Shown: one piece after another, positions 1-64,000 of the stretch | Layout: every line of letters begins with the position of its first letter | Position numbering within the stretch: the first letter of the stretch is position 1 | Assembly: GCF_012027725.1 (NCBI RefSeq) | Contig: NZ_SJOU01000012.1 | Coordinates: forward strand, 1 to 64,000 | Length of the DNA stretch: 64,000 nt | DNA from: Olsenella sp. SW781 | GTDB lineage: Bacteria > Actinomycetota > Coriobacteriia > Coriobacteriales > Atopobiaceae | Reading direction: 5' to 3' | Program-made: the position numbers and the translations under genes | The notes under the pieces: generated by a model | Seen by the model: only the letters and a program-made list of their open reading frames with translations | Databases searched by the model: none | What the model was told of the DNA's origin: nothing

Positions 1-89
1 GTACCAAAACCCATAACCGCCCGCCGATGGCACGCTGCCCGCGCGCGACGGCGCGCTACCCTTGTCACAACCGATCGCAAGGAGGCCCC

Positions 90-1904
90 ATGCGCAACAA
101 CTTCTGCAAGGTCCCGCTCTGGGAGTGCAACGACGAGCTCGTGCGAGTGGCGCAGGGCACCCAGCCAGCGGACCTGGTGATTCGCCACGCCAACCTCGTG
201 AGCGTGACCACGCACGAGATCCTGCCGGACGCCGACATCGCCGTCGCGTGCGGACGCGTGGCCTACCTCGGCCTCGGCGAGCACACGGCCGAGCACTGCA
301 TCGGACCCGACACGCAGGTCGTGGACGCAAGCGGCCTCTACGCCGCACCCGGCCTCATGGACAGCCACATCCACATCGAGAGCGCCATGATCGGTCCGGC
401 CGAGTACGCGCGCGCCGTCGTCCCGCACGGGACCACCGGCATCTTCTGCGATCCGCACGAGGTCGGAAACGTTGCCGGCATGGAAGGCGTCCGCGCGATG
501 TTCGAGGACGCCCGCCGAACGCCGCTCAAGGCCATGATGACCCCTCCGTCCTGCGTGCCGGCCGTAACGGGCGTGGAGGACACCGGCGCCGAGGTCACTG
601 CGGCGGACATCGCGGACAGCATGACGTGGGACAACGTCGTCGCCCTCGGCGAGATGATGAACTTCCCCGGCATCCTCGCTGGCGAGAAGAACGCGATCGA
701 CGAGATGCGCGAGACGCTCAAGGCGGACCACGTGGTCACCGGGCATTTCCCCTCCCCCGACCGAGACCGCGGCCTCAACGCCTATGTCGCCGCCGGCGTC
801 TCCTCCTGCCACGAGTCCGGCAGCTTTGACGAGGTGCTCGCGAAGCTCCGCCTGGGCATGTACGTGCAGCTGCGCCAGGGCTCGGCCTGGCTCAACCTGC
901 CCGGCTATCTCCCGCAGCTCGTGGCAAGCGGCGTTGACACGCGCCTGTGCCTGCTCTGCTCCGACGACAACCACCCGCACACCCTCGTGGACGAGGGCCA
1001 CATGGACCGCATCCTGCGCACGGCCGTCGAGCTCGGGCTCGACCCGGTCACCGCCCTCCAGATGGCCACCATCAACTGCGCGCAGTACTTCGGGCTCGCG
1101 CACGACATGGGATCCGTCACGCCGGGCAAGTGCGCCGACATCGTTCTTCTCGACGACCTCGAGAGCTTCCGCGCGCGCAAGGTGTTCATCGACGGCGAGC
1201 TGGTGGCCGAGGACGGGCACGCGCTCTTCTCGCCCGCCCCCTACGAGTGGCCCGACTTCATGACGCACACCATGAGCCTCGGCTTTGTTCCCACGCCCGA
1301 GGCGTTCCGATTTGATGCCGGCGGCCGCCCGGATGGCACCGCGCGCGTGCGCGCCATGGGCATCGAGCCCGGCGACACCCTCACGCGCGACATCGTCGTA
1401 GAGGTGCCCGTGCGCGACGGCGCGCTGCTCGCCGACCCCGATCATGACGTCCTCAAGGTTTGCGTCTTCGACCGCCATCACGGCGAGGCGGGCACGCACT
1501 CCCAGGGCTTCGTCACGGGCTTCGGCATTCACGGCGCGCTCGCGCAGACCGTCTCCCACGACGCCCACAACCTGCTCGTGATGGGCGACAACGACGAGGA
1601 CATGGCGCTCGCGGCGCGCACGCTCGTGGGGTGCGGGGGCGGCGAGGTCGCCGTTGCCGACGGCAAGGTGCTCGCCCTCGTGGAGCTGCCCGTGTGCGGC
1701 CTCATGAGCACGGAGCGCGTTGAGGTCGTGGCCGAGAAGGTCGCGGGAGCGAGAAGGGCCTGGGAGCAGATGGGCTGCACGATGCCATCGCCCTTCATGA
1801 CGATGGGCGTGATGTCGCTCGCGTGCGTGCCGGAGCTGCGCCTCACGAACCGCGGCTACGTGAACTGCCTCACCTTCGAGATGGAGGACCTGATCGTAGA
1901 GTAG
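90..1904 (+). CDS. ade: Adenine deaminase
   Basis: Converts adenine to hypoxanthine and ammonia in purine salvage; a cytosolic metal-dependent amidohydrolase. The protein is 604 residues, close to the usual family length. The metal-binding motif MDSHIHIESAM (His93, His95) is visible, followed by GIFCDPHEVGNVAG near residue 117 and CSDDNHPHTL near 290. The C-terminal third fits the adenine deaminase C-terminal domain. I start at ATG 90 because AGGAGG sits a few bases upstream; the frame stays open back to 27 but without a ribosome binding site. An exact copy of the dispersed 12-mer GGCGAGAAGRAC lies at 681, in codons for Gly-Glu-Lys-Asn. Only 89 bases of upstream sequence are visible, so the promoter is not identified. 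Family assignment is strong. Confidence 0.93.
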   Translation: MRNNFCKVPLWECNDELVRVAQGTQPADLVIRHANLVSVTTHEILPDADIAVACGRVAYLGLGEHTAEHCIGPDTQVVDASGLYAAPGLMDSHIHIESAMIGPAEYARAVVPHGTTGIFCDPHEVGNVAGMEGVRAMFEDARRTPLKAMMTPPSCVPAVTGVEDTGAEVTAADIADSMTWDNVVALGEMMNFPGILAGEKNAIDEMRETLKADHVVTGHFPSPDRDRGLNAYVAAGVSSCHESGSFDEVLAKLRLGMYVQLRQGSAWLNLPGYLPQLVASGVDTRLCLLCSDDNHPHTLVDEGHMDRILRTAVELGLDPVTALQMATINCAQYFGLAHDMGSVTPGKCADIVLLDDLESFRARKVFIDGELVAEDGHALFSPAPYEWPDFMTHTMSLGFVPTPEAFRFDAGGRPDGTARVRAMGIEPGDTLTRDIVVEVPVRDGALLADPDHDVLKVCVFDRHHGEAGTHSQGFVTGFGIHGALAQTVSHDAHNLLVMGDNDEDMALAARTLVGCGGGEVAVADGKVLALVELPVCGLMSTERVEVVAEKVAGARRAWEQMGCTMPSPFMTMGVMSLACVPELRLTNRGYVNCLTFEMEDLIVE

Positions 1905-1919
1905 GCCCACCGGGGCCGC

Positions 1920-2056
1920 GCCACTGGCGTCAGGCGTGCAAAGGGGACGGGCCGTGCCACTGGCGTCAGGTTTATTTGGCACGCAAACCGCGTGTGCCAA
2001 ATAAACCTGACGCCAGTGGCACGGCCCGTCCCCTTTGCACGCCTGACGCCAGTGGC
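1920..2056. repeat. Composite long inverted repeat (GGGGACGGG type)
   Basis: Two perfect 63-base arms (1920-1982 and 1994-2056) around an 11-base centre. Each arm carries CCACTGGCGTCAGG twice, separated by GTGCAAAGGGGACGGGCC, and ends in TTTATTTGGCAC. It lies 15 bases after the ade stop. The same modules recur at 9655-9824 and 27088-27206, so this is one member of a modular intergenic repeat family. As RNA it would fold into a very long hairpin. Confidence 0.9.
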
Positions 2057-2068
2057 ACATATGGACGA

Positions 2069-2110
2069 GGGCCCGTCGGCGCATTGTACGCGCCCCGGGC
2101 CCCCACTTTT
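2069..2110 (+). terminator. Terminator-like hairpin after ade
   Basis: GGGCCCG at 2069 pairs with CGGGCCC ending at 2102, with an inner GGCGC/GCGCC stem, followed by CCCACTTTT. It fits a rho-independent terminator for ade, although the T-run is short and interrupted. The rest of 2111-2327 holds nothing I can name; it presumably carries the promoter of the next gene. Confidence 0.5.
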
Positions 2111-2327
2111 GGCAGCTGCCTAGCAATTACGCTCACACAGTGCGTCAACACGGACGTCAATCCGTCGTGCCGTCGCTCCCTGCACGGCGTATATCATTCC
2201 CAATACGTAGCGTCACCAAGGCGACATTGCGGCGAACGGTCATATTCACCGACGAAGCACATCTCGCCGACAAGGTCTCCACAGCCGCGATAGGATGTAT
2301 CGGGTGCACCGACCCAAAGGAGTGAGC

Positions 2328-2885
2328 ATGGCCAAAAAGTCCGCCGTTCGGCGCCGGAGCGAGCAGAGCGAGTTCAACGACGACGCCTTTGAGAACGTCC
2401 GCGCCTCCATGACGTACGACTACAACGAGCTCGTCCTGGCGCGCGCGGCCGAGCGCATCCACCCGCGCACCAAGCAGTGCCTGACCTTCGTCAACCTTGC
2501 GTCCCTGCTGGTCCTCGTGTTCTGCGCCTGGAACTTCCGGGACAACAACGTCCTGCTCATCGTGCTGGCCGTGATCGCGTTTGCCCTGCTCTACGTATGG
2601 GCCAACTGGAATACCATCCAGCTGCGCCTCGCGCGCGGGGGCAGCCTCGCACTCGAGGGCCCCAACGAGCGCAGGCACGTGGTCGTCTGTGACGATGCGG
2701 TCCACGTGCAGACCAACCTCGGCAGCTCGGCAACCTACCCGCTCTCTGACCTCAAGTGGGTGAGCGCCACCGACGAGTGCCTCCTCGCAAGCTTCGGTCA
2801 CGGGCGCTACGTCTACGTCCCCCGCCGCTGCCTGAGCGAGAACCGCTATCGCGACCTCATCCGCTTCCTCGAGGACCAGCGATAA
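2328..2885 (+). CDS. YcxB-like membrane protein
   Basis: A 185-residue protein with a polar N-terminus and two adjacent membrane segments at about 60-78 and 82-100. A cytosolic C-terminal domain contains YPLSDLKWVSATDECLL and YVPRRCLSENRYRDLI, which resembles the YcxB-like C-terminal domain (a PH-like fold of unknown function). I start at ATG 2328 because AAAGGAG precedes it at normal distance; an upstream in-frame ATG at 2295 lacks this. It appears monocistronic, with a hairpin repeat on each side. No catalytic residues are evident, so no biochemical role can be assigned. The YcxB link rests on pattern recognition of the C-terminal motif only. Confidence 0.65.
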   Translation: MAKKSAVRRRSEQSEFNDDAFENVRASMTYDYNELVLARAAERIHPRTKQCLTFVNLASLLVLVFCAWNFRDNNVLLIVLAVIAFALLYVWANWNTIQLRLARGGSLALEGPNERRHVVVCDDAVHVQTNLGSSATYPLSDLKWVSATDECLLASFGHGRYVYVPRRCLSENRYRDLIRFLEDQR

Positions 2886-2900
2886 GCGCGACCTGGCAGG

Positions 2901-2968
2901 GGCGTGCAAAGGGGACAGGCACTTTCGCACGGTGTGCCGTGCGAAAGTGCCTGTCCCCTTTGCACGCC
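2901..2968. repeat. Inverted repeat, GTGCAAAGGGGACAGG family
   Basis: Perfect 32-base arms (2901-2932, 2937-2968) with a 4-base loop, between the convergent ycxB-like gene and treC. The arm reads GGCGTGCAAAGGGGACAGG then CACTTTCGCACGG. A further TTTGCACGCC is duplicated immediately after the right arm. The position would let it act as a two-way terminator. The same core recurs at 7698, 16437 and 32709. Confidence 0.92.
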
Positions 2969-2995
2969 TTTGCACGCCTCGCGCGCCTACACGAT

Positions 2996-4681
2996 TTAGC
3001 TGCGCCAGACAACGGCCTCGTAGGGGCGCAGCACGCCGGGCGCAGGCGCGTCGTCATAGTTGCCGAGAAGAACCTCGTACTTCTCGACCCCCAGGCCCGC
3101 TATCCGGCACGGCGCGTCATCGAAGGAGCACGCCACCACCAGCCGCTCGTCGCCAAGCGCGCGATCGTACGCGATCACCTTGGGCGCCGCCTCCCCGGCA
3201 TCGAGGAAGCGCACCTCCCCCGTCGCGACCACGTCGGACGCGTGCCGCAACGCCACCAGCGAGCGGTAGAACTCGAACATCGACCCCTCGACTCCCACCT
3301 CGGCCTCGGCGTTCACGAGCCCTGCCGACGCCGGAATCCCGATCCACGGCTCACCCGAGGTGAAGCCCGCGCCCGGGGCGGCGCTCCACTGCATCGGCGT
3401 GCGACCGTTGTCGCGCGAGCGCTCGTTCACCACGCGCAGCGCCTCTGCGGGGCTCTTCCCCATCTCGAGCATGATCTGGTAGTGGTTGAGGCTCTCCACG
3501 TCGCGGAACTCCTCGATGGAGTCGTAGCCGGGGTTGACCATGCCGAGCTCGTCTCCCTGGTAGACATAGGGCGTCCCCTTCATGAGGAAGTCGCAGACGG
3601 CGAGCATCTTCCCCACGCGCTCCCAGCCGCTCCCGCGCTCTCCCACGCCCGTGTGCCCGCCGAAGCGCGTCACCGCGCGCGGCTGGTCATGGTTGTCCCA
3701 GAAGAGCGCGTTCCAGCCGCCTCCGGCCTGCATGCCCTCCTGCCACTCGCGGAAGATTGAGCGCAGCTGCCCGACGTCGGGCTCGGTGAGCTCCCACTTC
3801 CTGCCGCCGGCATAGTCGACCTTGAGATGGTGGAAGCTGAAGCTCATGGAAAGCTCGTGGTCCTCCGGCCGCGTGTAGCGCACGCAGTTGGCGAGGTCGG
3901 TCGAGGCCATCTCTCCCACGGTCACCATGCCGTCGATTCCCGCACGCGCCACGAGCTCGCGCAGGTACTCATGCACGTGAGGCCCGTCCGCGAAGAGGCT
4001 CCGCCCCTGGCCAGAGAGGTCGTCCTCGAAGACCTCCGGCTTGGAGATGAGGTTCACCACGTCGAAGCGGAACCCGTCCACGCCGCGCCCCTTCCAGAAG
4101 CGCACCACGTCGGCGCATGCCTCGCGCACCTCGGGATTGGTCCAGTCGAGGTCGGGCTGGCTCACGTCGTGCAGGTGGAGGTACCACGCGCCGAGACGCG
4201 GCTCCCACTTCCAGGCGCTGCCGCCAAAGGCGCAGTCCCAGTTGGTGGGGGGCTGCCCGGGGTCGCCGGGGCCGGAGGAGCCCCGGCCGTCACGCAGGAT
4301 GTAGTACGTCCGGTACCGCTCGTCGCCGGCGAGGGCGCGCTGGAACCACTCGTGCTCGCAGGAGGTGTGGCAGAGCACCATGTCGAGCATGATGCCGATC
4401 CCGCGCTCGTGGGCCCGCGCGACGAGCTCGTCAAAGTCGTCCATCGTTCCGTACGCGGGGTCGACGGCGCGATAGTCCGAGATGTCGTAGCCGCCGTCAC
4501 GCTGGGGCGAGGGGTAGAACGGCGTCAGCCACAGGTAGTCCACGCCCAGCCGAGCCAGGTAGTCGAGCTTGCCCGTAATGCCAGGCAGGTCACCCACGCC
4601 GTCGCCGTCGCTGTCACAGAAGCTCTTAACGTAGATCTGGTAGACCACGCTCCTGCGGAAGTCCTTCTCGATCGCTGCCAT
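2996..4681 (-). CDS. treC: Trehalose-6-phosphate hydrolase (GH13 alpha-glucosidase)
   Basis: A 561-residue GH13 enzyme. Conserved regions visible: YQIYVKSFCDSDGDGVGDL near 14, GIGIMLDMVLCHT near 95, VDGFRFDVVNLISK with predicted nucleophile Asp207, and VTVGEMAS with acid/base Glu257. GH13 members of this subgroup are either trehalose-6-phosphate hydrolase or oligo-1,6-glucosidase. The adjacent trehalose-type PTS transporter and divergent GntR regulator favour the former, giving glucose plus glucose-6-phosphate. The start is ATG 4681, with AGGAGG seven bases upstream; the slightly longer frame is not needed. It lies 45 bases downstream of the PTS gene on the same strand, so the two are likely cotranscribed. 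A near copy (11 of 12) of the dispersed 12-mer sits near its 3' end at 3062. Confidence 0.85.
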   Translation of the reverse strand: MAAIEKDFRRSVVYQIYVKSFCDSDGDGVGDLPGITGKLDYLARLGVDYLWLTPFYPSPQRDGGYDISDYRAVDPAYGTMDDFDELVARAHERGIGIMLDMVLCHTSCEHEWFQRALAGDERYRTYYILRDGRGSSGPGDPGQPPTNWDCAFGGSAWKWEPRLGAWYLHLHDVSQPDLDWTNPEVREACADVVRFWKGRGVDGFRFDVVNLISKPEVFEDDLSGQGRSLFADGPHVHEYLRELVARAGIDGMVTVGEMASTDLANCVRYTRPEDHELSMSFSFHHLKVDYAGGRKWELTEPDVGQLRSIFREWQEGMQAGGGWNALFWDNHDQPRAVTRFGGHTGVGERGSGWERVGKMLAVCDFLMKGTPYVYQGDELGMVNPGYDSIEEFRDVESLNHYQIMLEMGKSPAEALRVVNERSRDNGRTPMQWSAAPGAGFTSGEPWIGIPASAGLVNAEAEVGVEGSMFEFYRSLVALRHASDVVATGEVRFLDAGEAAPKVIAYDRALGDERLVVACSFDDAPCRIAGLGVEKYEVLLGNYDDAPAPGVLRPYEAVVWRS

Positions 4682-4726
4682 CCGGCAGCCTCCTCTCAAC
4701 GTAGGTCCTGAGCGGGGACGCCCCCG

Positions 4727-6730
4727 TCAGGCGCGGTAGGTGGCGACGGTCGTGAGGCCGGCCTCGGCGTCCATGCCGTCGAGCAGCGCGAGGCCGGTTG
4801 CGGAGCCCTCGCCCGTCACCACGAAGGCGACGGCGGTGGGGTGCCCGGCCGCGCGGATCTTCTCGGTCGAGAAGGTCATGAGCGGCTGGCCGGCGCTCAC
4901 GCGCTGCCCCTGCTCGACGAGGCAGGCAAAGCCGTCCCCTCCCATCTCGACGGTGTCCACGCCCACGTGGACGAGAAGCTCCATGCCGTCGTCGAGCACG
5001 AGACCAATCGCGTGGTTGGAGCCGGGCATCGTGGCGGCGACGGTGGCGTCGGCGGGCGCGACGACGGTGTCCGCCCCGGCGGCGGGCTCGATGGCCAGCC
5101 CGTCGCCCATGGCCCTGCTGGAGAAGACCGGGTCGGGCATCTCGGTGATGGGCGCCACGGAGCCGGAGAGCGGGGCGAGAAGAACGCGGTCGCGCACCTC
5201 CGCGGAAGGGGCGGGGGCATCCGGCGCCGCGACGGACGCGGCGGCGCCCTCGACGGGAGCCGCGGCAGCCGCGAGCCCACGGTCCTTCTCGCCAAGCTGG
5301 CGCATTCCCACGAAGCACGTCAGCACGAACGGCACGACGATCGCGATGAGCATGCAGGCCGCGAAGACGCCCCAGTAGGCGAAGACGATCGAGAGGATGC
5401 CCGGCAGGCCACCGACGCCGATGGAGAGGGCCTGGACGCCGAAGCCGGTGCAGACCATGGCCGCGCAGGCGGAGCCGATCATGCCGCAGACCAGCGGGAA
5501 CTTGTACTTGAGGTTCACGCCAAAGAGCGCGGGCTCGGTGACGCCGAGGTAGCACGAGATGCAGGCGGGGATGTTGACCTGCTCGGCGCGCTCGTTCTTG
5601 CGCTGGAGCACCGTCATGGCCAGGACCGCGGAGCCCTGCGCGATGTTGGAGAGCGCGATCATGGGCCAGAGGGTGGTGTAGCCGAGCTGGTTCACGAGCT
5701 GGGTGTCGATGGCGTTGGTCATGTGGTGCAGGCCCGTCATCACGAGCGGTGCGTAGACGGCGCCGAAGAGCGCGGCGAAGAGCACGCGGACGTCAGATGA
5801 GAGGCCCCAGTTGACCACGTCGGCGATCGCGTTTCCGATGGCCCAGCCGATGGGGCCCACGACCAGGTGCGCGATGAACACGGCCGGCACGAGGGACATG
5901 AACGGCACCACGATCATGCGCACTACCTCGGGCGTGACCCTGGTGAAGAACTTCTCGAGCCACACCAGCACGAAGGCGGCCATGAGCGAGGCGATGACCT
6001 GCCCCTGATAGCCGGTGCCCAAGAACGAGTAGAAGCCGAAGTCATAGGTGTGCGCCGCGATGTCCTCGGCGGTGGCGGTTGCCGCGGAGAAGCCGTTGAG
6101 CAGCTGCGGCGAGACGAGCGTCAGGCCCAGGACGATGCCGAGGATCTGCGTGGTGCCCATCTTGCGCGTGACCGACCAGCAGATGCCCACGGGCAGCATG
6201 TGGAAGACGGCCTCGCCGATGACCCAGAGGAAGCCGTACATGCCGTTCCAGAACGTCCACGTGTCGGCGATGGACTTGGTGCCGTGCTGGAGGTCGAAGG
6301 CGCCCGCGTCGGTGAAGAAGTTGACCTCGCCGATGATGTTGCGAAAGCCGAGGATGAGGCCGCCGCAGATGAGGGCGGGGATGATCGGGGCGAAGATCTC
6401 CCCCAGGATGCCCATCGCGCGCTGCAGCGGGTTCTGGTTGGCGCCCGCCGCCTCCTTGGCTGCCTCCTTTGAGACGCCCTCGATGCCGCTCACGGACGTG
6501 AACTCCCGGTAGAAGTCCGCGACGTCGTTGCCGATGATGACCTGGAACTGCCCCGCCTGCGTGAAGGTGCCCTTTGCGCTGGGCAGCCCCTCAATGGCCT
6601 CGACGTCGGCCTTGCCCGGGTCCACCAGCACGAAGCGCATGCGCGTCATGCAGTGCGTTACGGCGGAGATGTTCCCCTTGCCGCCAACGAGGTCGAGGAG
6701 CCTCGCGGCGTCCTCCGTGTACTTTCCCAT
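4727..6730 (-). CDS. treP: PTS trehalose-type EIIBCA permease
   Basis: A single 667-residue chain with all three enzyme II domains. EIIB (1-90) has the phosphocysteine in THCMTRMR (Cys27). EIIC (about 105-480) is hydrophobic with many membrane segments. EIIA (about 510-667) has ELLVHVGVDT with the phosphohistidine near 586. It would import trehalose and release trehalose-6-phosphate for TreC. Many trehalose permeases lack EIIA; here it is fused. The substrate is inferred from EIIB/EIIC resemblance to TreP/TreB and from the neighbours, and sucrose or another glucoside remains possible. The divergent promoter region contains three copies of an operator-like palindrome. Two exact copies of GGCGAGAAGRAC lie in it, at 5174 and 5282 in opposite orientations, read as Val-Leu-Leu-Ala and Gly-Glu-Lys-Asp. 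Confidence 0.85.
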   Translation of the reverse strand: MGKYTEDAARLLDLVGGKGNISAVTHCMTRMRFVLVDPGKADVEAIEGLPSAKGTFTQAGQFQVIIGNDVADFYREFTSVSGIEGVSKEAAKEAAGANQNPLQRAMGILGEIFAPIIPALICGGLILGFRNIIGEVNFFTDAGAFDLQHGTKSIADTWTFWNGMYGFLWVIGEAVFHMLPVGICWSVTRKMGTTQILGIVLGLTLVSPQLLNGFSAATATAEDIAAHTYDFGFYSFLGTGYQGQVIASLMAAFVLVWLEKFFTRVTPEVVRMIVVPFMSLVPAVFIAHLVVGPIGWAIGNAIADVVNWGLSSDVRVLFAALFGAVYAPLVMTGLHHMTNAIDTQLVNQLGYTTLWPMIALSNIAQGSAVLAMTVLQRKNERAEQVNIPACISCYLGVTEPALFGVNLKYKFPLVCGMIGSACAAMVCTGFGVQALSIGVGGLPGILSIVFAYWGVFAACMLIAIVVPFVLTCFVGMRQLGEKDRGLAAAAAPVEGAAASVAAPDAPAPSAEVRDRVLLAPLSGSVAPITEMPDPVFSSRAMGDGLAIEPAAGADTVVAPADATVAATMPGSNHAIGLVLDDGMELLVHVGVDTVEMGGDGFACLVEQGQRVSAGQPLMTFSTEKIRAAGHPTAVAFVVTGEGSATGLALLDGMDAEAGLTTVATYRA

Positions 6731-6791
6731 CAGCTACCTCCTCCTGGTAACCATAACCGGCCCGCTCCCTCCGCGCCCTCCCGGGCGCGTA

Positions 6792-6917
6792 AACTTATTT
6801 GAATAAGTTCATCATGAGCGTGGCACTACTTATTTGAATAAGTTGGTTATCAGCGGTGAATGGTAGATAATCATCCGCAAACGGCAGTATTTTGCGGAAA
6901 TACCTCATTTGAATAAG
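6792..6917. promoter_or_regulatory. TreR-type operators in the divergent tre promoter
   Basis: AACTTATTTGAATAAGTT at 6792-6809 and ACTTATTTGAATAAGT at 6828-6843 are near-identical palindromes. A half-matching ATTTGAATAAG lies at 6907-6917, next to the ribosome binding site of the regulator. These sites fill the only AT-rich stretch between treP and the GntR gene. I infer binding by the adjacent GntR/HutC protein, with the third site allowing autoregulation. TAGATAAT at 6863 could be a -10 element. Confidence 0.8.
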
Positions 6918-6944
6918 ATTCATACAGGATATGAAGGAGGTACC

Positions 6945-7667
6945 ATGAAGGCGCGCTATGACGTCATCTTCCGCGAGATTCGCGACAGCATCGAGCGTGG
7001 CGACTACCCCTTCCAGTCGTTCCTCCCCTCGGAGGCCGAGCTCACGGCCGCATTCGACTGCTCCCACAACACGCTGCGGCGAGCCCTGGGGCTGCTTCGC
7101 GAGCAGGGCTACGTCCAGCCCGTTCACGGCAAGGGCGTGCGCGTGGTCTACCAGCCGCAGGAGCGCACCTCGTTCACGGTGGGCGCCATCGAGTCGTTCC
7201 GCGAGGCGGGCGAGCGGGCCCATCTTGACACGCGGACGGAGGTGGCGCGCGTGGAGCAGGTCATCGCGGACGGGCGGCTGGCGCGCCTGACCGGCTTTGC
7301 CCAGGGGGACGAGCTCACCTACGTAATCCGCGTGCGACGCATCGGCGGCGAGGCGCTCATCCTCGACCACAGCCTCTTCCGCACGTCCTCGGTCCCCGGC
7401 ATCACCGTTGAGGTGGCGCGCCGGTCGATCTACGACCACATCGAGGGGACCCTGGGAATCACCATCGCCATGAGCAAGCGCACCATCACCGTGGAGCGGG
7501 CGGGCGAGAAGGACCGTGAGCTCCTTGACCTCGACGGCATCGACTATCTGGCGGTGGTTGCGAGCCAGACCTTCGACGCGCAGGGCGTCCTCATCGAGTG
7601 GACGCAGTCCCGCCACCGCCCGGACCACTTCTGCTTCCGCGACACCGCCGTCCGCCAGCGGGTGTGA
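6945..7667 (+). CDS. treR: GntR/HutC-family repressor of the trehalose operon
   Basis: A 240-residue regulator with an N-terminal winged helix (residues 1-70, with LTAAFDCSHNTLRRALGLL as the recognition region). The C-terminal UTRA ligand domain ends QSRHRPDHFCFRDTAV, as in the HutC subfamily. By analogy with TreR it would sense trehalose-6-phosphate and release the operators at 6792-6917. The start is ATG 6945 with GAAGGAGG upstream; an earlier in-frame ATG at 6909 lacks a good site and overlaps the operator region. An exact copy of the dispersed 12-mer lies at 7503 (Gly-Glu-Lys-Asp). The specific effector is inference from gene context. Confidence 0.87.
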   Translation: MKARYDVIFREIRDSIERGDYPFQSFLPSEAELTAAFDCSHNTLRRALGLLREQGYVQPVHGKGVRVVYQPQERTSFTVGAIESFREAGERAHLDTRTEVARVEQVIADGRLARLTGFAQGDELTYVIRVRRIGGEALILDHSLFRTSSVPGITVEVARRSIYDHIEGTLGITIAMSKRTITVERAGEKDRELLDLDGIDYLAVVASQTFDAQGVLIEWTQSRHRPDHFCFRDTAVRQRV

Positions 7668-7697
7668 CCACCGCAGTCGCGTGCAAGGGGGACAGGC

Positions 7698-7795
7698 GGC
7701 GTGCGAAGGGGACAGCGTGCAAAGGGGACAGGCACTTTTGCACGGAACCGTGCAAAAGTGCCTGTCCCCTTTGCACGCTGTCCCCTTCGCACGCC
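7698..7795. repeat. Inverted repeat, double GGGGACAG type
   Basis: Perfect 48-base arms (7698-7745, 7748-7795) separated by only two bases. Each arm contains two modules: GTGCGAAGGGGACAG, then GTGCAAAGGGGACAGGCAC with TTTTGCACGG. A third degenerate copy, GTGCAAGGGGGACAGG, lies just outside at 7681. It separates treR from the first esterase, both on the plus strand, leaving about 75 bases for the esterase promoter. Confidence 0.92.
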
Positions 7796-7871
7796 CCCCC
7801 CTGCACCGCCCACACGGCCGTCGGCACGCTATACTTGCGTGGTTCCACTAACCCGCAACAAGGAGGCCCCC

Positions 7872-8726
7872 ATGGCCCTCATCAGTGTCGACTACTTCTC
7901 CTCGAGCCTCATGCGCACCACCACGCTCGAGGTCATCCTGCCCTTTGACGACCAGGGCGCCGCCTATGCCGTCAACTCGAACCTGCGCCATGCCGAGAAG
8001 ACCGTCGAGGCCCAGGACGGCGCGTGGAAGCGCATGCCCTACCCGCCCAAGAAGGCGCCTTTCAAGACGCTCTTCTTGCTGCATGGCATCTCCGGCAACC
8101 ACGCCGACTGGATCTCCGAGACGCGCATCCACCACTGGGCGGAGAGCCACGGCATCGCCGTGGTCATGCCCTCTGGGTACAACGCGTTCTACCTGGATCA
8201 GCCCGAGACGCACGACTACTACGGCCGCTTCGTGGGTCAGGAGCTCGTCGAGGTGGCACGCCGGATGTTCCCGCTCTCCGACCGCCGCGAGGACACCTTC
8301 ATCGGCGGCATCTCGATGGGCGCGTACGGCGCCCTGCGCAACGGCCTCAGGTACTGCGAGACCTTCGGCTCCATCGTGGCCCTCTCCTCTGCCATGATCA
8401 TCGACGGCTTCGACCAGATCATCTCCGACGATCTCTTCTTCCTGTCCCGCCCCTTCCTCGAGCACACCTTCGGCAAGCTCGACGAGGTGCGCGGAAGCGA
8501 CAAGGACCCGGCGCGCCTGGCGGCGGACCTCGTCTACTGCGACCGTCCCCGCCCGCGCATCTACATGTCCTGCGGCAACCAGGACCCGCTCGCCGAAGCT
8601 AACCGGATGCTGGCAGGTCGCATGCGCGACACCGGTCTTGAGGTCACGTATCATGAGATGGCGGGCGGCCACGACTGGGACTTCTGGAACGCAGCCCTGC
8701 CGCAGGCGCTCGACTGGCTCCTCTAG
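7872..8726 (+). CDS. Esterase family alpha/beta hydrolase (copy 1)
   Basis: A 284-residue alpha/beta hydrolase of the esterase-D/tributyrin-esterase type. LLHGISGNHADW (about 69-80) forms the oxyanion region. The nucleophile elbow is GISMGAYGAL with Ser148, a probable acid is the Asp in CGNQDPL near 236, and the His is in GGHDWDFW near 265. There is no signal peptide, so it is probably cytosolic, hydrolysing short acyl esters from sugars or xenobiotics. The substrate cannot be read from sequence. The start is ATG 7872 after AAGGAGG. It is followed 57 bases later by a paralogue in the same direction, indicating a tandem duplication. It is likely transcribed on its own promoter downstream of the long hairpin. 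Confidence 0.85.
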   Translation: MALISVDYFSSSLMRTTTLEVILPFDDQGAAYAVNSNLRHAEKTVEAQDGAWKRMPYPPKKAPFKTLFLLHGISGNHADWISETRIHHWAESHGIAVVMPSGYNAFYLDQPETHDYYGRFVGQELVEVARRMFPLSDRREDTFIGGISMGAYGALRNGLRYCETFGSIVALSSAMIIDGFDQIISDDLFFLSRPFLEHTFGKLDEVRGSDKDPARLAADLVYCDRPRPRIYMSCGNQDPLAEANRMLAGRMRDTGLEVTYHEMAGGHDWDFWNAALPQALDWLL

Positions 8727-8783
8727 CGTCATGCGGCGGAGCCGGGACTCCGTCTAATCCGACCGCGCAGGGAGGGACTCGGG

Positions 8784-9647
8784 ATGGCACTGCTCAGAGT
8801 CGACTTCTACTCTCACTATCTTCAGCGCAACGTCGTGCTCACGGCGGTGATTCCCGCCGACAAGATGGACGGCGACAAGCTCGCGAAGAAGCGTCGCGGG
8901 CCGTACCGGACAATGTATCTGCTGCACGGGCTCTTCGGACAGGACGTCGACTGGATTGACCGCACGCACGTGGTCGAGACGGCCGAGGCGCGCGACGTCG
9001 CCCTCATCCTCCCCTCGGGCGAGGACGGGCTTTATCTCAACAAGCCCGAGATAAACGAGTGGCACGGCAAGTTCATCAGCGAGGAGCTGGTGGACTTTAC
9101 GCGCCGTCTCTTCCCGCTCTCCACCAAGCGCGAGGACACCGCGCTCGCAGGCATCTCAATCGGCGCCTACACCGCGCTCATCAACGGCCTGCTGCGCCCC
9201 GACCGGTTTGGCAACATCGTCATCCTCTCCGGCGCGTTCATGCGCGACCGCGTGCTCGAGGCCGTGGACTCGCACTCCCCGCGCAAGCGCAAGTACTACG
9301 AGCGCTTCTTCGGCGACCTCGACACCGTGATCGGGTCTGACAAGGACTACGTGGCGCTCATCGACAAGTTCCGGCAAGACCCCGAGCTGCCCAAGCCGCG
9401 CTTCTACGCCGCGTGCGGCCTGCACGACAACCTCTGCCAGAACAACCGCGACCTCGTTCACCTGCTGCGTGATGCCAACTTTGACGTCACCTACTGGGAG
9501 CCGGAGATAGGCGCGCACGAGTGGCCGTTCTGGAACGCCTGGATTGACTGCGCGCTCGACTGGTACGCCCCCGGCCCCATGAAGCCGAGCTCGGCCGAGG
9601 TCGACTACACCGCCCTCACCAAGCTCCGCCCGCCCGAGAACCAGTAG
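8784..9647 (+). CDS. Esterase family alpha/beta hydrolase (copy 2)
   Basis: A 287-residue paralogue of the preceding gene. It shares LLHGLFGQDVDW (47-58), the nucleophile elbow GISIGAYTAL (Ser125), CGLHDNL near 214, and GAHEWPFWNAW with the catalytic His near 245. It lacks the 20-residue insertion near residue 35 of copy 1 and has its own C-terminal tail. The start is ATG 8784 with GGGAGGGA upstream. The pair probably arose by local duplication and then diverged considerably, so substrate ranges may differ. Function beyond acyl-ester hydrolysis is not determinable. It ends just before a tandem repeat/hairpin element that separates it from the convergent nucleoside hydrolase gene. Confidence 0.85.
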   Translation: MALLRVDFYSHYLQRNVVLTAVIPADKMDGDKLAKKRRGPYRTMYLLHGLFGQDVDWIDRTHVVETAEARDVALILPSGEDGLYLNKPEINEWHGKFISEELVDFTRRLFPLSTKREDTALAGISIGAYTALINGLLRPDRFGNIVILSGAFMRDRVLEAVDSHSPRKRKYYERFFGDLDTVIGSDKDYVALIDKFRQDPELPKPRFYAACGLHDNLCQNNRDLVHLLRDANFDVTYWEPEIGAHEWPFWNAWIDCALDWYAPGPMKPSSAEVDYTALTKLRPPENQ

Positions 9648-9654
9648 GTCGGCC

Positions 9655-9824
9655 TCAGGCGCGCAAAGGGGACGGGCCATGCCACTGGCGTCAGGCGTGC
9701 AAAGGGGACGGGCCATGCCACTGGCGTCAGGCGTGCAAAGGGGACGGGCCATGCCACTGGCGTCAGGTTTATTTGGCACGCAAGCCACGCGTGCCAAATA
9801 AACCTGACGCCAGTGGCATGGCCC
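9655..9824. repeat. Hairpin element with three tandem 36-base units on one side
   Basis: A 36-base unit beginning TCAGGCGTGCAAAGGGGACG is repeated three times head to tail (9655, 9691, 9727; the first has one base change). It then runs into TCAGGTTTATTTGGCAC. The last part forms perfect 35-base arms (9746-9780, 9790-9824) with a 9-base loop. The extra units have no partner on the right side, unlike the symmetric element at 1920-2056. It lies between convergent genes. Confidence 0.92.
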
Positions 9825-9830
9825 TGACTG

Positions 9831-10802
9831 TCACGACGCGAGCGCGCGTCCCACGCGCTCGCGGAAGAGCCTCAAAAAGCGCGACGCGTCGACGACGAGG
9901 GCTGCCTCGTGGTTCTTCTCGGCATCCCTGAGCCGGTCGGGGTCGCAGACGGTGCGACCGCGCGTCGCGCCGGAGAGGTCCACGCGCAGATTCGTCCGGA
10001 GGCACTCCACGAGCGAGGGGTCAATCGCCGCTGCCACCGCAAGCGGGTCGTGCAGGGCACACCCGCCCATGTGGGGGTTGTTCTGCTCGTAGGTGCCGAT
10101 GTAGTGATCGGTCATGTCCGCGTAGAGCCGCCCAGCCGCCGTGCCGAGCTCGCGCCAGGACGCCGTGTCGTCGCGCGTCAGGACGGCCTGGTGCGTCACG
10201 TCGAGGCCAATCATGCGCAGTCGCAGGCCGAGGCTCAGCACCACGTCGGCGGCCTCGGGGTCGTTGTGGATGTTCGCTTCCGCACAGGGGGTAACGTTGC
10301 CGGGCACCGCCAGGGCACCTCCCATGAACGTCACGCACGGGAGGGAGCGCGCCAGGCGCGGCTCGTGCACGAGCGCCGTGGCGAGGTTGGTAAGAGGCCC
10401 CGTCGGCACATAGAGCAGATCGTCCCCGTACTCGTCCACGGCGCGAGCGAGAAACGCCATCCCATCCCGCGGCGCCGAGTAGCACCACCCGCCCGCGGCG
10501 GCGCAGAAGTCCTGCTCGCCAAGACCGTTGCTGCCGTGGATGCGGAGGACGGCCTCCGAGGGGGCAAACTCCCCCTCCGCCGCGAGCGCGCGCTCGGCCC
10601 CGCGAAAGACGGGCACCTCGGGGTGACCGAGGACCTCGAGCACCGCGCGAGCATTCCTCTCCGCCCGGCGCATGGTCACGTTGCCGTAGCTCGCGATGAT
10701 GCCCACGAGCTCGACCTCGGGGCTCCCGAGCGCGTAGGCGAGCGCCAGGGCGTCGTCGATGCCGGTGTCGAGGTCGAGTATCAGCTTCTTGCGCTCGCTC
10801 AT
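9831..10802 (-). CDS. Inosine-uridine preferring nucleoside hydrolase
   Basis: A 323-residue member of the IunH/Rih family, splitting nucleosides into base and ribose. The calcium-binding signature is LDLDTGIDDALAL (Asp10, Asp12, Asp16, Asp17) and the C-terminal active-site motif HDPLAVAAAIDP is present. There is no signal peptide, so it is cytosolic. Its ATG overlaps the TGA of the ribokinase gene by four bases (ATGA), implying translational coupling. This makes metabolic sense: the hydrolase releases ribose and the kinase phosphorylates it. Substrate preference (purine, pyrimidine or both) cannot be told. Together with adenine deaminase and deoC in this window it suggests active nucleoside salvage. 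Confidence 0.9.
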   Translation of the reverse strand: MSERKKLILDLDTGIDDALALAYALGSPEVELVGIIASYGNVTMRRAERNARAVLEVLGHPEVPVFRGAERALAAEGEFAPSEAVLRIHGSNGLGEQDFCAAAGGWCYSAPRDGMAFLARAVDEYGDDLLYVPTGPLTNLATALVHEPRLARSLPCVTFMGGALAVPGNVTPCAEANIHNDPEAADVVLSLGLRLRMIGLDVTHQAVLTRDDTASWRELGTAAGRLYADMTDHYIGTYEQNNPHMGGCALHDPLAVAAAIDPSLVECLRTNLRVDLSGATRGRTVCDPDRLRDAEKNHEAALVVDASRFLRLFRERVGRALAS

Positions 10803-11707
10803 CGAGCGGCCTCCACTTCGTCCGCGGTGGGTATTGAGGGCTGGGCGCCCAGCCGGCTCACGGCAAGGGCCGCGGCGCGGGCGCCCCAGCCCATGGACTC
10901 GGCAAGCGAGAAGGACCGTGCCCTCCCGGCCGCAAGCGCGCCGATGAAGGTGTCCCCCGCGCCCGTGGTGTCCACGACGGTCGTCGGCGCTGCGGGAACG
11001 TGCACGGGGCCGCCGGCGTCGAGCCCGAACGACCCGGCCGCCCCGAGTGTGATCGCGACCGCGCCGACGCCCGCCTCGCGCAGGCGGCGCGCGTCTGCCA
11101 GGCAGGTGGCATCGTCGACGGGCAGAACGCCGCACATGATCTGGCACTCCGTCTCGTTGAGGCAGACGAGGTCGACGCAGGGCCATAGGTCGTCTGGCAC
11201 GGGGCGCGCCGGCGCGGGGTTGAAGATTGTATAGAGCCCCAGCTCATGCGCCGAGCGCAGGACGGCCTCCGTCGCCGCGGGATCGCACTCTCCCTGCGTG
11301 ACGAGAATGTCGTCCTTCTCGCCAATGCGCCGCAGGTCAGAGACCACGTCGTCCGCGCCGAGCACGTGGTTGGCCCCTGCGTGCAGCACGATGCGGTTCT
11401 CGCCCGCCGTGCGGAGAATGACGGCGACGCCCGTCGTCTCGTCCGCGACGTGACGAACGAGCGAGACGTCCGCCCCCGCCGCCGCAAGTCCGGCCGTCAG
11501 CTCGTCGCCGAAGCCGTCCGCACCCACGGCCGCGACCATGCGCACGTCCGCGCCAAGACGCGCGGCCGCCACGGCCTGGTTGGCGCCCTTTCCGCCTGCC
11601 GCCGTGATGAATCCAGAGCCCGCCAGCGTCTCTCCGGCGGCCGGCACGCGCGGTACGTCGATGGAGAGGTCCATGTTCATGCTGCCGAAAACGATGACCT
11701 TGGGCAT
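10799..11707 (-). CDS. rbsK: Ribokinase (PfkB family)
   Basis: A 302-residue PfkB-family sugar kinase. The N-terminal substrate motif VFGSMNMDLSIDVPRVPAAG, the GGKGANQAVAAARLGA motif (about 40-55) and the C-terminal signature DTTGAGDTFIGALAAG with catalytic Asp are all present. Phosphorylation of ribose at O5 is inferred from similarity and from coupling to the nucleoside hydrolase. The start is ATG 11707, with GAGAGGAGC upstream; the longer frame to 11740 has no better signal. It is the first gene of a two-gene operon. An exact GTCCTTCTCGCC copy lies at 11312, and an 11-of-12 copy at 10905 is read in a third reading frame (Ser-Phe-Ser-Leu). Confidence 0.9.
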   Translation of the reverse strand: MPKVIVFGSMNMDLSIDVPRVPAAGETLAGSGFITAAGGKGANQAVAAARLGADVRMVAAVGADGFGDELTAGLAAAGADVSLVRHVADETTGVAVILRTAGENRIVLHAGANHVLGADDVVSDLRRIGEKDDILVTQGECDPAATEAVLRSAHELGLYTIFNPAPARPVPDDLWPCVDLVCLNETECQIMCGVLPVDDATCLADARRLREAGVGAVAITLGAAGSFGLDAGGPVHVPAAPTTVVDTTGAGDTFIGALAAGRARSFSLAESMGWGARAAALAVSRLGAQPSIPTADEVEAAR

Positions 11708-11853
11708 GGGGCTCCTCTCCGCGATGGTTGACGACACCATTTTCCACTCTTTTGCCTCGCCGTGCAGCGGGCTTCAACGCAGAGCGAGGGTTGCGCCCCG
11801 CCACCCCCGCTGGCAAGAAACGCCTGTGAAAGACGAATTGCCCTCTCATAAGA

Positions 11854-11896
11854 CGTCGGCCCGTCGCTAGGTCCAATGAACTGCGACGGGCCGACG
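11854..11896 (+). other. Isolated hairpin with plus-strand T-run
   Basis: CGTCGGCCCGTCGC (11854-11867) pairs perfectly with GCGACGGGCCGACG (11883-11896), followed by GGTTTTAGG on the plus strand. Both neighbouring genes are on the minus strand, so the T-run points the wrong way to end the VWA gene. It could still terminate that gene weakly or end an unannotated plus-strand transcript from the 11708-11853 region. Confidence 0.5.
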
Positions 11897-11925
11897 GGTT
11901 TTAGGCCATGGGGACGTAAGTCAAG

Positions 11926-14541
11926 CTAGGAATTGACGGAGCCATCACGCCCGGTTCTTCCGTGGCCCAAGAGGGCGCGCGTGACCGCCCCGATGGCGCA
12001 GACGATCACGCCAACCGCGGCGATGATGGGGGCAAAGGCGAAGCTGACGTCGCCTGTGTTGGGAGTTCCCTCGCCGCTCTTGTCAGGGCCCTCGGAGGGG
12101 TCGGCATCCTTGTTGGGCTGGGAAGCCCCCGCATCATCGGACGGGTCGGTTCCTCCGGGGGCCGAGGGCGGCGGCGTCTGATTGTCATCGGATGTCGAGG
12201 CTACGACGGTCTCAAACGTGCCGTCGCCGTCTTCGTCTGCGGAAGCCGTGATGTCGGTTCCATCAGAGGAAATCAGCAGCTCATCCCTCTCCCCCTCGAT
12301 GGGAAGCTCCTTGGAGGTATTGTCTCCCTCAGCAGTCACGACAGCCCCGTCAAGAGAGTCCGCCTTGGCAACGTAGCCTTCGGCCGTCTTTATGAGTGCC
12401 ACGTTCCCGGACGAGGAGCCGCGCACGCCAAAGGTGTAGAGCTCGCCTTGGGCATCGTCGCTTGTTGCCTGCAGGGAATATGCCCCGCTATTGCCCTCAA
12501 GGGAGACGGATCCGCTCCTGGTGAAGCTTGCGCTTTCGGCGGAGTCCGCATCAACGCTCAGCAGCATGTCAGCGTACTGCAGAGAGTAGCCATAGCCGTC
12601 GGGCGAGCTGATGGTGTAGTCGCCACTGTTGTCGGGAAGGACGACGGACAGCGGGGAGCCTGACCCGGATTGGTCGTCAAACCAGTGGACGAGGTCCGTC
12701 TTGCCGGACACGATGTCGAAGAAGCTGTAGATCATGTTCTTGAATCGCAGCACGGCGTTAGTGAAGTTTGTCTCACTGGTGGCTCGGAGAATTGCCTTGT
12801 AGTTTTCCACGGAAGTCTCGATATCCTTTGTGTTCATGAGCGCGAGGTCATTGTTTGCCCGCGTGAGGTCGGCGCTTGAACTAGCTGAGTTGGTTTCGCC
12901 GTAGTCAGGAATATCCCACGCCCCCGTCTCGGTGTTGACGTAGATGTAGCAATCCCGCCCATCGGGGTCATTGGAGTCGTAGTAGCGGATCCTGCCATCA
13001 TACGTGCCCGAGTCAAGGGTATAGCTTCCACTGTCGTAACGGTCACCCACGATAGCGTGACCGGCGTTCCGTCCAAGATAGTCAAAATCGAGGTTGAAAC
13101 CGAGCAGCACGGGGCTCCCCCCAGTCGCCACCGCGCTCACGCGCTCCTTGAGCAGATTGACCTTCTCAACATCAGTCAAAGAGACAAAGTTGGCACGGTC
13201 TTCGCGAATGGGCTCAAGCATCTGGGTGAACATGCAGTAGTTGATATAGGACTGGACGTCTTTCGAGGCGGTCATGTCATAGAGGCTGCTGGCGCCCGGC
13301 TGACGGAGCAGCGGGTTGATAACCTCCATCTTGCTGAGGATGGAGCTTGCGGCAAACCCATAGCAGCTTCCGCCCCACTGAGCGCTAACGCTGTCTTTGA
13401 TGTTCTGCTTCTCAGAGTTGCTGAGGCCGCTCAGAAGGGCATTGTAGTCGGCTGAGTTCAGGTAGTACGTGCTGCCGAAATACGTGGAGCTGTTCGCGAA
13501 GGACCAGTTGTCGGTTCCAAACACAAACTGGTTGTCATCGCTGCCCGTGGGCTCCAGAACGATCTTCTCAGACTGCGTGAGATTGACGATGTTGCTCCCG
13601 CCCGCGGTAACTGAATAGGTGATCTCCCCAACAGCCGAGGAGCCAACCGTGATGTCCCATGAGAGCGCTACGGACTGGCCAGTGAGCAGCGCGCCCAGCT
13701 CCTGATGTAACTCGCCACTCTGAAGAGTTGCCTCGCCCGGAAGCGCAAGGTCGGCGGTGAGATTCTGCACGGCCTTGCTGTTTGGGTTGGTGATGGTGGC
13801 GGAAAGCCGATAGCTTGCCAGCTGGTCGGGAGAGACGCTCTGGATGGGGGTATGGGAGAGTGAGATCTGGACCGGGTTGAGGAGCTCCTCTGCAATCTCG
13901 ACGAACTTCTCGATGAGGGAATCTAGGTCATCGGCCTCAAAGTACCCGGAGTTCTGAATTGCCTTGAGGAAGTTGATTTCCGAGCTTGAGGTTGCCATAA
14001 ACCCAACGGAGTACATGTTGTAGCTGGGGAACATGGTCTCCGCCTGCGCGATGGCGGTGCTGGAACTGTTCGGCATTCCATCCGACATCGTTACGATGCT
14101 CTTTGCGTACTGGTCGAGTCCGGTGTCCTGCAGCAGCAGGGCAGTACTATGCGCGTACTTAAGGGCGCTCGTCACATCTGTTGAGCCCCAGTCGTTCATG
14201 TCGTTCTCTACAAACGACTCCAGTTCGTTGAGGTCGCTTGTGAACGGGAGTACGTTGACGTCCGACCCAAACGAAACGATTGCGATCTGGCTGCGAGGAT
14301 CCGCCTCAAGAATCTTCTCGCTGAACTGCTGCGCCGCCTCTTCAAGCTTTTGCGCCTTGGCGCCGCTCATGCTGCCAGAGTTGTCGAGAACGAGGACGAT
14401 CGCGTTGTGGGATACCGGCCCCGTCGCTCGCGACGCCTCATCGGCAAAAGCCATAAGGGGAGCTGAAATGGCCATGACGACAGAAATGGTAAGTAAAATC
14501 AGCAGTTGGCGCATAGTCTGAAACGGCTTACTTGGTCTCAT
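11926..14541 (-). CDS. Surface protein: VWA domain plus papain-like peptidase domain
   Basis: An 871-residue secreted protein. Signal peptide at 1-33 (hydrophobic core LLILLTISVVMAISAPLM). VWA domain at about 45-215 with an intact metal-dependent adhesion site (Asp53, Ser55, Ser57 in LDNSGSMSG). Beta-rich middle, then a cysteine-peptidase-like region with GGSCYGFAASS (Cys about 392), NAGHAIVG (His about 494) and YYDSNDP (Asn about 523). The tail is low complexity, with TPNTG at 826-830, a membrane segment and Arg/His residues, resembling an LPXTG sorting signal with Leu replaced by Thr. It starts at ATG 14541 with GAGGAGG upstream. Base composition is visibly lower in GC than in its neighbours, suggesting acquisition. 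Probably a surface adhesin or processing enzyme; the proteolytic role is inferred. Confidence 0.75.
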   Translation of the reverse strand: MRPSKPFQTMRQLLILLTISVVMAISAPLMAFADEASRATGPVSHNAIVLVLDNSGSMSGAKAQKLEEAAQQFSEKILEADPRSQIAIVSFGSDVNVLPFTSDLNELESFVENDMNDWGSTDVTSALKYAHSTALLLQDTGLDQYAKSIVTMSDGMPNSSSTAIAQAETMFPSYNMYSVGFMATSSSEINFLKAIQNSGYFEADDLDSLIEKFVEIAEELLNPVQISLSHTPIQSVSPDQLASYRLSATITNPNSKAVQNLTADLALPGEATLQSGELHQELGALLTGQSVALSWDITVGSSAVGEITYSVTAGGSNIVNLTQSEKIVLEPTGSDDNQFVFGTDNWSFANSSTYFGSTYYLNSADYNALLSGLSNSEKQNIKDSVSAQWGGSCYGFAASSILSKMEVINPLLRQPGASSLYDMTASKDVQSYINYCMFTQMLEPIREDRANFVSLTDVEKVNLLKERVSAVATGGSPVLLGFNLDFDYLGRNAGHAIVGDRYDSGSYTLDSGTYDGRIRYYDSNDPDGRDCYIYVNTETGAWDIPDYGETNSASSSADLTRANNDLALMNTKDIETSVENYKAILRATSETNFTNAVLRFKNMIYSFFDIVSGKTDLVHWFDDQSGSGSPLSVVLPDNSGDYTISSPDGYGYSLQYADMLLSVDADSAESASFTRSGSVSLEGNSGAYSLQATSDDAQGELYTFGVRGSSSGNVALIKTAEGYVAKADSLDGAVVTAEGDNTSKELPIEGERDELLISSDGTDITASADEDGDGTFETVVASTSDDNQTPPPSAPGGTDPSDDAGASQPNKDADPSEGPDKSGEGTPNTGDVSFAFAPIIAAVGVIVCAIGAVTRALLGHGRTGRDGSVNS

Positions 14542-14913
14542 GGGACCTCCTCACGCGGTTTTGGGCTCCAGACTATTTGATATTATCTAAATGATTCAAT
14601 TAGAATTGTAAATGAATTATATACACCGCAAGCGGCGCAGAATCGGGCGTGACCGGATGTGAACGCGCGGTTGCAAGGCAATTGGGCCCGGCGCCCGCGC
14701 TGTCGCCCGGCTCACAAACGTCCCGGCCTTCTCATTGCGTTCTCTTGGAGACGGGCCGGGGGCGAGACAAACGGACAGGTCTCCGCCATTCCACCCGCAC
14801 CCCGCACGAACCGCCTTCCCGGCAGTCAAGGAGACAGCGTCCGCACGCTGCAAACTCCTCTGTATCGTATGATACAGAGGAGTTCGTCCGTTCGACTATC
14901 GGCCGCGCCGAGG
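14542..14913. promoter_or_regulatory. AT-rich promoter of the VWA gene and terminator of the next gene
   Basis: This 372-base interval starts with an unusually AT-rich leader. On the minus strand TATAAT (14621-14616) is a good -10 for the VWA gene, giving an untranslated leader of about 65 bases. CCCGGCC at 14722 pairs with GGCCGGG at 14754. A perfect 14-base stem AACTCCTCTGTATC with loop GTAT (14853-14884) lies just beyond the DUF362 stop and probably terminates that gene, although only a short T-run follows. I see no gene. Confidence 0.55.
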
Positions 14914-16113
14914 TTACTTGACCTCAATCAGCTCGTAGTGGCTCGTGCCCAGCCCGATCTTCTCGCCGTGTTCGATCATGGAGCGCCAGTTGGTGTCCGG
15001 GTGCGTGAGGTTGAAGTGATCGTGCTGGCAGCGCTCCGGGACGCCGCCCTCGGCCTCCAGCTTGGCCTTCATGTCCGTGAGCTCGGAGTTGGGCAGCGTG
15101 GGCGCTGCCAGCGCCATGTCGATGCAGGCCTGGTCGATGGCCACGGGGTCAAAGCTCGCGAACATGCCGAGGTCGGGCACGATGGGCGTGTCGTTCTCGG
15201 CGTGGCAGTCGCAGTTGGGGCTGATGTCCATGGCGATGGAGATGTGGAAGCTCGGGCGGTCCTGCACCACTGCCTGCGTGTACTCGGCGATCTTGCAGTT
15301 GAGCACGTCGACGGCGGCATCGGAGCCCGGTGCGATGGCGTCCTGGTTGCATGCGCCGATGCAGCGGCCGCAGCCGACGCAGACGTCGTGGTTGATATGG
15401 GCCACGGGCACGGTGACGGTCTTGCCGCTCCTGAGCTCGCGCTCGCGCGTCTCGTCGAAGCTGATGGCGCCGTGCGCGCAGATGCGCTCACACGCGTGGC
15501 AGCCGATGCACTTCTCGGTCTTGACGTTTGGCTTGCCGGCCGCGTGCTGCTCCATCTTGCCTGCACGGCTGCCGCCGCCCATGCCGAGGTTCTTCATACA
15601 GCCGCCAAAGCCGGCCTGCTCGTGGCCCTTGAAGTGCGTGAGCGAGATCACGATGTCCGCATCCATGAGGGCGTGGCCGATCTTGGCCTCGCGCACGTAC
15701 TCGCCGTTCTTCACAGGGACGAGGGTCTCGTCGGTGCCCTTGAGGCCGTCGGCTATGATCACCTGGCAGCCGGTGGCGTACGGGGTGAAGCCGTTCTGGT
15801 ACGCGCAGTCGATGTGCTCGAGCGCATTCTTGCGGCTGCCCACGTAGAGCGTGTTGCAATCCGTGAGGAAGGGCTTGCCGCCCAGCTCCTTGACCACGTC
15901 GGCCACGGCGCGCGCGTAGTTGGGGCGCAGGAAGCTGAGGTTGCCCAACTCGCCAAAGTGGATCTTGATGGCCACGAACTTGTTCTCAAAGTCGATCTGC
16001 TCGATGCCGGCGCGGCGGATGAGGCGCTTGAGCTTGTCGAGCTGGCTCTCGCGCGCGTAGGTGCGCAGGTTGGTGTAGTAGACTTTTGCGGTGCTGTTAG
16101 CAGCAGTATCCAT
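14914..16113 (-). CDS. DUF362 domain protein with two [4Fe-4S] clusters
   Basis: A 399-residue protein of the DUF362 family. Residues 20-185 carry the DUF362 region, with IKIHFGELGNLSFLRPN near 48 and HFKGHEQAGFGGCMKNLGMG near 160. A bacterial ferredoxin insert follows, with CIGCHACERICA and CVGCGRCIGACN, each able to bind a [4Fe-4S] cluster. It then returns to DUF362 (FASFDPVAIDQACIDMA). Members are thought to be electron-transfer or metal-cofactor proteins in anaerobes; no reaction is established, so none is claimed. The start is ATG 16113, preceded by GAGAGGGGAC. It appears to be transcribed alone, behind a 350-base region with unusual inverted repeats. Confidence 0.85.
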   Translation of the reverse strand: MDTAANSTAKVYYTNLRTYARESQLDKLKRLIRRAGIEQIDFENKFVAIKIHFGELGNLSFLRPNYARAVADVVKELGGKPFLTDCNTLYVGSRKNALEHIDCAYQNGFTPYATGCQVIIADGLKGTDETLVPVKNGEYVREAKIGHALMDADIVISLTHFKGHEQAGFGGCMKNLGMGGGSRAGKMEQHAAGKPNVKTEKCIGCHACERICAHGAISFDETRERELRSGKTVTVPVAHINHDVCVGCGRCIGACNQDAIAPGSDAAVDVLNCKIAEYTQAVVQDRPSFHISIAMDISPNCDCHAENDTPIVPDLGMFASFDPVAIDQACIDMALAAPTLPNSELTDMKAKLEAEGGVPERCQHDHFNLTHPDTNWRSMIEHGEKIGLGTSHYELIEVK

Positions 16114-16204
16114 GCGTCCCCTCTCCTCGGCTGGATTCCAGCAAAATTGTAGGTCAGCCTGGATTCGCGGGGCACGAGGCCGGCGAGGTTTCTCTTAGGG
16201 GGCC

Positions 16205-16344
16205 GTCCCGCCGATTGTCGGTGATTTTCGCCGGGACCCCTAAGTACGACCGGCAATGTGGCGTTTGCCTAGCTGTGGCTTCTTCCTTCGGAATGGGGGC
16301 CATGCTCGACCCCGTCCTCAAAATACACCGACAATCGGCGGGAC
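16205..16344. repeat. Inverted repeat pair upstream of the DUF362 gene
   Basis: GTCCCGCCGATTGTCGGTG at 16205-16223 is perfectly inverted at 16326-16344, with 102 bases between. GGCC boxes flank both arms, one base out of register. A competing pairing is possible between CTTAGGGG at about 16194 and CCCCTAAG at about 16237. The stems do not match the other hairpin families in this window. It could be a small non-autonomous element or a structured leader of the DUF362 gene. Confidence 0.7.
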
Positions 16345-16396
16345 CGGCCGCACCCCATGCCAAGCTTATATGCAAATTGGGGGATGTCCCCCGATT

Positions 16397-16432
16397 GACA
16401 AAAGGGCCGCCGGACGAGAAGCCCGGCGGCCC
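16397..16432 (-). terminator. Rho-independent terminator of pgi
   Basis: GGGCCGCCGG (16404-16413) pairs perfectly with CCGGCGGCCC (16423-16432), and the minus strand continues with TTTT. It lies just after the pgi stop and after the short repeat at 16437. Confidence 0.8.
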
Positions 16433-16436
16433 GAAA

Positions 16437-16465
16437 CGTGCAAAAGTGCCTGTCCCTTTTGCACG
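16437..16465. repeat. Short solo copy of the GTGCAAAAG hairpin
   Basis: CGTGCAAAAG (16437-16446) and CTTTTGCACG (16456-16465) pair around the 9-base loop TGCCTGTCC. This is half of the longer elements at 2901, 7698 and 32709, folding on itself. It abuts the pgi stop codon, which lies at 16466. Confidence 0.85.
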
Positions 16466-18160
<1,695 letters not shown>

Positions 18161-18224
18161 GGTACGTGCTCCTTCCCCGGGAAGCTACAGATAGGGTAAG
18201 CATATCGCGCGCGAGGGCGAGCTG

Positions 18225-18779
18225 CTAGAACGGCTCGCCCAGCGGCGGAATCTTCTTCAGGCGCGCCCACATAACCTGCTTCTCGTGGGGGTCTGCAAGG
18301 GCGTCGGCGAAGCCCCCCAGGTTGAGGACGCGCATGCCCCGCACGCGGGCCACGGCGCCCGGGGCGAGCATGGCCTCCTCGAGCGCGTCTATGAGCACGA
18401 GGTCGTCCGCGTAGGCGTCCCGCAGGGCCGAGGCGGCCGCGTCGTCGCAGCAGACAATCGTGGCGGGGTCGAGCGCGCAGACTGCCTCGACCAAGAGGTC
18501 TGAATCGAGAGGCTCACCGGCGGCATCGACCGTGAGCAGCCACTCCCACTCCTCGGGCGCGTAGCCGAGCGCCTTGAGCGATGCCTTGAGGGCCGTGCCG
18601 TCGGCGCCTGAGAACGGGGCGTCTCCGCCCCTCTCGCCCTCCGTGAGCTCGCCCTTGGCGAGAAGGACCGTGGAGAACGCGTTGCCGCCCATGACGACGC
18701 CCCGCGCCTCAAGCGCGTCGACCTCCGCCGAGGCCTTGTCAAGATACGCGCGCCGACGCGCGTCTCGCTCTGATGCCAT
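18225..18779 (-). CDS. Conserved hypothetical protein (184 aa)
   Basis: I cannot name this protein. It is 184 residues, soluble and acidic. It starts with a charged helix (SERDARRRAYLDKASAEV), then RGVVMGGNAFSTVLLAKGEL, a middle APEEWEWLLTVDAAGEPL, and ends GMRVLNLGGFADALADPHEKQ with WARLKKIPPLGEPF. The GGNAFSTVLLAKG segment and the closing LGGFADALADP loosely recall uracil-DNA-glycosylase-fold proteins, but I see no catalytic motif and do not claim it. The start is ATG 18779 with AAAGGAGC upstream. An exact copy of the dispersed 12-mer falls at 18657, encoding Val-Leu-Leu-Ala with the uncommon CTT codon. It lies upstream of pgi and divergent from trxA. Confidence 0.6.
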   Translation of the reverse strand: MASERDARRRAYLDKASAEVDALEARGVVMGGNAFSTVLLAKGELTEGERGGDAPFSGADGTALKASLKALGYAPEEWEWLLTVDAAGEPLDSDLLVEAVCALDPATIVCCDDAAASALRDAYADDLVLIDALEEAMLAPGAVARVRGMRVLNLGGFADALADPHEKQVMWARLKKIPPLGEPF

Positions 18780-18858
18780 TGCGCTCCTTTCGCGTTACGT
18801 CCAGCCTCCTGACGGCTGACCTTGCCCATATGTCGGGAGTCCGCTGTCGAAAAATTGC

Positions 18859-18876
18859 TATGTGAATTGTCACATA
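18859..18876. promoter_or_regulatory. Palindromic operator-like site upstream of trxA
   Basis: TATGTGAATTGTCACATA is a perfect 7-base inverted repeat with a 4-base spacer, in the divergent region between the 184-residue protein and trxA. It resembles CRP/FNR-family half sites (TGTGA/TCACA), but the spacer is four rather than six bases. The cognate regulator is not visible in this window. Confidence 0.6.
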
Positions 18877-18953
18877 TCCGTTCGCCGTCGTTTGAACTAG
18901 TGTAAATCGGGCATAAGCCAATCAAGAACATCACCGACCAAAGGGAGGGTCAC

Positions 18954-19271
18954 ATGTCTCAGGCAATCACCGCGGCCGAGTTCGACTCCGTCATCGCCGG
19001 GTCTGACAAGCCCGTCCTCGTTGACTTCTGGGCGCCGTGGTGCGGTCCGTGCCGCGCGCTCGGCCCCACCGTCGAGCAGGTCTCCGAGGAGATGGCCGAC
19101 CGCCTCACCGTCTACAAGTGCAACGTCGACGAGGAGCCCGACCTCGCCACGCGCTTCAGGATCGTCTCGATCCCCACGCTCATCCTCTTCAAGGGCGGGC
19201 AGCCCGTCCACACCATGGTCGGCAACATGCCCAAGCCCTCGCTCGTCTCCGAGCTGGAGGCCAACCTCTAG
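18954..19271 (+). CDS. trxA: Thioredoxin
   Basis: A 105-residue thioredoxin, a cytosolic thiol-disulfide reductant. The active site WCGPC lies at about 29-33 in VDFWAPWCGPCRALGP, and the cis-proline motif IVSIPTLILFKGG is near 72. Length and fold order are typical. The start is ATG 18954 after AAAGGGAGGG. A PAP2 phosphatase gene begins one base after its stop, so the two form an operon. A perfect TGTGA/TCACA palindrome about 80 bases upstream may control expression. No thioredoxin reductase is in the window. Confidence 0.95.
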   Translation: MSQAITAAEFDSVIAGSDKPVLVDFWAPWCGPCRALGPTVEQVSEEMADRLTVYKCNVDEEPDLATRFRIVSIPTLILFKGGQPVHTMVGNMPKPSLVSELEANL

Positions 19272-19272
19272 C

Positions 19273-19959
19273 ATGAACCGCAGATCGGACTTCTCCCAGG
19301 GCGCCCGCGACGTTGCTCGCGGCGCCCTGGCCCTTGCCCGGAACAACCTGCGTGCGATCATCGCCCTGGTTGCCACGCTCGTCTTTCTCGTCCTTCTTGG
19401 CAAGGTCGCCGAGGGCGAGCTCATGCGGCTCGACGCCCTGGCATACCAGGTATTCGTCGAGGGCCTTCGCTCGGACGCCCTGACGCCCGTCATGGAGGGC
19501 TTCACCTCGCTCGCCTCCGTCATCGTGCTCGCCGTGATGGCGGCGGCCATCGCCGCGCTCGCCCCGGGGAAGGCCCCGGGATGGTGCGTCTCCATCAACC
19601 TGGCATGCGTAGTCGTGCTGAACGCGCTGCTCAAGCTCATCGTCCAGCGGCCGCGACCAGAGGGGTTCCGTCTCGTCGAGGAGACGGGATACAGCTTTCC
19701 CTCCGGGCACTCCATGGTTGCCATGGCGTTCTTTGGCCTGCTCATCTGGATGATCTGGCATTATCACCGGCGCGACGCCATGCGCACGGTCTGGTGCGTC
19801 GTGTTTGGCCTCGTCATCGTGATGGTCGGGGTGAGCCGCATCTACCTGGGCGTCCACTTTGCCTCGGACGTGATTGCGGGGTTCTGCGTCTCGCTCGTGT
19901 GGCTGGCGTTCTACACGCGCGTGGTGGCGCCGGCACTCGTTACCGTGGACGCTTCCTAG
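19273..19959 (+). CDS. PAP2-family membrane phosphatase
   Basis: A 228-residue integral membrane protein with about five to six hydrophobic segments. It carries the three acid-phosphatase signatures: KLIVQRPRP near 127, SFPSGHSM near 145 and SRIYLGVHFASDVIAG near 190. Such enzymes dephosphorylate lipid phosphates such as undecaprenyl pyrophosphate or phosphatidic acid on the outer face of the membrane. Here undecaprenyl-PP recycling or lipid turnover is plausible but not shown. Its ATG (19273) lies one base after the trxA stop, with the end of trxA supplying the ribosome binding context. No good independent Shine-Dalgarno is seen, implying translational coupling. Confidence 0.85.
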   Translation: MNRRSDFSQGARDVARGALALARNNLRAIIALVATLVFLVLLGKVAEGELMRLDALAYQVFVEGLRSDALTPVMEGFTSLASVIVLAVMAAAIAALAPGKAPGWCVSINLACVVVLNALLKLIVQRPRPEGFRLVEETGYSFPSGHSMVAMAFFGLLIWMIWHYHRRDAMRTVWCVVFGLVIVMVGVSRIYLGVHFASDVIAGFCVSLVWLAFYTRVVAPALVTVDAS

Positions 19960-19976
19960 GGCGGCTCCGGCGCCAG

Positions 19977-20068
19977 GCCCAAAATTAATCCGCCCTGTGG
20001 CGGCGTGCGGCGACATTTGCCCAGTTGGCATTTTCGCTACACCGCCACAGGGCGGATTAATTTTGGGC
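19977..20068. repeat. Stem-loop element with conserved TTTGCCCAGTTGGCA loop
   Basis: Perfect 27-base arms (19977-20003, 20042-20068; the arm contains AAAATTAATCCGCCCTGTGG) enclose a 38-base loop with ATTTGCCCAGTTGGCATTTT. Additional GGCGCC boxes flank the arms. The stems are unrelated to the elements at 46831 and 48128, but the loop core is the same. It lies between the convergent PAP2 and phosphoesterase genes. Confidence 0.88.
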
Positions 20069-20078
20069 CCGGCGCCGT

Positions 20079-20543
20079 CTACCGCAGTGTGATGATCTGC
20101 GCGTCGACGACGCGCCCCTCCTCGCAGAGGATTCGGCCCATCGACGGCCGAGAGCGGCGGGGGCCCGTGGGGCTGCCGGGGTTCATCACGAGCGCGCCCG
20201 TCCACTCGTCACGCTCGAGGAACGGCACATGGGTGTGCCCGAAGATGCCGATGTCGCACATCGCAAGGTTGAGCCGCTCGCGGCGGTGCGTCACCTGCCA
20301 CTTGAGGCCGCTGCCGTAGAACATCTTGCGCGTGCGGACGGTCGGCGGATAGTCGGACGCATAGTCGTTATTGCCGAGGCACGCCTGGACGGGCGCGATG
20401 AGCTGCAGCTTGTGAAAGTCGGAGGGCGAGCAGATGTCGCCCGCGTGCACGATGACGTCCGCGCCCTGGAGCGCCTCGAGCAGCTCCGGGGGCAGGTATC
20501 CATGGGTGTCCGAGATGATGTCGTAGCGCCTGAGCTCGCCCAC
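20079..20543 (-). CDS. YfcE/MJ0936-type metallophosphoesterase
   Basis: A 154-residue calcineurin-like phosphoesterase. Metal-binding motifs in order: DIISDTHGY (about 8-16), VIVHAGDIC near 31, GNND near 57, VTHRR near 84 and GHTHVPF near 100. The family cleaves phosphodiesters such as cyclic nucleotides in vitro; the physiological substrate is unknown. It starts with GTG at 20543, preceded by AAGGGAGG, and ends eleven bases from a stem-loop repeat shared with the convergent PAP2 gene. It may be transcribed with the downstream-oriented LytTR and kinase genes that precede it on the minus strand, since the gap is only 45 bases. Confidence 0.88.
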   Translation of the reverse strand: MGELRRYDIISDTHGYLPPELLEALQGADVIVHAGDICSPSDFHKLQLIAPVQACLGNNDYASDYPPTVRTRKMFYGSGLKWQVTHRRERLNLAMCDIGIFGHTHVPFLERDEWTGALVMNPGSPTGPRRSRPSMGRILCEEGRVVDAQIITLR

Positions 20544-20588
20544 GCGCGACCTCCCTTGGAGTCTGGGTCTGGATTGGGAGCGAGGGGC

Positions 20589-21305
20589 CTAGAGGCCGAG
20601 CGCCCGCTTGAGCGCCACGACGCGGCGGCGCGAGACGGAGATCTTCTTGCCCTCGATGCCGTTGACGCCCAGCTGCAGGATGCCGGACGAGATGACCTCG
20701 ACGTCCTCAACGTACTCGAGGTTCACGATGTAGCCGCGGTGCACGCGGAAGAACCCGTGCGGCGCGAGCTTCTGCTCGAGCTTGGCGAGGGAGATCGTGG
20801 AGAGGAAGCGATCGTCAGCGGTGTAGATGCAGGAGTAGTCGTCCTTGGCCTCGATGTAGCGGATCTGGTCGATGGGCACCAGCACCTTGCGACCGCTCTT
20901 GACCACGGGGATGCGCTCCACCGAGGAGTGGTTCTGGGGCTGCGGCTTCATGCGCGACTGGACCTTGTCGAGCGCCTGGCCCAGACGCTCGGGCTCGACG
21001 GGCTTCATGAGGTAGTCGATTGCATCCACGCCAAACGCCTCGAGCGCGTACTCGCTGTAGGCGGTCACGAACACGATCGCGGGAGGGTTCTTGAGGCGAT
21101 GGAGCGCCTCCGCGAGCTGCATGCCGGAGGTCTTGGGCATCTGAATGTCGAGGAACATGACGTCGGCCTTGCTCTCCATCAGCTTCTCGACGGCCTCGCG
21201 TGCGCTCGAAGCCTCCATGATGGCGTCGACCCTGCCGGTCTCCTCGAGGAGATACCTCAGCTCGGAGCGGGCCGGAGCCTCATCGTCCACGATCATCGCG
21301 CGCAT
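20589..21305 (-). CDS. LytTR-family response regulator
   Basis: A 238-residue response regulator. The receiver domain (1-118) has acidic pocket Asp7/Asp8, phosphoacceptor Asp53 in FLDIQMPK, and conserved Thr/Lys in VFVTAYSEYA and DYLMKPV. A LytTR DNA-binding domain (about 135-235) follows, with YIEAKDDYSCIYT and FFRVHRGYIVNLEYV. It is partnered with the histidine kinase starting 20 bases upstream. LytS/LytR-type pairs in other bacteria regulate murein hydrolases, pyruvate or peptide responses; the target here is unknown. The start is ATG 21305 after GAAGGGG. Confidence 0.92.
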   Translation of the reverse strand: MRAMIVDDEAPARSELRYLLEETGRVDAIMEASSAREAVEKLMESKADVMFLDIQMPKTSGMQLAEALHRLKNPPAIVFVTAYSEYALEAFGVDAIDYLMKPVEPERLGQALDKVQSRMKPQPQNHSSVERIPVVKSGRKVLVPIDQIRYIEAKDDYSCIYTADDRFLSTISLAKLEQKLAPHGFFRVHRGYIVNLEYVEDVEVISSGILQLGVNGIEGKKISVSRRRVVALKRALGL

Positions 21306-21325
21306 ACACGTTCCCCTTCACGCTC

Positions 21326-22723
21326 TCAGGACGCCCGGCCAGAGCGGCCGCACGTCCCCTCATCCTGCTTCTGGGCCGCCCCCGAGAGGAGCGACCTTCT
21401 CGCCCCCGCGAGCCTGAGCGTCACGCACGTGCCCTCGCCCGGCTTGGAGACGATCTCCACCCCCGAGCCGACGCCGTAGAAGCGCTCGATGCGCTCGGCC
21501 ACGTTGCGCAGCGCCATGCCCGCGCCCTTCTCGGCGCCCGCGCCCGATGAGGGACGGGGCTCGACGGCCTCGGCCATGAGCCGACTGGCGACGGCGTCGT
21601 CCATGCCCAGGCCGTCGTCAGTCACGGCAATAAGAATATCATTTCCGTCGGTGGCTACCTGAACTTCAACGTGAAGAGGCCCCTCGTCGCGCATGGCATG
21701 GCGGACGGCGTTCTCCACGATGGGCTGCACCAGAAACGACGGGACCGGCAGGCTCTCGCAGCCGCTCTCGACGCGCTCGCTCTCCACGATGCGGTCCTCG
21801 CCGAAGCGCGCCTTCTCGATCCGCAGGTAGCTGCGCGTCTGCTGGAGCTCCTGGGAGAGCGGGATGAGCGCCTTCTCGGAGCTCTCCAGCGTACGACGAT
21901 AGAAGAGCGAGAACTCGCGCAGCAGGTCGCGCGCCTTGGTGGGGTTGGTCCGCGTGAACGACGCGATGGTGTTGAGCGCGTTGAAGAGGAAGTGCGGGTT
22001 GATCTGCGCCTGGAGCGCCTTGACCTCCGCGCGGGCGGTGAGCTCGGCCTGCCTGTCCAGCTCGTAGGACGAGAGCTGAGTGGAGAGGAGCAGCCCCAGG
22101 CCCTCGGCGATGGCGAGCTGCGTGCGGTCGATGTCGAGGTCGCGCCGGTAGTAGAACTTGATCGTCCCCACCGCTCGGTCCTGCACGAGCAGCGGCACGA
22201 TGATGCCGAAGGCGCTGCCCTCGGCGCGGCTCCCCACGGCGAAGAGGCGCGCCTCCTGCGTGTCGTCGTCAACGGCGACGAAGGTCTCCATGCGCCGGCT
22301 CTCCAGCACCTCGAGCGTGGGCTTGGCGTTGGGGGTGCCCGCGCGGAAGGGCGTCTGGACGGCGCCCTCGTAGGCAAGCACCTTCACGGTGTCGGTGATG
22401 GCGATGGCGGCGGCGTCCGTCTCGGGAAGAAGCATCGAGCAGATGGCGCGGGCGTTCTCCTCGGTGAGGCCGCCGCGCAGGTGGGCGAGGGTGTTCGCGG
22501 CCACGCGCAGCGTGCGCTCGGTGGCCTCGGAGCGCGTGTCCTCGGGCGTCACGCTGATGGCTCCGCTCATCACGATGACGCCGGCCATGCCGCAGCCCAC
22601 GAGCATGGCGGCCACGACGATGCCGTCGCGCATGCTCGTGATGAGCAGCGCGGCGAGAAGGACGGCGCAGACGGCGAGAAGGACGTCGGCGGAGCGCCGG
22701 CGCGGGCGGAGCTTTCCGATCAC
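21326..22723 (-). CDS. LytS-type sensor histidine kinase
   Basis: A 465-residue sensor kinase. Two membrane segments lie near the N-terminus (about 13-30 and 36-56), followed by a GAF-like sensory region (about 85-205). The HisKA_7 motif is QAQINPHFLFNALNTI with phospho-His near 244, and the ATPase domain has ENAVRHAMRDEG, TDDGLGMD and KGAGMALRNVAERI. It starts with GTG at 22723 and overlaps the TGA of the glycosyltransferase gene (GTGA), so translation is coupled. The paired regulator follows at once. Two exact copies of GGCGAGAAGGAC lie 21 bases apart at 22652 and 22673, within the membrane segment, read as Val-Leu-Leu-Ala both times. Confidence 0.9.
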   Translation of the reverse strand: MIGKLRPRRRSADVLLAVCAVLLAALLITSMRDGIVVAAMLVGCGMAGVIVMSGAISVTPEDTRSEATERTLRVAANTLAHLRGGLTEENARAICSMLLPETDAAAIAITDTVKVLAYEGAVQTPFRAGTPNAKPTLEVLESRRMETFVAVDDDTQEARLFAVGSRAEGSAFGIIVPLLVQDRAVGTIKFYYRRDLDIDRTQLAIAEGLGLLLSTQLSSYELDRQAELTARAEVKALQAQINPHFLFNALNTIASFTRTNPTKARDLLREFSLFYRRTLESSEKALIPLSQELQQTRSYLRIEKARFGEDRIVESERVESGCESLPVPSFLVQPIVENAVRHAMRDEGPLHVEVQVATDGNDILIAVTDDGLGMDDAVASRLMAEAVEPRPSSGAGAEKGAGMALRNVAERIERFYGVGSGVEIVSKPGEGTCVTLRLAGARRSLLSGAAQKQDEGTCGRSGRAS

Positions 22724-24003
22724 TGGGCATCACCAACCGTCGGGAGCGCCCCGGTGTCGCCGAGGTCGTCGGTCGCGGCCGCCGCGCGCTCCTCCGGCGG
22801 CACGATCTCGCCTGTGCGCCTGATGGCACCCTGGAGCAGCGGGTCCTCCCAGAGTGCCGCCACCACGCCCGGCCACATCATCGAGAAGGACAGGTAGCGC
22901 GAGCTCGCCGCGCGGGCGAACTTGTCGGCGTCGTAGCGCCCCTTCGTGAGGATGCGCAGGTACGCAAGACGGTTCGGCCCCTTGATGAACCGGCGCAGGG
23001 CCGTCTGGAAGACGCGTCGGCGCACGCCGGCAGAGAGCCACGGCGCCGGATAGGGCATGAGGGACTCGGGCGTGATGGTGCGCAGGTCGCGACGAGCGTT
23101 CATGGCATCGAGCTTGCGATACTCGTACAGCCAGCGATGGACGTCCTGCATGAACATGGACGGGACGCTCGCCATCTCCTCGGGCGGCTGCGAGCGGACG
23201 AACCACGCGTTGTCAAACCACGCGTCCATGCCGTTGGCCCGCAGGTTGAGCACGTAGTCGAGGTCCTCGCCGCGCGTGATGTACGGGTCAAAGGGGACCT
23301 TCGAGTAGGCCTCGGCATGCAGGGCGCAGCACCCGCCGCAGAGGTGGTTCGACCGCGAGAAGCGCGACGACGAGGTCTGCATCCGCTCCATGACGCGGTT
23401 GAACTCCGCCGCCTTCGACCAGTACTTCTCGGTCCACTCGTCGGTGGGGTCTGCGTAGGGGCTGTTGTTGGCGTCGATGAAGAAGCCGCTCTTGACGAGG
23501 ACCTTGAGGTTCTGCCGCGTGAGCGACCCGAGGCCGTGCACCGCGTTGATGAGGAAGTCGGGGTCCAGCACGACCTCGTCGTCATCGAGAAAGACCACGA
23601 CGTCGTGGCCGAAGACGGCGGCGACCGCGAGGCCCATGTTCTTGATGGCGCCATAGCCGCGCAGCGCGACCGTCTCGCCGGTGACGTGGTGCGCCATGCG
23701 AGCGACGGCACGCTCCACGTGGGCGGCCTCGCGGGCGCCGATGACGAGGGGGTTCAGCGCGGGGTGCGCGCGACAGATGCTCTCCACGCGGGCCCGTGCC
23801 GAGTCCTCGCACGTGATGGGCGACACCACGAGCACGATCACGCGGATGACGCCGCGCACCTGGTCGAGCGACGAGAGGCAGAGCTCCAGCTCGGGCAGGG
23901 GCTTGTCGATCGGGGTGGTGTAGTCATAGACCCCCCGCTCACCGAGGGCGCCCGGCTGCGCCCCCTCGGCCCAGTACGACGGTATGACGATGACCGGATT
24001 CAA
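22720..24003 (-). CDS. Family 2-like glycosyltransferase
   Basis: A 427-residue cytosolic GT-A type glycosyltransferase. The nucleotide-sugar and metal site is seen as VVVFLDDDEVVLDP near 137, and an acceptor-side motif YITRGEDLDYVLNL near 243 carries a likely catalytic acidic residue. There are no membrane segments. The acceptor and donor are unknown. The probable start is TTG at 24003, preceded by CAGGGG, three bases after the QueT stop; this start is less certain than others here. Coupling of a glycosyltransferase to a LytS/LytTR pair suggests the sensor concerns the cell surface, but that is inference. Confidence 0.8.
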   Translation of the reverse strand: MNPVIVIPSYWAEGAQPGALGERGVYDYTTPIDKPLPELELCLSSLDQVRGVIRVIVLVVSPITCEDSARARVESICRAHPALNPLVIGAREAAHVERAVARMAHHVTGETVALRGYGAIKNMGLAVAAVFGHDVVVFLDDDEVVLDPDFLINAVHGLGSLTRQNLKVLVKSGFFIDANNSPYADPTDEWTEKYWSKAAEFNRVMERMQTSSSRFSRSNHLCGGCCALHAEAYSKVPFDPYITRGEDLDYVLNLRANGMDAWFDNAWFVRSQPPEEMASVPSMFMQDVHRWLYEYRKLDAMNARRDLRTITPESLMPYPAPWLSAGVRRRVFQTALRRFIKGPNRLAYLRILTKGRYDADKFARAASSRYLSFSMMWPGVVAALWEDPLLQGAIRRTGEIVPPEERAAAATDDLGDTGALPTVGDAQ

Positions 24004-24006
24004 GCG

Positions 24007-24627
24007 CTACCCCTGCGACGTCCCGTCGCTGCCCAGCTGGCGGGGAAGCGACGTCTTGGAGAGGGCCCGGGCAAGCGGCAGGCCGAGCACGTACATGACC
24101 ACGGCCTCGCCGATGCCGGTGGCAAGCAGGCCGAAGACGTACATGGCCGGATACGCGCCGTCGATGGCAATGCTCGTGAACGGGATGGTGTAGAAGCCGA
24201 TCCCCTGGAGCATGAGCGGGAGGTAGAGCGGCACGATGAGGGCGTTGGCAAGCACCGGCCCCATGAGGGCGAGCGCGGGGCGGCGGCGGTTGCGCCACGT
24301 GAACCACGCGCCGAGCGCGGTGGCGAGGCTGCCGAAGACCACGTCGAGCATGCCGAGCATGCCGGTGCCCGAGAGCGCGATGTTAGCGAGGTTGGCGATG
24401 GCGCAGCCGAGCGCCAGGCCCGGGACGGCGTCGGCGGTGAAGAGCGCCAGGACGCACGCCGCCTCGGAGACGCGGAACTGCACAGGCCCCCAGGCGAGAC
24501 TGCCGAGGAAGAGCAGGGCGCAGAGCGTCAGGGCCGCATAGATGGCCGCGACGGCCCCGATGCGCGCCGTCCTTCTCGCGTCGACGTGGTGTGCCGTGAT
24601 GTTTGCTGCCGCGTTGTGCTGTCCCAT
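24007..24627 (-). CDS. queT: QueT-family ECF transporter substrate-binding subunit
   Basis: A 206-residue hydrophobic protein with about five to six membrane segments. Near the N-terminus is the diagnostic WGPVQFRVSEAACVLALFT, followed by LLDVVFGSLATALGAW and a C-terminal IGEAVVMYVLGLPL. These match the QueT S-component family, which captures queuosine precursors (preQ1/preQ0) for an ECF energy-coupling module encoded elsewhere. The start is ATG 24627; the Shine-Dalgarno AAGAGAGAAG is modest. It has a long structured leader that may be a ligand-responsive element. It is followed three bases later by a glycosyltransferase gene, so a transporter heads an otherwise signalling/glycosyl operon. 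Confidence 0.85.
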   Translation of the reverse strand: MGQHNAAANITAHHVDARRTARIGAVAAIYAALTLCALLFLGSLAWGPVQFRVSEAACVLALFTADAVPGLALGCAIANLANIALSGTGMLGMLDVVFGSLATALGAWFTWRNRRRPALALMGPVLANALIVPLYLPLMLQGIGFYTIPFTSIAIDGAYPAMYVFGLLATGIGEAVVMYVLGLPLARALSKTSLPRQLGSDGTSQG

Positions 24628-24760
24628 TCTTCTCTCTTTTCTGTCGGAGGGCTTTGCTGGATGCCCGGACGGGCATGTCGCGCCCACGACCTGCGGGATC
24701 CCGGTGGAAAGCACTCCAAAAGAAGCATCCCCGCGGGCACGACAGAACTGATACTAGCAG
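24628..24760 (-). promoter_or_regulatory. Structured leader of queT, possible riboswitch
   Basis: On the minus strand TAGTAT near 24753 is a possible -10, giving a leader of roughly 110-120 bases. It can form a long-range stem between GTCGTGCCCGCG and CGTGGGCGCGAC (two G-U pairs) and a compact hairpin ATGCCCGTCCGGGCAT, close to the start codon. queT genes are often controlled by preQ1 riboswitches. I could not match this leader to the preQ1-I or preQ1-II consensus by eye, so the class is open. Confidence 0.35.
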
Positions 24761-24875
24761 AGTTGTGCCCCCCGCCCCGCGCGGACCCCCCGCCCGCGGC
24801 GCGCGCGGCCGGAAGGGCCGCCCTGGCCCGCGTGCTAGTATTGCTGCAGTGAGAGCCGCCCGGAGGGAGCCCCGC

Positions 24876-27062
24876 ATGAACCCGCGCGTAAGAATCGCCT
24901 GCCTCGCCGCCGACGCGGCGCGCTGGGGCACCACCCGCCTGCTGCATCGAGGCGGCGGAAACGCTCCGGGCGCCGTGGCGCTGCGCCTTGCGCCGAACCT
25001 CATCGGCGAGCTTGGCGGCGCGCTCGAGCGCTCGGTGGTGGTCACGGGCACCAACGGCAAGACCACCACGACCGGCCTTGCCGCCGACGCGCTCGCGGCG
25101 GGGGCCGGAGGCGTGGTGTGCAACCGCGCGGGCAACAACATGGAGTCGGGCATCGCCTCCGCGCTCGTGGAGTCCCGCGGGTCGGGCGCGCGCGTGGGCT
25201 GCTTCGAGTGCGACGAGCTCTACACCGTGCGCGTGCTGCCGGCGCTTCGGCCGCGGGCGCTCGTCCTTCTCAACCTGTTCCGCGACCAGCTGGACCGCTA
25301 CGGCGAGATCGACCACACGCAGGACGTCATTGCCGAGGCGCTGCGCCGCTCGCCGCAGACCGCCATCGCCTACAACGCGGACGACCCGTTCTGCGCCTCC
25401 ATCGCAGCGCGCGTGGACAACCCGGGCGTCCCCTTCGGCATCGACGAGCCCACCGGCCAGGAGGCCGACCGCATCTCCGACAGCCGCTTCTGCGCGAAGT
25501 GCAACGCGCCCCTGGACTACGCGTACGTCCACTACGGCCAGCTGGGCAAGTATCGCTGCCCCGCATGCGGCTGGGAGCGTCCCGAGCTTGCCTTTGCCGC
25601 CGTCAACGTGACGCTGACCTGCGGCGGCTACGAGTTCGACGTCGAGGACCGCCGGGGCGAGAAGAACGTGCGGCACCACGTGCGCACCCGCTACAACGGC
25701 CTCTACATGGTCTACAACGTGATGGCGGCCCTGGTGGCGTGCCTGCTTGGCGGCGGAGACGCGGACGACTTCCAGGGCGCGCTCAACGCCTACGAGCCCG
25801 CGAGCGGCCGCGGCAAGACCTACCGGCTCGGCAGCGGCCACTCCGTCGTGAGCAACCTCGCGAAGAACCCCACGGGCTTCAACCGCATGGTGCAGCAGGT
25901 ACGCGCCGAGGACGGGCGCTACGTGGCACTCTTCCTCAACGACAACGACGCGGACGGCCACGACGTCTCCTGGATCTGGGACATCGACCTCGAGCGCCTG
26001 CGTGACCTCACCGACCTGCGGTGCGTCTGCGTGGGGGGCACCCGCCGCGAGGACATGGCGGTGCGCGTGAAGTACGCCGAGCTCGGCTGCCCCATCGAGC
26101 TCACCGATGGCGTCGAGGACGCCCTGCGCTTTGTTGACGCGGGCGAGAAGCTCCACGTGATCGCCAACTACACCGCCTTCCCGCCCGTCGTCGCCGACCT
26201 CGACCGCCTCTGTAAATTGGGGACGGGTTTTTCCTCGCAGAAAAAAGGGGACAGACCCGCTGCCGACACCGTGAGCGCAACGTCCGTCGGCGTCTCGTGG
26301 ATAGCGCATGAGGAGCCGGCAACCCCTGCCCTTGACCGCCCGCTGCGCATCGTGCACCTCTACCCCGACGCCCTCAACCTCTACGGCGACGGCGGAAACA
26401 TCGCCTCGCTCTCCAAGCGCTGCGCGTGGCGCGGCATTCCCTGCCGGGTTGACCAGGTCCTCATGGGCCAGGAGCTTAACCTCACCGACGCCGACATCGT
26501 GCTTCTGGGCGGCGGCGCAGACCGCGACCAGCTTGCCGTCTGCCGCGAGCTGCAGGCGCAGCGCGAGAAGGTGGAGGCCTACGTCGACGAGGGCGGCGTT
26601 CTTCTTGCCATCTGCGGCGGCTACCAGCTGCTCGGCCACTACTACATGATGGGCGAGGAGCGCGTGGAGGGCCTGCACGTGCTGGACATCGAGACGACCG
26701 CAGGGAGCACGCGCCTCATTGGCAACGTGGCGATTGAGTCGCCCGTATGCGACGCTCCGATCGTGGGCTTTGAGAACCACGCGGGCCGCACGGTGCTCAG
26801 CGCAGGCGAGAAGCCCTTGGGGCGCGCGATGGTCCACGGGACCGGCAACAACGGCGAGGACGGCGGCGAGGGCGTGCTTCATAACGGCGTTGTGGGCACC
26901 TATCTGCACGGTCCGATCCTGCCCAAGAACCCCGGCGTCACGGACTGGCTGATCGAGCGCGCCCTGTGTCGACGTGGCGAGAGGATCGAGCTCTCGCCGC
27001 TGGACGACTCCCTTGAGCACCTGGCGCACGACGTCGCCATGAGGATCGCGACGGGACGCTAG
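24876..27062 (+). CDS. murT-gatD: Fused MurT-GatD lipid II amidotransferase
   Basis: A 728-residue single chain. Residues 1-445 are MurT: P-loop GTNGKTTTTGLAADAL near 53, a four-cysteine zinc ribbon (CAKCNAPLDY and CPACGWERPEL near 206-232), and the C-terminal DUF1727 domain. Residues about 489-728 are GatD: LRIVHLYPDALNLYGDGGN, nucleophile Cys in LAICGGYQLLG and the His motif GTYLHGPILP. In other Gram-positives these are two proteins that together amidate the glutamate of lipid II. The join (about 446-488) includes sequence resembling the intergenic hairpin family. The start is ATG 24876 after CGGAGGGAGC. A GTG at 26271 could still start a separate GatD. An exact 12-mer copy lies at 25656. 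Confidence 0.88.
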   Translation: MNPRVRIACLAADAARWGTTRLLHRGGGNAPGAVALRLAPNLIGELGGALERSVVVTGTNGKTTTTGLAADALAAGAGGVVCNRAGNNMESGIASALVESRGSGARVGCFECDELYTVRVLPALRPRALVLLNLFRDQLDRYGEIDHTQDVIAEALRRSPQTAIAYNADDPFCASIAARVDNPGVPFGIDEPTGQEADRISDSRFCAKCNAPLDYAYVHYGQLGKYRCPACGWERPELAFAAVNVTLTCGGYEFDVEDRRGEKNVRHHVRTRYNGLYMVYNVMAALVACLLGGGDADDFQGALNAYEPASGRGKTYRLGSGHSVVSNLAKNPTGFNRMVQQVRAEDGRYVALFLNDNDADGHDVSWIWDIDLERLRDLTDLRCVCVGGTRREDMAVRVKYAELGCPIELTDGVEDALRFVDAGEKLHVIANYTAFPPVVADLDRLCKLGTGFSSQKKGDRPAADTVSATSVGVSWIAHEEPATPALDRPLRIVHLYPDALNLYGDGGNIASLSKRCAWRGIPCRVDQVLMGQELNLTDADIVLLGGGADRDQLAVCRELQAQREKVEAYVDEGGVLLAICGGYQLLGHYYMMGEERVEGLHVLDIETTAGSTRLIGNVAIESPVCDAPIVGFENHAGRTVLSAGEKPLGRAMVHGTGNNGEDGGEGVLHNGVVGTYLHGPILPKNPGVTDWLIERALCRRGERIELSPLDDSLEHLAHDVAMRIATGR
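26214..26258. repeat. GGGGACRGG repeat relic inside murT-gatD
   Basis: AAATTGGGGACGGGTTTTTC and GAAAAAAGGGGACAGACCC flank CTCGCA. The TTTTTC/GAAAAA and CGGGT/ACCCG pairs can form a hairpin. Two GGGGACRG cores are present in the same orientation. The stretch is read in frame as part of the linker between the MurT and GatD domains and is much more AT-rich than the gene around it. Confidence 0.75.
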
Positions 27063-27087
27063 CCCCCTATCGAGCTATGTCATCGGC

Positions 27088-27206
27088 GCCCTCGGCGTCT
27101 GGCCGCGCCACCGCGCCACTGGCGTCAGGCTTATTTGGCACGCGTGGATCGCGTGCCAAATAAGCCTGACGCCAGTGGCGCAGCGGCGCGGCCAGACGCC
27201 GAGGGC
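27088..27206. repeat. Long nested inverted repeat, GCGTCAGGCTTATTTGGCAC type
   Basis: Outer arms of 22 bases (27088-27109, 27185-27206) and inner arms of 32 bases (27113-27144, 27150-27181) are separated by a 3-base mismatch, with loop TGGAT. The inner arm carries CCACTGGCGTCAGG then CTTATTTGGCAC, shared with 1920 and 9746 except T to C. This copy lacks the GGGGACGGG module. It sits between the convergent murT-gatD and PFOR genes. Confidence 0.9.
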
Positions 27207-27210
27207 CCAC

Positions 27211-27243
27211 AAAAAACGGCCCCCGGCTCGATGCCGGGGGCCG
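27211..27243 (-). terminator. Rho-independent terminator of PFOR
   Basis: CGGCCCCCGGC and GCCGGGGGCCG pair perfectly around TCGAT; on the minus strand the stem is followed by TTTTTT. It lies 31 bases after the PFOR stop. Confidence 0.9.
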
Positions 27244-27274
27244 CAGCTTGCGCAATCAGCTCAGCGAGAGGAGC

Positions 27275-30200
27275 TTACGCCTCAGCGTAGAGGTCCTTGA
27301 GCTTGAGCAGGTGCGCGTAGCGAGCCATGGCGGCCTCCTCGTTCTCGGCGAAGAGCTCCTTGGCGCGCTCGGGGAAGGAGCGGGTGAGCGAGGTGTAGCG
27401 AGCCTCGTTCATGAGGAAGTCCTGGTACCCGCCAGCCGGCTCCTTGGAGTCGAGCGTGAACTTCTTGCCCGCAGGCGCGGCCGGGTTGTAGCGGAAGAGG
27501 TTCCAGTAGCCGCACTCCACGGCCTTCTTCATCTCCATCTGGCAGTTCTGCATGCCGCCGCCCTTGATGGAGTGCATCTCGCACGGGCTGTAGCCGATGA
27601 TGAGCGACGGACCGTCGTAGGAGACGGCCTCGTGGATGGCCTTGAGCGTCTGGTTCATGTTGGCGCCCATGGCGACCTGAGCCACGTAGACGTAGCCGTA
27701 GGACATGGCGATCTCGGCGAGGCTCTTCTTCTTGGTCACCTTGCCGGCCGCGGCGAACTGGGCCACCTGGCCGATGTTGGAGGCCTTGGAGGCCTGGCCG
27801 CCGGTGTTGGAGTAGACCTCGGTGTCAAAGACGAAGACGTTCACGTTGTTGCCGGAGGCAAGCACGTGATCGAGGCCGCCGAAGCCGATGTCATACGCCC
27901 AACCGTCGCCGCCGAAGATCCAGAAGGCCTTCTTGGTGAGGTAGGCCTTGTCGGCGAGGATGGCCTTGGCGGTGTCGCAGTCGGCCTTCTCGAGCTCGGC
28001 GACGTAGGCGGCAGCGGTGGTCTTGCTGGCCTCGGTGTCGTTGCGGGCCTCGAGCCAGGCGGTCGCGGCCTCCTTCAGGGCGTCGGACGCGCAGTCGGAC
28101 TGGAGGAGCTTCTCGGTCTCGGCGACGACCTTCTCCTGGACGGCGTCATAGCCAAGGGCGAGACCCAGGCCGTGCTCGGCGTTGTCCTCGAACAGGGAGT
28201 TGTTCCACGCCGGGCCGTGGCCGCAGGCGTTGACGTTGAACGGCGAGGTAGCGGCCGGGTTGCCCCAGATCGAGGAGCAGCCGGTGGCGTTGGAGATGAA
28301 CATGCGGTCACCGCAGACCTGCGTGACGAGGCGCGCGTACGCGGTCTCGGCGCAGCCGGCGCAGGAGCCGGAGAACTCGAGGTACGGCTTGGCGTACTGG
28401 CTGCCCTTGACGTTGGCGGCCACGAGCTCATTCTTCTCGGAGACCTTGTTCACCGCGTAGTCCCACACCGGAGCCTGATCGAGCTCGGACTCCTGCGGGA
28501 CCATCGTGAGGGCGCCCTTCGGGCAGACCTTCGCGCAGTTGGTGCAGCCCATGCAGTCGAGCGGGCTGATCGCCATGGTGAAGGTGTAGCCGGTGCCCTT
28601 GGGGATGGTGAGGTCGAGACGACGCATGTTCTCGGGGGCGGCAGCCTGCTCCTCGGCGTTCATCACGATCGGGCGAATCGTGGCGTGCGGGCAGACGAAG
28701 GAGCACTGGTTGCACTGGATGCACTTGGTCTCATCCCAGTGCGGAACCATGACGGCGACGCCGCGCTTCTCGTACTGAGAGGCGCCGAGCTCCCACTGGC
28801 CGTCGGCAACGTCGACGAACTTGGAGACGGGCAGCGAGTCGCCGTCCATGCGGTTGATGGGCTCCATGAGCTCGCGGACCTGCTTGACGATGGCCTCGCG
28901 GCCCTCGAGCGTGAGCTCGACCTTCTCGTCCTCGGCGTTGGCCCAGTCGGCGGGAACCTCGAACTTGCGGTACGCGGTGGCACCGGCGTCGATGGCCTTC
29001 CAGTTGGCCTCGACGATGTTCTGGCCCTTCTTGGCGTAGGACTTCTCCGCGGCGTCCTTCATGTACTGAATGGCGTCCTCGGCGGGAAGCACCTGCGCGA
29101 GCGAGAAGAACGCGGACTGCAGCACCGTGTTGGTGCGCTTGCCCATGCCGACCTTCTCGGCGAGGTCGATGGCGTCGATCAGGTAGACGTTGATGTTGTT
29201 CTTGGCGATGTAGCGCTTGGCCACGGCCGGCAGGTGGGAGGCGAACTCCTCGTCGGACCACTGGCAGTTCACGAGGAACGTGCCGCCCGGCTTGACGTCG
29301 CGGACCATCGGGAAGCCCTTGATGATGTAGGACGGGTTGTGGCAGGCAACGAAGTTGGCCTTGTTGATGTAGTACGGCGAGCGGATCGGGGAGTCACCGA
29401 AGCGCAGGTGCGAGATGGTGACGCCGCCGGTCTTCTTGGAGTCGTACTGGAAGTAGGCCTGAACGTACTTGTCGGTGTGGTCGCCGATGATCTTGATGGA
29501 GTTCTTGTTGGCGCCGACGGTGCCGTCGCCGCCGAGGCCCCAGAACTTGCACTCGATCGTGGACGGGTCCGCCGTGTTGGGGGCGTCCGGGTCCATGGGG
29601 AGCGACAGGTTGGTGACGTCGTCCACGATGCCGATGGTGAACTCGCGGGCGGGGGCGTCCTTCTCGAGCTCCTTGTAGACGGCAAACGCTGCCGCGGGCG
29701 GCTCGTCCTTGGAGCCGAGGCCATAGCGGCCGCCGACGACGGTGATCTCGGTCTTGCCGGCCTCGTAGAGCGCGGAGATGACGTCCTCGTAGAGGGGCTC
29801 GCCGATGGAGCCGGGCTCCTTGGTGCGGTCGAGGACGGCGATCTTCTTGACGGTTGCGGGCAGCGCGGCCACGAAGTCCTCGACGGACCACGGGCGGTAC
29901 AGGCGGACCTTCACGAGGCCGACCTTCTCGCCGTGGGCGTTCAGGTAGTCGATGACCTCCTCGAGCGTGTCGCAGAAGGAGCCCATGCAGACCACGACGC
30001 GGTCGGCGTCATCGGCGCCGTAGTAGTCGAACAGGTGGTAGCTGGTGCCGAGCTTCTCGTTGATCTTGTCCATGTAGGACTGGACCACGGCGGGCAGCGC
30101 GTCGTAGGCCTTGTTGCAGGCCTCGCGGTGCTGGAAGAAGATGTCGCCGTTCTCGTGGGAGCCGCGGGCGTGCGGGTGCTCCGGGTTGAGGGCGTGGTCG

Positions 30201-30811
30201 CGGAACGCCTGGACGGCGTCCATGTCCAGCATCTCCTTGAGGTCGTCGAAGTCCCAGACCGCGACCTTCTGGATCTCGTGCGAGGTGCGGAAGCCGTCGA
30301 AGAAGTTCAGGAACGGCACCTTGCCCTCGATGGCCGCGAGGTGGGCCACCGGCGCGAGGTCCATGACCTCCTGGACGTTGCCCTCGGCGAGCATGGCAAA
30401 GCCGGTCTGACGGCAGGCCATGACGTCGGAGTGGTCGCCGAAGATGTTGAGGGCGTGGGTGGCCACGGTACGGGCGGACACGTGGAAGACGCCCGGAAGA
30501 CCCTCGCCGGCGATCTTGTACATGTTCGGGATCATGAGGAGCAGACCCTGCGACGCCGTGTAGGTGGTCGTGAGTGCGCCGGCGCCGAGCGAGCCGTGAA
30601 CGGTGCCCGCGGCGCCCGCCTCGGACTCCATCTCAACGACCTTGACCGGCGTGCCAAAGACGTTCTTCATGCCCTGAGCGGCCCACTGGTCAACGTGGTC
30701 GGCCATGGGGCTCGACGGGGTGATCGGGTAGATGCCCGCCACCTCGGTGAACGCATACGAGACGTACGCCGCCGCCTCGTTGCCGTCCATGGACTTAAAC
30801 TTACGCGCCAT
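27275..30811 (-). CDS. nifJ: Pyruvate:ferredoxin (flavodoxin) oxidoreductase
   Basis: A 1178-residue single-chain PFOR: pyruvate plus CoA to acetyl-CoA, CO2 and reduced ferredoxin, a core reaction of anaerobic metabolism. The N-terminal pyrimidine domain begins with AYVSYAFTEVAGIYPITPSS. A ferredoxin domain with CIQCNQCSFVCPHATIRP and CMGCTNCAKVCPKGAL binds two [4Fe-4S] clusters. The C-terminal thiamin pyrophosphate domain has CSGCCAETAYA-like cysteines (GSCAGCAETAY), ATGCSSIWG and GDGWAYDIGFGG. Length matches the family (about 1170-1200). The start is ATG 30811 with GGAGAGG upstream. It is probably monocistronic and highly expressed: codon use is strongly biased and a strong terminator follows. 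Confidence 0.96.
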   Translation of the reverse strand: MARKFKSMDGNEAAAYVSYAFTEVAGIYPITPSSPMADHVDQWAAQGMKNVFGTPVKVVEMESEAGAAGTVHGSLGAGALTTTYTASQGLLLMIPNMYKIAGEGLPGVFHVSARTVATHALNIFGDHSDVMACRQTGFAMLAEGNVQEVMDLAPVAHLAAIEGKVPFLNFFDGFRTSHEIQKVAVWDFDDLKEMLDMDAVQAFRDHALNPEHPHARGSHENGDIFFQHREACNKAYDALPAVVQSYMDKINEKLGTSYHLFDYYGADDADRVVVCMGSFCDTLEEVIDYLNAHGEKVGLVKVRLYRPWSVEDFVAALPATVKKIAVLDRTKEPGSIGEPLYEDVISALYEAGKTEITVVGGRYGLGSKDEPPAAAFAVYKELEKDAPAREFTIGIVDDVTNLSLPMDPDAPNTADPSTIECKFWGLGGDGTVGANKNSIKIIGDHTDKYVQAYFQYDSKKTGGVTISHLRFGDSPIRSPYYINKANFVACHNPSYIIKGFPMVRDVKPGGTFLVNCQWSDEEFASHLPAVAKRYIAKNNINVYLIDAIDLAEKVGMGKRTNTVLQSAFFSLAQVLPAEDAIQYMKDAAEKSYAKKGQNIVEANWKAIDAGATAYRKFEVPADWANAEDEKVELTLEGREAIVKQVRELMEPINRMDGDSLPVSKFVDVADGQWELGASQYEKRGVAVMVPHWDETKCIQCNQCSFVCPHATIRPIVMNAEEQAAAPENMRRLDLTIPKGTGYTFTMAISPLDCMGCTNCAKVCPKGALTMVPQESELDQAPVWDYAVNKVSEKNELVAANVKGSQYAKPYLEFSGSCAGCAETAYARLVTQVCGDRMFISNATGCSSIWGNPAATSPFNVNACGHGPAWNNSLFEDNAEHGLGLALGYDAVQEKVVAETEKLLQSDCASDALKEAATAWLEARNDTEASKTTAAAYVAELEKADCDTAKAILADKAYLTKKAFWIFGGDGWAYDIGFGGLDHVLASGNNVNVFVFDTEVYSNTGGQASKASNIGQVAQFAAAGKVTKKKSLAEIAMSYGYVYVAQVAMGANMNQTLKAIHEAVSYDGPSLIIGYSPCEMHSIKGGGMQNCQMEMKKAVECGYWNLFRYNPAAPAGKKFTLDSKEPAGGYQDFLMNEARYTSLTRSFPERAKELFAENEEAAMARYAHLLKLKDLYAEA

Positions 30812-31225
30812 ATCCTCTCCTTCGAACCGGTCCCCTGAGGACCCCCATGGCCTCAGGCAGCTCTCACTCACAAGACACATGACTGAGTCGGGCCAATGGC
30901 CCATGCATGGTGACAGTGTACTCCGCACGCGCGTTTTTATTCACGACTTCGGCGGCAAATCGGTCGAGCGTGCGGTTTTTGCCGTAAAACGTCCCGTATA
31001 ACAAATCGCAGGTAAAATACCCCGAAATGAGGGGGATTACCCTACGGCGGCGCAGGACGGGGCCTCGTCTTCCGCAGGGCGAGAAGGACGGCGGCTCAGG
31101 CCGGCCGGTTCGTGGTGAAATTGTGACGCCCGGCTGACTCCTCCCCCACGAGCGCAGATGGGCCCGCGGCGGCAGGCGGAAGTCGCATGATAGAATCCTT
31201 CAGTACGTAAGACGGGAGGGCGGGC
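30812..31225. promoter_or_regulatory. Divergent promoter region of PFOR and the C39-type lipoprotein
   Basis: This is a 414-base gene-free stretch. CCTGAGG at 30834 pairs with CCTCAGG at about 30857, forming a hairpin just upstream of the PFOR ribosome binding site. On the minus strand TTATAC near 30998 and TACACT near 30917 are possible -10 elements. An exact noncoding copy of GGCGAGAAGGAC lies at 31078-31089. Nothing else is recognisable. Confidence 0.45.
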
Positions 31226-31975
31226 GTGAACGACATCGGCAACATGGCGCTTGCCCGCGGCGGAAGCCCGCGGGGGCGCAAGAAGGGCGGCGCGGGACGC
31301 GCGCTCGTGGCGGCCGTCTGCGCCGGGGTTCTTCTCGTCATCGCGCTGGCGCTGGTTGCGGCATGCTCGCTGGGATCGGGCCCCGGCAAGGCGGAGGCCT
31401 CAGGACCCGTTGACACGAGCATCCCCGCCACGGCAGACGAGCCCGCGATCACGAGCACGCCGCGCGAGGAGTGGCGCAAGGGCGAGATGCCCTACCTCTA
31501 CCAGATCGACCCGCAGTGGGCCGACGCGGAGTACTGCGGAGGGAGCTTCGCCGAGCAGGGCTGCGGGCCCACCGCGCTCACGATGGTCTACGTGTACCTG
31601 ACGGGCAGCACCGACTACGACCCCGTTCAGATGGCCGCCTTCAGCACCGAGAACGGCTACGCCACCGACGGCAACGGCAGCGCCTGGACGCTCATGAGTG
31701 AGGGCGCCGCGACGCTCGGCCTCTACAGCCAGACCCTTCCCGCCGTCGAGAGCCAGCTCAAGGCGGCGCTCGAGGCGGGGCACCCGCTCATCTGCGCCAT
31801 GGAGCCCGGCACGTTCACGCGCGTCGGCCACTACATCGTGGTGGAGGGCATGGCCTCGGACGGGACCCACGTCCTCGTGCACGACTCCAACAGCGTGGGT
31901 CGCAGCATGCGCGTCTGGGACCTCGAGACCATCTGCGCCGAGGCCCAGAACATCTGGAGCTTCTCGGCAGCGTAG
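31226..31975 (+). CDS. C39-like cysteine peptidase lipoprotein
   Basis: A 249-residue exported protein. A basic N-terminus (RGRKKGGAG) is followed by a hydrophobic segment (about 27-45) and lipobox-like LVAACS with Cys47. The mature part is a C39_2/papain-like domain with Cys in EQGCGPTALTMVY, His in GHYIVVEG and Asp/Asn in VHDSNSVG, preceded by MPYLYQIDPQWADAEYCGG. It probably acts on the cell surface as a peptidase or wall-associated hydrolase; the substrate is unknown. The start is GTG 31226, supported by GGGAGGG upstream; an internal ATG at 31244 is possible but less well placed. The next gene converges with a gap of only six bases. Confidence 0.8.
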   Translation: MNDIGNMALARGGSPRGRKKGGAGRALVAAVCAGVLLVIALALVAACSLGSGPGKAEASGPVDTSIPATADEPAITSTPREEWRKGEMPYLYQIDPQWADAEYCGGSFAEQGCGPTALTMVYVYLTGSTDYDPVQMAAFSTENGYATDGNGSAWTLMSEGAATLGLYSQTLPAVESQLKAALEAGHPLICAMEPGTFTRVGHYIVVEGMASDGTHVLVHDSNSVGRSMRVWDLETICAEAQNIWSFSAA

Positions 31976-31981
31976 GGCACC

Positions 31982-32647
31982 CTACCTGCGCCTTCCGGAC
32001 GACGCGAGCAGCTTGGCATACCCCTCGGCAAATCGCTCCGCGCGTGGCTGCGCCTTGCCCGACGCCGGCACGATCCCGTGCTCGTCGGAGACGAGAAGGA
32101 CCTCGTCGTAGGAGACCTCTCCTGCCAGCAGGGCCTCCGCGAGCCCGGCCCTGCGCTCGACCGCAAAGCCAACGGTCTTGGCGAGGTCGGCCATGAGCGT
32201 CGCCGCCCCGGAGGGGCGCTCGTCGGCATCGATGCCCCAAATGAGCCCCTCCTCGCGGACGAGCCAGAGCGACTCCGGGGCAACCCCCGTGCTCCTCGCC
32301 TCAGCGCCCGCCGCTCGGGCGCGGTCGGCGAGCGCCGACGGGGAGCGCAGCGCCAGCGGCTCGTAGGGCCCCACGGTCATGGCCGCCCTCCCCTCGCCGT
32401 CGATGATGAGCATGAGCACGCCATCGGGGTGTTCCGCGGCGCCCTCGGCGAGCGTCCACTCAATGTGCTGCTTCGCCCAGGCGACAAGCTCGGTCGGAAC
32501 GAGCTCGCCGTTCACGACTCGCTGCCCGAGCGCGCGAAGGTGGCGGTTCTCCAGCGGCAGCGCGCGGCTCGCGAGCCGCCAGCGGCAGACGAGCGCAGGG
32601 CTCCCCAGCTTGAATCCGTCCATCTGCGTCGTGTCTTCCAGCTGCAT
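31982..32647 (-). CDS. Class IV aminotransferase-like protein
   Basis: A 221-residue soluble protein. The sequence SRALPLENRHLRALGQRV, followed by DGVLMLIIDGEG and YDEVLLVSDEHGIVPAS, has the order seen in class IV PLP enzymes (aminodeoxychorismate lyase or branched-chain aminotransferase). I do not see a confident PLP-binding lysine motif, so the catalytic role is uncertain. It may be a divergent or inactive member. The start is ATG 32647 after GGGGGAGGA; the longer frame to 32728 runs through the hairpin repeat and is an artefact. It lies downstream of purH on the same strand but is separated by repeats and a terminator-like stem. Confidence 0.5.
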   Translation of the reverse strand: MQLEDTTQMDGFKLGSPALVCRWRLASRALPLENRHLRALGQRVVNGELVPTELVAWAKQHIEWTLAEGAAEHPDGVLMLIIDGEGRAAMTVGPYEPLALRSPSALADRARAAGAEARSTGVAPESLWLVREEGLIWGIDADERPSGAATLMADLAKTVGFAVERRAGLAEALLAGEVSYDEVLLVSDEHGIVPASGKAQPRAERFAEGYAKLLASSGRRR

Positions 32648-32708
32648 GCGTCCTCCCCCTACGTCTGCGTCACGTTCCCGTAGGGTACCCCAACGAGCCC
32701 GTCGCGAC

Positions 32709-32773
32709 CGTGCAAAGGGGACAGGCACTTTTGCACGGCGTCCGCGTGCAAAAGTGCCTGTCCCCTTTGCACG
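32709..32773. repeat. Inverted repeat, GTGCAAAGGGGACAGG family
   Basis: Perfect 29-base arms (32709-32737, 32745-32773) with a 7-base loop. The arm runs from CGTGCAAAGGGGACAGG to CACTTTTGCACG. It is essentially identical to the inner arm of 7698-7795 and lies between two minus-strand genes. Confidence 0.93.
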
Positions 32774-32787
32774 CCGCCGTCTGACGA

Positions 32788-32823
32788 AGCGCCCCGGGCG
32801 GCATCTCGGCCGTCCGGGGCGCT
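32788..32823 (-). terminator. GC-rich stem after purH
   Basis: AGCGCCCCGGGCGGC (32788-32802) pairs with GCCGTCCGGGGCGCT (32809-32823), with one G-T pair, around a six-base loop. It follows purH on the minus strand, but the T-run is poor (TCGTC), so termination strength is uncertain. Confidence 0.55.
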
Positions 32824-32825
32824 TT

Positions 32826-32854
32826 GCCTAAAAGGGGCCTGTTCCCTTTTAGGC
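32826..32854. repeat. Short GCCTAAAAGGG hairpin
   Basis: GCCTAAAAGGG and CCCTTTTAGGC pair around GCCTGTT, four bases before the purH stop. It is a solo form of the family seen at 35211 and 58340. Confidence 0.85.
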
Positions 32855-32858
32855 AAGT

Positions 32859-34490
32859 CTAGTGACGGAAGTGGCGGTTGCCGGTGAAGACCATCGCGAT
32901 GCCGTGCTCGTTGCACGCCTCGATGGACTCGTCGTCGCGCTTGGACCCGCCGGGCTGGATGATGCAGGTCACGCCGTGCTCGGCGAGCACGTCCACGTTG
33001 TCGCGGAACGGGAAGAAGGCGTCGGACGCGCAGGCGTAGCCGCCCTTCTCCACGCCCATGCGCTCGCAGGCCTCGTCGGCGCGCTCGCAGGCGAGCAGCG
33101 CGGAGTCAACGCGGTTGGGCTGACCCGGCCCCATGCCGATGCCGGCCTTGTCCTTGGAGACGAGGATCGCGTTGGACTTCACGCCCTTGCAGACGCGCCA
33201 GGCAAACATGAGCTCGTCCATCTCCTCCGGCGTGGGCTTGCGCTCCGTCGGGCAGGTGAAGGTCTCGGGGTCCTCGCTCACGGTGTCGACGTTCTGGACG
33301 AGAACGCCGCCGTCGATGGAGCGCAGCTCAAACTCGGCGTGGCCCTCGGCGCCGCCCGTGGCGAGCACGCGGAGGTTGGGGCGCTTGGCCATGCGCTCGA
33401 GCGCCTCGGGCGTGTAGCTCGGGGCGATGATGACCTCGACGAACTGCTTGTTCTCGTCGGCGAAGTGCTCCACCAGCTCGTAGGGAACCTCGCGGTTGCA
33501 GGCGATGATCCCGCCGAAGGCGCTCTTGGGGTCACATGCGAAGGCGCGGTCGTAGGCCGTGGTGACGTCGTCGGCAACGGCGGAGCCGCAGGGGTTCTGG
33601 TGCTTGAGGATCACGCAGGCGGGGCCGTCGAACTCGCGCACGAGGTTCCACGCGGCGTCCGCGTCGAGGTAGTTGTTGTAGGAGAGCGGCTTGCCCTGGA
33701 CCTGCTCGGCGCCCACGAGGGGGTTCGCCGAGGAGAGGGCGTCGGCCATGTCGTCGGCAAAGCGATAGACCGCGGCGGTCTGCTGGGGGTTCTCGCCATA
33801 GCGCAGGTCATCGACCTTCTCGAGATAGAAGCCAAGCTCCTCGGGCATGGCGGGCTCGTCCTCGGCCTCGTCGTCGGCGAAGTCCTCGTCGTAGCGGTCG
33901 GCGAGCCACATGGCGATGGCCGCGTCGTAGTTGGCCGTGGTCTCATAGACCTTGAGCTGCAGGTAGCGACGCAGCTCGAGGGAGGTGCAGCCACCATTGG
34001 CGCGCATCTCCTCGAGAATCTCGTCGTAGTCGGCCGGGTCGGAGACCACGGTCACGGAGGCGGCGTTCTTGGCCGCGGAGCGCAGCATCGAGGGGCCGCC
34101 GATGTCAATGTGCTCGATGGCATCGTCGAACGTGACGTCCGGCTTGGCCACGGTCTTCTCGAACTCGTAGAGGTTCACGCACACGAGGTCGATCATGCCG
34201 ATGCCGTGCTCGGCCGCCTCGGCCATGTGGGCGGGGTTGTCGCGCCGGGCGAGCAGGCCGCCGTGCACCTTGGGGTGCAGCGTCTTCACGCGGCCGTCCA
34301 TCATCTCGGGGAAGCCCGTGTACTGCTCGATGGGCACCACGTGGACGCCCGCCTCCTCGAGCACGCGCGCGGTGCCTCCGGTCGAGATGACCTCGACGCC
34401 GAACTCGTCCTCCAGCGCCTTGACGAAGTCGACCACGCCCGTCTTGTCCGTGACGGAGACGAGCGCTCGCTTGATGGGAGTGTCTGCCAT
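32859..34490 (-). CDS. purH: Bifunctional AICAR formyltransferase / IMP cyclohydrolase
   Basis: A 543-residue enzyme of the last two steps of IMP synthesis; cytosolic. The N-terminal MGS-like IMP cyclohydrolase domain (1-200) has [25 protein letters not shown] and [15 protein letters not shown]. The C-terminal formyltransferase domain has [35 protein letters not shown] and [12 protein letters not shown]. It has a short acidic insertion near 225 ([15 protein letters not shown]), slightly longer than in most homologues. The start is ATG 34490 after AGGAGGGG. It diverges from a GNAT gene with a 69-base promoter region. purC is also present in this window but about 25 kb away. Confidence 0.95.
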
Positions 34491-34559
34491 GGCCCCTCCT
34501 TGGGTTTGACGACGACATGTTGTACCGTCTCTTCTACGATACCGCAGCTGGAGGACAAC

Positions 34560-35210
34560 ATGACGCAGACGGAAAAGTTGACGTGGCGCGCCTTTGCGCC
34601 GGAGGACTTCGAGCGCGCGGCGGCGCTTCTCGGCCGCACGTGGCTCCCCGAGTTCGACGGGGCCGCCCAGCGCGCGGCGAGCCAGATCGAGCTCGCCCAC
34701 TACCTCTCGCAGGCGACGTGGTCGCTCGTGGCCGAGCGCGCGGGTGAGATCCTGGGCGTGGTCCTTCTCGCCGAGCGCGGCCAGGAGGCTCCCGAGGGCG
34801 CCGGCTGGACCGAGCTCGAGACTCGCCTCACGCGAGCCGCCGAGAAGGACCCGCAGCTCGCGGAGGCCGTGCGCACGGAGATGGACGGCGTGCGCGAGGA
34901 GGCGGAGCTCGAGCGCGAGTACGCCGCAGGAGACCCCGCGGGCGTCGACGCGGCGGTGAAGCTGCTCATCGTCTCCCCTGACGCCAAGAGGCTCGGCATC
35001 GGCGGGAGGCTCTTCTCGGCAGCCCTCGACCACCTGCGCGAGTCCGGGGCCGCGGGCTACCACCTGCTCACCGACGACAGCTGCGACGTTGGGTTCTACG
35101 AGCACAAGGGCCTCACGCAGGCCATGCGCCGCCGCTCCGGCGCCTACTGGCCCGGCGTTGACCCCGAGAGGGACGAGTTCTATGTCTACGTCTACGACCA
35201 GCTCCTCTAA
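34560..35210 (+). CDS. GNAT-family N-acetyltransferase
   Basis: A 216-residue acetyltransferase. Acetyl-CoA motif A is visible as LIVSPDAKRLGIGGRLFSAAL (around 140-160), preceded by the usual beta strands (WSLVAERAGEILGVVLLAE). The closing region DVGFYEHKGLTQAMRR is typical for motif B. A helical acidic stretch (75-125) is inserted between the strands. The acyl acceptor is unknown. The start is ATG 34560 after GGAGG. An exact GTCCTTCTCGCC copy is at 34761 (Val-Leu-Leu-Ala). The stop is immediately followed by a perfect hairpin that reaches into the gluQ start codon. Confidence 0.85.
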   Translation: MTQTEKLTWRAFAPEDFERAAALLGRTWLPEFDGAAQRAASQIELAHYLSQATWSLVAERAGEILGVVLLAERGQEAPEGAGWTELETRLTRAAEKDPQLAEAVRTEMDGVREEAELEREYAAGDPAGVDAAVKLLIVSPDAKRLGIGGRLFSAALDHLRESGAAGYHLLTDDSCDVGFYEHKGLTQAMRRRSGAYWPGVDPERDEFYVYVYDQLL

Positions 35211-35245
35211 CTTGCCTAAAAGGGGACAGGCCCCTTTTAGGCAAG
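35211..35245. repeat. GCCTAAAAGGGGACAGG hairpin at the gluQ start
   Basis: CTTGCCTAAAAGGGG (35211-35225) and CCCCTTTTAGGCAAG (35231-35245) are perfect 15-base arms around ACAGG. The left arm begins right after the GNAT stop codon, and the last base of the right arm is the first base of the gluQ GTG. Confidence 0.93.
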
Positions 35246-36192
35246 TGCGCGGGCGCTTTGCCCCGACGCCCTCGGGACGGATGCATCTGGGCAACGCATT
35301 TGCCGCGCTCGTGGCGTGGCTCTCCGTGCGTGCCGCGGACGGAGAGATGGTGCTCAGGATCGAGGACCTTGACCCGCGCGCAGCCAATCGCGAGCGCGCC
35401 GAGCTGCTCATCGATGACCTCCGCTGGCTGGGGCTGGACTGGGACGAGGGACCGTACTGGCAGAGCGAGCGCTCCGCGGCCTACTCCGAGGCCCTCGACC
35501 GACTGGCTGACGCCGGGCTGACCTACCCCTGCTTCTGCTCGCGCGCGGAGCTGCACGCCGCGAGCGCCCCGCACGCCTCCGACGGCACGCCGGTCTATGC
35601 GGGAACGTGTCGAGGGCTCTCGGCGGACGAGGTCGCCCGACGCTCGGCGAAACGGCCGCCCGCGACGCGCCTCCGCGTGCCCGACGCCGACGACCCCGCG
35701 GGCGTAGTCGAGTTCTGCGACCTGGCCTATGGGCCGCAGCGTGAGATCCTTGCGCGCGAATGCGGCGACTTCCTCGTGCGGCGCAGCGACGGCGTGGTGG
35801 CCTATCAGCTCGCCGTGGTGGTGGACGACGCGCTCATGGGCGTGACGCAGGTGGTGCGGGGACGAGACCTCCTGGGCTCCTGCGCGCGCCAGGTCTATCT
35901 GGGCGGGCTCCTTGGGTATGCGGCGCCCGAATACGGCCACGTGCCGCTGCTCGTTGCCCCCGACGGGCGGCGCCTCGCAAAGCGCGAGAAGGACCTCGAC
36001 CTCGGCGCCCTGCGGGAGCGCGGCGTGCGGCCCGAGCGCGTGGTGAGCGCGCTCGCCTGCGCGGCGGGGCTTGCCGAGCCCGGCTGGGAGGGCAGCGCCC
36101 CCGAGCTCGTGCCGCTTTTCTCGTGGGACAAGGTCACCGCCCACCGGGAGGACATCGTCGTGGACGATGCGTTTCTCGCCAGGCTGTCATAG
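35245..36192 (+). CDS. gluQ: Glutamyl-Q tRNA(Asp) synthetase
   Basis: A 315-residue truncated glutamyl-tRNA synthetase paralogue that attaches glutamate to queuosine in tRNA(Asp). Signature RGRFAPTPSGRMHLGNAF gives the class I HIGH-like motif. CFCSRAELHAA with a downstream CRG supplies zinc ligands, and RLAKREKDLDL is the KMSKS equivalent. There is no anticodon-binding domain, which fits GluQ rather than GltX. I choose GTG 35245 because the conserved N-terminus begins there. The only Shine-Dalgarno-like sequences (AAAAGGGG, GGACAGG) lie inside the hairpin. A link with queT in this window (queuosine precursor uptake) is functionally sensible. Confidence 0.88.
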   Translation: MRGRFAPTPSGRMHLGNAFAALVAWLSVRAADGEMVLRIEDLDPRAANRERAELLIDDLRWLGLDWDEGPYWQSERSAAYSEALDRLADAGLTYPCFCSRAELHAASAPHASDGTPVYAGTCRGLSADEVARRSAKRPPATRLRVPDADDPAGVVEFCDLAYGPQREILARECGDFLVRRSDGVVAYQLAVVVDDALMGVTQVVRGRDLLGSCARQVYLGGLLGYAAPEYGHVPLLVAPDGRRLAKREKDLDLGALRERGVRPERVVSALACAAGLAEPGWEGSAPELVPLFSWDKVTAHREDIVVDDAFLARLS

Positions 36193-36227
36193 AGCTGCGT
36201 CCGGTTCACGCTCCATAACAGCCTCTC

Positions 36228-36330
36228 TTCAGTCCATATTATCCCTCCATGAGTCCATCCTTTCTGTCTATCAGTCTATAATTTGCTAATATCAGTTCAT
36301 TGCACTGTCTATCCATCCATCTTATTGGGA
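36228..36330. promoter_or_regulatory. Iterated CAGTCCAT/GTCTATC motifs before the AlbA-type gene
   Basis: An AT-rich 100-base stretch contains CAGTCCATATTATCC, GAGTCCATCC, TGTCTATCAGTCTATAATT and TGTCTATCCATCC. That is about six variants of GTCYATM in the same orientation, spaced roughly 10-25 bases. They lie just upstream of the ATP-binding regulator and could be its own binding sites. CTATAATTTG also offers a -10-like element. Confidence 0.5.
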
Positions 36331-36336
36331 GGATTC

Positions 36337-37830
36337 ATGGACCTCGAGACGAGCAGGCTCCCCGAGCAACTCCTCGGCCTCATGCGCACAATCGAGAGCG
36401 ATCTTACGAACGTCGAGGTCAAGAGCGCGAAGGGCGGCTTCCCAAAAGATGTCCTTAGAACGATATCCGCCTTTGCCAACACGTCAGGGGGAGTGCTCAT
36501 TCTGGGCGTCTCCGAACAGGACGGCTTTTTGCCAGTCGAGAACTTCGATGCCCCCGCAATGCGTGACGCCCTGGGCAATGCGTGTCGCCAGCAGCTCACC
36601 CCGCCCGTAACACCTCGAATCGAAGTTGTCCCCTATCAGGGCACGCCCGTCGTCGTTGCCGACATACCAGAGATGCGTCCCACAGAAAAACCCTGCTATA
36701 TCACCGCAAGCCATATATACGAAGGCTCCTACGTACGTGTTGGAGACGGCGACCGTCACCTCACGCCATACGAAATAGACCGACTTCGCGAGGAGCGCAC
36801 CCAGCCAAAGCATGACCTGGACGTCGTAGACGAGGCAACCTTAGGCGACCTCGATTCCGTCCTTATTGGCAAGCTGCTTGCCCGCGAGCGCTCACTCAAC
36901 CCCCTAGTGTTCGGCTCACTTGATGACTCTGCCGCTCTCAGGGCCCTCCGGGTAATCAGGACCGACTCCAATGGAGAGGATCGCCCGACGCTCGCCGGCC
37001 TACTCGCCTTAGGCGTGTTTCCACAGACATTCTTTCCGCGACTTGGAATAACGTTCGTGGAATTCCCCGGAACGCGTCACAGCCCGTTCTCCTCGGGCAG
37101 GCGCTACGTAGATTCGCAGGAGATCGGCGGATCTATACCAACCATGGTGGCGCAAGCCCTTTCCGTCATCGAAAGGAACACCCGCACGGGAGCGCTCGTG
37201 AGCGGGGCGTTTCGCCAAGACCTGCCCGACTATCCCCCCGCGGCGCTTAGGGAGGCATTTGCCAACGCGCTCATGCACCGGGACTACTCTCCCGAGGCGC
37301 GTGGGGGTCAGGTGCAGATTAACCTGTACGCCGACTGCCTAGAGATCACCAACCCCGGCGGGCTGTTCGGCGGCGTGACAGTCGACACGCTCGGGATGCC
37401 GGGAGTTTCCTCGACAAGAAATCAGTTCCTGTCCAAGCTCCTGTCAAGCACTCCCTACCCATCCGATCTTCACGGGGCGCGCTATGTCGTTGAGAACAAG
37501 GGGACGGGATACGTTGAGATAAAGCGGACACTCGCCGATGCGCTCATGCGTGACCCGCTCGTTTACGACAGCCCAGGGCGATTCACCATCGTGTTTGAGC
37601 GAAGAAGGCTGGCGACCGCCGAGCGCCAGGGTTTCTCGGCTGCCGAGCTCGACGAGGCGATTATCCAAATGATCATGGATCGTGGAACGGTGAGCACCCG
37701 TGAAATCCAGGACGCCTCCGGGCTCGCGCGCTCGACGGTCCTCAGCCACCTAAAGCGCCTCATTAATAACGGAACCGTCGAGCCCACCGACCCGGCCGGA
37801 AGCAAAAGACGCAGGTATCGACTCGTCTGA
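36337..37830 (+). CDS. AlbA_2/Schlafen-type ATP-binding transcriptional regulator
   Basis: A 497-residue protein. The N-terminal AlbA_2 (Schlafen-like) domain (about 18-140) has VEVKSAKGGFPKDVLRTISA with FANTSGGVLILGV. A central region is followed by a HATPase_c_4 domain (about 300-420) with LREAFANALMHRDYS and LEITNPGGLFGGVT. A C-terminal winged helix (about 445-497) reads STREIQDASGLARSTVLSHL. Such proteins are usually autonomous regulators, often in mobile regions; the ligand and targets are unknown. The start is ATG 36337 with GGGAGG upstream. The gene uses more A/T-ending codons than its neighbours and sits beside tRNA genes, suggesting horizontal gain. No integrase accompanies it. Confidence 0.82.
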   Translation: MDLETSRLPEQLLGLMRTIESDLTNVEVKSAKGGFPKDVLRTISAFANTSGGVLILGVSEQDGFLPVENFDAPAMRDALGNACRQQLTPPVTPRIEVVPYQGTPVVVADIPEMRPTEKPCYITASHIYEGSYVRVGDGDRHLTPYEIDRLREERTQPKHDLDVVDEATLGDLDSVLIGKLLARERSLNPLVFGSLDDSAALRALRVIRTDSNGEDRPTLAGLLALGVFPQTFFPRLGITFVEFPGTRHSPFSSGRRYVDSQEIGGSIPTMVAQALSVIERNTRTGALVSGAFRQDLPDYPPAALREAFANALMHRDYSPEARGGQVQINLYADCLEITNPGGLFGGVTVDTLGMPGVSSTRNQFLSKLLSSTPYPSDLHGARYVVENKGTGYVEIKRTLADALMRDPLVYDSPGRFTIVFERRRLATAERQGFSAAELDEAIIQMIMDRGTVSTREIQDASGLARSTVLSHLKRLINNGTVEPTDPAGSKRRRYRLV

Positions 37831-37913
37831 CATTCTTTGCGTTTCTCGCCCGCCTGCTTGCGCGATAGTTGTGAGTTCACCGGTTGTGCGGTATGATGCT
37901 CAGGCACCAGTTT

Positions 37914-38005
37914 GGAGAGCTGACCGAGAGGCCGAAGGTGCTCGCCTGCTAAGCGAGTATAGGATGCAAATCCTATCTGGGGTTCGAATCCCCAGCTCTC
38001 CGCCA
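37914..38005 (+). tRNA. tRNA-Ser (GCU)
   Basis: A 92-base tRNA with the long variable arm of class II. The acceptor pairs GGAGAGC with GCTCTCC, CCA is encoded, and the anticodon GCT lies in CTCGCCTGCTAAGCGAG. The T loop is GGTTCGAATCC. It reads AGC/AGU serine codons. A GC-rich stem (38015-38041) followed by TTTCT probably terminates it. Confidence 0.96.
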
Positions 38006-38141
38006 GACTGTTCGGGCCCGTTCCGCGCTGCGGGGCGGGCCTTTCTCGTGGACGCCACCCCTCCTCACCCACACATCTCCAACATTTTTTGAAATCCCGC
38101 TTGACGCGCCGGGGGAGGCGTGGCAATATATCCAACTGCAC

Positions 38142-38218
38142 GCGGCGTTACCTCAGCTGGATAGAGGACCTGACTACGAATCAGGGCGTCATAGGTTCGA
38201 ATCCTATACGCCGCACCA
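38142..38218 (+). tRNA. tRNA-Arg (ACG)
   Basis: A 77-base cloverleaf with encoded CCA. The acceptor pairs GCGGCGT with ACGCCGC, and the anticodon ACG is in CTGACTACGAATCAG (A34 presumably edited to inosine). The T loop is GGTTCGAATCC. Confidence 0.96.
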
Positions 38219-38228
38219 CGCAAAGTAA

Positions 38229-38253
38229 GGGGCTCCTTCGGGAGCCCCTTTTT
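38229..38253 (+). terminator. Terminator of tRNA-Arg
   Basis: GGGGCTCC-TTCG-GGAGCCCC followed by TTTTT: a textbook intrinsic terminator with a UUCG tetraloop. Confidence 0.95.
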
Positions 38254-38275
38254 GCATGCCTTCGCGCTACATAAA

Positions 38276-38345
38276 GTACGCACCCCAGCCAACCCCTCTC
38301 GCGTCAGCGCTGATGGCGAGAAGAACCCGTGGCCGGGGTGCGTAC
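38276..38345 (-). other. Stem-loop with noncoding copy of the 12-mer
   Basis: GTACGCACCCC (38276-38286) pairs with GGGGTGCGTAC (38335-38345). The 48-base loop contains an exact GGCGAGAAGAAC at 38315-38326. It lies after the stop of the minus-strand reductase gene and may terminate it, although no T-run is present. Confidence 0.6.
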
Positions 38346-38361
38346 GAGGAGCGCGTGCTGC

Positions 38362-39228
38362 CTACCTAAGACCAAAGTCCCCGAGGCAGAGGTCAAGGTC
38401 CTCCTCGAAGGTCCCGAGCTCAATGCCTGCCGCCTGAATCTTGTCCGACGCCAGACGGAAGTCGCGCGGCCGGTCCGCGTACGTGGTCTCGTCGGGCAGG
38501 ACGAGACGGTCGACCTCGCCCGCGGGACAGCCGAGGCGCTCGGCCACGAGCCGGGCGGTCTCGTACGTGGTGCGCCCGTTCTGGCTGGCGAAGTGATACG
38601 CCCCACTCGGAAGCTCGAGGATCTGCGGCAGCTGCCCCGCAAAGCGCTGCGCGTAGGTCATGTTCCGACGCTCGTGCACGCGGAAGGCCGCGGGCTCCCC
38701 GGAGCGCAGGACGCGCATCACGTTGGTGAGGATATTGGGCGAGGGACGCACGCCAGGCATGGCCAGACCAAACATCCACGAGAATCGCAGGATGAGATAG
38801 TCGTCCACGTTCTCGCGAATCCAGGCATCGGCCTCCATCTTCTGCTGGCCGTAGCGCGTCGTCGAGACCTGCTCGTCATCCTCCGAGAAGGGCGCCGGCC
38901 CGGGCGAGGCGTTGAAGCACTGCTCGGTGGAGATGAAAACCACGCGCCGGCCACGCTCGGCGCACGCGCGCGCAATGGCGATCGCTGACTCGGTGTTCAC
39001 GCGATGCGTGCCATCGGGGTCCTGCTCGCAGTGGGCCGTCGTCGCGTCCGCGGCCATGTGCAGGCACACGTCGAAGTCCGCCGCGCGGAAGAACTCCTCC
39101 ACGCCGACGGGATCGTGAAAGTCGACGTCGGTGTGGGAGATGCAGGAGAACTCGTAGCTCCCGGCGTTGTAGAGGCGCGCGAGGCTCGCAAGGTACCCGC
39201 GCGCGCCCGTGATGAGAATCCGCTTCAT
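38362..39228 (-). CDS. RmlD-like NAD(P)-dependent sugar reductase
   Basis: A 288-residue extended short-chain dehydrogenase of the dTDP-4-dehydrorhamnose reductase (RmlD) type. The nucleotide-binding motif ITGARGYLASL is a variant of GxxGxxG with Ala at the last glycine. The fold continues with VCLHMAADATT, the catalytic Ser/Thr region VFISTEQCF, and Tyr/Lys in TTRYGQQKMEAD. RmlB, RmlA and RmlC are not nearby, so a role in dTDP-rhamnose synthesis is uncertain; it may reduce another sugar. The start is ATG 39228 after GAAGGAAGGGG. It is last in a minus-strand run deoC-manA-reductase, with a 49-base gap from manA. Confidence 0.75.
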   Translation of the reverse strand: MKRILITGARGYLASLARLYNAGSYEFSCISHTDVDFHDPVGVEEFFRAADFDVCLHMAADATTAHCEQDPDGTHRVNTESAIAIARACAERGRRVVFISTEQCFNASPGPAPFSEDDEQVSTTRYGQQKMEADAWIRENVDDYLILRFSWMFGLAMPGVRPSPNILTNVMRVLRSGEPAAFRVHERRNMTYAQRFAGQLPQILELPSGAYHFASQNGRTTYETARLVAERLGCPAGEVDRLVLPDETTYADRPRDFRLASDKIQAAGIELGTFEEDLDLCLGDFGLR

Positions 39229-39277
39229 GCCCCTTCCTTCCTGACAATGGTGACCGGGTCGTTTGTCAGCATCCCCG

Positions 39278-40225
39278 TCACAGCGCCTCGCCGGGTCGGG
39301 CCGCATAGCTCCGCAGGACCCGGCACGTCCCCTCAATCGTATAGGAGCCGGCGCTTGCGGGCATGAGGAGCGAGCGCGTGAAGGGCAGGTCAACCTCCCC
39401 CTCAGCGGTGCGCACGCGCGCGGAGCCCGCAACGCAGGAAAGCACCTCGTAGCGGCCATCCATCGCCTGCTCCCACGTTCCGCGCACGTCGATCACGTCA
39501 GAGGCGAAGAGTCGATGCGTCACCCCGCGACGCACGCCCGCGGACGCCTGGGGGTCAAACGGGCCCAGATGGTTGGGCGTGGGAAGCGAGTCGGTCCTCA
39601 GCACGTCAAAGGCCTGGCGCACGTGAAGCTCGCGCCCCCGGCCCCAGTCACAGATGCGGTAGGTCTTGAAGCCGAGGCTTCCCACCTCGAGCGCAAAGAC
39701 GCCCTTTCCCATGGCGTGGAGCGTCCCCGCCGGAATGAGGACGAAGTCTCCCTCGGACACGGGTACCTTGCGGCCGTACTTCTCGCCAAGCGTGTCATCC
39801 GCCGCGGAGGCGCGCAGGGCCGCCACGTCATCGGTCGTCGTGCCGCAGTAGATGAAGGCGCCGGGGTCCGCCGCGAGGATGTACCAGGACTCGGTCTTCT
39901 CGTGGTCGCCCTCGTGCGCCTGGGCATAGGCCTCGTCCGGATGCACCTGAACGGAGAGGTTCTCCCCCGCATCCATCACGATGATCTGCACGATACCGTC
40001 ATCGGGAAGGTCACCCATGATCTCCGCGCGGTGCGTGCGAACGAGCTCGTCGAGCGGCTTGCCGTCAAAGGGCCCTCCCTCGACCGTGTTGACGAGGCCC
40101 TCGTGCACGGAGACGTCGAACGACTCCCCGTAGAGGGTCTCCCCCGCAATGCCGCGCGCCTCGTTGACGCGCGGCCCCGACCACACCGGGGAGATGTAGT
40201 TTGGCCTGAGCAGAAGCGGGCCCAT
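39278..40225 (-). CDS. manA: Class I mannose-6-phosphate isomerase
   Basis: A 315-residue zinc enzyme interconverting mannose-6-phosphate and fructose-6-phosphate; cytosolic cupin. Zinc-ligand motifs are VQVHPDEAYA (near 95), KTESWYIL with Glu, and PAGTLHAMGKG with His. The C-terminus ends in a second beta-barrel as expected for the short firmicute-like form. I start at ATG 40225; a GTG one codon upstream is equally close to AGGGGG. It begins nine bases after the deoC stop, so they form an operon. Its position opposite a mannose-family PTS supports entry of mannose into glycolysis, an inference from context. An 11-of-12 copy of the dispersed 12-mer lies at 39776. Confidence 0.9.
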   Translation of the reverse strand: MGPLLLRPNYISPVWSGPRVNEARGIAGETLYGESFDVSVHEGLVNTVEGGPFDGKPLDELVRTHRAEIMGDLPDDGIVQIIVMDAGENLSVQVHPDEAYAQAHEGDHEKTESWYILAADPGAFIYCGTTTDDVAALRASAADDTLGEKYGRKVPVSEGDFVLIPAGTLHAMGKGVFALEVGSLGFKTYRICDWGRGRELHVRQAFDVLRTDSLPTPNHLGPFDPQASAGVRRGVTHRLFASDVIDVRGTWEQAMDGRYEVLSCVAGSARVRTAEGEVDLPFTRSLLMPASAGSYTIEGTCRVLRSYAARPGEAL

Positions 40226-40234
40226 CACAGCCCC

Positions 40235-40945
40235 CTAGAGCTCGAAGGCGTCGGCGCCCGTGGCCTCGAGGCGTGCCTTGAGCTCCTCGATGATGGGGAT
40301 GCCGGCGCTGCAGCCGATGCGCTCCGCACCGGCGCTGACCATGGCGAGGAAGTCGTCCGCCGTGCGAATGCCGCCCGCGGCCTTGACCTTCACGCGCTCG
40401 TCCGTGTGCTCGCGCATGAGCTTGACGTCCTCGACGGTGGCACCGCCGGTCGAGAAGCCCGTGGAGGTCTTGACGAAGGTCGGGAGCACCTTGCTCGCGA
40501 CCTCGCAGAGCTTGAGCTTCTCGTCCTGGGTGAGCAGGCAGTTCTCGAAGATGACCTTGGAGGGGACGTCCGCCTCGCGGCAGATGGCCACGATCTGGGC
40601 CATCTCGTCCTCGATGTAGTCCCAGTTCCCGGCCTTGACCTCGGTGAGGTTGACCACGTAGTCGATCTCGTTCGCGCCGTTGGCGAGGGCGTCTCTGGTC
40701 TCGAACACCTTGACGGCGATGGTGGTCTGCCCAAGGGGGAAGCCGATGGCGGCGCCGGTGTGGATGTCGGTGCCGGCGAGCAGCTCGGAGCAGAGCTTGG
40801 ACTGGACGGAGTTCACCGCGACCATCTTGAAGTGATAGCGCTTGGCCTCCTCGCAGAGCTTCTCCATGTCCGCGCGCGTGGCGTCCGCGTGCAGGTTGGT
40901 GTGGTCGACGAGGCGGGCAAGATCATCAATCGTATAGCGCTTCAT
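40235..40945 (-). CDS. deoC: Deoxyribose-phosphate aldolase
   Basis: A 236-residue class I aldolase splitting 2-deoxyribose-5-phosphate into acetaldehyde and glyceraldehyde-3-phosphate. Active-site features visible: VDHTNL near the N-terminus, EIDYVVNL with the conserved Asp, the Schiff-base Lys in [14 protein letters not shown] (near 158), and [11 protein letters not shown] with a second Lys. Length is typical. The start is ATG 40945 after AAAGGA. It heads the minus-strand operon with manA. Its promoter shares a 190-base AT-rich region with the divergent PTS operon, so the two may be co-regulated. Confidence 0.94.
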
Positions 40946-41022
40946 GGCAGTCCTTTCGTTCGATTCGACCTTGCGCTGATACTAACATATAGATGACTTA
41001 TTAGACTGTCATATTCTATTTG

Positions 41023-41102
41023 TACCGTTTATGTCTGTTTTACTACCGTTCATGGGACCGCAATTCTTGCAATATGGACATTTTTTGTCTGACTTATATG
41101 AT
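41023..41102 (+). promoter_or_regulatory. Promoter and direct-repeat operator of the mannose-family PTS operon
   Basis: TACCGTTTATG (41023) and TACCGTTCATG (41044) are direct repeats spaced 21 bases, two helical turns. TGGACA (41075-41080) and TATGAT (41097-41102) with a 16-base spacer make a good promoter, giving a leader of about 27 bases before the EIIA start. The nearby GntR protein is the likely binder. The whole 40946-41135 interval is AT-rich and serves deoC in the other direction. Confidence 0.55.
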
Positions 41103-41135
41103 TCACTACAACCAACGCGATCGAAAGGAGCGCAT

Positions 41136-41564
41136 ATGAACATTGTAGTGGCTTCCCACGGGAAACTCTGCGAGGGACTCGTGGACGCCCTGCACATGAT
41201 GGTGGCTGAGCCCGCCCCGGTCGTCGCCGTCGGGCTTGACGAGCACGGCATCGACGACTTTCGCAAGCGCCTCGTCGCCGCCGTCGACGCATCGCTCGCC
41301 CAAGGAAAGACGCTTATTATGTCTGACCTTATTGGCGGCACGCCGTACAACGAGGCGTATGCCCTCTTCCTCCAGCATCCCGAGGAGCTTCGCGTGGTCG
41401 CGGGGGCAAACTTCCCCATGCTCATCGAGGTGGGAATCGCCGCCGCGGACTCGGACGACCTCGATGAGGTGCTCGGCGTGGCCGTCGAGGCGGGGCGGGG
41501 CGGCGTGATCGCCGCCGAGCTCCCCGACGAGGGGCCCGAGAACGACGAGGACGACCTCTTCTAG
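41136..41564 (+). CDS. PTS mannose/fructose/sorbose-family EIIA
   Basis: A 142-residue cytosolic phosphotransfer protein. The phosphoacceptor is His8 in VVASHGKLCEGL, followed by LDEHGIDDFRKRL and the conserved SDLIGGTPYN near 65. The acidic C-terminal tail (EDDLF) is like that of the EIIC here. It takes phosphate from HPr and passes it to EIIB. It is the first gene of the operon A-B-C-D, with start ATG 41136 after GAAAGGAG. The sugar is not determinable from this subunit. Confidence 0.9.
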   Translation: MNIVVASHGKLCEGLVDALHMMVAEPAPVVAVGLDEHGIDDFRKRLVAAVDASLAQGKTLIMSDLIGGTPYNEAYALFLQHPEELRVVAGANFPMLIEVGIAAADSDDLDEVLGVAVEAGRGGVIAAELPDEGPENDEDDLF

Positions 41565-41614
41565 CGACGTAGGCAAGGCGCCCGCACCCCGGGCGCTCAG
41601 GAAAGGAGAAGAAC

Positions 41615-42109
41615 ATGGCCATTGTGCTCGCACGCGTTGACGATCGCGTCATCCATGGGCAGACGACCACGAGGTGGGTCGCCGTCAAGCCCGCCGACGC
41701 CATCCTCGTGATCAGCGACAAGGTCGCTGCCGACCAGCTGCGCTGCAAGGTCCTCAAGGCCGCAGCCGGCAAGCTCAAGCTGGGCATCTACACCCTCGCC
41801 CAGGGTCCCGAGGCCCTCGCCAAGGCAAGCGCCTCCCCGAAGAAGTTCTTCGTCATCTCTGACTCCATCAGGAACTTCGCCGACCTCACCAAGCTCGGCG
41901 GCAACTACGGCGGGGTCCTCAACGTGGGCAACCTCAACGCCACGCGCGAGGGCACCAAGAACATGGGCAACACCGTGATGCTCAACGACGAGGACGTCGT
42001 GGCCCTCGACGAGCTCGCCGCGGCCGGCGTGGACATCCAGTTCCAGCTGCTCCCCGACGACTCCATCCGCACCTGGCCCGAGCTCAAGGCAAAGTACCAG
42101 GCAATGTAG
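41615..42109 (+). CDS. PTS mannose/fructose/sorbose-family EIIB
   Basis: A 164-residue EIIB of the mannose family, with phospho-His14 in RVDDRVIHGQTTTRW, the hallmark DDRxIHGQ. The remainder (VLNVGNLNATREGTKNMGN, LAAAGVDIQFQLLPDD) is typical. It transfers phosphate to the incoming sugar. The start is ATG 41615 after AGGAAAGGAG. It lies 50 bases after EIIA; the gap holds a small GCGCCCG/CGGGCGC stem (about 41579-41597) that might tune relative expression. Confidence 0.92.
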   Translation: MAIVLARVDDRVIHGQTTTRWVAVKPADAILVISDKVAADQLRCKVLKAAAGKLKLGIYTLAQGPEALAKASASPKKFFVISDSIRNFADLTKLGGNYGGVLNVGNLNATREGTKNMGNTVMLNDEDVVALDELAAAGVDIQFQLLPDDSIRTWPELKAKYQAM

Positions 42110-42137
42110 CGACCCCTAACGAGAAAGGGAGAAAGAC

Positions 42138-42974
42138 ATGAACCTCGCGCTGCTGTTCCCCGCGCTCATGTGTGGCGTGTTCTGCTACCTCGGCGCCATC
42201 GAGAGCTGCTGCCTCTTTGGCATGAGCTGGGGCTATTACGTGATGGGCCGTCCGCTCGTGGCCGGCCTGCTCTGCGGCCTCGTGTTTGGCGACGTCACCC
42301 AGGGCGTCCTGTGCGGCGTTGCCGTCCAGGCCGTCTTTATCGCCAACCTCTCGACCGGTGGCGCCACCAACTCCGAGATCACCTACGCCTCGTACGGCGG
42401 CATCGGCCTTGCCATGGCCACGACCAAGGACCCCGCGATCGCGGTGACGCTCTCCGTGCTCATTGGCCAGACCCTCGGCCTGATCTTCTATAACACGCGC
42501 ATGGCGCTCTACTCGTTCTTCAACAACGGGGCCTCGCGCGCCGCGGAGAACAACGACGACCGCGGCATCACCCTCTGGCACATCGTCTACCCGCAGATCT
42601 GCACCTTCTTCATCCGCGCGGTCCCCGTCTTCCTGATCGTCTTCTTCGGCCAGGGCGTCGTCGACGCGCTGCTCAACAGCGTTCCCGAGATCGTCACGCA
42701 CATCATCTCCGTCCTCGGCGGCGTCCTGCCCGCCCTCGGAATCGGCATGCTCATGAACATCGTCATCAAGGACAAGATGCAGCTCATCTTCTTCCTCGCC
42801 GGCTTCGTTCTCCTGTCCTTCGCCGGCCTCTCGATGGTCGCGATCGTCTTCATCGCCGCGCTTGTCGCGTACCTCGTGTTCCTCTCCAGCGGCAAGTCCG
42901 CCGCAGAGCCGGCGGCAGAGGCCGTGGCAGAGGCCGACGCGCACGCGGTCTACGAGGACGACGACCTGTTCTAA
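42138..42974 (+). CDS. PTS mannose/fructose/sorbose-family EIIC
   Basis: A 278-residue membrane component with about seven to eight hydrophobic segments. The conserved GLVFGDVTQGVLCGVAVQ is near 47 and FIANLSTGGATNSE near 70. A hydrophilic Ala/Glu-rich tail ends DDDLF. With EIID it forms the sugar channel. The start is ATG 42138 after GAGAAAGGGAG. The tail after residue 255 (AAEPAAEAVAEADAHAV) is longer than usual, of unknown role. Family assignment is firm; the substrate is not. Confidence 0.92.
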   Translation: MNLALLFPALMCGVFCYLGAIESCCLFGMSWGYYVMGRPLVAGLLCGLVFGDVTQGVLCGVAVQAVFIANLSTGGATNSEITYASYGGIGLAMATTKDPAIAVTLSVLIGQTLGLIFYNTRMALYSFFNNGASRAAENNDDRGITLWHIVYPQICTFFIRAVPVFLIVFFGQGVVDALLNSVPEIVTHIISVLGGVLPALGIGMLMNIVIKDKMQLIFFLAGFVLLSFAGLSMVAIVFIAALVAYLVFLSSGKSAAEPAAEAVAEADAHAVYEDDDLF

Positions 42975-42995
42975 GCACCGGAAAGGAGCACTCCC

Positions 42996-43853
42996 ATGGC
43001 CACTGAAACCACCGATATGACCCAGCAGGGCGTCGGCGCCAACGGAAAGCCGCGTCTGACCAACAAGGAGCTCAACACGATCTGGCTGCGCTGGGCGTTC
43101 ACCCACCTCGCCTCCATGAGCTACGAGAAGCTCCAGGGCCACGCCTACGCCTGGTCGTACATCCCCTTCGCCAACAAGTACTATGCCGACGACCCCGAGG
43201 CAAAGCGTCGCCTCCTCGTCCGCCACTCGGTCTTCTTCAACACCGAGCCGCAGACCGGCCAGATCATCAACGGCATCGTGACCTCCCTCGAGGAGAACAT
43301 CGCCCTGGGCGGCGAGGTCTCCGAGGAGATGCCCAACAACATCAAGGCCACGCTCATGGGACCGCTCGCGGGCATCGGCGACTCCATCATCCAGGGCATC
43401 ATCGTCCCGACGCTGCTCTCCATTGGCATGAGCCTCGCCAACGGCGGAAGCCCCCTCGGGCCGCTCTTCTACATCGTCGCCTACGGCATCATCGGCCCCG
43501 TCATCTCGTTCATCAGCTACCGCACGGGCTACAAGCTGGGCGTGGGCGCCATCGACGTCATCGTCGGCGAGAGCGCTAGACGCATCATGGACGCCTTCAA
43601 CGTGCTCGGCATCATGGTCGTCGGCGCGCTTGCCGCGGGCAACATTGCCCTCACGACCACGCTGAACATCCCCTTCGGCGAGGAGTGGCAGCCGCTTCAG
43701 ACCACCCTCGACGGGGTCTTCCCCGCGCTGCTCCCGCTCATCGCGGTCCTCGTGACCTGGTGGATGCTCGGCAAGAAGCAGTACAGCCCCACCAAGGTCA
43801 TCGTCATTCTTGCTGTTGCCATCAGCGTTCTGTGCGTCCTCGGCGTCTTCTAG
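42996..43853 (+). CDS. PTS mannose/fructose/sorbose-family EIID
   Basis: A 285-residue membrane component. The family signature FNTEPQTGQIINGIVTSLEE (near 78) and LMGPLAGIGDSIIQGIIVP (near 118) are intact, with hydrophobic segments after 110 and near the C-terminus (VIVILAVAISVLCVLGVF). It is the last of the four PTS genes, 21 bases after EIIC. Given manA and deoC across the divergent promoter, mannose or a related hexose is the favoured substrate, but this is inference. A GCGGGACC/GGTCCCGC hairpin (43898-43926) without a T-run follows. Confidence 0.92.
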   Translation: MATETTDMTQQGVGANGKPRLTNKELNTIWLRWAFTHLASMSYEKLQGHAYAWSYIPFANKYYADDPEAKRRLLVRHSVFFNTEPQTGQIINGIVTSLEENIALGGEVSEEMPNNIKATLMGPLAGIGDSIIQGIIVPTLLSIGMSLANGGSPLGPLFYIVAYGIIGPVISFISYRTGYKLGVGAIDVIVGESARRIMDAFNVLGIMVVGALAAGNIALTTTLNIPFGEEWQPLQTTLDGVFPALLPLIAVLVTWWMLGKKQYSPTKVIVILAVAISVLCVLGVF

Positions 43854-43897
43854 GAGAGGCCCGCGCCTTTTGAATGATTGTTTATGCCCCACCCCCT

Positions 43898-43938
43898 GCG
43901 GGACCTGCGCTCTGTGCGGGTCCCGCGCGCGTTACAAT
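43898..43938 (+). promoter_or_regulatory. Attenuating hairpin and promoter of the GntR gene
   Basis: GCGGGACC (43898-43905) pairs with GGTCCCGC (43919-43926) without a following T-run. TACAAT at 43933-43938 is a good -10 for the regulator gene. The layout suggests partial read-through from the PTS operon plus an independent promoter. Confidence 0.5.
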
Positions 43939-43974
43939 CAACGCATCAACGCGCTCACACGACGGCAGGATCCC

Positions 43975-44682
43975 ATGACCCTCTACGACCAAATCAAGGA
44001 CGACCTCCTCTCAAAGATCAAGGACGGCACCTATCCCGAGGGGCAGACCATCCCCTCCGAGCTTGAGCTCGCCGAGATCTATGGCGTCAGCCGCCCCACC
44101 ATCCGTCAGGCGCTCCAGATCCTCGTCAGCGACGGCTATCTTGAGAAGCGGAGGCGTCGCGGCACCGTGGTCACCAAGCCCAAGGTGAGCCAGTCCTTCA
44201 CCATGAGCATCTCGAGCTTCGAGGACGCCATGCGCCTCGCGGGGCGCCTCCCCAAGACCAAGGTCCTCGTGTTCAAGCGCGAGCGCGCGAACGCCGAGGT
44301 CGAGAAGCGCCTCGAGCTCACCCGCGGCCAGGACGTCTTCAAGCTCGTCCGACTCCGCTATGCCGACGACCTGCCCAACGTCTTTGTGGAGAGCTACATC
44401 CCCTGCGCGCTCTACCCCGGCCTCGACTCGTTCGACTTCAACGAGTCGAGCCTCTACGCCGCGATGGACGCCTGCGGGAACCCCGTGATGACGGCGCGAA
44501 GGCGCCTCGAGGTCATCAAGGCCGACGGCGCGGCCGCCGCGCTCCTCGACGTCGAGGCCGGAGACCCGCTGCTGCTCTTCCACACTGTCGCCCGTGACGC
44601 CAGCGGAACGGCCGTGGAGTACTCCGTGGCCACCTACCGCGGGGAGAGCAACAGCTTTGAGCTCAACGTCAGCCGAGTCTGA
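43975..44682 (+). CDS. GntR/HutC-family regulator of the PTS operon
   Basis: A 235-residue regulator. The winged helix (1-70) has LAEIYGVSRPTIRQALQILV, and a UTRA effector domain (about 85-235) has KLVRLRYADDLPNVFVESYI and SVATYRGESNSFELNV. By position it likely controls the upstream PTS genes and perhaps deoC-manA, sensing a phosphosugar. The start is ATG 43975 with CAGGA upstream. Its 3' end overlaps the convergent small gene by 14 bases. No second paralogous operator set could be tied to it other than the TACCGTTYATG repeats at 41023. Confidence 0.87.
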   Translation: MTLYDQIKDDLLSKIKDGTYPEGQTIPSELELAEIYGVSRPTIRQALQILVSDGYLEKRRRRGTVVTKPKVSQSFTMSISSFEDAMRLAGRLPKTKVLVFKRERANAEVEKRLELTRGQDVFKLVRLRYADDLPNVFVESYIPCALYPGLDSFDFNESSLYAAMDACGNPVMTARRRLEVIKADGAAAALLDVEAGDPLLLFHTVARDASGTAVEYSVATYRGESNSFELNVSRV

Positions 44683-45061
44683 TCGCGGGCGGGGCGCCCG
44701 GGCCCTGATCTGACCGACGGGCCGGCCTAAACTGCAGGACGCCGCCCGGCCCCTCAGACGAGAACGCATACGGAACGCCCAGCCCGTCGCAGAGATCCAT
44801 CAGGTCGACGATGTCATGCGCCTCGTCCGACAGGTAGCTCCACAGCGAGTCAACGCCCCCGCAGAAGCCCAGCCGCAGCAGCCGTGCGGCGTCCTCCGCC
44901 GCGAGCGATACCCTGAGCGTCCGGTTCTTCTCGCCATAGGCGAGAAGAACCGACGGGCCGGAAAGGTCCTCGCGCACCACGATCTTCTCGCCATCCGCGC
45001 CAACGCGCATCACCCGCACGTCGCCCGCGCATTCGAATCTGGCAATCTCACGCTCTTCCAT
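44669..45061 (-). CDS. Small protein of unknown function behind LexA-like boxes
   Basis: 130 residues; I do not recognise a family. The N-terminal half is beta-rich (IARFECAGDVRVMRVG, KIVVREDLSGPSVLLAYG). A helical region follows (AAEDAARLLRLGF, GGVDSLWSYLSDEAHDIVDL), with a glycine/proline-rich tail. There is no signal peptide or membrane segment. The start is ATG 45061 with GAGGGAAGG upstream; the longer open frame would run through the promoter and is rejected. The promoter has TATACT as -10 and two GAAC-N4-GTTC palindromes around the -35, so damage-inducible expression is plausible. Its 3' end overlaps the GntR gene. It contains an inverted pair of the dispersed 12-mer. Confidence 0.65.
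   Translation of the reverse strand: MEEREIARFECAGDVRVMRVGADGEKIVVREDLSGPSVLLAYGEKNRTLRVSLAAEDAARLLRLGFCGGVDSLWSYLSDEAHDIVDLMDLCDGLGVPYAFSSEGPGGVLQFRPARRSDQGPGAPPAIRLG
44923..44951. repeat. Inverted pair of the GGCGAGAAGAAC motif
   Basis: GGTTCTTCTCGCC (44923-44935) and GGCGAGAAGAACC (44939-44951) form a perfect 13-base inverted repeat with a 3-base spacer. It lies inside the small gene and is read as Val-Leu-Leu-Ala then Gly-Glu-Lys-Asn. It is the only head-to-head pair of the 17 exact copies in the window. Confidence 0.9.
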
Positions 45062-45092
45062 GGCAACCGCCTTCCCTCTCGTCCCCGCCAAC

Positions 45093-45130
45093 AGTATAGC
45101 AGAACATTTGTTCTTTTGGAACACATGTTC
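45093..45130 (-). promoter_or_regulatory. Promoter with two LexA/SOS-type boxes
   Basis: GAACATTTGTTC (45102-45113) and GAACACATGTTC (45119-45130) both fit the GAAC-N4-GTTC consensus of Gram-positive LexA operators. Their centres are 17 bases apart. On the minus strand TATACT (45098-45093) follows as a -10. The boxes cover the -35 region of the 130-residue gene. serS ends on the other side and is transcribed in the same direction. Confidence 0.7.
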
Positions 45131-45154
45131 TTTTTCCGTCAACGGTGAGAGCGG

Positions 45155-45194
45155 CAAGAAAAACGGGGTCGCCCGCGCGTGACGGACGACCCCG
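45155..45194 (-). terminator. Terminator of serS
   Basis: CGGGGTCG (45164-45171) pairs with CGACCCCG (45187-45194), and the minus strand continues with TTTTTCTTG. It follows the serS stop by about 20 bases and separates it from the SOS-box promoter. Confidence 0.85.
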
Positions 45195-45215
45195 CAGCAC
45201 TCTGGGCGGAAGGCG

Positions 45216-46511
45216 CTAGGCCTCCGGACGGATGACCTCGACGCCGCCCATGTAGGGACGCAGGGCCTCGGGCACCGTGATGGAGCCGTCGGCGTTCTGA
45301 TAGTTCTCCATGATGGCAGCCATCGTGCGGCCAACGGCGAGGCCGGAGCCGTTGAGGGTGTGGACGTAGCGCGTGCCCTTGAACTCCGCCGGGTCCTTGT
45401 AGCGGATGTTGGCGCGGCGGGCCTGGAAGTCCCAGCAGTTGGAGCAGGAGGAGATCTCCTTGTAGGCGCCGTAGCTGGGCAGCCACACCTCGAGGTCGTA
45501 GCACTTGCATGCGGAGAAGCCGATGTCGCCGGTGCAGAGCGTGACCACGTGATAGGGCAGCTCCAGCGCCTGGAGCACCGCCTCGGCCTCGCCGACCATG
45601 CTCTCGAGCTGGTTCATCGAGTCCTCGGGCTTGGCAAACTTGACCATCTCGACCTTGTCGAACTGGTGCACGCGGATGATGCCGCGCGTGTCGCGGCCGG
45701 CCGATCCCGCCTCCTCGCGGAAGCACGGCGTGAAGGCCGTGTACCACAGCGGCAGCTGGGAGGCCTCGAGGACCTCGCCGCGATGGAGGTTGGTGAGCAT
45801 GACCTCGGCCGTGGGGATGAGGTAGAGGTCGGGGTTGACGTGGTAGAGGTCGTCCTCGAACTTGGGCAGCTGGCCCGTGCCAAAGAGGGTCTCGCGGTTG
45901 GTGATGACGGGCATCCACCACTCCTTGAAACCGGCCTTGACGTGCATGTCCACCATGAAGCTGATGAGGGCGCGCTCCATGCGGGCGCCCATGCCGCCGA
46001 GCACGTAGAAGCGCGTGCCCGCGATCTTGACGCCGCGGTCAAAGTCAATCATGCCCGTGGCGGGGCCGAGGTCCCAGTGCGCCTTGGGCTCAAAGCCGTC
46101 CGAGGAGAAGTCGCGCGGGGTGCCCCAGCGGCGCACCTCGGGGTTGTCGGAGTCGTCCTTGCCGTAGGGAACGCTCTCGTGCGGGATGTTGGGAATGCGG
46201 GACACCAGGTCAAAGAGGGCGTCCTCGACCTCGGTGCGGCGGTCGTCCAGGCTTGCGATGCGGTCCTTGTTGGCGGCCACGCGCGCCTTGGCGGCCTCGG
46301 CCTCGTCCTTCTTGCCCTCGCGCATGAGCTGGCCGATCTGCTTGGATACGGAGTTGCGCTCGGCCTGGAGCTTCTCGACCTCGGCGATGACGGAGCGGCG
46401 CTCCTCGTCAAGCTCGAAGAACTTCTCGCGGTCCCAGTGGGCGTTCTGGCGAGACTCGCAGGCCTTGTCCACAAGGTCAGGGTTCTCGCGGACGAACTTG
46501 ATGTCGAGCAT
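45216..46511 (-). CDS. serS: Seryl-tRNA synthetase
   Basis: A 431-residue class II synthetase charging tRNA(Ser). The N-terminal coiled-coil arm (about 30-100, VEKLQAERNSVSKQIGQL) binds the long variable arm. Motif 2 is in CFREEAGSAGRDTRGIIRVHQF and motif 3 is GSGLAVGRTMAAIMENY. Length and order are standard. The start is ATG 46511, with TAGGAGC upstream. A short leader starts from a symmetric AT palindrome shared with the divergent small membrane protein gene. I looked for a T-box leader and the space is too short for one. An intrinsic terminator follows. Confidence 0.96.
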   Translation of the reverse strand: MLDIKFVRENPDLVDKACESRQNAHWDREKFFELDEERRSVIAEVEKLQAERNSVSKQIGQLMREGKKDEAEAAKARVAANKDRIASLDDRRTEVEDALFDLVSRIPNIPHESVPYGKDDSDNPEVRRWGTPRDFSSDGFEPKAHWDLGPATGMIDFDRGVKIAGTRFYVLGGMGARMERALISFMVDMHVKAGFKEWWMPVITNRETLFGTGQLPKFEDDLYHVNPDLYLIPTAEVMLTNLHRGEVLEASQLPLWYTAFTPCFREEAGSAGRDTRGIIRVHQFDKVEMVKFAKPEDSMNQLESMVGEAEAVLQALELPYHVVTLCTGDIGFSACKCYDLEVWLPSYGAYKEISSCSNCWDFQARRANIRYKDPAEFKGTRYVHTLNGSGLAVGRTMAAIMENYQNADGSITVPEALRPYMGGVEVIRPEA

Positions 46512-46565
46512 GCTGGCTCCTAGCTTTGGGTGCGTGCATTTCGCCGGCGCTCGCGCGCGGCCCTC

Positions 46566-46579
46566 CAAGTATATACTTG
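46566..46579. promoter_or_regulatory. Palindromic shared -10 region
   Basis: CAAGTATATACTTG is a perfect palindrome between the divergent serS and small membrane protein genes. TATACT is a good -10 hexamer on both strands, so it could serve both promoters, with mutually exclusive polymerase binding. Confidence 0.55.
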
Positions 46580-46612
46580 TGCGGATGAAACGACGCGTTC
46601 CCGGGAGGGTGC

Positions 46613-46804
46613 ATGCAGGCGATTGGCGACTTCTTCACATGGCTCTTCAACGACAGGATGGGCGTCATCTGCCTCATCGGCGGTGGCATCGTGATCTGCC
46701 TCGTCATCGCCCTGCTCATGGAGCGCACCACCAAGAAGCGCTACTTCAACCACGAGAAGTCCGAGGGTGACTGGGACCTCTTCGACGACGAGGGTGACGA
46801 GTAG
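46613..46804 (+). CDS. Small single-pass membrane protein (63 aa)
   Basis: A 63-residue protein: a short amphipathic N-terminus (MQAIGDFFTWLFNDR), one membrane helix (GVICLIGGGIVICLVIALLM, about 17-36), a basic stretch (ERTTKKRY) and a strongly acidic tail ending FDDEGDE. The positive-inside rule puts the tail in the cytosol. The start is ATG 46613 with GGGAGGG upstream, so translation is well supported. Function unknown. It is followed within 27 bases by the first of two inverted hairpin elements and is divergent from serS. Confidence 0.75.
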   Translation: MQAIGDFFTWLFNDRMGVICLIGGGIVICLVIALLMERTTKKRYFNHEKSEGDWDLFDDEGDE

Positions 46805-46830
46805 CGGACTCTGCCCGCAGGTTCTTCTCG

Positions 46831-46909
46831 ATTAACGCGCACTCGTGCACGGCTCTTCTTACGTTTGCCCAGTTGGCATTTAAGAACCCGTGCACGAGTG
46901 CGCGTTAAT
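46831..46909. repeat. Stem-loop element, left copy flanking the nuclease-like gene
   Basis: The 22-base arms (46831-46852, 46888-46909; ATTAACGCGCACTCGTGCAC then GG) enclose a 35-base loop containing CGTTTGCCCAGTTGGCATTT. The loop core matches the element at 19977; the stem matches the element at 48128. GTTCTTCTCG immediately precedes the left arm. Confidence 0.92.
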
Positions 46910-46941
46910 TCCCTATCAGCCGCTCGTCGGGAGGAGGGGGC

Positions 46942-48132
46942 GTGCTTCTTACCGTCAATCGGATGTCCGCGCTGAGGGCGCTGCGGCGTGAGCGAAGCGA
47001 GAACGGTCGTCTGACCGGCGCCCGAACCGACCTCGCCGCGCCGGACCCCACCCCGCGGAAACGCTGGACCGCCGGCATCATACCGAAGGGCCCGCTCGCG
47101 ATTGACGCGCCGCCGAGCCGGGATCGCCCCCTTGACATCGTGGTCCCGCAGGCGCGCTTGCGACCGCGCGCCGCGTTCTTCCGGAGCTCCGTGCACGGGG
47201 GCGACATTCCGCCCGGCTCCTACGTCAGCTTGGGGGAGGAGGTCGCCTCCGTTGGCCCCGAGCTGCTGTTTCTCGAGCTTGCGGGAGTCATGCACCCCAT
47301 CGTCCACGCCCTCGTAGGCTACGAGCTCTGCGGCACCTACGCGCGCGACCCGCGCTCGCCGCGAACGGGCAGTGTGACGTTTGGCGTCGAGCCGGCCACG
47401 ACGAAGGCGAGAATCGCGGAGTTTCTCGACGGCTGCCCGGGCCTGCGCGGCGTTGACCAAGCCCGTCGCACCCTCGCGCATGTCGCCGACAACGCCTGGT
47501 CACCCACGGAGGCGCTTCTCGCGCTTCTCGTCCGCCTGCCCGTCACCGAGCTGGGCTTCGGCGCGGGGCCCGTGACCCTCAACGTCCGCCACGAGACGAC
47601 GGCCGAGCTGCTGCAACGTGGAGTGAGGGCGTCGCGCGTGCCTGACATAGAGGTGGACGGAACGCCCATGGGATTCAACTATGACGGGTACGGGCACTTT
47701 GACCTCGCCTCCATCGCTCGGGCCGAGTCTGCCGAGGAGCGCATGGGTGCCATGCGCAGCGTGCGCGAGAAATACCTCGACGACCTCAGGAGAAACCGGG
47801 AGCTCACCGCGCGCGGCAAGATAATCCTGCCCGTCATCGCCGACGACCTGTTTGCCGACGGCGGGCTTGACACCGTCATGCTCGAGGCTGCCTTGGCCTG
47901 CGAGGAGCTCTGCGGCCAATCGCTCGGGGACGTGCGCCTGGCGCTCGCGTCCCCGTTGCTCGCCCGGAAACGCCAGGAACTCATCTGGTCGCTCCTCCCG
48001 TGGGAGCCGGGGACGCGCTACGCCCGTGCCATGGCGGCGCGTCAGGAGGCGAGGGAGGGAACCCCCGAGGACGTCCTCCTCCTAGGGGACGAGTTCGTGA
48101 CGGTGGAGGAGGTTTCCCTTGCCGGAGATTAA
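46942..48132 (+). CDS. Putative PD-(D/E)XK-like nuclease family protein
   Basis: A 396-residue protein I recognise only loosely. It resembles a Coriobacterial family in which a variable N-terminal half (HGGDIPPGSYVSLGEEVA, ELLFLELAGVMHPIVHALVG, ELCGTYARDP) precedes a nuclease-like core. Here PDIEVDGTPMGFNYDGYGHF (about 234-253) is followed by a helix (RSVREKYLDDLRRNREL) and TARGKIILPVIADDLF. Vsr/DUF559-type nucleases have the order acidic-strand, EYD/NYDG, helix, hydrophobic strand, which fits. Activity is not proven and the usual Glu-x-Lys is unclear. The start is GTG 46942 after GGGAGGAGGGGG. Its TAA stop lies inside the right-hand hairpin element, so the gene is framed by two copies of the same repeat. 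Confidence 0.55.
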   Translation: MLLTVNRMSALRALRRERSENGRLTGARTDLAAPDPTPRKRWTAGIIPKGPLAIDAPPSRDRPLDIVVPQARLRPRAAFFRSSVHGGDIPPGSYVSLGEEVASVGPELLFLELAGVMHPIVHALVGYELCGTYARDPRSPRTGSVTFGVEPATTKARIAEFLDGCPGLRGVDQARRTLAHVADNAWSPTEALLALLVRLPVTELGFGAGPVTLNVRHETTAELLQRGVRASRVPDIEVDGTPMGFNYDGYGHFDLASIARAESAEERMGAMRSVREKYLDDLRRNRELTARGKIILPVIADDLFADGGLDTVMLEAALACEELCGQSLGDVRLALASPLLARKRQELIWSLLPWEPGTRYARAMAARQEAREGTPEDVLLLGDEFVTVEEVSLAGD

Positions 48133-48206
48133 CGCGCACTCGTGCACGAGTTCTAAAGTGCCAACTGGGCAAACGCGAGAAGAACCGTGCACGAGTGCGC
48201 GTTAAT
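48128..48206. repeat. Stem-loop element, right copy in opposite orientation
   Basis: The 21-base arms (48128-48148, 48186-48206) are identical to those at 46831. The 37-base loop is the reverse complement type: AAAGTGCCAACTGGGCAAACG followed by CGAGAAGAAC. The two elements therefore face each other across the nuclease-like gene, whose stop codon is provided by the left arm (ATTAAC). A GGGGACGGG remnant lies just beyond at about 48222. Confidence 0.92.
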
Positions 48207-48244
48207 TGCAGCCGTGACAGGGGACGGGCCGCGGCCCGCGGCAC

Positions 48245-48271
48245 AAAAAAGCCCCGGCGCGAAGCCGGGGC
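48245..48271 (-). terminator. Terminator of tRNA-Leu
   Basis: GCCCCGGC-GCGAA-GCCGGGGC, with TTTTTT following on the minus strand. Confidence 0.92.
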
Positions 48272-48281
48272 CAAACAATCA

Positions 48282-48368
48282 TGGTGCGGGCGAAAGGACT
48301 TGAACCTTCATGGAGTTGCCCCCATACGGACCTGAACCGTACGCGTCTGCCAATTCCGCCACGCCCGC
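48282..48368 (-). tRNA. tRNA-Leu (CAG)
   Basis: An 87-base class II tRNA on the minus strand with encoded CCA. The acceptor pairs GCGGGCG with CGCCCGC, the anticodon CAG sits in TACGGTTCAGGTCCGTA, and a long variable arm (GGGGGCAACTCC) is present. The T loop is GGTTCAAGTCC. Confidence 0.96.
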
Positions 48369-48497
48369 GTGCAGAGGTCATTCTAGCGCATGCCCCGCAA
48401 CCTGCCAAGTGTTTTTTCTGGCGGGACGGCCCGCCCGCGCGCCTGCGGTAGAATGGGCCCACGACACGGCACACGCAGCACAACCGAAGGAGACGCC

Positions 48498-50252
48498 GTG
48501 AGCGAGACGAGCCCTATCGCGCAGCAGCACACGCCGCCCGAGGAGATCCTCCTAGGCAGGTATCGCGTTCTCGCGCGCCGGGGGACCGGCGGCTTTGGCA
48601 CGGTCTGCACCTGCTGGGACCTGCGCCTCCAGCGCCGTGTGGCCATCAAGCGGCTCCCCATCCTCGATGACGCCGCAACCACGACGGCCGAGGAGGCCCT
48701 CGCGGAGGCGCGCACGGCGTGCATGCTGGGACACCCCAACATCGTGACGGTCTTTGACTTTGAGTCCGACGGGGCCTACGCGTACATCGTCATGGAGTAC
48801 GTCGACGGGCTCAACCTCGCCGAGCTGCTCGCCCGCGTGGAGGGCGGCAGGCTCACCTGCGAGGAGTGCGCGCAGGTGCTCGACTCCGTGGCACGCGCGC
48901 TCGAGTTTGCCCACGAGAACCGCGTCCTGCACCTGGACATCAAGCCCACCAACATCATGATCGACCGGCAGGGCGTGGTGAAGCTCGCGGACTTTGGCAT
49001 GGCCACGCTCGCCTCGGCCGCCGGATACGGCGGGGCGCGCGGCGGCACCGTGGGCTACATGCCCCCCGAGCAGATCGAGGGCATGCTCGTGGACGAGCGC
49101 AGCGACGTCTTCTCGCTCGCCGTGGTCCTCTGGCAGGCGCTCGGCGGGACCTGCCCCTTTGCCGCGGACTCCGCCGCCGCCTCGCTGCGCCTCATCGAGC
49201 GCGGGCCGCGGCGGCCCCTCTCCCGCGACTGCCCGGAGCTGGCCGGAGACCCCGAGCTCATCCTCGCCGACGCGCTCGCCCCCCAGGCCTCCGCGCGGCC
49301 CGCCGACGTCCGTGAGTTCGCCGACGAGCTCGTCCCCTGGCTGGGCGACCCGCGCGCCGGCGCCGCGTCGCTCAGGGAGCTCGTTGACCAGGCCGAGAAG
49401 GACGACGGGTCGGCGGCCACGCTCGTGGGCGAGCGCCCGCCGATCGCCCTGCGCCTCCCGTGGCTGCCGAGCGCGATCGGCCGTGCCGTCACCGCGCTCG
49501 CGACGTTCGCGACCGTCCGGCTCGCGCTGCCCGCGCTGCTTGGACCCGAGTCCGGCGCCGCCGCGGCGGCGTCACTCGCGTGCGCCGTTGCCGCGGCGGC
49601 CTGGCCGCCCCTCGGCGGCGCGCTCGGCGGCCTCGCGCTGGCGGGCGCGCTCGGCGTCACCGCGCGGGCGCCCTCGTCGTTCCCGCTGGCGGCCGCGGTA
49701 GCGGCGGCGACCCTCGTGTGGTGGGCCGCCGTGGGCCGAAAGGAGCACCTCGGCGGCCTCGCCGTCCTTCTCCCCTGCTGCCTGCCCACGCCCGCCGCGG
49801 GCGCGGGCGTCGCGGGGTACGCGCTCGACCCCGGCCCCGCCGCGGTCACGGGCGCGGTCGGCTACCTGCTGGGAAGCCTCTTCGGGTGCGCCGTCGACGC
49901 GGGGTTTTCCGCCACGGTGACCGTCGCGGCGCTGCTCGCGGAGTGGTCGGACCCGGCGTTCTGGGCCGTCTGCGCGGGTGCTGCGCTCTGCGGCGCCGTC
50001 TCGTCCGCCGTGGCGCTGCGCGGCTCGGTGGCGGCGGGGGTCTGCGGCCAGATCCTCGGCCTCTGCCTGCTTGTGGGCTCCGAGGTCATCGCAGCTAGCA
50101 TGGAGAATGCCGGTATATGGGCCGCCCTCGATTGGGAGGCCGCCGTCATTGCGGTACTCTTGTCTGTGCTTTTGTGCATTGCGACAGTCCTCAGAGGCCC
50201 GCTCTTCGAGGACCTGGATGACGAGGATGGGTACCATGAGCTTCCTCAGTGA
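48498..50252 (+). CDS. Membrane Ser/Thr protein kinase with long hydrophobic C-terminus
   Basis: 584 residues. A Hanks-type kinase domain (about 20-275) has glycine loop RRGTGGFGTV, VAIKR with Lys51, catalytic loop VLHLDIKPTNIM (Leu replaces the usual Arg of HRD), DFG in LADFGMATL and GYMPPEQIEG. From about 320 onward the protein is Ala/Gly/Leu rich with perhaps eight membrane segments instead of an extracellular sensor. The start is GTG 48498 after GAAGGAGA. It heads the operon of FHA proteins, PP2C, SEDS-PBP and PknB; the next gene starts 17 bases before its stop. A non-RD kinase with this membrane part is unlike PknA, whose place it occupies. Probably phosphorylates wall-synthesis regulators. 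Confidence 0.82.
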   Translation: MSETSPIAQQHTPPEEILLGRYRVLARRGTGGFGTVCTCWDLRLQRRVAIKRLPILDDAATTTAEEALAEARTACMLGHPNIVTVFDFESDGAYAYIVMEYVDGLNLAELLARVEGGRLTCEECAQVLDSVARALEFAHENRVLHLDIKPTNIMIDRQGVVKLADFGMATLASAAGYGGARGGTVGYMPPEQIEGMLVDERSDVFSLAVVLWQALGGTCPFAADSAAASLRLIERGPRRPLSRDCPELAGDPELILADALAPQASARPADVREFADELVPWLGDPRAGAASLRELVDQAEKDDGSAATLVGERPPIALRLPWLPSAIGRAVTALATFATVRLALPALLGPESGAAAAASLACAVAAAAWPPLGGALGGLALAGALGVTARAPSSFPLAAAVAAATLVWWAAVGRKEHLGGLAVLLPCCLPTPAAGAGVAGYALDPGPAAVTGAVGYLLGSLFGCAVDAGFSATVTVAALLAEWSDPAFWAVCAGAALCGAVSSAVALRGSVAAGVCGQILGLCLLVGSEVIAASMENAGIWAALDWEAAVIAVLLSVLLCIATVLRGPLFEDLDDEDGYHELPQ

Positions 50253-51384
50253 CTTTGAGGGGCGCATCAGCTCCGTGTTCGGGGCCGCGCCGCAGGGATA
50301 TACCGAGCCGTTCTCATTCAAGAAGCTCGCCAAGCGCGCGGCGCGCGAGATGGAGAACGAGACGTACGAGATAGACGGCGTGGACACCGCGCCGGCGCTC
50401 TACACCGTGCTCGTCTCCTCCTCAGACGACTCCCTCATGCGGCCGCTCTACGAGCAGATCACCTACGAGATCTCCTCCTTCGTCACGGCCCAGGCCCAGA
50501 AGAAGGGCTACGCCTTCGTGGGCAGTCCCCTCGTGCGCTTCATGGTCGACCCGTCGCAGCGCTCCGGCAAGTTCGCCGTCTTCGCGGAGAACGTCGACGC
50601 GCGGACGCTCAACCGCCTGCGCGAGGAGGAGCGTGCGTTCCTCGCGGGCAACTCGAGCGCCGGCGGCGCCGCGGCCAAGATCAACCGTCGCGGACCGCAG
50701 CCGCGACCCACGCGCCGCCCGTCCGACCGCATGGCGTCGCTCGCCCCGCGCGAGCCCGAGCGCCGTCCCGCGCTCTCCGACTCCGAGGCCGGCCTCGAGG
50801 TCATGCCCGCCGAGTTTGACGACGTCGCGGGACCCGTCGCCTCCGCGTCCGAGTCCACGCCCATGCCCGTCGCGGCAGCCGGCACGCCGCTCGTCGCGCC
50901 CGCGGCGCAGCCCGCCGCCATCCCGGTTCCGCAGACGCAGCGCCGCAACGTCCCGCTCGTCGACATGAGGCGCGGCGTGGGGGCGGACGCGGTCGCCGGC
51001 ATCGCCGGCGCGGTCCCCGGGGCCGCCGCCGTGGCGTCCTCCATCCCCGCCCCGGCGCCGACGCCCGCGGCACCGGCCGAGGACGAGAGCGTGGCCACCT
51101 GCCTGCTTATCGACCGCCAGACCGGGCGGACCTTCTCGGCCAAGGCCCCCGCGACCGTCATCGGGCGCGAGCGCTCCCAGGCCGGCGTCGTCCTGCGCGA
51201 CCCCAACGTCTCCCGCCGCCACGCCCAGCTCTCCTTTGACGGGCGCGACTGGCACATCACCGACCTCAACTCCACCAACGGCACGCTCGTGAACGACGTC
51301 GACGTCCAGGACTGCGTCCTGCGCGACGGCGACCTCATCACGCTCGGCCTCGTGAACCTCGAGTTCAGGGAGATGCGCGCATGA
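50236..51384 (+). CDS. fhaA: FhaA-like protein (DUF3662 plus FHA domain)
   Basis: 382 residues. The N-terminal DUF3662/FhaA domain (1-130) has FEGRISSVFGAAPQGYTEPF and YTVLVSSSDDS. A long Ala/Pro/Arg-rich linker (about 135-290) separates it from a C-terminal FHA domain (about 295-382) with IGRERSQAGVVLRDPNVSRR and STNGTLVNDVDV, which binds phosphothreonine. In actinobacteria FhaA recruits MviN/peptidoglycan factors after kinase action. The start is ATG 50236, overlapping the upstream kinase by 17 bases, and the end overlaps the next gene by 4 bases (ATGA). The linker is longer and more basic than average. Confidence 0.9.
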   Translation: MSFLSDFEGRISSVFGAAPQGYTEPFSFKKLAKRAAREMENETYEIDGVDTAPALYTVLVSSSDDSLMRPLYEQITYEISSFVTAQAQKKGYAFVGSPLVRFMVDPSQRSGKFAVFAENVDARTLNRLREEERAFLAGNSSAGGAAAKINRRGPQPRPTRRPSDRMASLAPREPERRPALSDSEAGLEVMPAEFDDVAGPVASASESTPMPVAAAGTPLVAPAAQPAAIPVPQTQRRNVPLVDMRRGVGADAVAGIAGAVPGAAAVASSIPAPAPTPAAPAEDESVATCLLIDRQTGRTFSAKAPATVIGRERSQAGVVLRDPNVSRRHAQLSFDGRDWHITDLNSTNGTLVNDVDVQDCVLRDGDLITLGLVNLEFREMRA

Positions 51385-51794
51385 TCGACCTCGTCCTCTT
51401 CGTGGGACGCGTCCTTCTCGTCGTCGTCCTGTACATCTTCCTCTTCGCCGTCATGCGGACGGGCGTGGGCCTCGTGCGGGGCCAGCGTCGCGACGCGGCG
51501 ATCTGGTCCGTGGACGTGGAGAAGGGCACCCGCTCGCTCAGGGGCCTGCACGTCGACATCCTCGGCCCCGTCGTCATCGGGCGCTCCCCCTCGTCGGACA
51601 TCGTCGTTGACGAGCCCTACGTCTCGTCAACGCACGCCCGCTTCACCCTCCAGGGGCCGGCCCTCGTGCTCGAGGACCTCGGCTCCACCAACGGAACGCT
51701 CGTCAACGGGCACGGCATCGAGCAGCCCGTCACGCTGAGGGAGGGCGACGAGGTCCAGGTGGGCGACACCATCATGAGGGTGAGCCGCGGATGA
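51381..51794 (+). CDS. fhaB: FhaB-like membrane-anchored FHA protein
   Basis: 137 residues: an N-terminal membrane helix (VLFVGRVLLVVVLYIFLFAV, about 4-24), a short linker, and an FHA domain (about 50-137) with IGRSPSSDIVVDEPYVSSTH and STNGTLVNGHGI. It matches FhaB/FipA of the actinobacterial division cluster, a phospho-dependent adaptor at the membrane. ATG 51381 overlaps the FhaA TGA and its own end overlaps the PP2C start (ATGA both times), so the set is translationally coupled. Confidence 0.9.
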   Translation: MIDLVLFVGRVLLVVVLYIFLFAVMRTGVGLVRGQRRDAAIWSVDVEKGTRSLRGLHVDILGPVVIGRSPSSDIVVDEPYVSSTHARFTLQGPALVLEDLGSTNGTLVNGHGIEQPVTLREGDEVQVGDTIMRVSRG

Positions 51795-53107
51795 CGGAGG
51801 AGTCTCAGGTCATCACCGCCCCGGAGCCCGCCAACGCCCCGGGCCGCGCCGAGATGCCCGTCGAGGGACGCGCCGGCGCGGACAAGGTCACGGGCTCCAA
51901 CGGGTTCATCTCCTGGGGCTCGCGCAGCGACGTGGGCCTCGTCCGCGGCCACAACGAGGACTCGTTCTTCCTTCGCGCGCCGCTCTTCGTGGTGTCCGAC
52001 GGCATGGGCGGCCATGCGGCCGGCGAGGTCGCAAGCTCCATCGCCGTTGACACCATCGGCGAGCGCGCGCCCGCGACCGCCGACGACGTCCTGCTCGGCG
52101 CCGCCGTCGAGGCCGCGAACCAGGCCGTGATCAAGGGCGCCGAGGAGGGCATCGGCAAGCCCGGCATGGGCTGCACCGCCACCGCCATCCTCATCGAGAA
52201 GAACAAGATGGCCGTGGCCCACGTCGGCGACTCGCGCGCCTACGTGCTGCACCACGGCACGCTCGTGCGCGTCACGCACGACCACTCCTACGTCGAGGAG
52301 CTCGTCGACTCCGGCCAGATCACGGCCGACGAGGCGCGCACGCACCCCTCGCGCTCCATCATCACCCGAGCGCTCGGCTCGGACCCCGACATGTACGCGG
52401 ACCACTTCTCCCTCGAGGTCAACACGGGCGACCGCATCATCCTGTGCTCGGACGGCCTCTCGTCGATGATCTCCGACAGCGAGATAGAGTCCGTCGCCGT
52501 GTCCAGCGCCACGCCGCAGCAGGCGGCCGACAACCTCGTCTCCGCCGCGCTCACGGCGGGCGGCGCGGACAACGTCACCGTCATCGTCGTTGACGTCCTG
52601 AACGACGGCGTCGCCGACGAGATCCGCCGGCGGCTCATCCGGCGCGCCGCCATGATCACGAGCGCCGTGGCCGGCGTCCTCATCGCCGCCTTCCTCGTCA
52701 CCGCAGCCTTCGTCCGCAGCGAGTGGTACCTCGCCGAGAACGGCGGCACCGTCGCCATCTACCGCGGCATCAAGGGTGACATCCTCGGCATCCCGCTGAA
52801 CGAGCTCGTGGGGACGAGCGCCGTGAAGGTGAGCGACCTCCCCTCGTCCGTCCAGGACCAGCTCGAGCAGGGCATCCGCGTGAACGGCGAAGAGGCGGCG
52901 CTCGAGACGATCGACTCCTACCACCGCCAGATCGACGAGGAGGCCGTGAAGGCCGCCCAGGTGGCCGAGGGGGCCAAGTCCGACGGTCAGCCCGGCGCCG
53001 AGGAGGGGGCCGCTGCGGAGGACGCCGGTCAGGCGGGCCAGAGCGCTGCCGAGACCCCTCCGACCGAGGGGCAGACGGGCGACGCAGAGACGAACGGGGG
53101 CGAGTGA
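51791..53107 (+). CDS. pstP: PP2C-family Ser/Thr phosphatase (PstP-like)
   Basis: 438 residues. The cytosolic PP2C domain (about 35-275) carries [53 protein letters not shown] and [12 protein letters not shown], with all metal aspartates visible. A membrane helix (about 292-312) leads to an extracytoplasmic tail of about 125 residues ending in an Ala/Glu/Gly-rich acidic stretch. It reverses phosphorylation by the two kinases of the operon. The start is ATG 51791. A unique N-terminal extension of about 35 residues precedes the catalytic domain. Confidence 0.93.
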
Positions 53108-53108
53108 G

Positions 53109-56066
53109 ATGGCGAGAAGAACGCACTTCTCGGGCGCTCGCACGCGCGCGGCCTACGAGGCCATGGCCGCCCCCGCCGCTCCCGCCCCGCGCGGCCTCTC
53201 ACGCCGCAACACCGAGCTCTTCCTGCTGTTCCTCGCGGCGGTGCCCGTCGTCCTGCTCTATGCGATGTACGTGGTCACCACCACGGCGCAGCTGAGCCTC
53301 GCCACGCTGGGCGTGCCGCTGGGGCTCTTCGCCGCCTTCGGCGCGGCCCACGTCGCCATACGCTTCCTCGCGCCGGGGGCCGACCCCGCCATCCTGCCCA
53401 TCGTCTTCGCGCTCTCGGGGACGGGCATCACGTTCCTCACGCGCCTCGCGCCCGATCTCGCCGTCAACCAGGTCATCTGGCTCTTCGTCTCCATCGCGGC
53501 CATGGTCGTCGTGCTCGCCGTGGTGCGCAACCTCGACCGCCTCGCGGACTTCAAGTACACGCTCGGAATCGCCGGCGTGGTCCTGCTGGTGCTGCCCATG
53601 ATCGTCGGCACCGAGCGTGGCGGGTCCAAGCTCTGGATCAACATCGGCGGCTTCACCTTCCAGCCGGGCGAGTTCGCCAAGATCGCCATCGTCCTCTTCC
53701 TGGCGTTCTACCTCGCCGCCAACCGCGAGGCGCTCTCGGCCTCCATGCGCAAGATCGGCCCTGTGAGCCTCCCGCGCCTGAGGATGCTCCTGCCGCTCTT
53801 CGTGGTCTGGGGCGTGAGCCTGCTCGTCGTGGCCTTTGAGACCGACCTCGGCAGCGCCCTTCTCCTCTTCACGTTCTTCCTCATCATGCTCTACGTGGCC
53901 ACCGGCCGCGTGAGCTACGTCGTGGTGAGCCTCCTTCTGCTCGCCGTGGGCGGCGTGGCCTGCTACAACCTCTTCGGCCACGTGCAGACGCGCGTGAACA
54001 TCTGGCTCGACCCGTGGGCCGACGCCTCGGGCGGCGGCTACCAGATCGTGCAGTCGCTCTACTCGCTCGCCGACGGCGGGCTCATGGGGCGCGGCATCGG
54101 CAAGGGCATGGCGACGGTCATCCCCGTCGTGGAGAGCGACTTCATCTTCTCCGCCATCGGCGAGGAGATGGGGCTGCTCGGCGGCGCGGCCATCTTGATC
54201 CTCTACCTGCTGCTGTGTGTGCGCGGCCTCGCAACGGCGGCGCGCGCCAAGTCCGACACTTCGGCCTTCGCCGCGGTGGGCCTCACGAGCGCCATCTGCT
54301 TCCAGGCCTTCCTCATCGTGGGAGGCGTCACCAAGCTCCTGCCGCTCACGGGCGTGACCCTGCCCTTCATGAGCCAGGGCGGCACCTCGCTGCTCGCGAG
54401 CTTCATCATCGTGGGCCTGCTCCTGCGCGCGGGAGACGAGGGCACCGGCCGCGGCACCCAGATCGAGAGCGGCCTTTCGGGCGAGAAGAACGTGCGCCCG
54501 CCGCTGTCGTCTGTCGCCGAGGGGGCCGGCAAGGTCGGCGCGCACGCGGCGTCCGTGGTGCACGGCAGCCATGCGCGCGGAAGCTTCTCGCTGCTCACGG
54601 CCGAGTCCGGCGTCCTGGGCCGCGTGGCGCTCGGAAAGCGTCTGACGAACCTCATCACGGTCTTCTCGCTGCTCTTTGCCGTCCTTATCGCCAACCTCAC
54701 GTACGTGATGCAGATCGACGCCGCGCGCGTGCAGGACCTGCCCACGAACAACCACACCATCGCCCGGAGCGCCTACGTGCAGCGCGGCGCCATCATCACG
54801 TCCGACGGCGTGACGCTGGCCGAGAGCATCCAGCAGGCCGACGGCACCTACCTCCGGAGCTACCCCCAGGGCACGCTCGCGCGCCACACCGTGGGCTACA
54901 TCTCCCTCCAGTACGGCTCAGCCGGCATCGAGGAGACCATGAACGACACGCTCACCGGACATGCGGACTACTCCAACTGGAGAAGCGCGCTCTACACCCT
55001 CGCGGGCGTCGACCAGCCCGGCTCGACCGTGGCGCTCACCATCAACTCGCTCATCCAGCGCGCGGCGGAGGACGCCCTGCAGGGCTACACCGGCTCGATC
55101 GTGATCCTCGACCCCAAGACGGGTGCCGTCCTGGCCAAGGCGTCCAACCCCACCTACACCGTCGACAACCTCGAGTCCGTCATGGCCTCGGGCACGAACG
55201 GCGAGCTCATCGACCGCGCGACGAGCGTCCTCTACCCGCCCGGGTCCTCCTTCAAGGCCCTCACGCTGGCCGCCGCGCTCGACTCCGGCACCACCACGCT
55301 CGACGCCGTCTACGACGCGAGCGCCGAGATAGAGATCGGCGGCGCACCCGTCACCAACAACCACGACGCCGACTACGGCGAGCTCACGCTGCGCGACGCG
55401 CTCGCCGTCTCCTCCAACACCGCCTTCGGGCAGGTCGGCGTGGAGGTGGGAGCCAGCACGCTCGTGAGCTACGCCAACGCCTTCGGCTACGGGCGCCGCG
55501 TCGGCCAGGACTTCAAGTGCACCGCCTCCCTCATGCCCGACCCGTCCGAGATGACGGAGTGGGAGACCGCGTGGGCGGCCTGCGGCCAGCCCGTGGGCGA
55601 GCACGAGAGCCCCGCGGGCCCGCAGACCACCGTCATGCAGAACGCCATGGTGGCCCAGGCCATCGCCAACGGCGGCGTGGTCATGGACCCCTACGTGGTC
55701 GACCACGTGCTCTCCCCCGAGGGCGTCGAGACCTCGCGCACCCAGGCCCGCTCGCTCGGGCAGGCCATCTCGGCCGACACCGCCGCGCTCGTGAAGGAGG
55801 CCATGCTCCAGGTCGTCGAGAGCGGCACGGGCATGGCGGCCCGGGTCCAGGGGACCCGCGTGGCCGGAAAGACCGGCACCGCCGAGGTCGGAGACGGCAC
55901 CATCAACTCGCTCTTCATCGGCTTCGCGCCGTATGACAACCCGACCCTCGTCATCTCGATCTGCGTCGAGGGCCAGGGGGAGGACGTCGAGGGCCTCGCG
56001 GCCTCGCTCGCCGGGCAGGTGCTCGCGCGCGCCCTCGCCGTGCAGTCATCCGGGGCGGGCAGCTGA
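53109..56066 (+). CDS. SEDS glycosyltransferase fused to a class B penicillin-binding protein
   Basis: A 985-residue single chain. Residues about 30-450 are a RodA/FtsW-type SEDS polymerase with about ten membrane helices ([61 protein letters not shown]). After a 60-residue linker a further membrane helix (about 513-536) begins a PbpA-type transpeptidase. It has [15 protein letters not shown], active-site Ser713 and Lys716 (SSFK), SSN (768-770) and KTGTAE (from 921). In most actinobacteria rodA and pbpA are separate adjacent genes. ATG 53109 is one base after the PP2C stop. An exact 12-mer copy spans codons 1-5 (Met-Ala-Arg-Arg-Thr, with rare AGA) and another lies at 54480 in the linker. Confidence 0.92.
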
Positions 56067-56195
56067 TGGGGGCGCGACAGACCGACAGGACACACTGACC
56101 AACGAAGCAGAAACGAACCAGAGATAGAGCAGGACGCGCCCTCGGCGCACAGAAAAGGGGACGCGGCACGGCCGCGAGCGGGATAGGAGTTGAGC

Positions 56196-58277
56196 ATGCC
56201 AGGGATGATTCTCGGCGGACGCTACCAGGTGCAGGACAAGATCGGGACGGGAGGCATGGCCACGGTCTTCCGCGGCCTTGACGAGGTGCTCGGCCGCACC
56301 GTCGCCATCAAGACGATGCTGCCCCAGTACGCCGCGGACCCGTCCTTCGCCGCGCGCTTCAAGCAGGAGGCGCAGGCCGCGGCTGCTCTGCAGAGCCCCT
56401 ACATCGTCTCCGTCTACGACTGGGGCAAGGACGCCGACACGTACTACATCGTCATGGAGTACCTGCGCGGCACCGACCTCAAGAGCGGCATTCGCAAGCA
56501 CGGCGCACTCGACTGCAAGAAGGTCGCGCAGATCGGCTCGCAGATCGCGCAGGCGCTCTCCGTGGCCCACAAGCACGACATCATCCACCGCGACATCAAG
56601 CCGCAGAACATCATGGTGCAGCCGGACGGCAACATCAAGGTGATGGACTTCGGCATCGCGCGCGCCAAGAACAGCCACCTCACGCAGGACAACTCCGTCC
56701 TCGGCACGGCCCACTACGTCTCCCCCGAGCAGACGCAGGGCAAGGAGCTCGGGCCCACCACGGACATCTACTCGCTCGGCATCGTGATGTACGAGGCGGC
56801 CACCGGGCAGGTCCCCTTCCAGGGCGACGACGCCATCACCGTTGCCCTCAAGCAGGTGAACGAGCAGCCCAAGCCGCCCAGCCAGCTCAACCCCGCCGTG
56901 GACCCCGCCCTCGAGTCCATCATCCTCAAGTGCATGCAGAAGAACCCGGCCGACCGCTTCCAGACGGCCGACGAGCTCTTCCGCACGCTGCGCGACTACC
57001 TCGCGGGCCGCGTGCAGGCCGTGAACAGCGCCACCGCCATGCTCCCCATCCAGCCCACCAACAAGCTCGAGCGCGGCACGGGCGCCATCCCCGCCACGGG
57101 CGGCACCGCCTCCATCCCCCGCGTCGAGCGCACGAACCGCTATCGCGCGCAGAGCGCCACCGAGCAGGCCGCCGAGGAGGAGGCCGAGCGTCAGCGCAGG
57201 CACCGCCGCAACGTCATCCTCGGCGTGATCGGCGTCATCGCCGTCGTGGCCGTGGCGGCTGTCGCGCTCTTCTCGATCTTTGGCTCCGGCACCCAGACCA
57301 AGCCGGTGCCCAACCTCATCGGCCTCACCCAGGAGCAGGCCATCAAGGCGATCGAGGACAACGGCTTCGAGGTCGGCAAGGTGGAGCAGGGCTACACGTC
57401 GGCGCAGGACCCGGGCCTCGTCTACGAGCAGAACCCCCTTGCCACCCGCGCGATGCCCGAGGGCTCCTCCATTGACATCCGCGTCTCCAAGGGTGAGGCG
57501 CCGGCCGAGAAGGTCACGGTGCCCGACCTCACGAACCTCCCCGAGGACCAGGTGGAAGACGAGCTTGCCAAGTACAACCTCAAGGGGCGCAAGGGCGAGG
57601 ACCAGGAGAGCGACTCCATCGAGAAGGGCCGCGTCTGCGCCCAGGACACGCCCGAGGGCACCGAGGTCAACGTCGGCGAGACCATCACCTATCACATCTC
57701 CTCCGGCGCGAGCACGGCCGTCATCCCCAACGTGGTGGGCGACTACTACGAGGACGCGCAGGAGCGCCTCTCCAGCAGCGACGGCGAGTTTGACGTCAAG
57801 GTGGTCTGGGACTACAGCAACACCGTGGCCGAGGGCAACGTCATCTCCGTCGACCCTGCGGCGGGCAACACCGCCGAGGTGGGCTCCACGGTCACCATCA
57901 CCGTCTCGAGCGGCCCCAAGCCCGTGGAGAACGTGCCCGTGCCGTACGTCGTGGGCAAGAGCTACTACGACGCCCGCGCGCAGCTCCAGAACCTCGGCTT
58001 CGTGGTGCAGCTCGCCTCGGGCAGCAGCGCCGAGGGCGTGGTCGTCAGCCAGTCCGCCTGGGAGTCCCTGCCCGAGGGCGGCACGATCGTCCTCACCACC
58101 GAGGTCCAGTCCACCGGCAACGAGGGCGGCGGGTCCAACACGGGAACCGAGGGGGGCGGGAACTCCTCCACCGGGGACAACCAGGGCGGCACGAGCGGCG
58201 AGGGCACCGGCACCGACATCGGAAACGGCGTCAGCGTCAACTCGCGCTCGTCCTCGCGTCAGAAGAGCGGCAACTAG
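56196..58277 (+). CDS. pknB: PknB-type Ser/Thr kinase with PASTA domains
   Basis: 693 residues. The Hanks kinase domain (about 8-270) has GTGGMATV, VAIK with Lys39, HRDIKPQN with Asp133, DFG 151-153 and activation loop SVLGTAHYVSPEQ. A juxtamembrane linker and one membrane helix (about 339-362) follow. Four PASTA repeats (about 370-640) start near VPNLIGLTQEQA, VPDLTNLPEDQ, IPNVVGDYYEDA and VPYVVGKSYYDA, and a Gly/Ser/Asn tail ends the protein. PASTA domains bind muropeptides or lipid II and control wall growth. I start at ATG 56196 because AGGAG is seven bases upstream; a TTG two codons earlier is too close. It is last in the cluster, 129 bases after the SEDS-PBP gene, with an intrinsic terminator behind. 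Confidence 0.95.
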   Translation: MPGMILGGRYQVQDKIGTGGMATVFRGLDEVLGRTVAIKTMLPQYAADPSFAARFKQEAQAAAALQSPYIVSVYDWGKDADTYYIVMEYLRGTDLKSGIRKHGALDCKKVAQIGSQIAQALSVAHKHDIIHRDIKPQNIMVQPDGNIKVMDFGIARAKNSHLTQDNSVLGTAHYVSPEQTQGKELGPTTDIYSLGIVMYEAATGQVPFQGDDAITVALKQVNEQPKPPSQLNPAVDPALESIILKCMQKNPADRFQTADELFRTLRDYLAGRVQAVNSATAMLPIQPTNKLERGTGAIPATGGTASIPRVERTNRYRAQSATEQAAEEEAERQRRHRRNVILGVIGVIAVVAVAAVALFSIFGSGTQTKPVPNLIGLTQEQAIKAIEDNGFEVGKVEQGYTSAQDPGLVYEQNPLATRAMPEGSSIDIRVSKGEAPAEKVTVPDLTNLPEDQVEDELAKYNLKGRKGEDQESDSIEKGRVCAQDTPEGTEVNVGETITYHISSGASTAVIPNVVGDYYEDAQERLSSSDGEFDVKVVWDYSNTVAEGNVISVDPAAGNTAEVGSTVTITVSSGPKPVENVPVPYVVGKSYYDARAQLQNLGFVVQLASGSSAEGVVVSQSAWESLPEGGTIVLTTEVQSTGNEGGGSNTGTEGGGNSSTGDNQGGTSGEGTGTDIGNGVSVNSRSSSRQKSGN

Positions 58278-58300
58278 CGCAAACACACCCGACGCCACGA

Positions 58301-58331
58301 CGGCCGGGCCCCGCGGGGCCCGGCCGTTTTT
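58301..58331 (+). terminator. Terminator of the kinase/wall operon
   Basis: CGGCCGGGCCCC and GGGGCCCGGCCG pair perfectly around GC and are followed by TTTTT. Confidence 0.95.
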
Positions 58332-58339
58332 CTGCCTAC

Positions 58340-58409
58340 AAGATGCCTAAAAGGTGCCTGTCCCCATTTAGGCATGCCTAAATGGGGACAGGCACCTTTT
58401 AGGCATCTT
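58340..58409. repeat. Perfect 70-base palindrome, GCCTAAAAGG/GGGGACAGG type
   Basis: The 35-base arms meet with no loop (centre GGCATGCC). Each arm contains AAATGGGGACAGGCACC and TTTTAGGCATCTT. It lies between pknB and the convergent tRNA-Arg. The GGGGACAGG core links it to the elements at 2901, 7698, 32709 and 35211. Confidence 0.95.
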
Positions 58410-58424
58410 ACACGGAAAAGAGAA

Positions 58425-58456
58425 GCAGGTCAGACGGCTTATACCATCTGACCTGC
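58425..58456 (-). terminator. Terminator of tRNA-Arg (CCU)
   Basis: GCAGGTCAGA (58425-58434) pairs with TCTGACCTGC (58447-58456). The minus strand continues with TTCTCTTTT. Confidence 0.85.
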
Positions 58457-58464
58457 GAAAATTC

Positions 58465-58540
58465 TGGTGCCCCCGGGCCGATTCGAACGGCCGACACCCG
58501 CTTTAGGAGAGCGGTGCTCTATCCCCTGAGCTACGAAGGC
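58465..58540 (-). tRNA. tRNA-Arg (CCU)
   Basis: A 76-base cloverleaf on the minus strand with encoded CCA. The acceptor pairs GCCTTCG with CGGGGGC (two G-U pairs), the anticodon CCT is in CGCTCTCCTAAAGCG, and the T loop is CGTTCGAATCG. It reads the rare AGG arginine codon. Confidence 0.95.
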
Positions 58541-58585
58541 AGTGCGTCGAACTATTCTATCACCGCGCACGCGCGGCGACAAAAG

Positions 58586-59218
58586 CTACTTCTTGACGTT
58601 CTTCTCGACCTTCTTCGCGGACGCCTCGGCGCTCGCGCGCTGGAAGAGCTCGAGGAGCTTCTTGTCGGAGAGGCCGCGGACGCGGGCCTCGGCCGCCTTG
58701 CGGAACGGGCGGCGCTTCACCATGTCGTAGATGAAGCTACCAATGATGGCGGCGTACGCAAAGACGAGCGACGCCACGCTCAGGATGCCCTGCCAGGTGC
58801 CGAGGTCGGTGTTCTGTCCAAAGACGTAGGCGCAGATGAGGGAAATGACGGCGAGCGCCATGCCCACGCCGAGAAACGCCCAGAAGACCTTCTCGGTCTT
58901 CTTGTAGCCGGGAAGCTCCCGCAGGACGAGGTCGTAGGCGCGGTTGCGGATGTCCTCCTCCTCGCGCTCGCGGCGCTTGCGCTCCTTCTTCTCCTCCTTT
59001 GTCTCGGCACGGCCAAGGCCGGAGGCCTTCGCCTTGCTCTCCACGCGCACGGAGGCACCGGCCTCGCGCACGGGACGCGCCTTGGCCGCAGAGCTGCGCG
59101 AGAAGCCCTTGCGCTCCTCGCTCGTGGAGGTCACGGCCTCGGCCTCCTTCTTGGGACGGCCGACGGCGTTGCCCTCGGCCTCGCGACGGGCGCCCTCGAT
59201 GGTGTCCTTGAGTGACAT
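58586..59218 (-). CDS. Membrane protein with charged coiled N-terminus
   Basis: 210 residues, unrecognised. The N-terminal 95 residues are highly charged and predicted helical (KEEKKERKRREREEEDIRNR). Two membrane helices (about 111-135 and 143-165) follow, and the Lys/Ala-rich C-terminus ends SAKKVEKNVKK. Both ends should be cytosolic. The basic C-terminal tail and acidic/basic helix suggest a protein or nucleic acid contact, but no family motif is visible. The start is ATG 59218 with AGAAGGAGC upstream. It lies 28 bases downstream of purC on the same strand and may be cotranscribed with it, with no evident link to purines. Confidence 0.6.
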   Translation of the reverse strand: MSLKDTIEGARREAEGNAVGRPKKEAEAVTSTSEERKGFSRSSAAKARPVREAGASVRVESKAKASGLGRAETKEEKKERKRREREEEDIRNRAYDLVLRELPGYKKTEKVFWAFLGVGMALAVISLICAYVFGQNTDLGTWQGILSVASLVFAYAAIIGSFIYDMVKRRPFRKAAEARVRGLSDKKLLELFQRASAEASAKKVEKNVKK

Positions 59219-59246
59219 GAAGCTCCTTCTGCGGTCGTCTTCGACG

Positions 59247-60125
59247 TTAGCGGGCGGGCACGAACTCGGTGCCGGTGATGATCTGGAAGGCCTCCTGGTA
59301 GCGCTTGGAGGTTCCCTCGATGACCTCGGCGGGGATGCGCGGCGGCTCGCCGGTCATGTCCCAGTTGGCGCGCAGCCAGTCGCGGACGTACTGCTTGTCG
59401 TAGCTCGGCTGGACCTTGCCCTCCTCGTAGGAGTCGGCAGGCCAGAAGCGGCTGGAGTCGGGGGTGAGGCACTCGTCGATGAGGGTGAGCTTGCCGTCGA
59501 TGAAGCCAAACTCGAACTTGGTGTCGGCAATGATGATGCCCTGCTCGGCGGCGTAGTCGGCAGCGGCCTTGTAGATCGAGAGGGAGGCATCGCGCAGCTG
59601 GGCCGCCACGTCCTCGCCCACGATCTCGCAGCAGCGCTCGAAGGAGATGTTCTCGTCGTGGTCGCCGAGCTCCGCCTTGGTGGAGGGGGTGAAGATCGGC
59701 TCGGGGAGCTTGGAGGCCTCGGTCAGGCCGTCGGGCAGCTTGATGCCGCAGACGGTACCGTCCTCGTCGTAGGTCTTCTTGCCGGAGCCGGTGAGGTAGC
59801 CGCGGACGATGCACTCGATGGGCACGGTCTGGGCCTTCTTGACCAGCATGGAGCGGCCGGCGAGGTAGTCGGCGTACGGCTTGAACTCCTCGGGGAGGTC
59901 CGCCACGTCGCAGCTGATCATGTGGTTGGGGATGAGGTCGGCAAAGCGCTCGAACCAGAACGCGGAGATGCGCGTGAGGATCTCGCCCTTGTGCGGGATC
60001 TCGTCCGGCAGGATGAAGTCATAGGCGCTGATGCGGTCGGACGCCACCATGAGGAGGCTGTCGCCGCAGTCGTAGATGTCGCGGACCTTGCCGTGCGAGT
60101 CCGGACGAAGTTCCATCTCAGCCAT
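59247..60125 (-). CDS. purC: SAICAR synthetase
   Basis: A 292-residue ATP-dependent ligase joining aspartate to CAIR in purine synthesis; cytosolic. Conserved stretches visible: GKVRDIYDCGDSLLMVASDR near 11, ISAYDFILPDEIPHKG, ECIVRGYLTGSG near 103, and IIADTKFEFGFIDGKL with LIDECLTPDSSRFW near 215. It is the longer (yeast-like) form of about 290-300 residues rather than the 240-residue form. The start is ATG 60125, with AAAGGTGG upstream. It is the first gene of a short minus-strand unit, 79 bases from the kinase gene. purH is about 25 kb away, so purine genes are scattered. Confidence 0.94.
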   Translation of the reverse strand: MAEMELRPDSHGKVRDIYDCGDSLLMVASDRISAYDFILPDEIPHKGEILTRISAFWFERFADLIPNHMISCDVADLPEEFKPYADYLAGRSMLVKKAQTVPIECIVRGYLTGSGKKTYDEDGTVCGIKLPDGLTEASKLPEPIFTPSTKAELGDHDENISFERCCEIVGEDVAAQLRDASLSIYKAAADYAAEQGIIIADTKFEFGFIDGKLTLIDECLTPDSSRFWPADSYEEGKVQPSYDKQYVRDWLRANWDMTGEPPRIPAEVIEGTSKRYQEAFQIITGTEFVPAR

Positions 60126-60204
60126 TCCGGCCACCTTTCGTAGGCGTTTCACTCAACCATCCAGTATACGTCACTCGCGCCGCGGCGCGGCGAGCGCAGC
60201 GGCG

Positions 60205-61737
60205 CTACCGGTCCTTCTCCTTGCGCTCGCGGCGCTGGGGAATCCGCAGCGTGAACGTGGTTCCCTTGCCGAGCTCGGACTCCACGAGGATCGTACCGTT
60301 GTGCTTGTCGACGATCTCCTTGGTGATGGCCAGGCCCACGCCGAGGCCGCCGGACACGCGCTCGCGGCTCACGTCGGAGCGCCAGAAGCGCGAGAAGGTC
60401 TGCGGGATGTCTTCCTTGGCGATGCCGATGCCGGTGTCCTGGACCCCGATCAGCACGTCGGAGCGATCCTGCCGCAGAAAGACCTTCACCCAGCCGTCCG
60501 CGTTGGTGTAGCGCATCGCGTTGCTCATGAGGTTCACGATCGCCTCGCGGATGAGGTCGGGGTCGACGTCGGCGTAGAGCTCGCCGTGGGCGGTCTCGTC
60601 AACGAAGCGCAGGTGGAGGCCGCGCTCGTGGAAGAGCTGATGCTGGGCGGAGACCAGGCTCTTGACGAGGTACACCATGTCGGTCTTCTCGACCTTGACC
60701 TCGGTGGTGCCGTTCTCCAGGCGCGAGAGCTTGAGCATGGCGTCGATGAGGCGGGAGAGGCGGCGCACCTCGGAGGCCACGACCTCCAGGTGCTCGTCGT
60801 CCGCGGGCAGGACGCCGTCCTGCATGGCCTCGACCGTGGCCTGCATGGCCATGAGCGGCGTGCGCAGCTCATGGGCGACATCCCCGGTGAGGCGGTGCTC
60901 GAGCTTGATGTCGCGCTCGATGGTCGTGGCCATGTCGTCGAAGGTCTCGCCGAGCTGGCCAATCTCGTCGGCACCCGTGACGCCGGTGCGCGCCGTGAGG
61001 TCGCCGTTTCTGATCTGCTTGGCCGTCGAGGTGATGCGCTGGATGGGCTTTGCCATCCCGCGCGAGACAAAGTACCCGATCACGCAGGCGAGAAGGGCCG
61101 CGATCGCGGCGGCCGTCGCGATGGCGCCGTACGAGTTGGAGCGGAAGGACGCGTCGCTCTTGGTGAGCAGGGCCTCGGAGCCAAAGGCCCAGAGCCGGAC
61201 CTCGCCGACGACGGCCCCGTCCTCGTCGAGGATCTGCGAGGTGACGAGCGCCTCCTGGGCGGTCGGGACCGTGGCGGGAACGGGCTTCGCGCCCTCGGCG
61301 GCATCCGGGGTGAGCGTGGTCGACCGAGCCCAGGTGTCATCGTAGAGCACGTTGCCGTCGGCGTCGACGACCTGGACGACGATGTCAGAGGAGAGCGAGG
61401 ACGCCCCCGCGGCGGCAGCGGCGGCGGTCTCGTCGAGCTCGCCGGTCTGCTGGTATGCCTCGGATATGCTCTCCGCCGTGGAGTCGGCGATGCTCTGCAT
61501 GTTCTGGCGGGTGTAGGCCATGAACTGGCCCTCCCACACCATGGCGAGCACCACCACGAGCACCACGGCCGTCATTATCGCCGTCAGCGCAAAGCCGAGG
61601 GTGAGGCTCGTGGAGTAGGGGCGCCCGCGCTTGGGCGAGGGCTTGATCGTGTTCCAAGAGCTACGAGAGGACGAGGGCCGCTCGGAGCCGCCCTCGTCCA
61701 GCTGTGCGTCCCTTCCGGTGACGAAGCGCGCGGACAT
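60205..61737 (-). CDS. OmpR-partner sensor histidine kinase
   Basis: 510 residues. The first membrane helix (about 48-68) and second (about 205-227) enclose an extracytoplasmic sensor domain. HAMP (about 228-280) is followed by HisKA with phospho-His near 285 in GDVAHELRTPLMAM, then the ATPase domain with N box NLMSNAMRYT, G1 DTGIGIAKEDIP and G2 SGGLGVGLAITKEIV. The order and the adjacent OmpR-type regulator (stop 8 bases upstream) define a classical two-component pair. The stimulus is unknown. It has a 40-residue cytosolic N-terminal extension rich in Ser/Arg. The ribosome binding site is weak, suggesting coupling to the regulator gene. Confidence 0.93.
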   Translation of the reverse strand: MSARFVTGRDAQLDEGGSERPSSSRSSWNTIKPSPKRGRPYSTSLTLGFALTAIMTAVVLVVVLAMVWEGQFMAYTRQNMQSIADSTAESISEAYQQTGELDETAAAAAAGASSLSSDIVVQVVDADGNVLYDDTWARSTTLTPDAAEGAKPVPATVPTAQEALVTSQILDEDGAVVGEVRLWAFGSEALLTKSDASFRSNSYGAIATAAAIAALLACVIGYFVSRGMAKPIQRITSTAKQIRNGDLTARTGVTGADEIGQLGETFDDMATTIERDIKLEHRLTGDVAHELRTPLMAMQATVEAMQDGVLPADDEHLEVVASEVRRLSRLIDAMLKLSRLENGTTEVKVEKTDMVYLVKSLVSAQHQLFHERGLHLRFVDETAHGELYADVDPDLIREAIVNLMSNAMRYTNADGWVKVFLRQDRSDVLIGVQDTGIGIAKEDIPQTFSRFWRSDVSRERVSGGLGVGLAITKEIVDKHNGTILVESELGKGTTFTLRIPQRRERKEKDR

Positions 61738-61745
61738 CCCGGCGC

Positions 61746-62468
61746 CTATCGGCTGCCGGCGTCGGCCGCCTTCTCGGGAGCCTCGAAGCGATAGCCGACG
61801 CCGTGAACGGTGTAGAGCCAGCGCGGGTTGCGCGGGTCGTCGCCGAGCTTGGCGCGGAGGTTCTTGACGTGGGAGTCGATGGTGCGCTCGTAGCCCTCGA
61901 AGTCGTAGCCGAGGACCTTCTCGACGAGCTCCATGCGGGTGTAGACGCGGCCCGGGTAGCGCGCGAGCGTGGTCAGCAGCTTGAACTCGGAGGCGGTGAG
62001 GTCGACCTCCTTGCCCTCCACGAGCACCTTGTGGCCCGAGATGTCGATCACGAGGTCGCCGAAGTCGAGCACCTCGAGCTGCGGCTCGGTCTCGGTGTGG
62101 GCGCGACGAAGCAGGGCGCGCACGCGGGCGACGAGCTCGCGCGGCGAGAAGGGCTTGATGAGGTAGTCATCGGCACCGAGCTCGAGGCCGATGATGCGGT
62201 CCTCGACCTCGCCCTTGGCGGTGAGCATGATGATGGGCACGTTGGACGTCTCGCGGATGGCGCGGCAGACGCGCTCGCCCGAGAGCTTGGGGAGCATGAG
62301 GTCGAGGATCACGAGGTCGAAGGTGTGCTTCTCAAACTCCTCGACGGCGCTCTGGCCGTCGCCGACGCCGCGCACGATATAGCTCTCGCGCTCGAGGTAC
62401 GCCGCGACGGCGTCCCTGATTGCCTTCTCGTCCTCAACGAGCAGAATCTTCTTCTCATCTGAAGCCAT
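61746..62468 (-). CDS. OmpR/PhoB-family response regulator
   Basis: A 240-residue regulator. The receiver (1-120) has acidic pocket Glu12/Asp13, phosphoacceptor Asp56 in VILDLMLPK, Thr in IIMLTAKG and Lys in DYLIKPFSP. A winged-helix DNA-binding domain (about 135-232) has LTASEFKLLTTLARYPG, ERTIDSHVKNLRAKLGD and TVHGVGYRFEAP. The start is ATG 62468 after GGAGG. It is the first gene of the pair with the sensor kinase. The immediately upstream lipoprotein gene on the same strand may belong to the same regulon or signal chain, but the gap (91 bases) allows its own promoter. Confidence 0.95.
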   Translation of the reverse strand: MASDEKKILLVEDEKAIRDAVAAYLERESYIVRGVGDGQSAVEEFEKHTFDLVILDLMLPKLSGERVCRAIRETSNVPIIMLTAKGEVEDRIIGLELGADDYLIKPFSPRELVARVRALLRRAHTETEPQLEVLDFGDLVIDISGHKVLVEGKEVDLTASEFKLLTTLARYPGRVYTRMELVEKVLGYDFEGYERTIDSHVKNLRAKLGDDPRNPRWLYTVHGVGYRFEAPEKAADAGSR

Positions 62469-62559
62469 GCTGGCCTCCTCGCTAACGACTGGTCGTCTCC
62501 GGGAAATCCGGTCCGTGGATGACCCTAGTGTACCCTACCGGGCCGCTGGAGATTCCAAG

Positions 62560-63768
62560 TTACAGGCGGAAGGTACGCACCGCAACGGAAGCGGGGTAGC
62601 CGGTGTCCGCGTCCTTGACCGTCGAGAAGGTCACGAAGAGGTCGCACTCTCCCACGCGGGCCGGGTACTCCCCGTAGTCGACGATGCGGTCTGCCGAGGG
62701 CAGCGCCGAGTACTGGCGCTTGGCGAGGTCGAGCACGAGGTATGTGGCGTTGCTCTTGACGATGAACAGGTCGCCGTTGCCGCAGCCGCACTCGGACGGC
62801 TCGCGGTTGAGGCGGTAGAAGCCGGCCGAGGACGTCCCGATGTAGGTGCCCATCTGCCCGAGGAGGCCGCCGGTGCTGTAGCTGGCCTCAACCGAGACGA
62901 GAAACCGGTCCCCCACGCGCACCGCGCGGAACGGTCGCACGCCCTGGGGCATGACGAGCTGGTCGATCCTCGTCTTGAGGTCGTCCGAGAGGGAGTAGGC
63001 GGTGACGCCGTAGTAGGTCCCCTCGGAGGCGCGCACGCGCGGCGCGAGCGTGACGACCTCGCCCGAGACGGTCGGCCACATGGCAAAGCGGCCCGGGGAC
63101 TCCACCACCGCCTGGGCGTCCGAGTCCCCGGCGTGCCAGATGTAGCAGAAGGAGTGCTCCTGCGTCTTGGTCCCGAGCGTCGACGGCTGGACCTGCCAGA
63201 TCACGCTCGAGCCGGAGACGGCGAAGGGGGCCGGGTCATAGTCCGAGGTGCCCTCCCAGAGGGTCTTGGTGTCCCCGGTCAGCGCGCCGGCGGAAAACGA
63301 GGACGCATGGAGCGACCACGCCCGCGTCACCAGGTCGAGCTCGGTCCAGGCGTACACGCTGTCCGAGCAACGCGCGTCATAGATGACCGAGGTCGCCGAG
63401 CCGCTGACGGGCTCGGGGACGACCTCCATGAGCTCCCCGGACGCGAGCGAGAAGGCCGATCCCGTGACCATCGGCGTGGCAGAGGACCCCGCCGTGGTGA
63501 CGGGAATCCACGTGCCCTCAGCCGGGTGGAGCACGTTGCCGAGCGGCAGGGTCCACGACCCCTCGACGGCGAGCGTCGTGTCCACGCCCTCGAACTCCGA
63601 GAGGATGTCGTCCGCCTCGGACTCGTCGACCACGGTGGGGTCTGCCACGGTGTCGTTCGCGCCATGCGTGCAGCCGGCCAGGATGCCGACCGCCGCCGCG
63701 GTCACACCGCCGACCGCCGTCGCCTTGAAGAGCGAGCGGCGCGTCATCTTGAGCTTGGGGAGCCTCAC
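62560..63768 (-). CDS. Twin-arginine lipoprotein of unknown function
   Basis: 402 residues. The N-terminus has a Tat motif (TRRSLFK), a hydrophobic stretch and lipobox ILAGC, so the protein is probably exported folded and lipid-anchored. The mature region is beta-strand rich with repeated WTLPLG, YAWTEL, VIWQVQ, GRFAMWPTV and GVTAYSL segments about 40-50 residues apart, compatible with a beta-propeller. A CGCGNG cysteine cluster lies near 330. No enzymatic motif is seen. The start is probably GTG 63768; the best upstream purine stretch (GAGAAGGA) is part of an exact copy of the dispersed 12-mer at 63779. It may act as an extracytoplasmic partner of the adjacent two-component system, which is speculative. 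Confidence 0.65.
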   Translation of the reverse strand: MRLPKLKMTRRSLFKATAVGGVTAAAVGILAGCTHGANDTVADPTVVDESEADDILSEFEGVDTTLAVEGSWTLPLGNVLHPAEGTWIPVTTAGSSATPMVTGSAFSLASGELMEVVPEPVSGSATSVIYDARCSDSVYAWTELDLVTRAWSLHASSFSAGALTGDTKTLWEGTSDYDPAPFAVSGSSVIWQVQPSTLGTKTQEHSFCYIWHAGDSDAQAVVESPGRFAMWPTVSGEVVTLAPRVRASEGTYYGVTAYSLSDDLKTRIDQLVMPQGVRPFRAVRVGDRFLVSVEASYSTGGLLGQMGTYIGTSSAGFYRLNREPSECGCGNGDLFIVKSNATYLVLDLAKRQYSALPSADRIVDYGEYPARVGECDLFVTFSTVKDADTGYPASVAVRTFRL

Positions 63769-63789
63769 CGGGTCGACCGTCCTTCTCGC

Positions 63790-64000
63790 CTAGCGCGCCT
63801 GGGCCGAGGCCTCGACGAGGGCCCGCGCGAGCTGGTCGGCGCAGGAGGTCTGGCGCGGGCCGCAGGTGTTGCCGGAGAGGATGCCCACGATCTCGTCGAC
63901 GGGGTGGCCGGCCACGAGCTTGCTCACGGCCTTGAGGTTGCCGTTGCAGCCGCCCTCAAAGGAGACCTGCTCGATAGTCTTGCCGTCATCCGCAAGGTCG
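63790..64000 (-). CDS. TSCPD domain protein (partial, N-terminus outside window)
   Basis: The last 69 residues of a minus-strand gene run off the window end. The sequence includes VSFEGGCNGNLKAVSKLV, then VGILSGNTCGPRQTSCADQL and ends ALVEASAQAR. The TSCxDQLA signature and the GGCNGNL segment identify the short TSCPD family, related to a domain found at the C-terminus of some ribonucleotide reductases. The conserved cysteines suggest metal or redox function; no activity is established. It lies 21 bases upstream of the Tat lipoprotein gene. Its stop codon shares one base with a copy of the dispersed 12-mer. Confidence 0.82.
   Translation of the reverse strand, partial: DLADDGKTIEQVSFEGGCNGNLKAVSKLVAGHPVDEIVGILSGNTCGPRQTSCADQLARALVEASAQAR

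Follow-up and report, generated by a model that had tools for sequence, protein, structure and literature searches.

Fused murT-gatD genes in Thermophilibacter and related Coriobacteriia, with RAYT-type REP sequences in the interdomain linker of many Thermophilibacter species

MurT and GatD are presented in excerpts of studies on Staphylococcus aureus and Streptococcus pneumoniae (PMC3266927, PMC6085368) as a complex encoded by a two-gene operon. The gene described here retains both subunits, the catalytic residues and the Cys4 ribbon of these enzymes. However, the two partners are encoded as a single polypeptide, and the linker between them contains a repeat of the REP type. REPs and RAYTs are described as extragenic in the available portion of PMC3116915. 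The repeat examined here resembles REP/REPIN-RAYT systems in being short and present in many copies, most of which form inverted pairs with singlets as remnants, and one inverted pair flanks a Y1/RAYT-like gene. However, one copy lies inside a coding sequence, and the core is GGGGAC, whereas the tags given in excerpts of PMC3733652 are GTAG or CGTC. The closest precedent is found in the Rickettsia palindromic elements, which, according to part of a review (PMC10969869), insert in frame into protein genes and are translated. In-frame translation inside a gene also occurs here, but the Rickettsia elements, as far as that text goes, are about 150 bp long and occur in many genes, whereas here REPs of 31–50 nt occupy one linker in many species.

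Literature searches returned no paper in which MurT, GatD and Coriobacteria are all named, nothing on Olsenella with REP or on REPIN and RAYT with coding regions, and only microbiota papers for Thermophilibacter. The portions of the MurT/GatD literature consulted mention no MurT-GatD fusion. The new observations are a fused MurT-GatD across part of the Coriobacteriia and, within one genus, the presence of RAYT-type REPs at one and the same linker in many species.

The window is a 64,000-nucleotide stretch of a 2.43 Mb draft genome (38 contigs, 99.7% complete) that belongs to the genus Thermophilibacter; the nearest named relatives are Thermophilibacter provencensis and other Atopobiaceae records named Thermophilibacter or Olsenella. 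The features of the locus are as follows.

24876..27062, + strand: fused murT-gatD gene (728 aa, P0001), predicted lipid II isoglutaminyl synthase, recognized from the open frame, Pfam/NCBIfam domains, and PDB MurT and GatD chains
24876..26210, + strand: MurT part, residues 1–445; D363 aligns with S. aureus D349
26211..26330, + strand: interdomain linker, residues 446–485 by alignment; residues 453–480 predicted disordered from pLDDT
26331..27059, + strand: GatD part, residues 486–728; C580 and H678 align with S. aureus C94 and H189
26209..26260, + strand: single REP arm (singlet), in-frame part of the linker, recognized by blastn, pattern search and profile score

The first-pass annotation had read one uninterrupted 728-codon frame over both partners, and this is borne out: the frame is open from the ATG at 24876 to the stop at 27060–27062 and covers MurT and GatD domains. 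Three Pfam domains score above their cut-offs (Mur_ligase_M, residues 56–209; MurT_C, 328–434; GATase_3, 491–685). The NCBIfam models for MurT and GatD are narrow equivalogs, and their cut-offs are missed (232.8 bits against 800 for MurT and 196.4 against 450 for GatD). The triad C580/H678/D363 corresponds to C94/H189/D349 of S. aureus, residues whose catalytic roles are given in excerpts of PMC6113224, and is invariant in all 24 aligned rows, as is the nucleotide motif. The Cys4 ribbon of the MurT part is formed by Cys 206, 209, 228 and 231. In the AlphaFold model (mean pLDDT 84.7) MurT-like and GatD-like domains flank a disordered linker, with residues 453–480 below 50, and Foldseek ranks the MurT and GatD chains from solved complexes highest. 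From this homology and the intact catalytic residues we infer that the gene probably encodes one bifunctional lipid II isoglutaminyl synthase, and the fused enzyme would be expected to amidate lipid II.

Two strings in the linker, AAATTGGGGACGGGTTTTTC at 26214–26233 and GAAAAAAGGGGACAGACCC at 26240–26258, had been taken for a repeat relic, and the genome supports that identification. A blastn search of the same genome with the segment 26195–26270 returns 60 hits, of which 45, not counting the segment itself, have E below 0.02. When up to 2 mismatches are allowed, TGGGGACGGGTTTTTC occurs at 48 sites, compared with 1 for the reversed control. Based on these hits and pattern sites, the linker repeat is far beyond chance. 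Profiles were built from copies outside linkers (148 arm copies; 46 short-palindrome sequences, both strands of each counted), and thresholds were set from 840 shuffled linkers, whose maxima were 4.5 bits for the arm and 7.5 bits for the palindrome. The window linker scores 43.9 bits with the arm profile. The first-pass annotation had also matched the linker to the intergenic repeats of the window. GGGGACRG is indeed enriched there (24 occurrences, 9.7 expected, and 0 of 100 shuffles reach 24). However, this core is all that the window's other repeats share with the linker repeat, and the real family is spread genome-wide.

Many copies of the family are inverted pairs with an arm close to CTGTAAATTGGGGACGGGTTTTTTCTCTCAGAGAAAATGGGACAGG, whereas the linker has one arm. 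The genome contains six Y1_Tnp genes, all of which exceed the PF01797 cut-off. One Y1/RAYT-like gene (G000:C12:181118-181963) lies between inverted arms at 180992–181033 (+) and 182035–182083 (−). Three of the six Y1_Tnp genes were scored against REP_Tyr_transpos (NF047646) and reached 73.3, 63.7 and 61.7 bits with a cut-off of 80; therefore we call the gene RAYT-like.

Other repeats were also observed. Long near-perfect inverted repeats with CCACTGGCGTCAGG arms at 27088–27206, 1913–2057 and 9651–9824 represent another repeat family of the genome, and the first of these lies directly behind the murT-gatD gene. Additionally, a frame beside an IS200-like transposase (L001, G000:C3:61958-65314) translates to repeated DHPRIRGEH/SSPHTRGA/GIIPAYAGST, which resembles a type I-E CRISPR array.

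Our preferred reading, to which we assign a probability of roughly 85%, is that the locus encodes a bifunctional enzyme whose fusion is ancestral, and that a REP came later into the linker as a passenger. The N-terminal MurT ligase would activate the D-Glu carboxylate of lipid II, and a flexible tether would join it to the C-terminal GatD glutaminase, the putative ammonia supplier. After the fusion, a REP of the resident RAYT-associated family may have entered the fast-evolving, disordered linker. In the species of the window one arm appears to be left, translated as about KLGTGFSSQKKGDRP. It is probably tolerated because it is open in frame, has a frame-keeping length and sits in a linker without fixed structure. 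Across the genus this spot seems to have repeatedly gained, exchanged or lost such elements. The repeat would thus alter the length and sequence of the linker and would not be the cause of the fusion.

A REP is clear, above all shuffles, in 12 of the 29 genus linkers. The arm profile identifies it in rows L007, L012, L020, L022, L067, L028, L026 and L018, and the palindrome profile in L008, L010, L011 and L025. L024 (5.6 bits) and L030 (2.9 bits) are doubtful, and 15 of the 29 rows have no REP even by the broad count. On the genus tree the REP state requires a minimum of 7 changes, or 8 if both doubtful linkers are scored as empty, compared with a mean of 11 and a minimum of 7 in 200 shuffles of the states. 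Since these are fewer changes than the shuffles typically need, REP presence is partly inherited, with turnover. The arm-type inserts lie on the same strand in all eight rows and at a constant position, which fits one ancestral insertion better, unless target choice fixes both. In a separate observation, the L008 linker is more like the linkers of L024 and L025 than like that of L007, its sister. This suggests recombination between species at the linker, and the gene tree may include horizontal exchange.

The numbers of short palindromes and arms differ widely among the genus genomes, and in clear cases the linker type follows the resident family. Arm linkers are found in the arm-dominated genomes G000, G013, G030, G002 and G020, and palindrome linkers in the palindrome-dominated G022, G018 and G004 and also in G017, where both are common. 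However, the near-perfect palindrome AATTGGGGACNGTCCCCAATT, absent from several genus members, is present in 75, 81 and 122 copies in G009, G010 and G006, which have no linker REP, and G014 has 44 palindromes yet an arm-like linker. The G020 insert has its best match, at 97.7%, to copies in its own genome, and its variant GTGCTTTTTC was found in G020 and in none of six other genomes searched; even so, a copy in G000 is 94% like the insert over 52 nt. The G018 stem variant GCACGTT recurs three times elsewhere in the G018 genome, and G017 has one altered copy; none was found in G008, G022 or G004. These variants, mainly of the host's own genome, point to repeated acquisition or conversion. The linkers of G002 and G030 are each other's best match, while that of G013 matches a copy of its own slightly better than it matches the G002 linker; the likeness of these three inserts points to inheritance. 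Taken together, the matches to resident variants and between linkers indicate both inheritance and local acquisition or conversion. The hints that the repeat is mobile come from such comparisons between genomes.

To decide which REPs are coding, a home-made codon score was used in place of a gene finder. By this score the window's genome has one clear coding site among 49 entries (19 + 30, overlapping, with the entry L111 invalid), and that site is the linker itself; L137, where the second half of the arm is missing, is doubtful with a score of 0.12. The same score found no coding copy among 29 palindromes in 20 regions sampled from G022 and G009, and the linker palindromes were coding in 5 of 5 cases. 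Outside the linker, the REPs of this family are essentially intergenic, and the linker site is unusual for the family. We tentatively propose, at slightly less than even odds, that the linker of this cell-wall enzyme is recolonized by whichever RAYT-type REP is active, through insertion or conversion, while nearly all other genes are avoided.

A single entry in the ancestor of the 25-row genus crown, with later variety produced by decay and by conversion from resident copies, is a competing reading that we consider less likely than not. It would account for the shared position, frame and strand, for the similar linkers of G002, G030 and G013, for the REP state changing less often than in the shuffles, and for L024, which looks like a decaying L025. 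However, an SWxAP-like segment is found both in REP-free crown rows and in the basal rows L031–33, and looks ancestral rather than decayed. The G020 and G018 inserts, with variants typical of their own genomes, also fit a single entry poorly.

It is quite improbable that the REP is kept for a function, as an mRNA hairpin lying between the two domains that would slow translation or set linker length. The linker of L010 contains two perfect palindromes and folds with a z of −7.3 relative to shuffles, that of L008 has a z of −2.8, and the persistence of a REP in the linker is worthy of attention given that REPs avoid genes elsewhere. However, folding is ordinary in the window copy (z −0.8) and in L012 (+0.4), L018 (−0.2) and L011 (−0.8), the REP-free L031 itself folds at −2.8, and the 15 rows empty by the broad count would lack any such element. 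As linker RNA folding is unusual in some species only, a conserved mRNA hairpin is unsupported and a conserved hairpin role is unlikely.

The evidence places the fusion before the repeat. All 31 genus genomes have a match, 28 of them at full length (G003, G015 and the MurT half of G030, where the junction is not spanned, are left out), and all 28 full-length copies have a single open murT-gatD frame. In G030 the gene is divided between contigs, but the contig with the junction (row L067) is also open, which gives 29 genus junction rows. The concern that a frameshift or sequencing error had produced the long frame is thus set aside. The first-pass annotation had proposed looking for a close relative with separate murT and gatD and without the insert. 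None was found within the genus; separate genes occur only in other genera (L150–L155 and the Slackia rows L080–L082), among them L150–L153 from other genera of the same family, of which 4 of 6 such genomes were taken in. The earliest branches of the genus on the tree, L034 and then L031–33, are fused without a REP, and another 13 rows of the genus, including 2 doubtful ones, are fused without a clear repeat. The fused gene is also found in the Collinsella-like rows L062, L063, L065, L066, L078, L079 and L085 and in the Eggerthellaceae-like rows L069–L077, L156 and L157. The tree of MurT+GatD places the fused Collinsella-like genes as the sister group of the genus (SH-aLRT 99), and the profile score gives no REP signal in any of 13 fused Collinsella- or Eggerthellaceae-like linkers. 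Because basal genus lineages and other clades show the fusion but no REP, the fusion already existed in the ancestor of the genus and the REP came later into an existing disordered linker. A recent, species-specific fusion is likewise rejected.

These data bear directly on the original proposal that a REP inserted at the murT/gatD boundary, whether in this species or already in the ancestor of the genus, destroyed the stop codon and so made the fusion. The part of that claim in which the repeat is read in frame within the linker stands. Elsewhere in the family, the MurT of other genera terminates a few residues past the start of the linker (GERRG*, GERHG*, GEAV*), and the REP begins at exactly that place. 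However, with REP-free fused genes at the base of the genus, a fused Collinsella-like nearest outgroup and no REP signal in the 13 outgroup linkers, creation of the fusion by removal of the stop is largely refuted and now very improbable, since an ancestral REP would have had to decay beyond recognition in every basal lineage. Separate production of GatD from an internal start is also very improbable, as the candidate in-frame GTG at 26271 falls where the gene varies most, and the sequence there is different in relatives, L009 for example.

Two further arrangements were observed among these genomes. In L158 and L159, from the order-level relatives G041 and G049, a lone in-frame TAG closes murT, and the start of gatD follows one codon downstream without a change of frame. 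A single point mutation could therefore join the two genes, which is a simple way to fusion without any repeat. The single-contig genome of G007 has two equal-score copies in opposite orientation (G007:C1:2099294-2101465 and 2155892-2158063), which reflect either a duplication or an artefact of the assembly.

A one-chain MurT-GatD in Coriobacteriia is useful for structural work on a drug target. Additionally, the genus provides a natural species series in which one can follow how a REP in a coding sequence is tolerated, decays and is replaced. If the proposed recolonization is true, a mobile palindrome repeatedly rewrites the tether of one protein.

Follow-up and report, generated by a model that had tools for sequence, protein, structure and literature searches.

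What is a nuclease-like gene doing between two facing copies of one hairpin? The question is raised by a 64,000-nucleotide stretch (hereafter the window; contig C4:1-64000) from the 2.43-Mb genome of an Olsenella gut bacterium. The answer that we consider probable is a gene-plus-repeat system of the REPIN/REPtron kind, with a Vsr/DUF559 nuclease in place of the HUH transposase. In REPINs and REPtrons, by definition, every repeat family has a single gene, copies of the repeat border that gene, hairpins are dispersed in intergenic DNA, and gene and repeat co-diverge (PMC3116915, PMC8266576).

The two facing elements are exactly as a first-pass annotation had described them, with perfect stems of 22 and 21 bp, reverse complementarity of 92% over 79 nt, and the stop codon of the gene inside the downstream copy (Table 1). 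Taken alone, either element is nearly palindromic but polar: 16 aligned copies from three species have both arms in common, with a conserved left half (arm plus TTCTTCTCGCGTTTnCCCAGTTGG) and a variable right inner part. Four occurrences of the 19-mer core are present in the window where 0.02 would be expected, and the single-strand fold of the element has an energy of -33.4 kcal/mol (z = -10.3 against shuffles). No known RNA family in Rfam matched at the window elements, and compensatory base changes gave no signal among copies, since the stem is conserved in sequence. The loops of the flanking pair are inverted at five loci of relatives and in the same orientation at two, so that opposite orientation is common, not universal.

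Table 1. Features of the window unit and its surroundings, in window coordinates unless stated otherwise
Feature	Coordinates	Strand	Remarks
Small membrane-protein-like ORF (MQAIGDFFTWLFND...)	46612-46805		Adjoins serS
Upstream hairpin element, 79 bp	46831..46909	+	79/79 identical in T. provencensis; 9 copies in own genome
Upstream element, left arm	46831-46852		
Upstream element, loop core CCCAGTTGG	46868-46876		
Upstream element, right arm	46888-46909		
Gene for 396-aa protein	46942..48132	+	GTG start; predicted Vsr/DUF559-like PD-(D/E)XK-type C-terminal domain
Stop codon of that gene, TAA	48130-48132		Inside downstream element
Downstream hairpin element, 79 bp, inverse orientation	48128..48206	-	79/79 identical in T. 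provencensis
Downstream element, loop core CCAACTGGG	48161-48169		
Solo hairpin of second family, 86 bp	19980..20065	+	Cognate paralogue at contig 69489-70571, just outside window

The AlphaFold (AF2) model of the window protein is confident (pLDDT 84.8, pTM 0.84), and its best Foldseek matches in the PDB are to E. coli Vsr (1vsr and 1cw0, probabilities 0.89 and 0.84, with weak E-values of 0.17-0.19). Aligned by hhalign, the family profile matches E. coli Vsr over the active-site block with an E-value of 2.4e-4, pairing PDI..(N/E)YD..H and D..R...L..G with Vsr; this match came from the broader profile A2 only, the narrower A1 giving none directly against Vsr. The PD-(D/E)XK-like core suspected in the first pass, for which a structure prediction had been proposed as the check, is thus supported as a predicted fold of the Vsr/DUF559 type. 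E190, D235, H252 and D281, which we take to be the counterparts of the Vsr active-site residues, are invariant across all paralogues. Position 246 is asparagine in the window clade (NYD) and glutamate (EYx) in most distant paralogues; with asparagine at this canonical acidic site before the DG..H motif, catalytic activity of the window copy itself is uncertain. Neither the window protein nor its profile gave a match above threshold in Pfam, NCBIfam, PADLOC or PDB sequences, and the protein has no Y1_Tnp match; one paralogue passes the Pfam cut-off for DUF559. The N-terminal and middle domain shows a few similarities to AbiEi-type proteins, among them a weak one to AbiEi_1 (one family member, E 0.1).

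Homologues of the window protein were found in 49 of 60 relatives, often about ten per genome. A scan of genome contigs gave 55 loci, all from Coriobacteriia or unplaced actinobacteria; the comparison genomes are mostly metagenome-assembled or of unnamed lineages, and gene starts were set mechanically. By profile search the own genome has 11 family members, of which nine share only some 25% identity with the window protein, and most sampled Coriobacteriia genomes have 7-12. Nearly all family genes at the scanned loci adjoin long hairpins. Other genes of these loci provided control flanks: a hairpin score of at least 12 was reached upstream by 27 of 51 family flanks (53%) against 5 of 66 (7.6%; Fisher 5e-8), and downstream by 40 of 51 (78%) against 12 of 89 (13.5%; Fisher 1e-14). 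Upstream and downstream arms match in 19 of 26 loci by automated comparison, against 6% between loci (0 of 2000 permutations); the seven misses, inspected by eye, were register shifts, second-ranked hairpins and short shared arms. At protein identities of 90% or above the arms are nearly the same, and stem similarity is at background near 60%. This decay with protein identity indicates joint divergence of gene and stem, with all four arms at a locus changing in step.

Within the own genome each of the 11 paralogues is flanked by a long hairpin on at least one side, with stems alike across one gene and unlike between paralogues (for example, CTTAGGTGAGC at C12:163897, CCCGACAAA at C11:19054 and GGGGTCGTGGCAG at C33:171851). 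Most of these hairpin families are dispersed: from 40 scored candidates they occupy at least 12, 9, 7, 5, 3, 3 and 2 places, with three families at one place, all counts being lower bounds. Copy numbers of elements in Coriobacteriia are low (1-12). The window itself holds a solo hairpin of a second family, directly after a stop codon and with the same loop core (TTTGCCCAGTTGGCATTT) as the window family. Of 71 elements, 34 have a loop core of the type C[AC][AC]C[TA]G[GC], which is present in 7% of shuffled loops.

The window element has nine full copies in the own genome, two at the gene and seven solo at other loci, the latter lying between genes as judged by eye. Thermophilibacter provencensis (G022, NZ_LT671417.1) is the closest species among the compared genomes. 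Both gene-flanking elements are 100% identical between the two, against 92.8% for the gene and 83-94% for the flanks, which indicates that the elements are either strongly constrained or kept alike by copying. Some solo elements are shared between species and others are polymorphic. A solo site on contig C36 has the element in a further genome, G017, and none in T. provencensis; site C34:134305, with an own-type element, has an unrelated hairpin, AGTGTACT...CCGCAGGT, in both T. provencensis (L177 1234-1600) and G017 (L186); and some elements of G017 remain without a cognate gene. The first-pass annotation had held that repeats standing equally around other genes without mobility would speak against a mobile unit; solo copies do occur at unrelated loci, yet they vary in presence between species. 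The target duplication that it suggested looking for was not seen on inspection of the outer flanks of the nine own copies. On contig C33 (L056 3252-3875) an AbiEi-like gene stands between two solo elements of the window family in the same orientation, 2.8 kb apart; T. provencensis has one element only at the counterpart.

The window unit lies between serS with a small ORF and tRNA-Leu; the ORF accompanies serS in those genomes of the genus that were examined. Empty sites had been proposed as a test of mobility, and within the genus this site indeed occurs in three states: empty, with a solo element (G017; also G004, with another stem), and with the gene between two elements. In the protein tree the units at the serS site do not form a single clade: well-supported branches force five label changes, or fewer if locus L075 joins the group. 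The site has therefore been occupied more than once, or its genes have been replaced. Genomes G004 and G025 were considered as proof of a moving unit, with a breakpoint at the element, and were set aside because metagenome assembly was involved and a rearrangement or mis-join is possible.

The association extends beyond the class. In a sample of 149 Actinomycetota, full-length members were found in most Coriobacteriia, and matches to the DUF559-like part in about 30 other genomes. Outside Coriobacteriia, 15 of 20 DUF559-type genes have a hairpin scoring at least 11 on one side or both, against 4 of 76 control windows, and the same stem stands on both sides of the gene at loci L303, L297, L296 and L293, and also at L265, L274 and L280. 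The leading element family of each genome reaches 29 places in G192, 18 in G141, and 15 each in G119 and G067. On balance, and less firmly than for the window system, we lean towards a phylum-wide class in which an endonuclease of the Vsr fold, unrelated to HUH enzymes, spreads and maintains hairpins. Such a class would be a second origin of REP-like repeats, with enzyme and stem co-evolving in some ten lineages per genome.

Seven genomes with elements (G067, G119, G192, G141, G096, G131 and G005) lack any Y1/HUH gene, and the last of these is of the window's genus. The own genome has six Y1_Tnp genes, which is what might suggest that RAYT (HUH) transposases spread the hairpins as ordinary REPs, with the nuclease gene as a passenger. 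We regard this as the least credible of the readings, and RAYT mobilisation of the hairpins was rejected: the seven RAYT-free genomes count against it, every nuclease paralogue has its own stem, and the RAYT-like Y1 genes of the own genome (L239 and L243, on contigs C16 and C1) are flanked by other, shorter palindromes of the AAAGGGGACAGGCCCCTTT type, unlike the window-type elements. Two REP-type systems therefore coexist in this genome.

In the mechanism that we favour, each gene would encode a sequence-specific endonuclease of the Vsr/DUF559 (PD-(D/E)XK) kind that recognises the stem of its own hairpin family. Nicking would probably fall on the common loop core, CNNCTGSS, or close to it, and most likely on an element that is single-stranded or extruded; cutting with repair would copy the short element into new intergenic sites and keep the copies alike. 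The gene between two elements would sometimes be copied into a solo-element site, or lost from it. That the protein is an active nuclease, recognises the stem, cuts at that site and causes the dispersal is proposed from the comparative evidence above; no intermediate was found. Nicking of the cognate hairpin with repair copying would be the simplest account of the dispersal, of the uniformity of copies and of the three site states.

Those site states also fit the main rival, a homing-type selfish gene, to which we give a real if minor chance. Here the nuclease would cut solo elements, and repair from an element-gene-element template would insert the gene, so that solo elements would be both targets and scars of loss, and the gene, not the element, the selfish unit. 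The serS site, whether empty, solo (G017, or G004 with its different stem) or occupied, and the scattered descent of its units in the tree fit such a history, and if gaps were repaired by way of palindromic arms, a full element on each side of the gene would be the natural outcome. Several points weigh against it: each element family has one gene but many elements, as with RAYTs; near-identical units were not seen at more than one site of a genome, save in a duplicated stretch of G007; and the assembly of G004, from a metagenome, may contain a mis-join. Less likely again is a regulatory role, in which the AbiEi-like part would be a repressor and the hairpins operators or terminators of its own gene and of a small regulon. 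In its favour are the placing of the elements, one of which precedes the start codon by tens of bases while the other is at the stop codon, their full identity between species and the weak AbiEi_1 similarity; the strong conservation of the elements could equally reflect such a role. Elements of 65-140 bp dispersed to intergenic sites that vary between species do not fit it, however, and neither do stems wholly different between paralogues; an operator also needs no downstream copy at the stop codon.

The first-pass annotation had proposed a mobile or defence cassette bounded by inverted repeats. A nuclease-like gene framed by structured repeats and the existence of empty and solo sites have held up; a unit bounded by terminal inverted repeats has not. 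A composite transposon or defence cassette of this kind is very improbable, even with two facing elements and empty sites, given that target duplication and a transposase are absent, element orientation varies, and elements are frequent without the gene. A defence role found no support: PADLOC gave no match, and the neighbours of the unit are serS, a small ORF and tRNA-Leu. With a hairpin family for every gene, and most families also solo, the window system is closer to REPIN/RAYT systems than to a classical transposon.

The likeness to REPtrons and RAYTs lies in a companion gene that is single-copy per element family, bordered by its own palindromes and endowed with its own repeat family, and in hairpin doublets in extragenic DNA with dispersed copies (9 of the window element; 15-29 places in other genera). 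The enzyme differs, being Vsr/DUF559-like instead of HUH/Y1, and the elements are longer, fewer and built around a central CNNCTGSS core; in the element alignment the GTAG/CGTC tag of REPtrons is absent beside the palindrome, and the loop core is conserved instead. Since the enzyme is not HUH, the window system is not a member of the REPtrons, but it would work like one. With Vsr, DUF559 and REase_MTES_1575 of the PD-(D/E)XK clan it shares the C-terminal fold and the E-D-H-D active-site pattern, and departs from them in about 180 additional residues of N-terminal and middle domains, in the asparagine of the window clade and in the link to hairpin repeats. The middle region is in our judgement AbiEi-like in general look; unlike type IV toxin-antitoxin loci, the window gene has no AbiEii partner next to it and carries a nuclease domain instead. 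MITEs and IS200/IS605 ends are likewise short, structured, non-autonomous repeats, or hairpins flanking a gene; the elements described here are without TIR/TSD signature and without HUH transposase.

To our knowledge, work on REP-type repeats has until now associated them with RAYTs. In complete genomes compared here, hairpin repeats number in the dozens, RAYTs are absent, and two of the copies enclose a different nuclease, in what looks like a second, unreported bacterial way to carry and spread short repeats; we found no open-access paper tying DUF559, Vsr-like proteins, Olsenella or Coriobacteriia to palindromic repeats of this sort. DUF559 is a very common family of unknown function. If the nuclease handles the hairpins, DUF559 would gain a testable role, with specificity readable from natural gene-stem pairs, and many orthogonal pairs of site-specific nuclease and hairpin would be offered for study.

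The elements may also be a cause of rearrangements with breakpoints at them. At L008 (own C1:101389) and L084 (G004), related genomes have the two flanks of an element separated by 20-40 kb or more, and breakpoints may therefore fall at elements. The 9-mer GGCGAGAAG occurs 27 times in the window against 1.5 expected, often as GGCGAGAAGRAC; its occurrences are partly coding (Gly-Glu-Lys) and also intergenic, and a close variant, TTCTTCTCGC, lies within hairpins.
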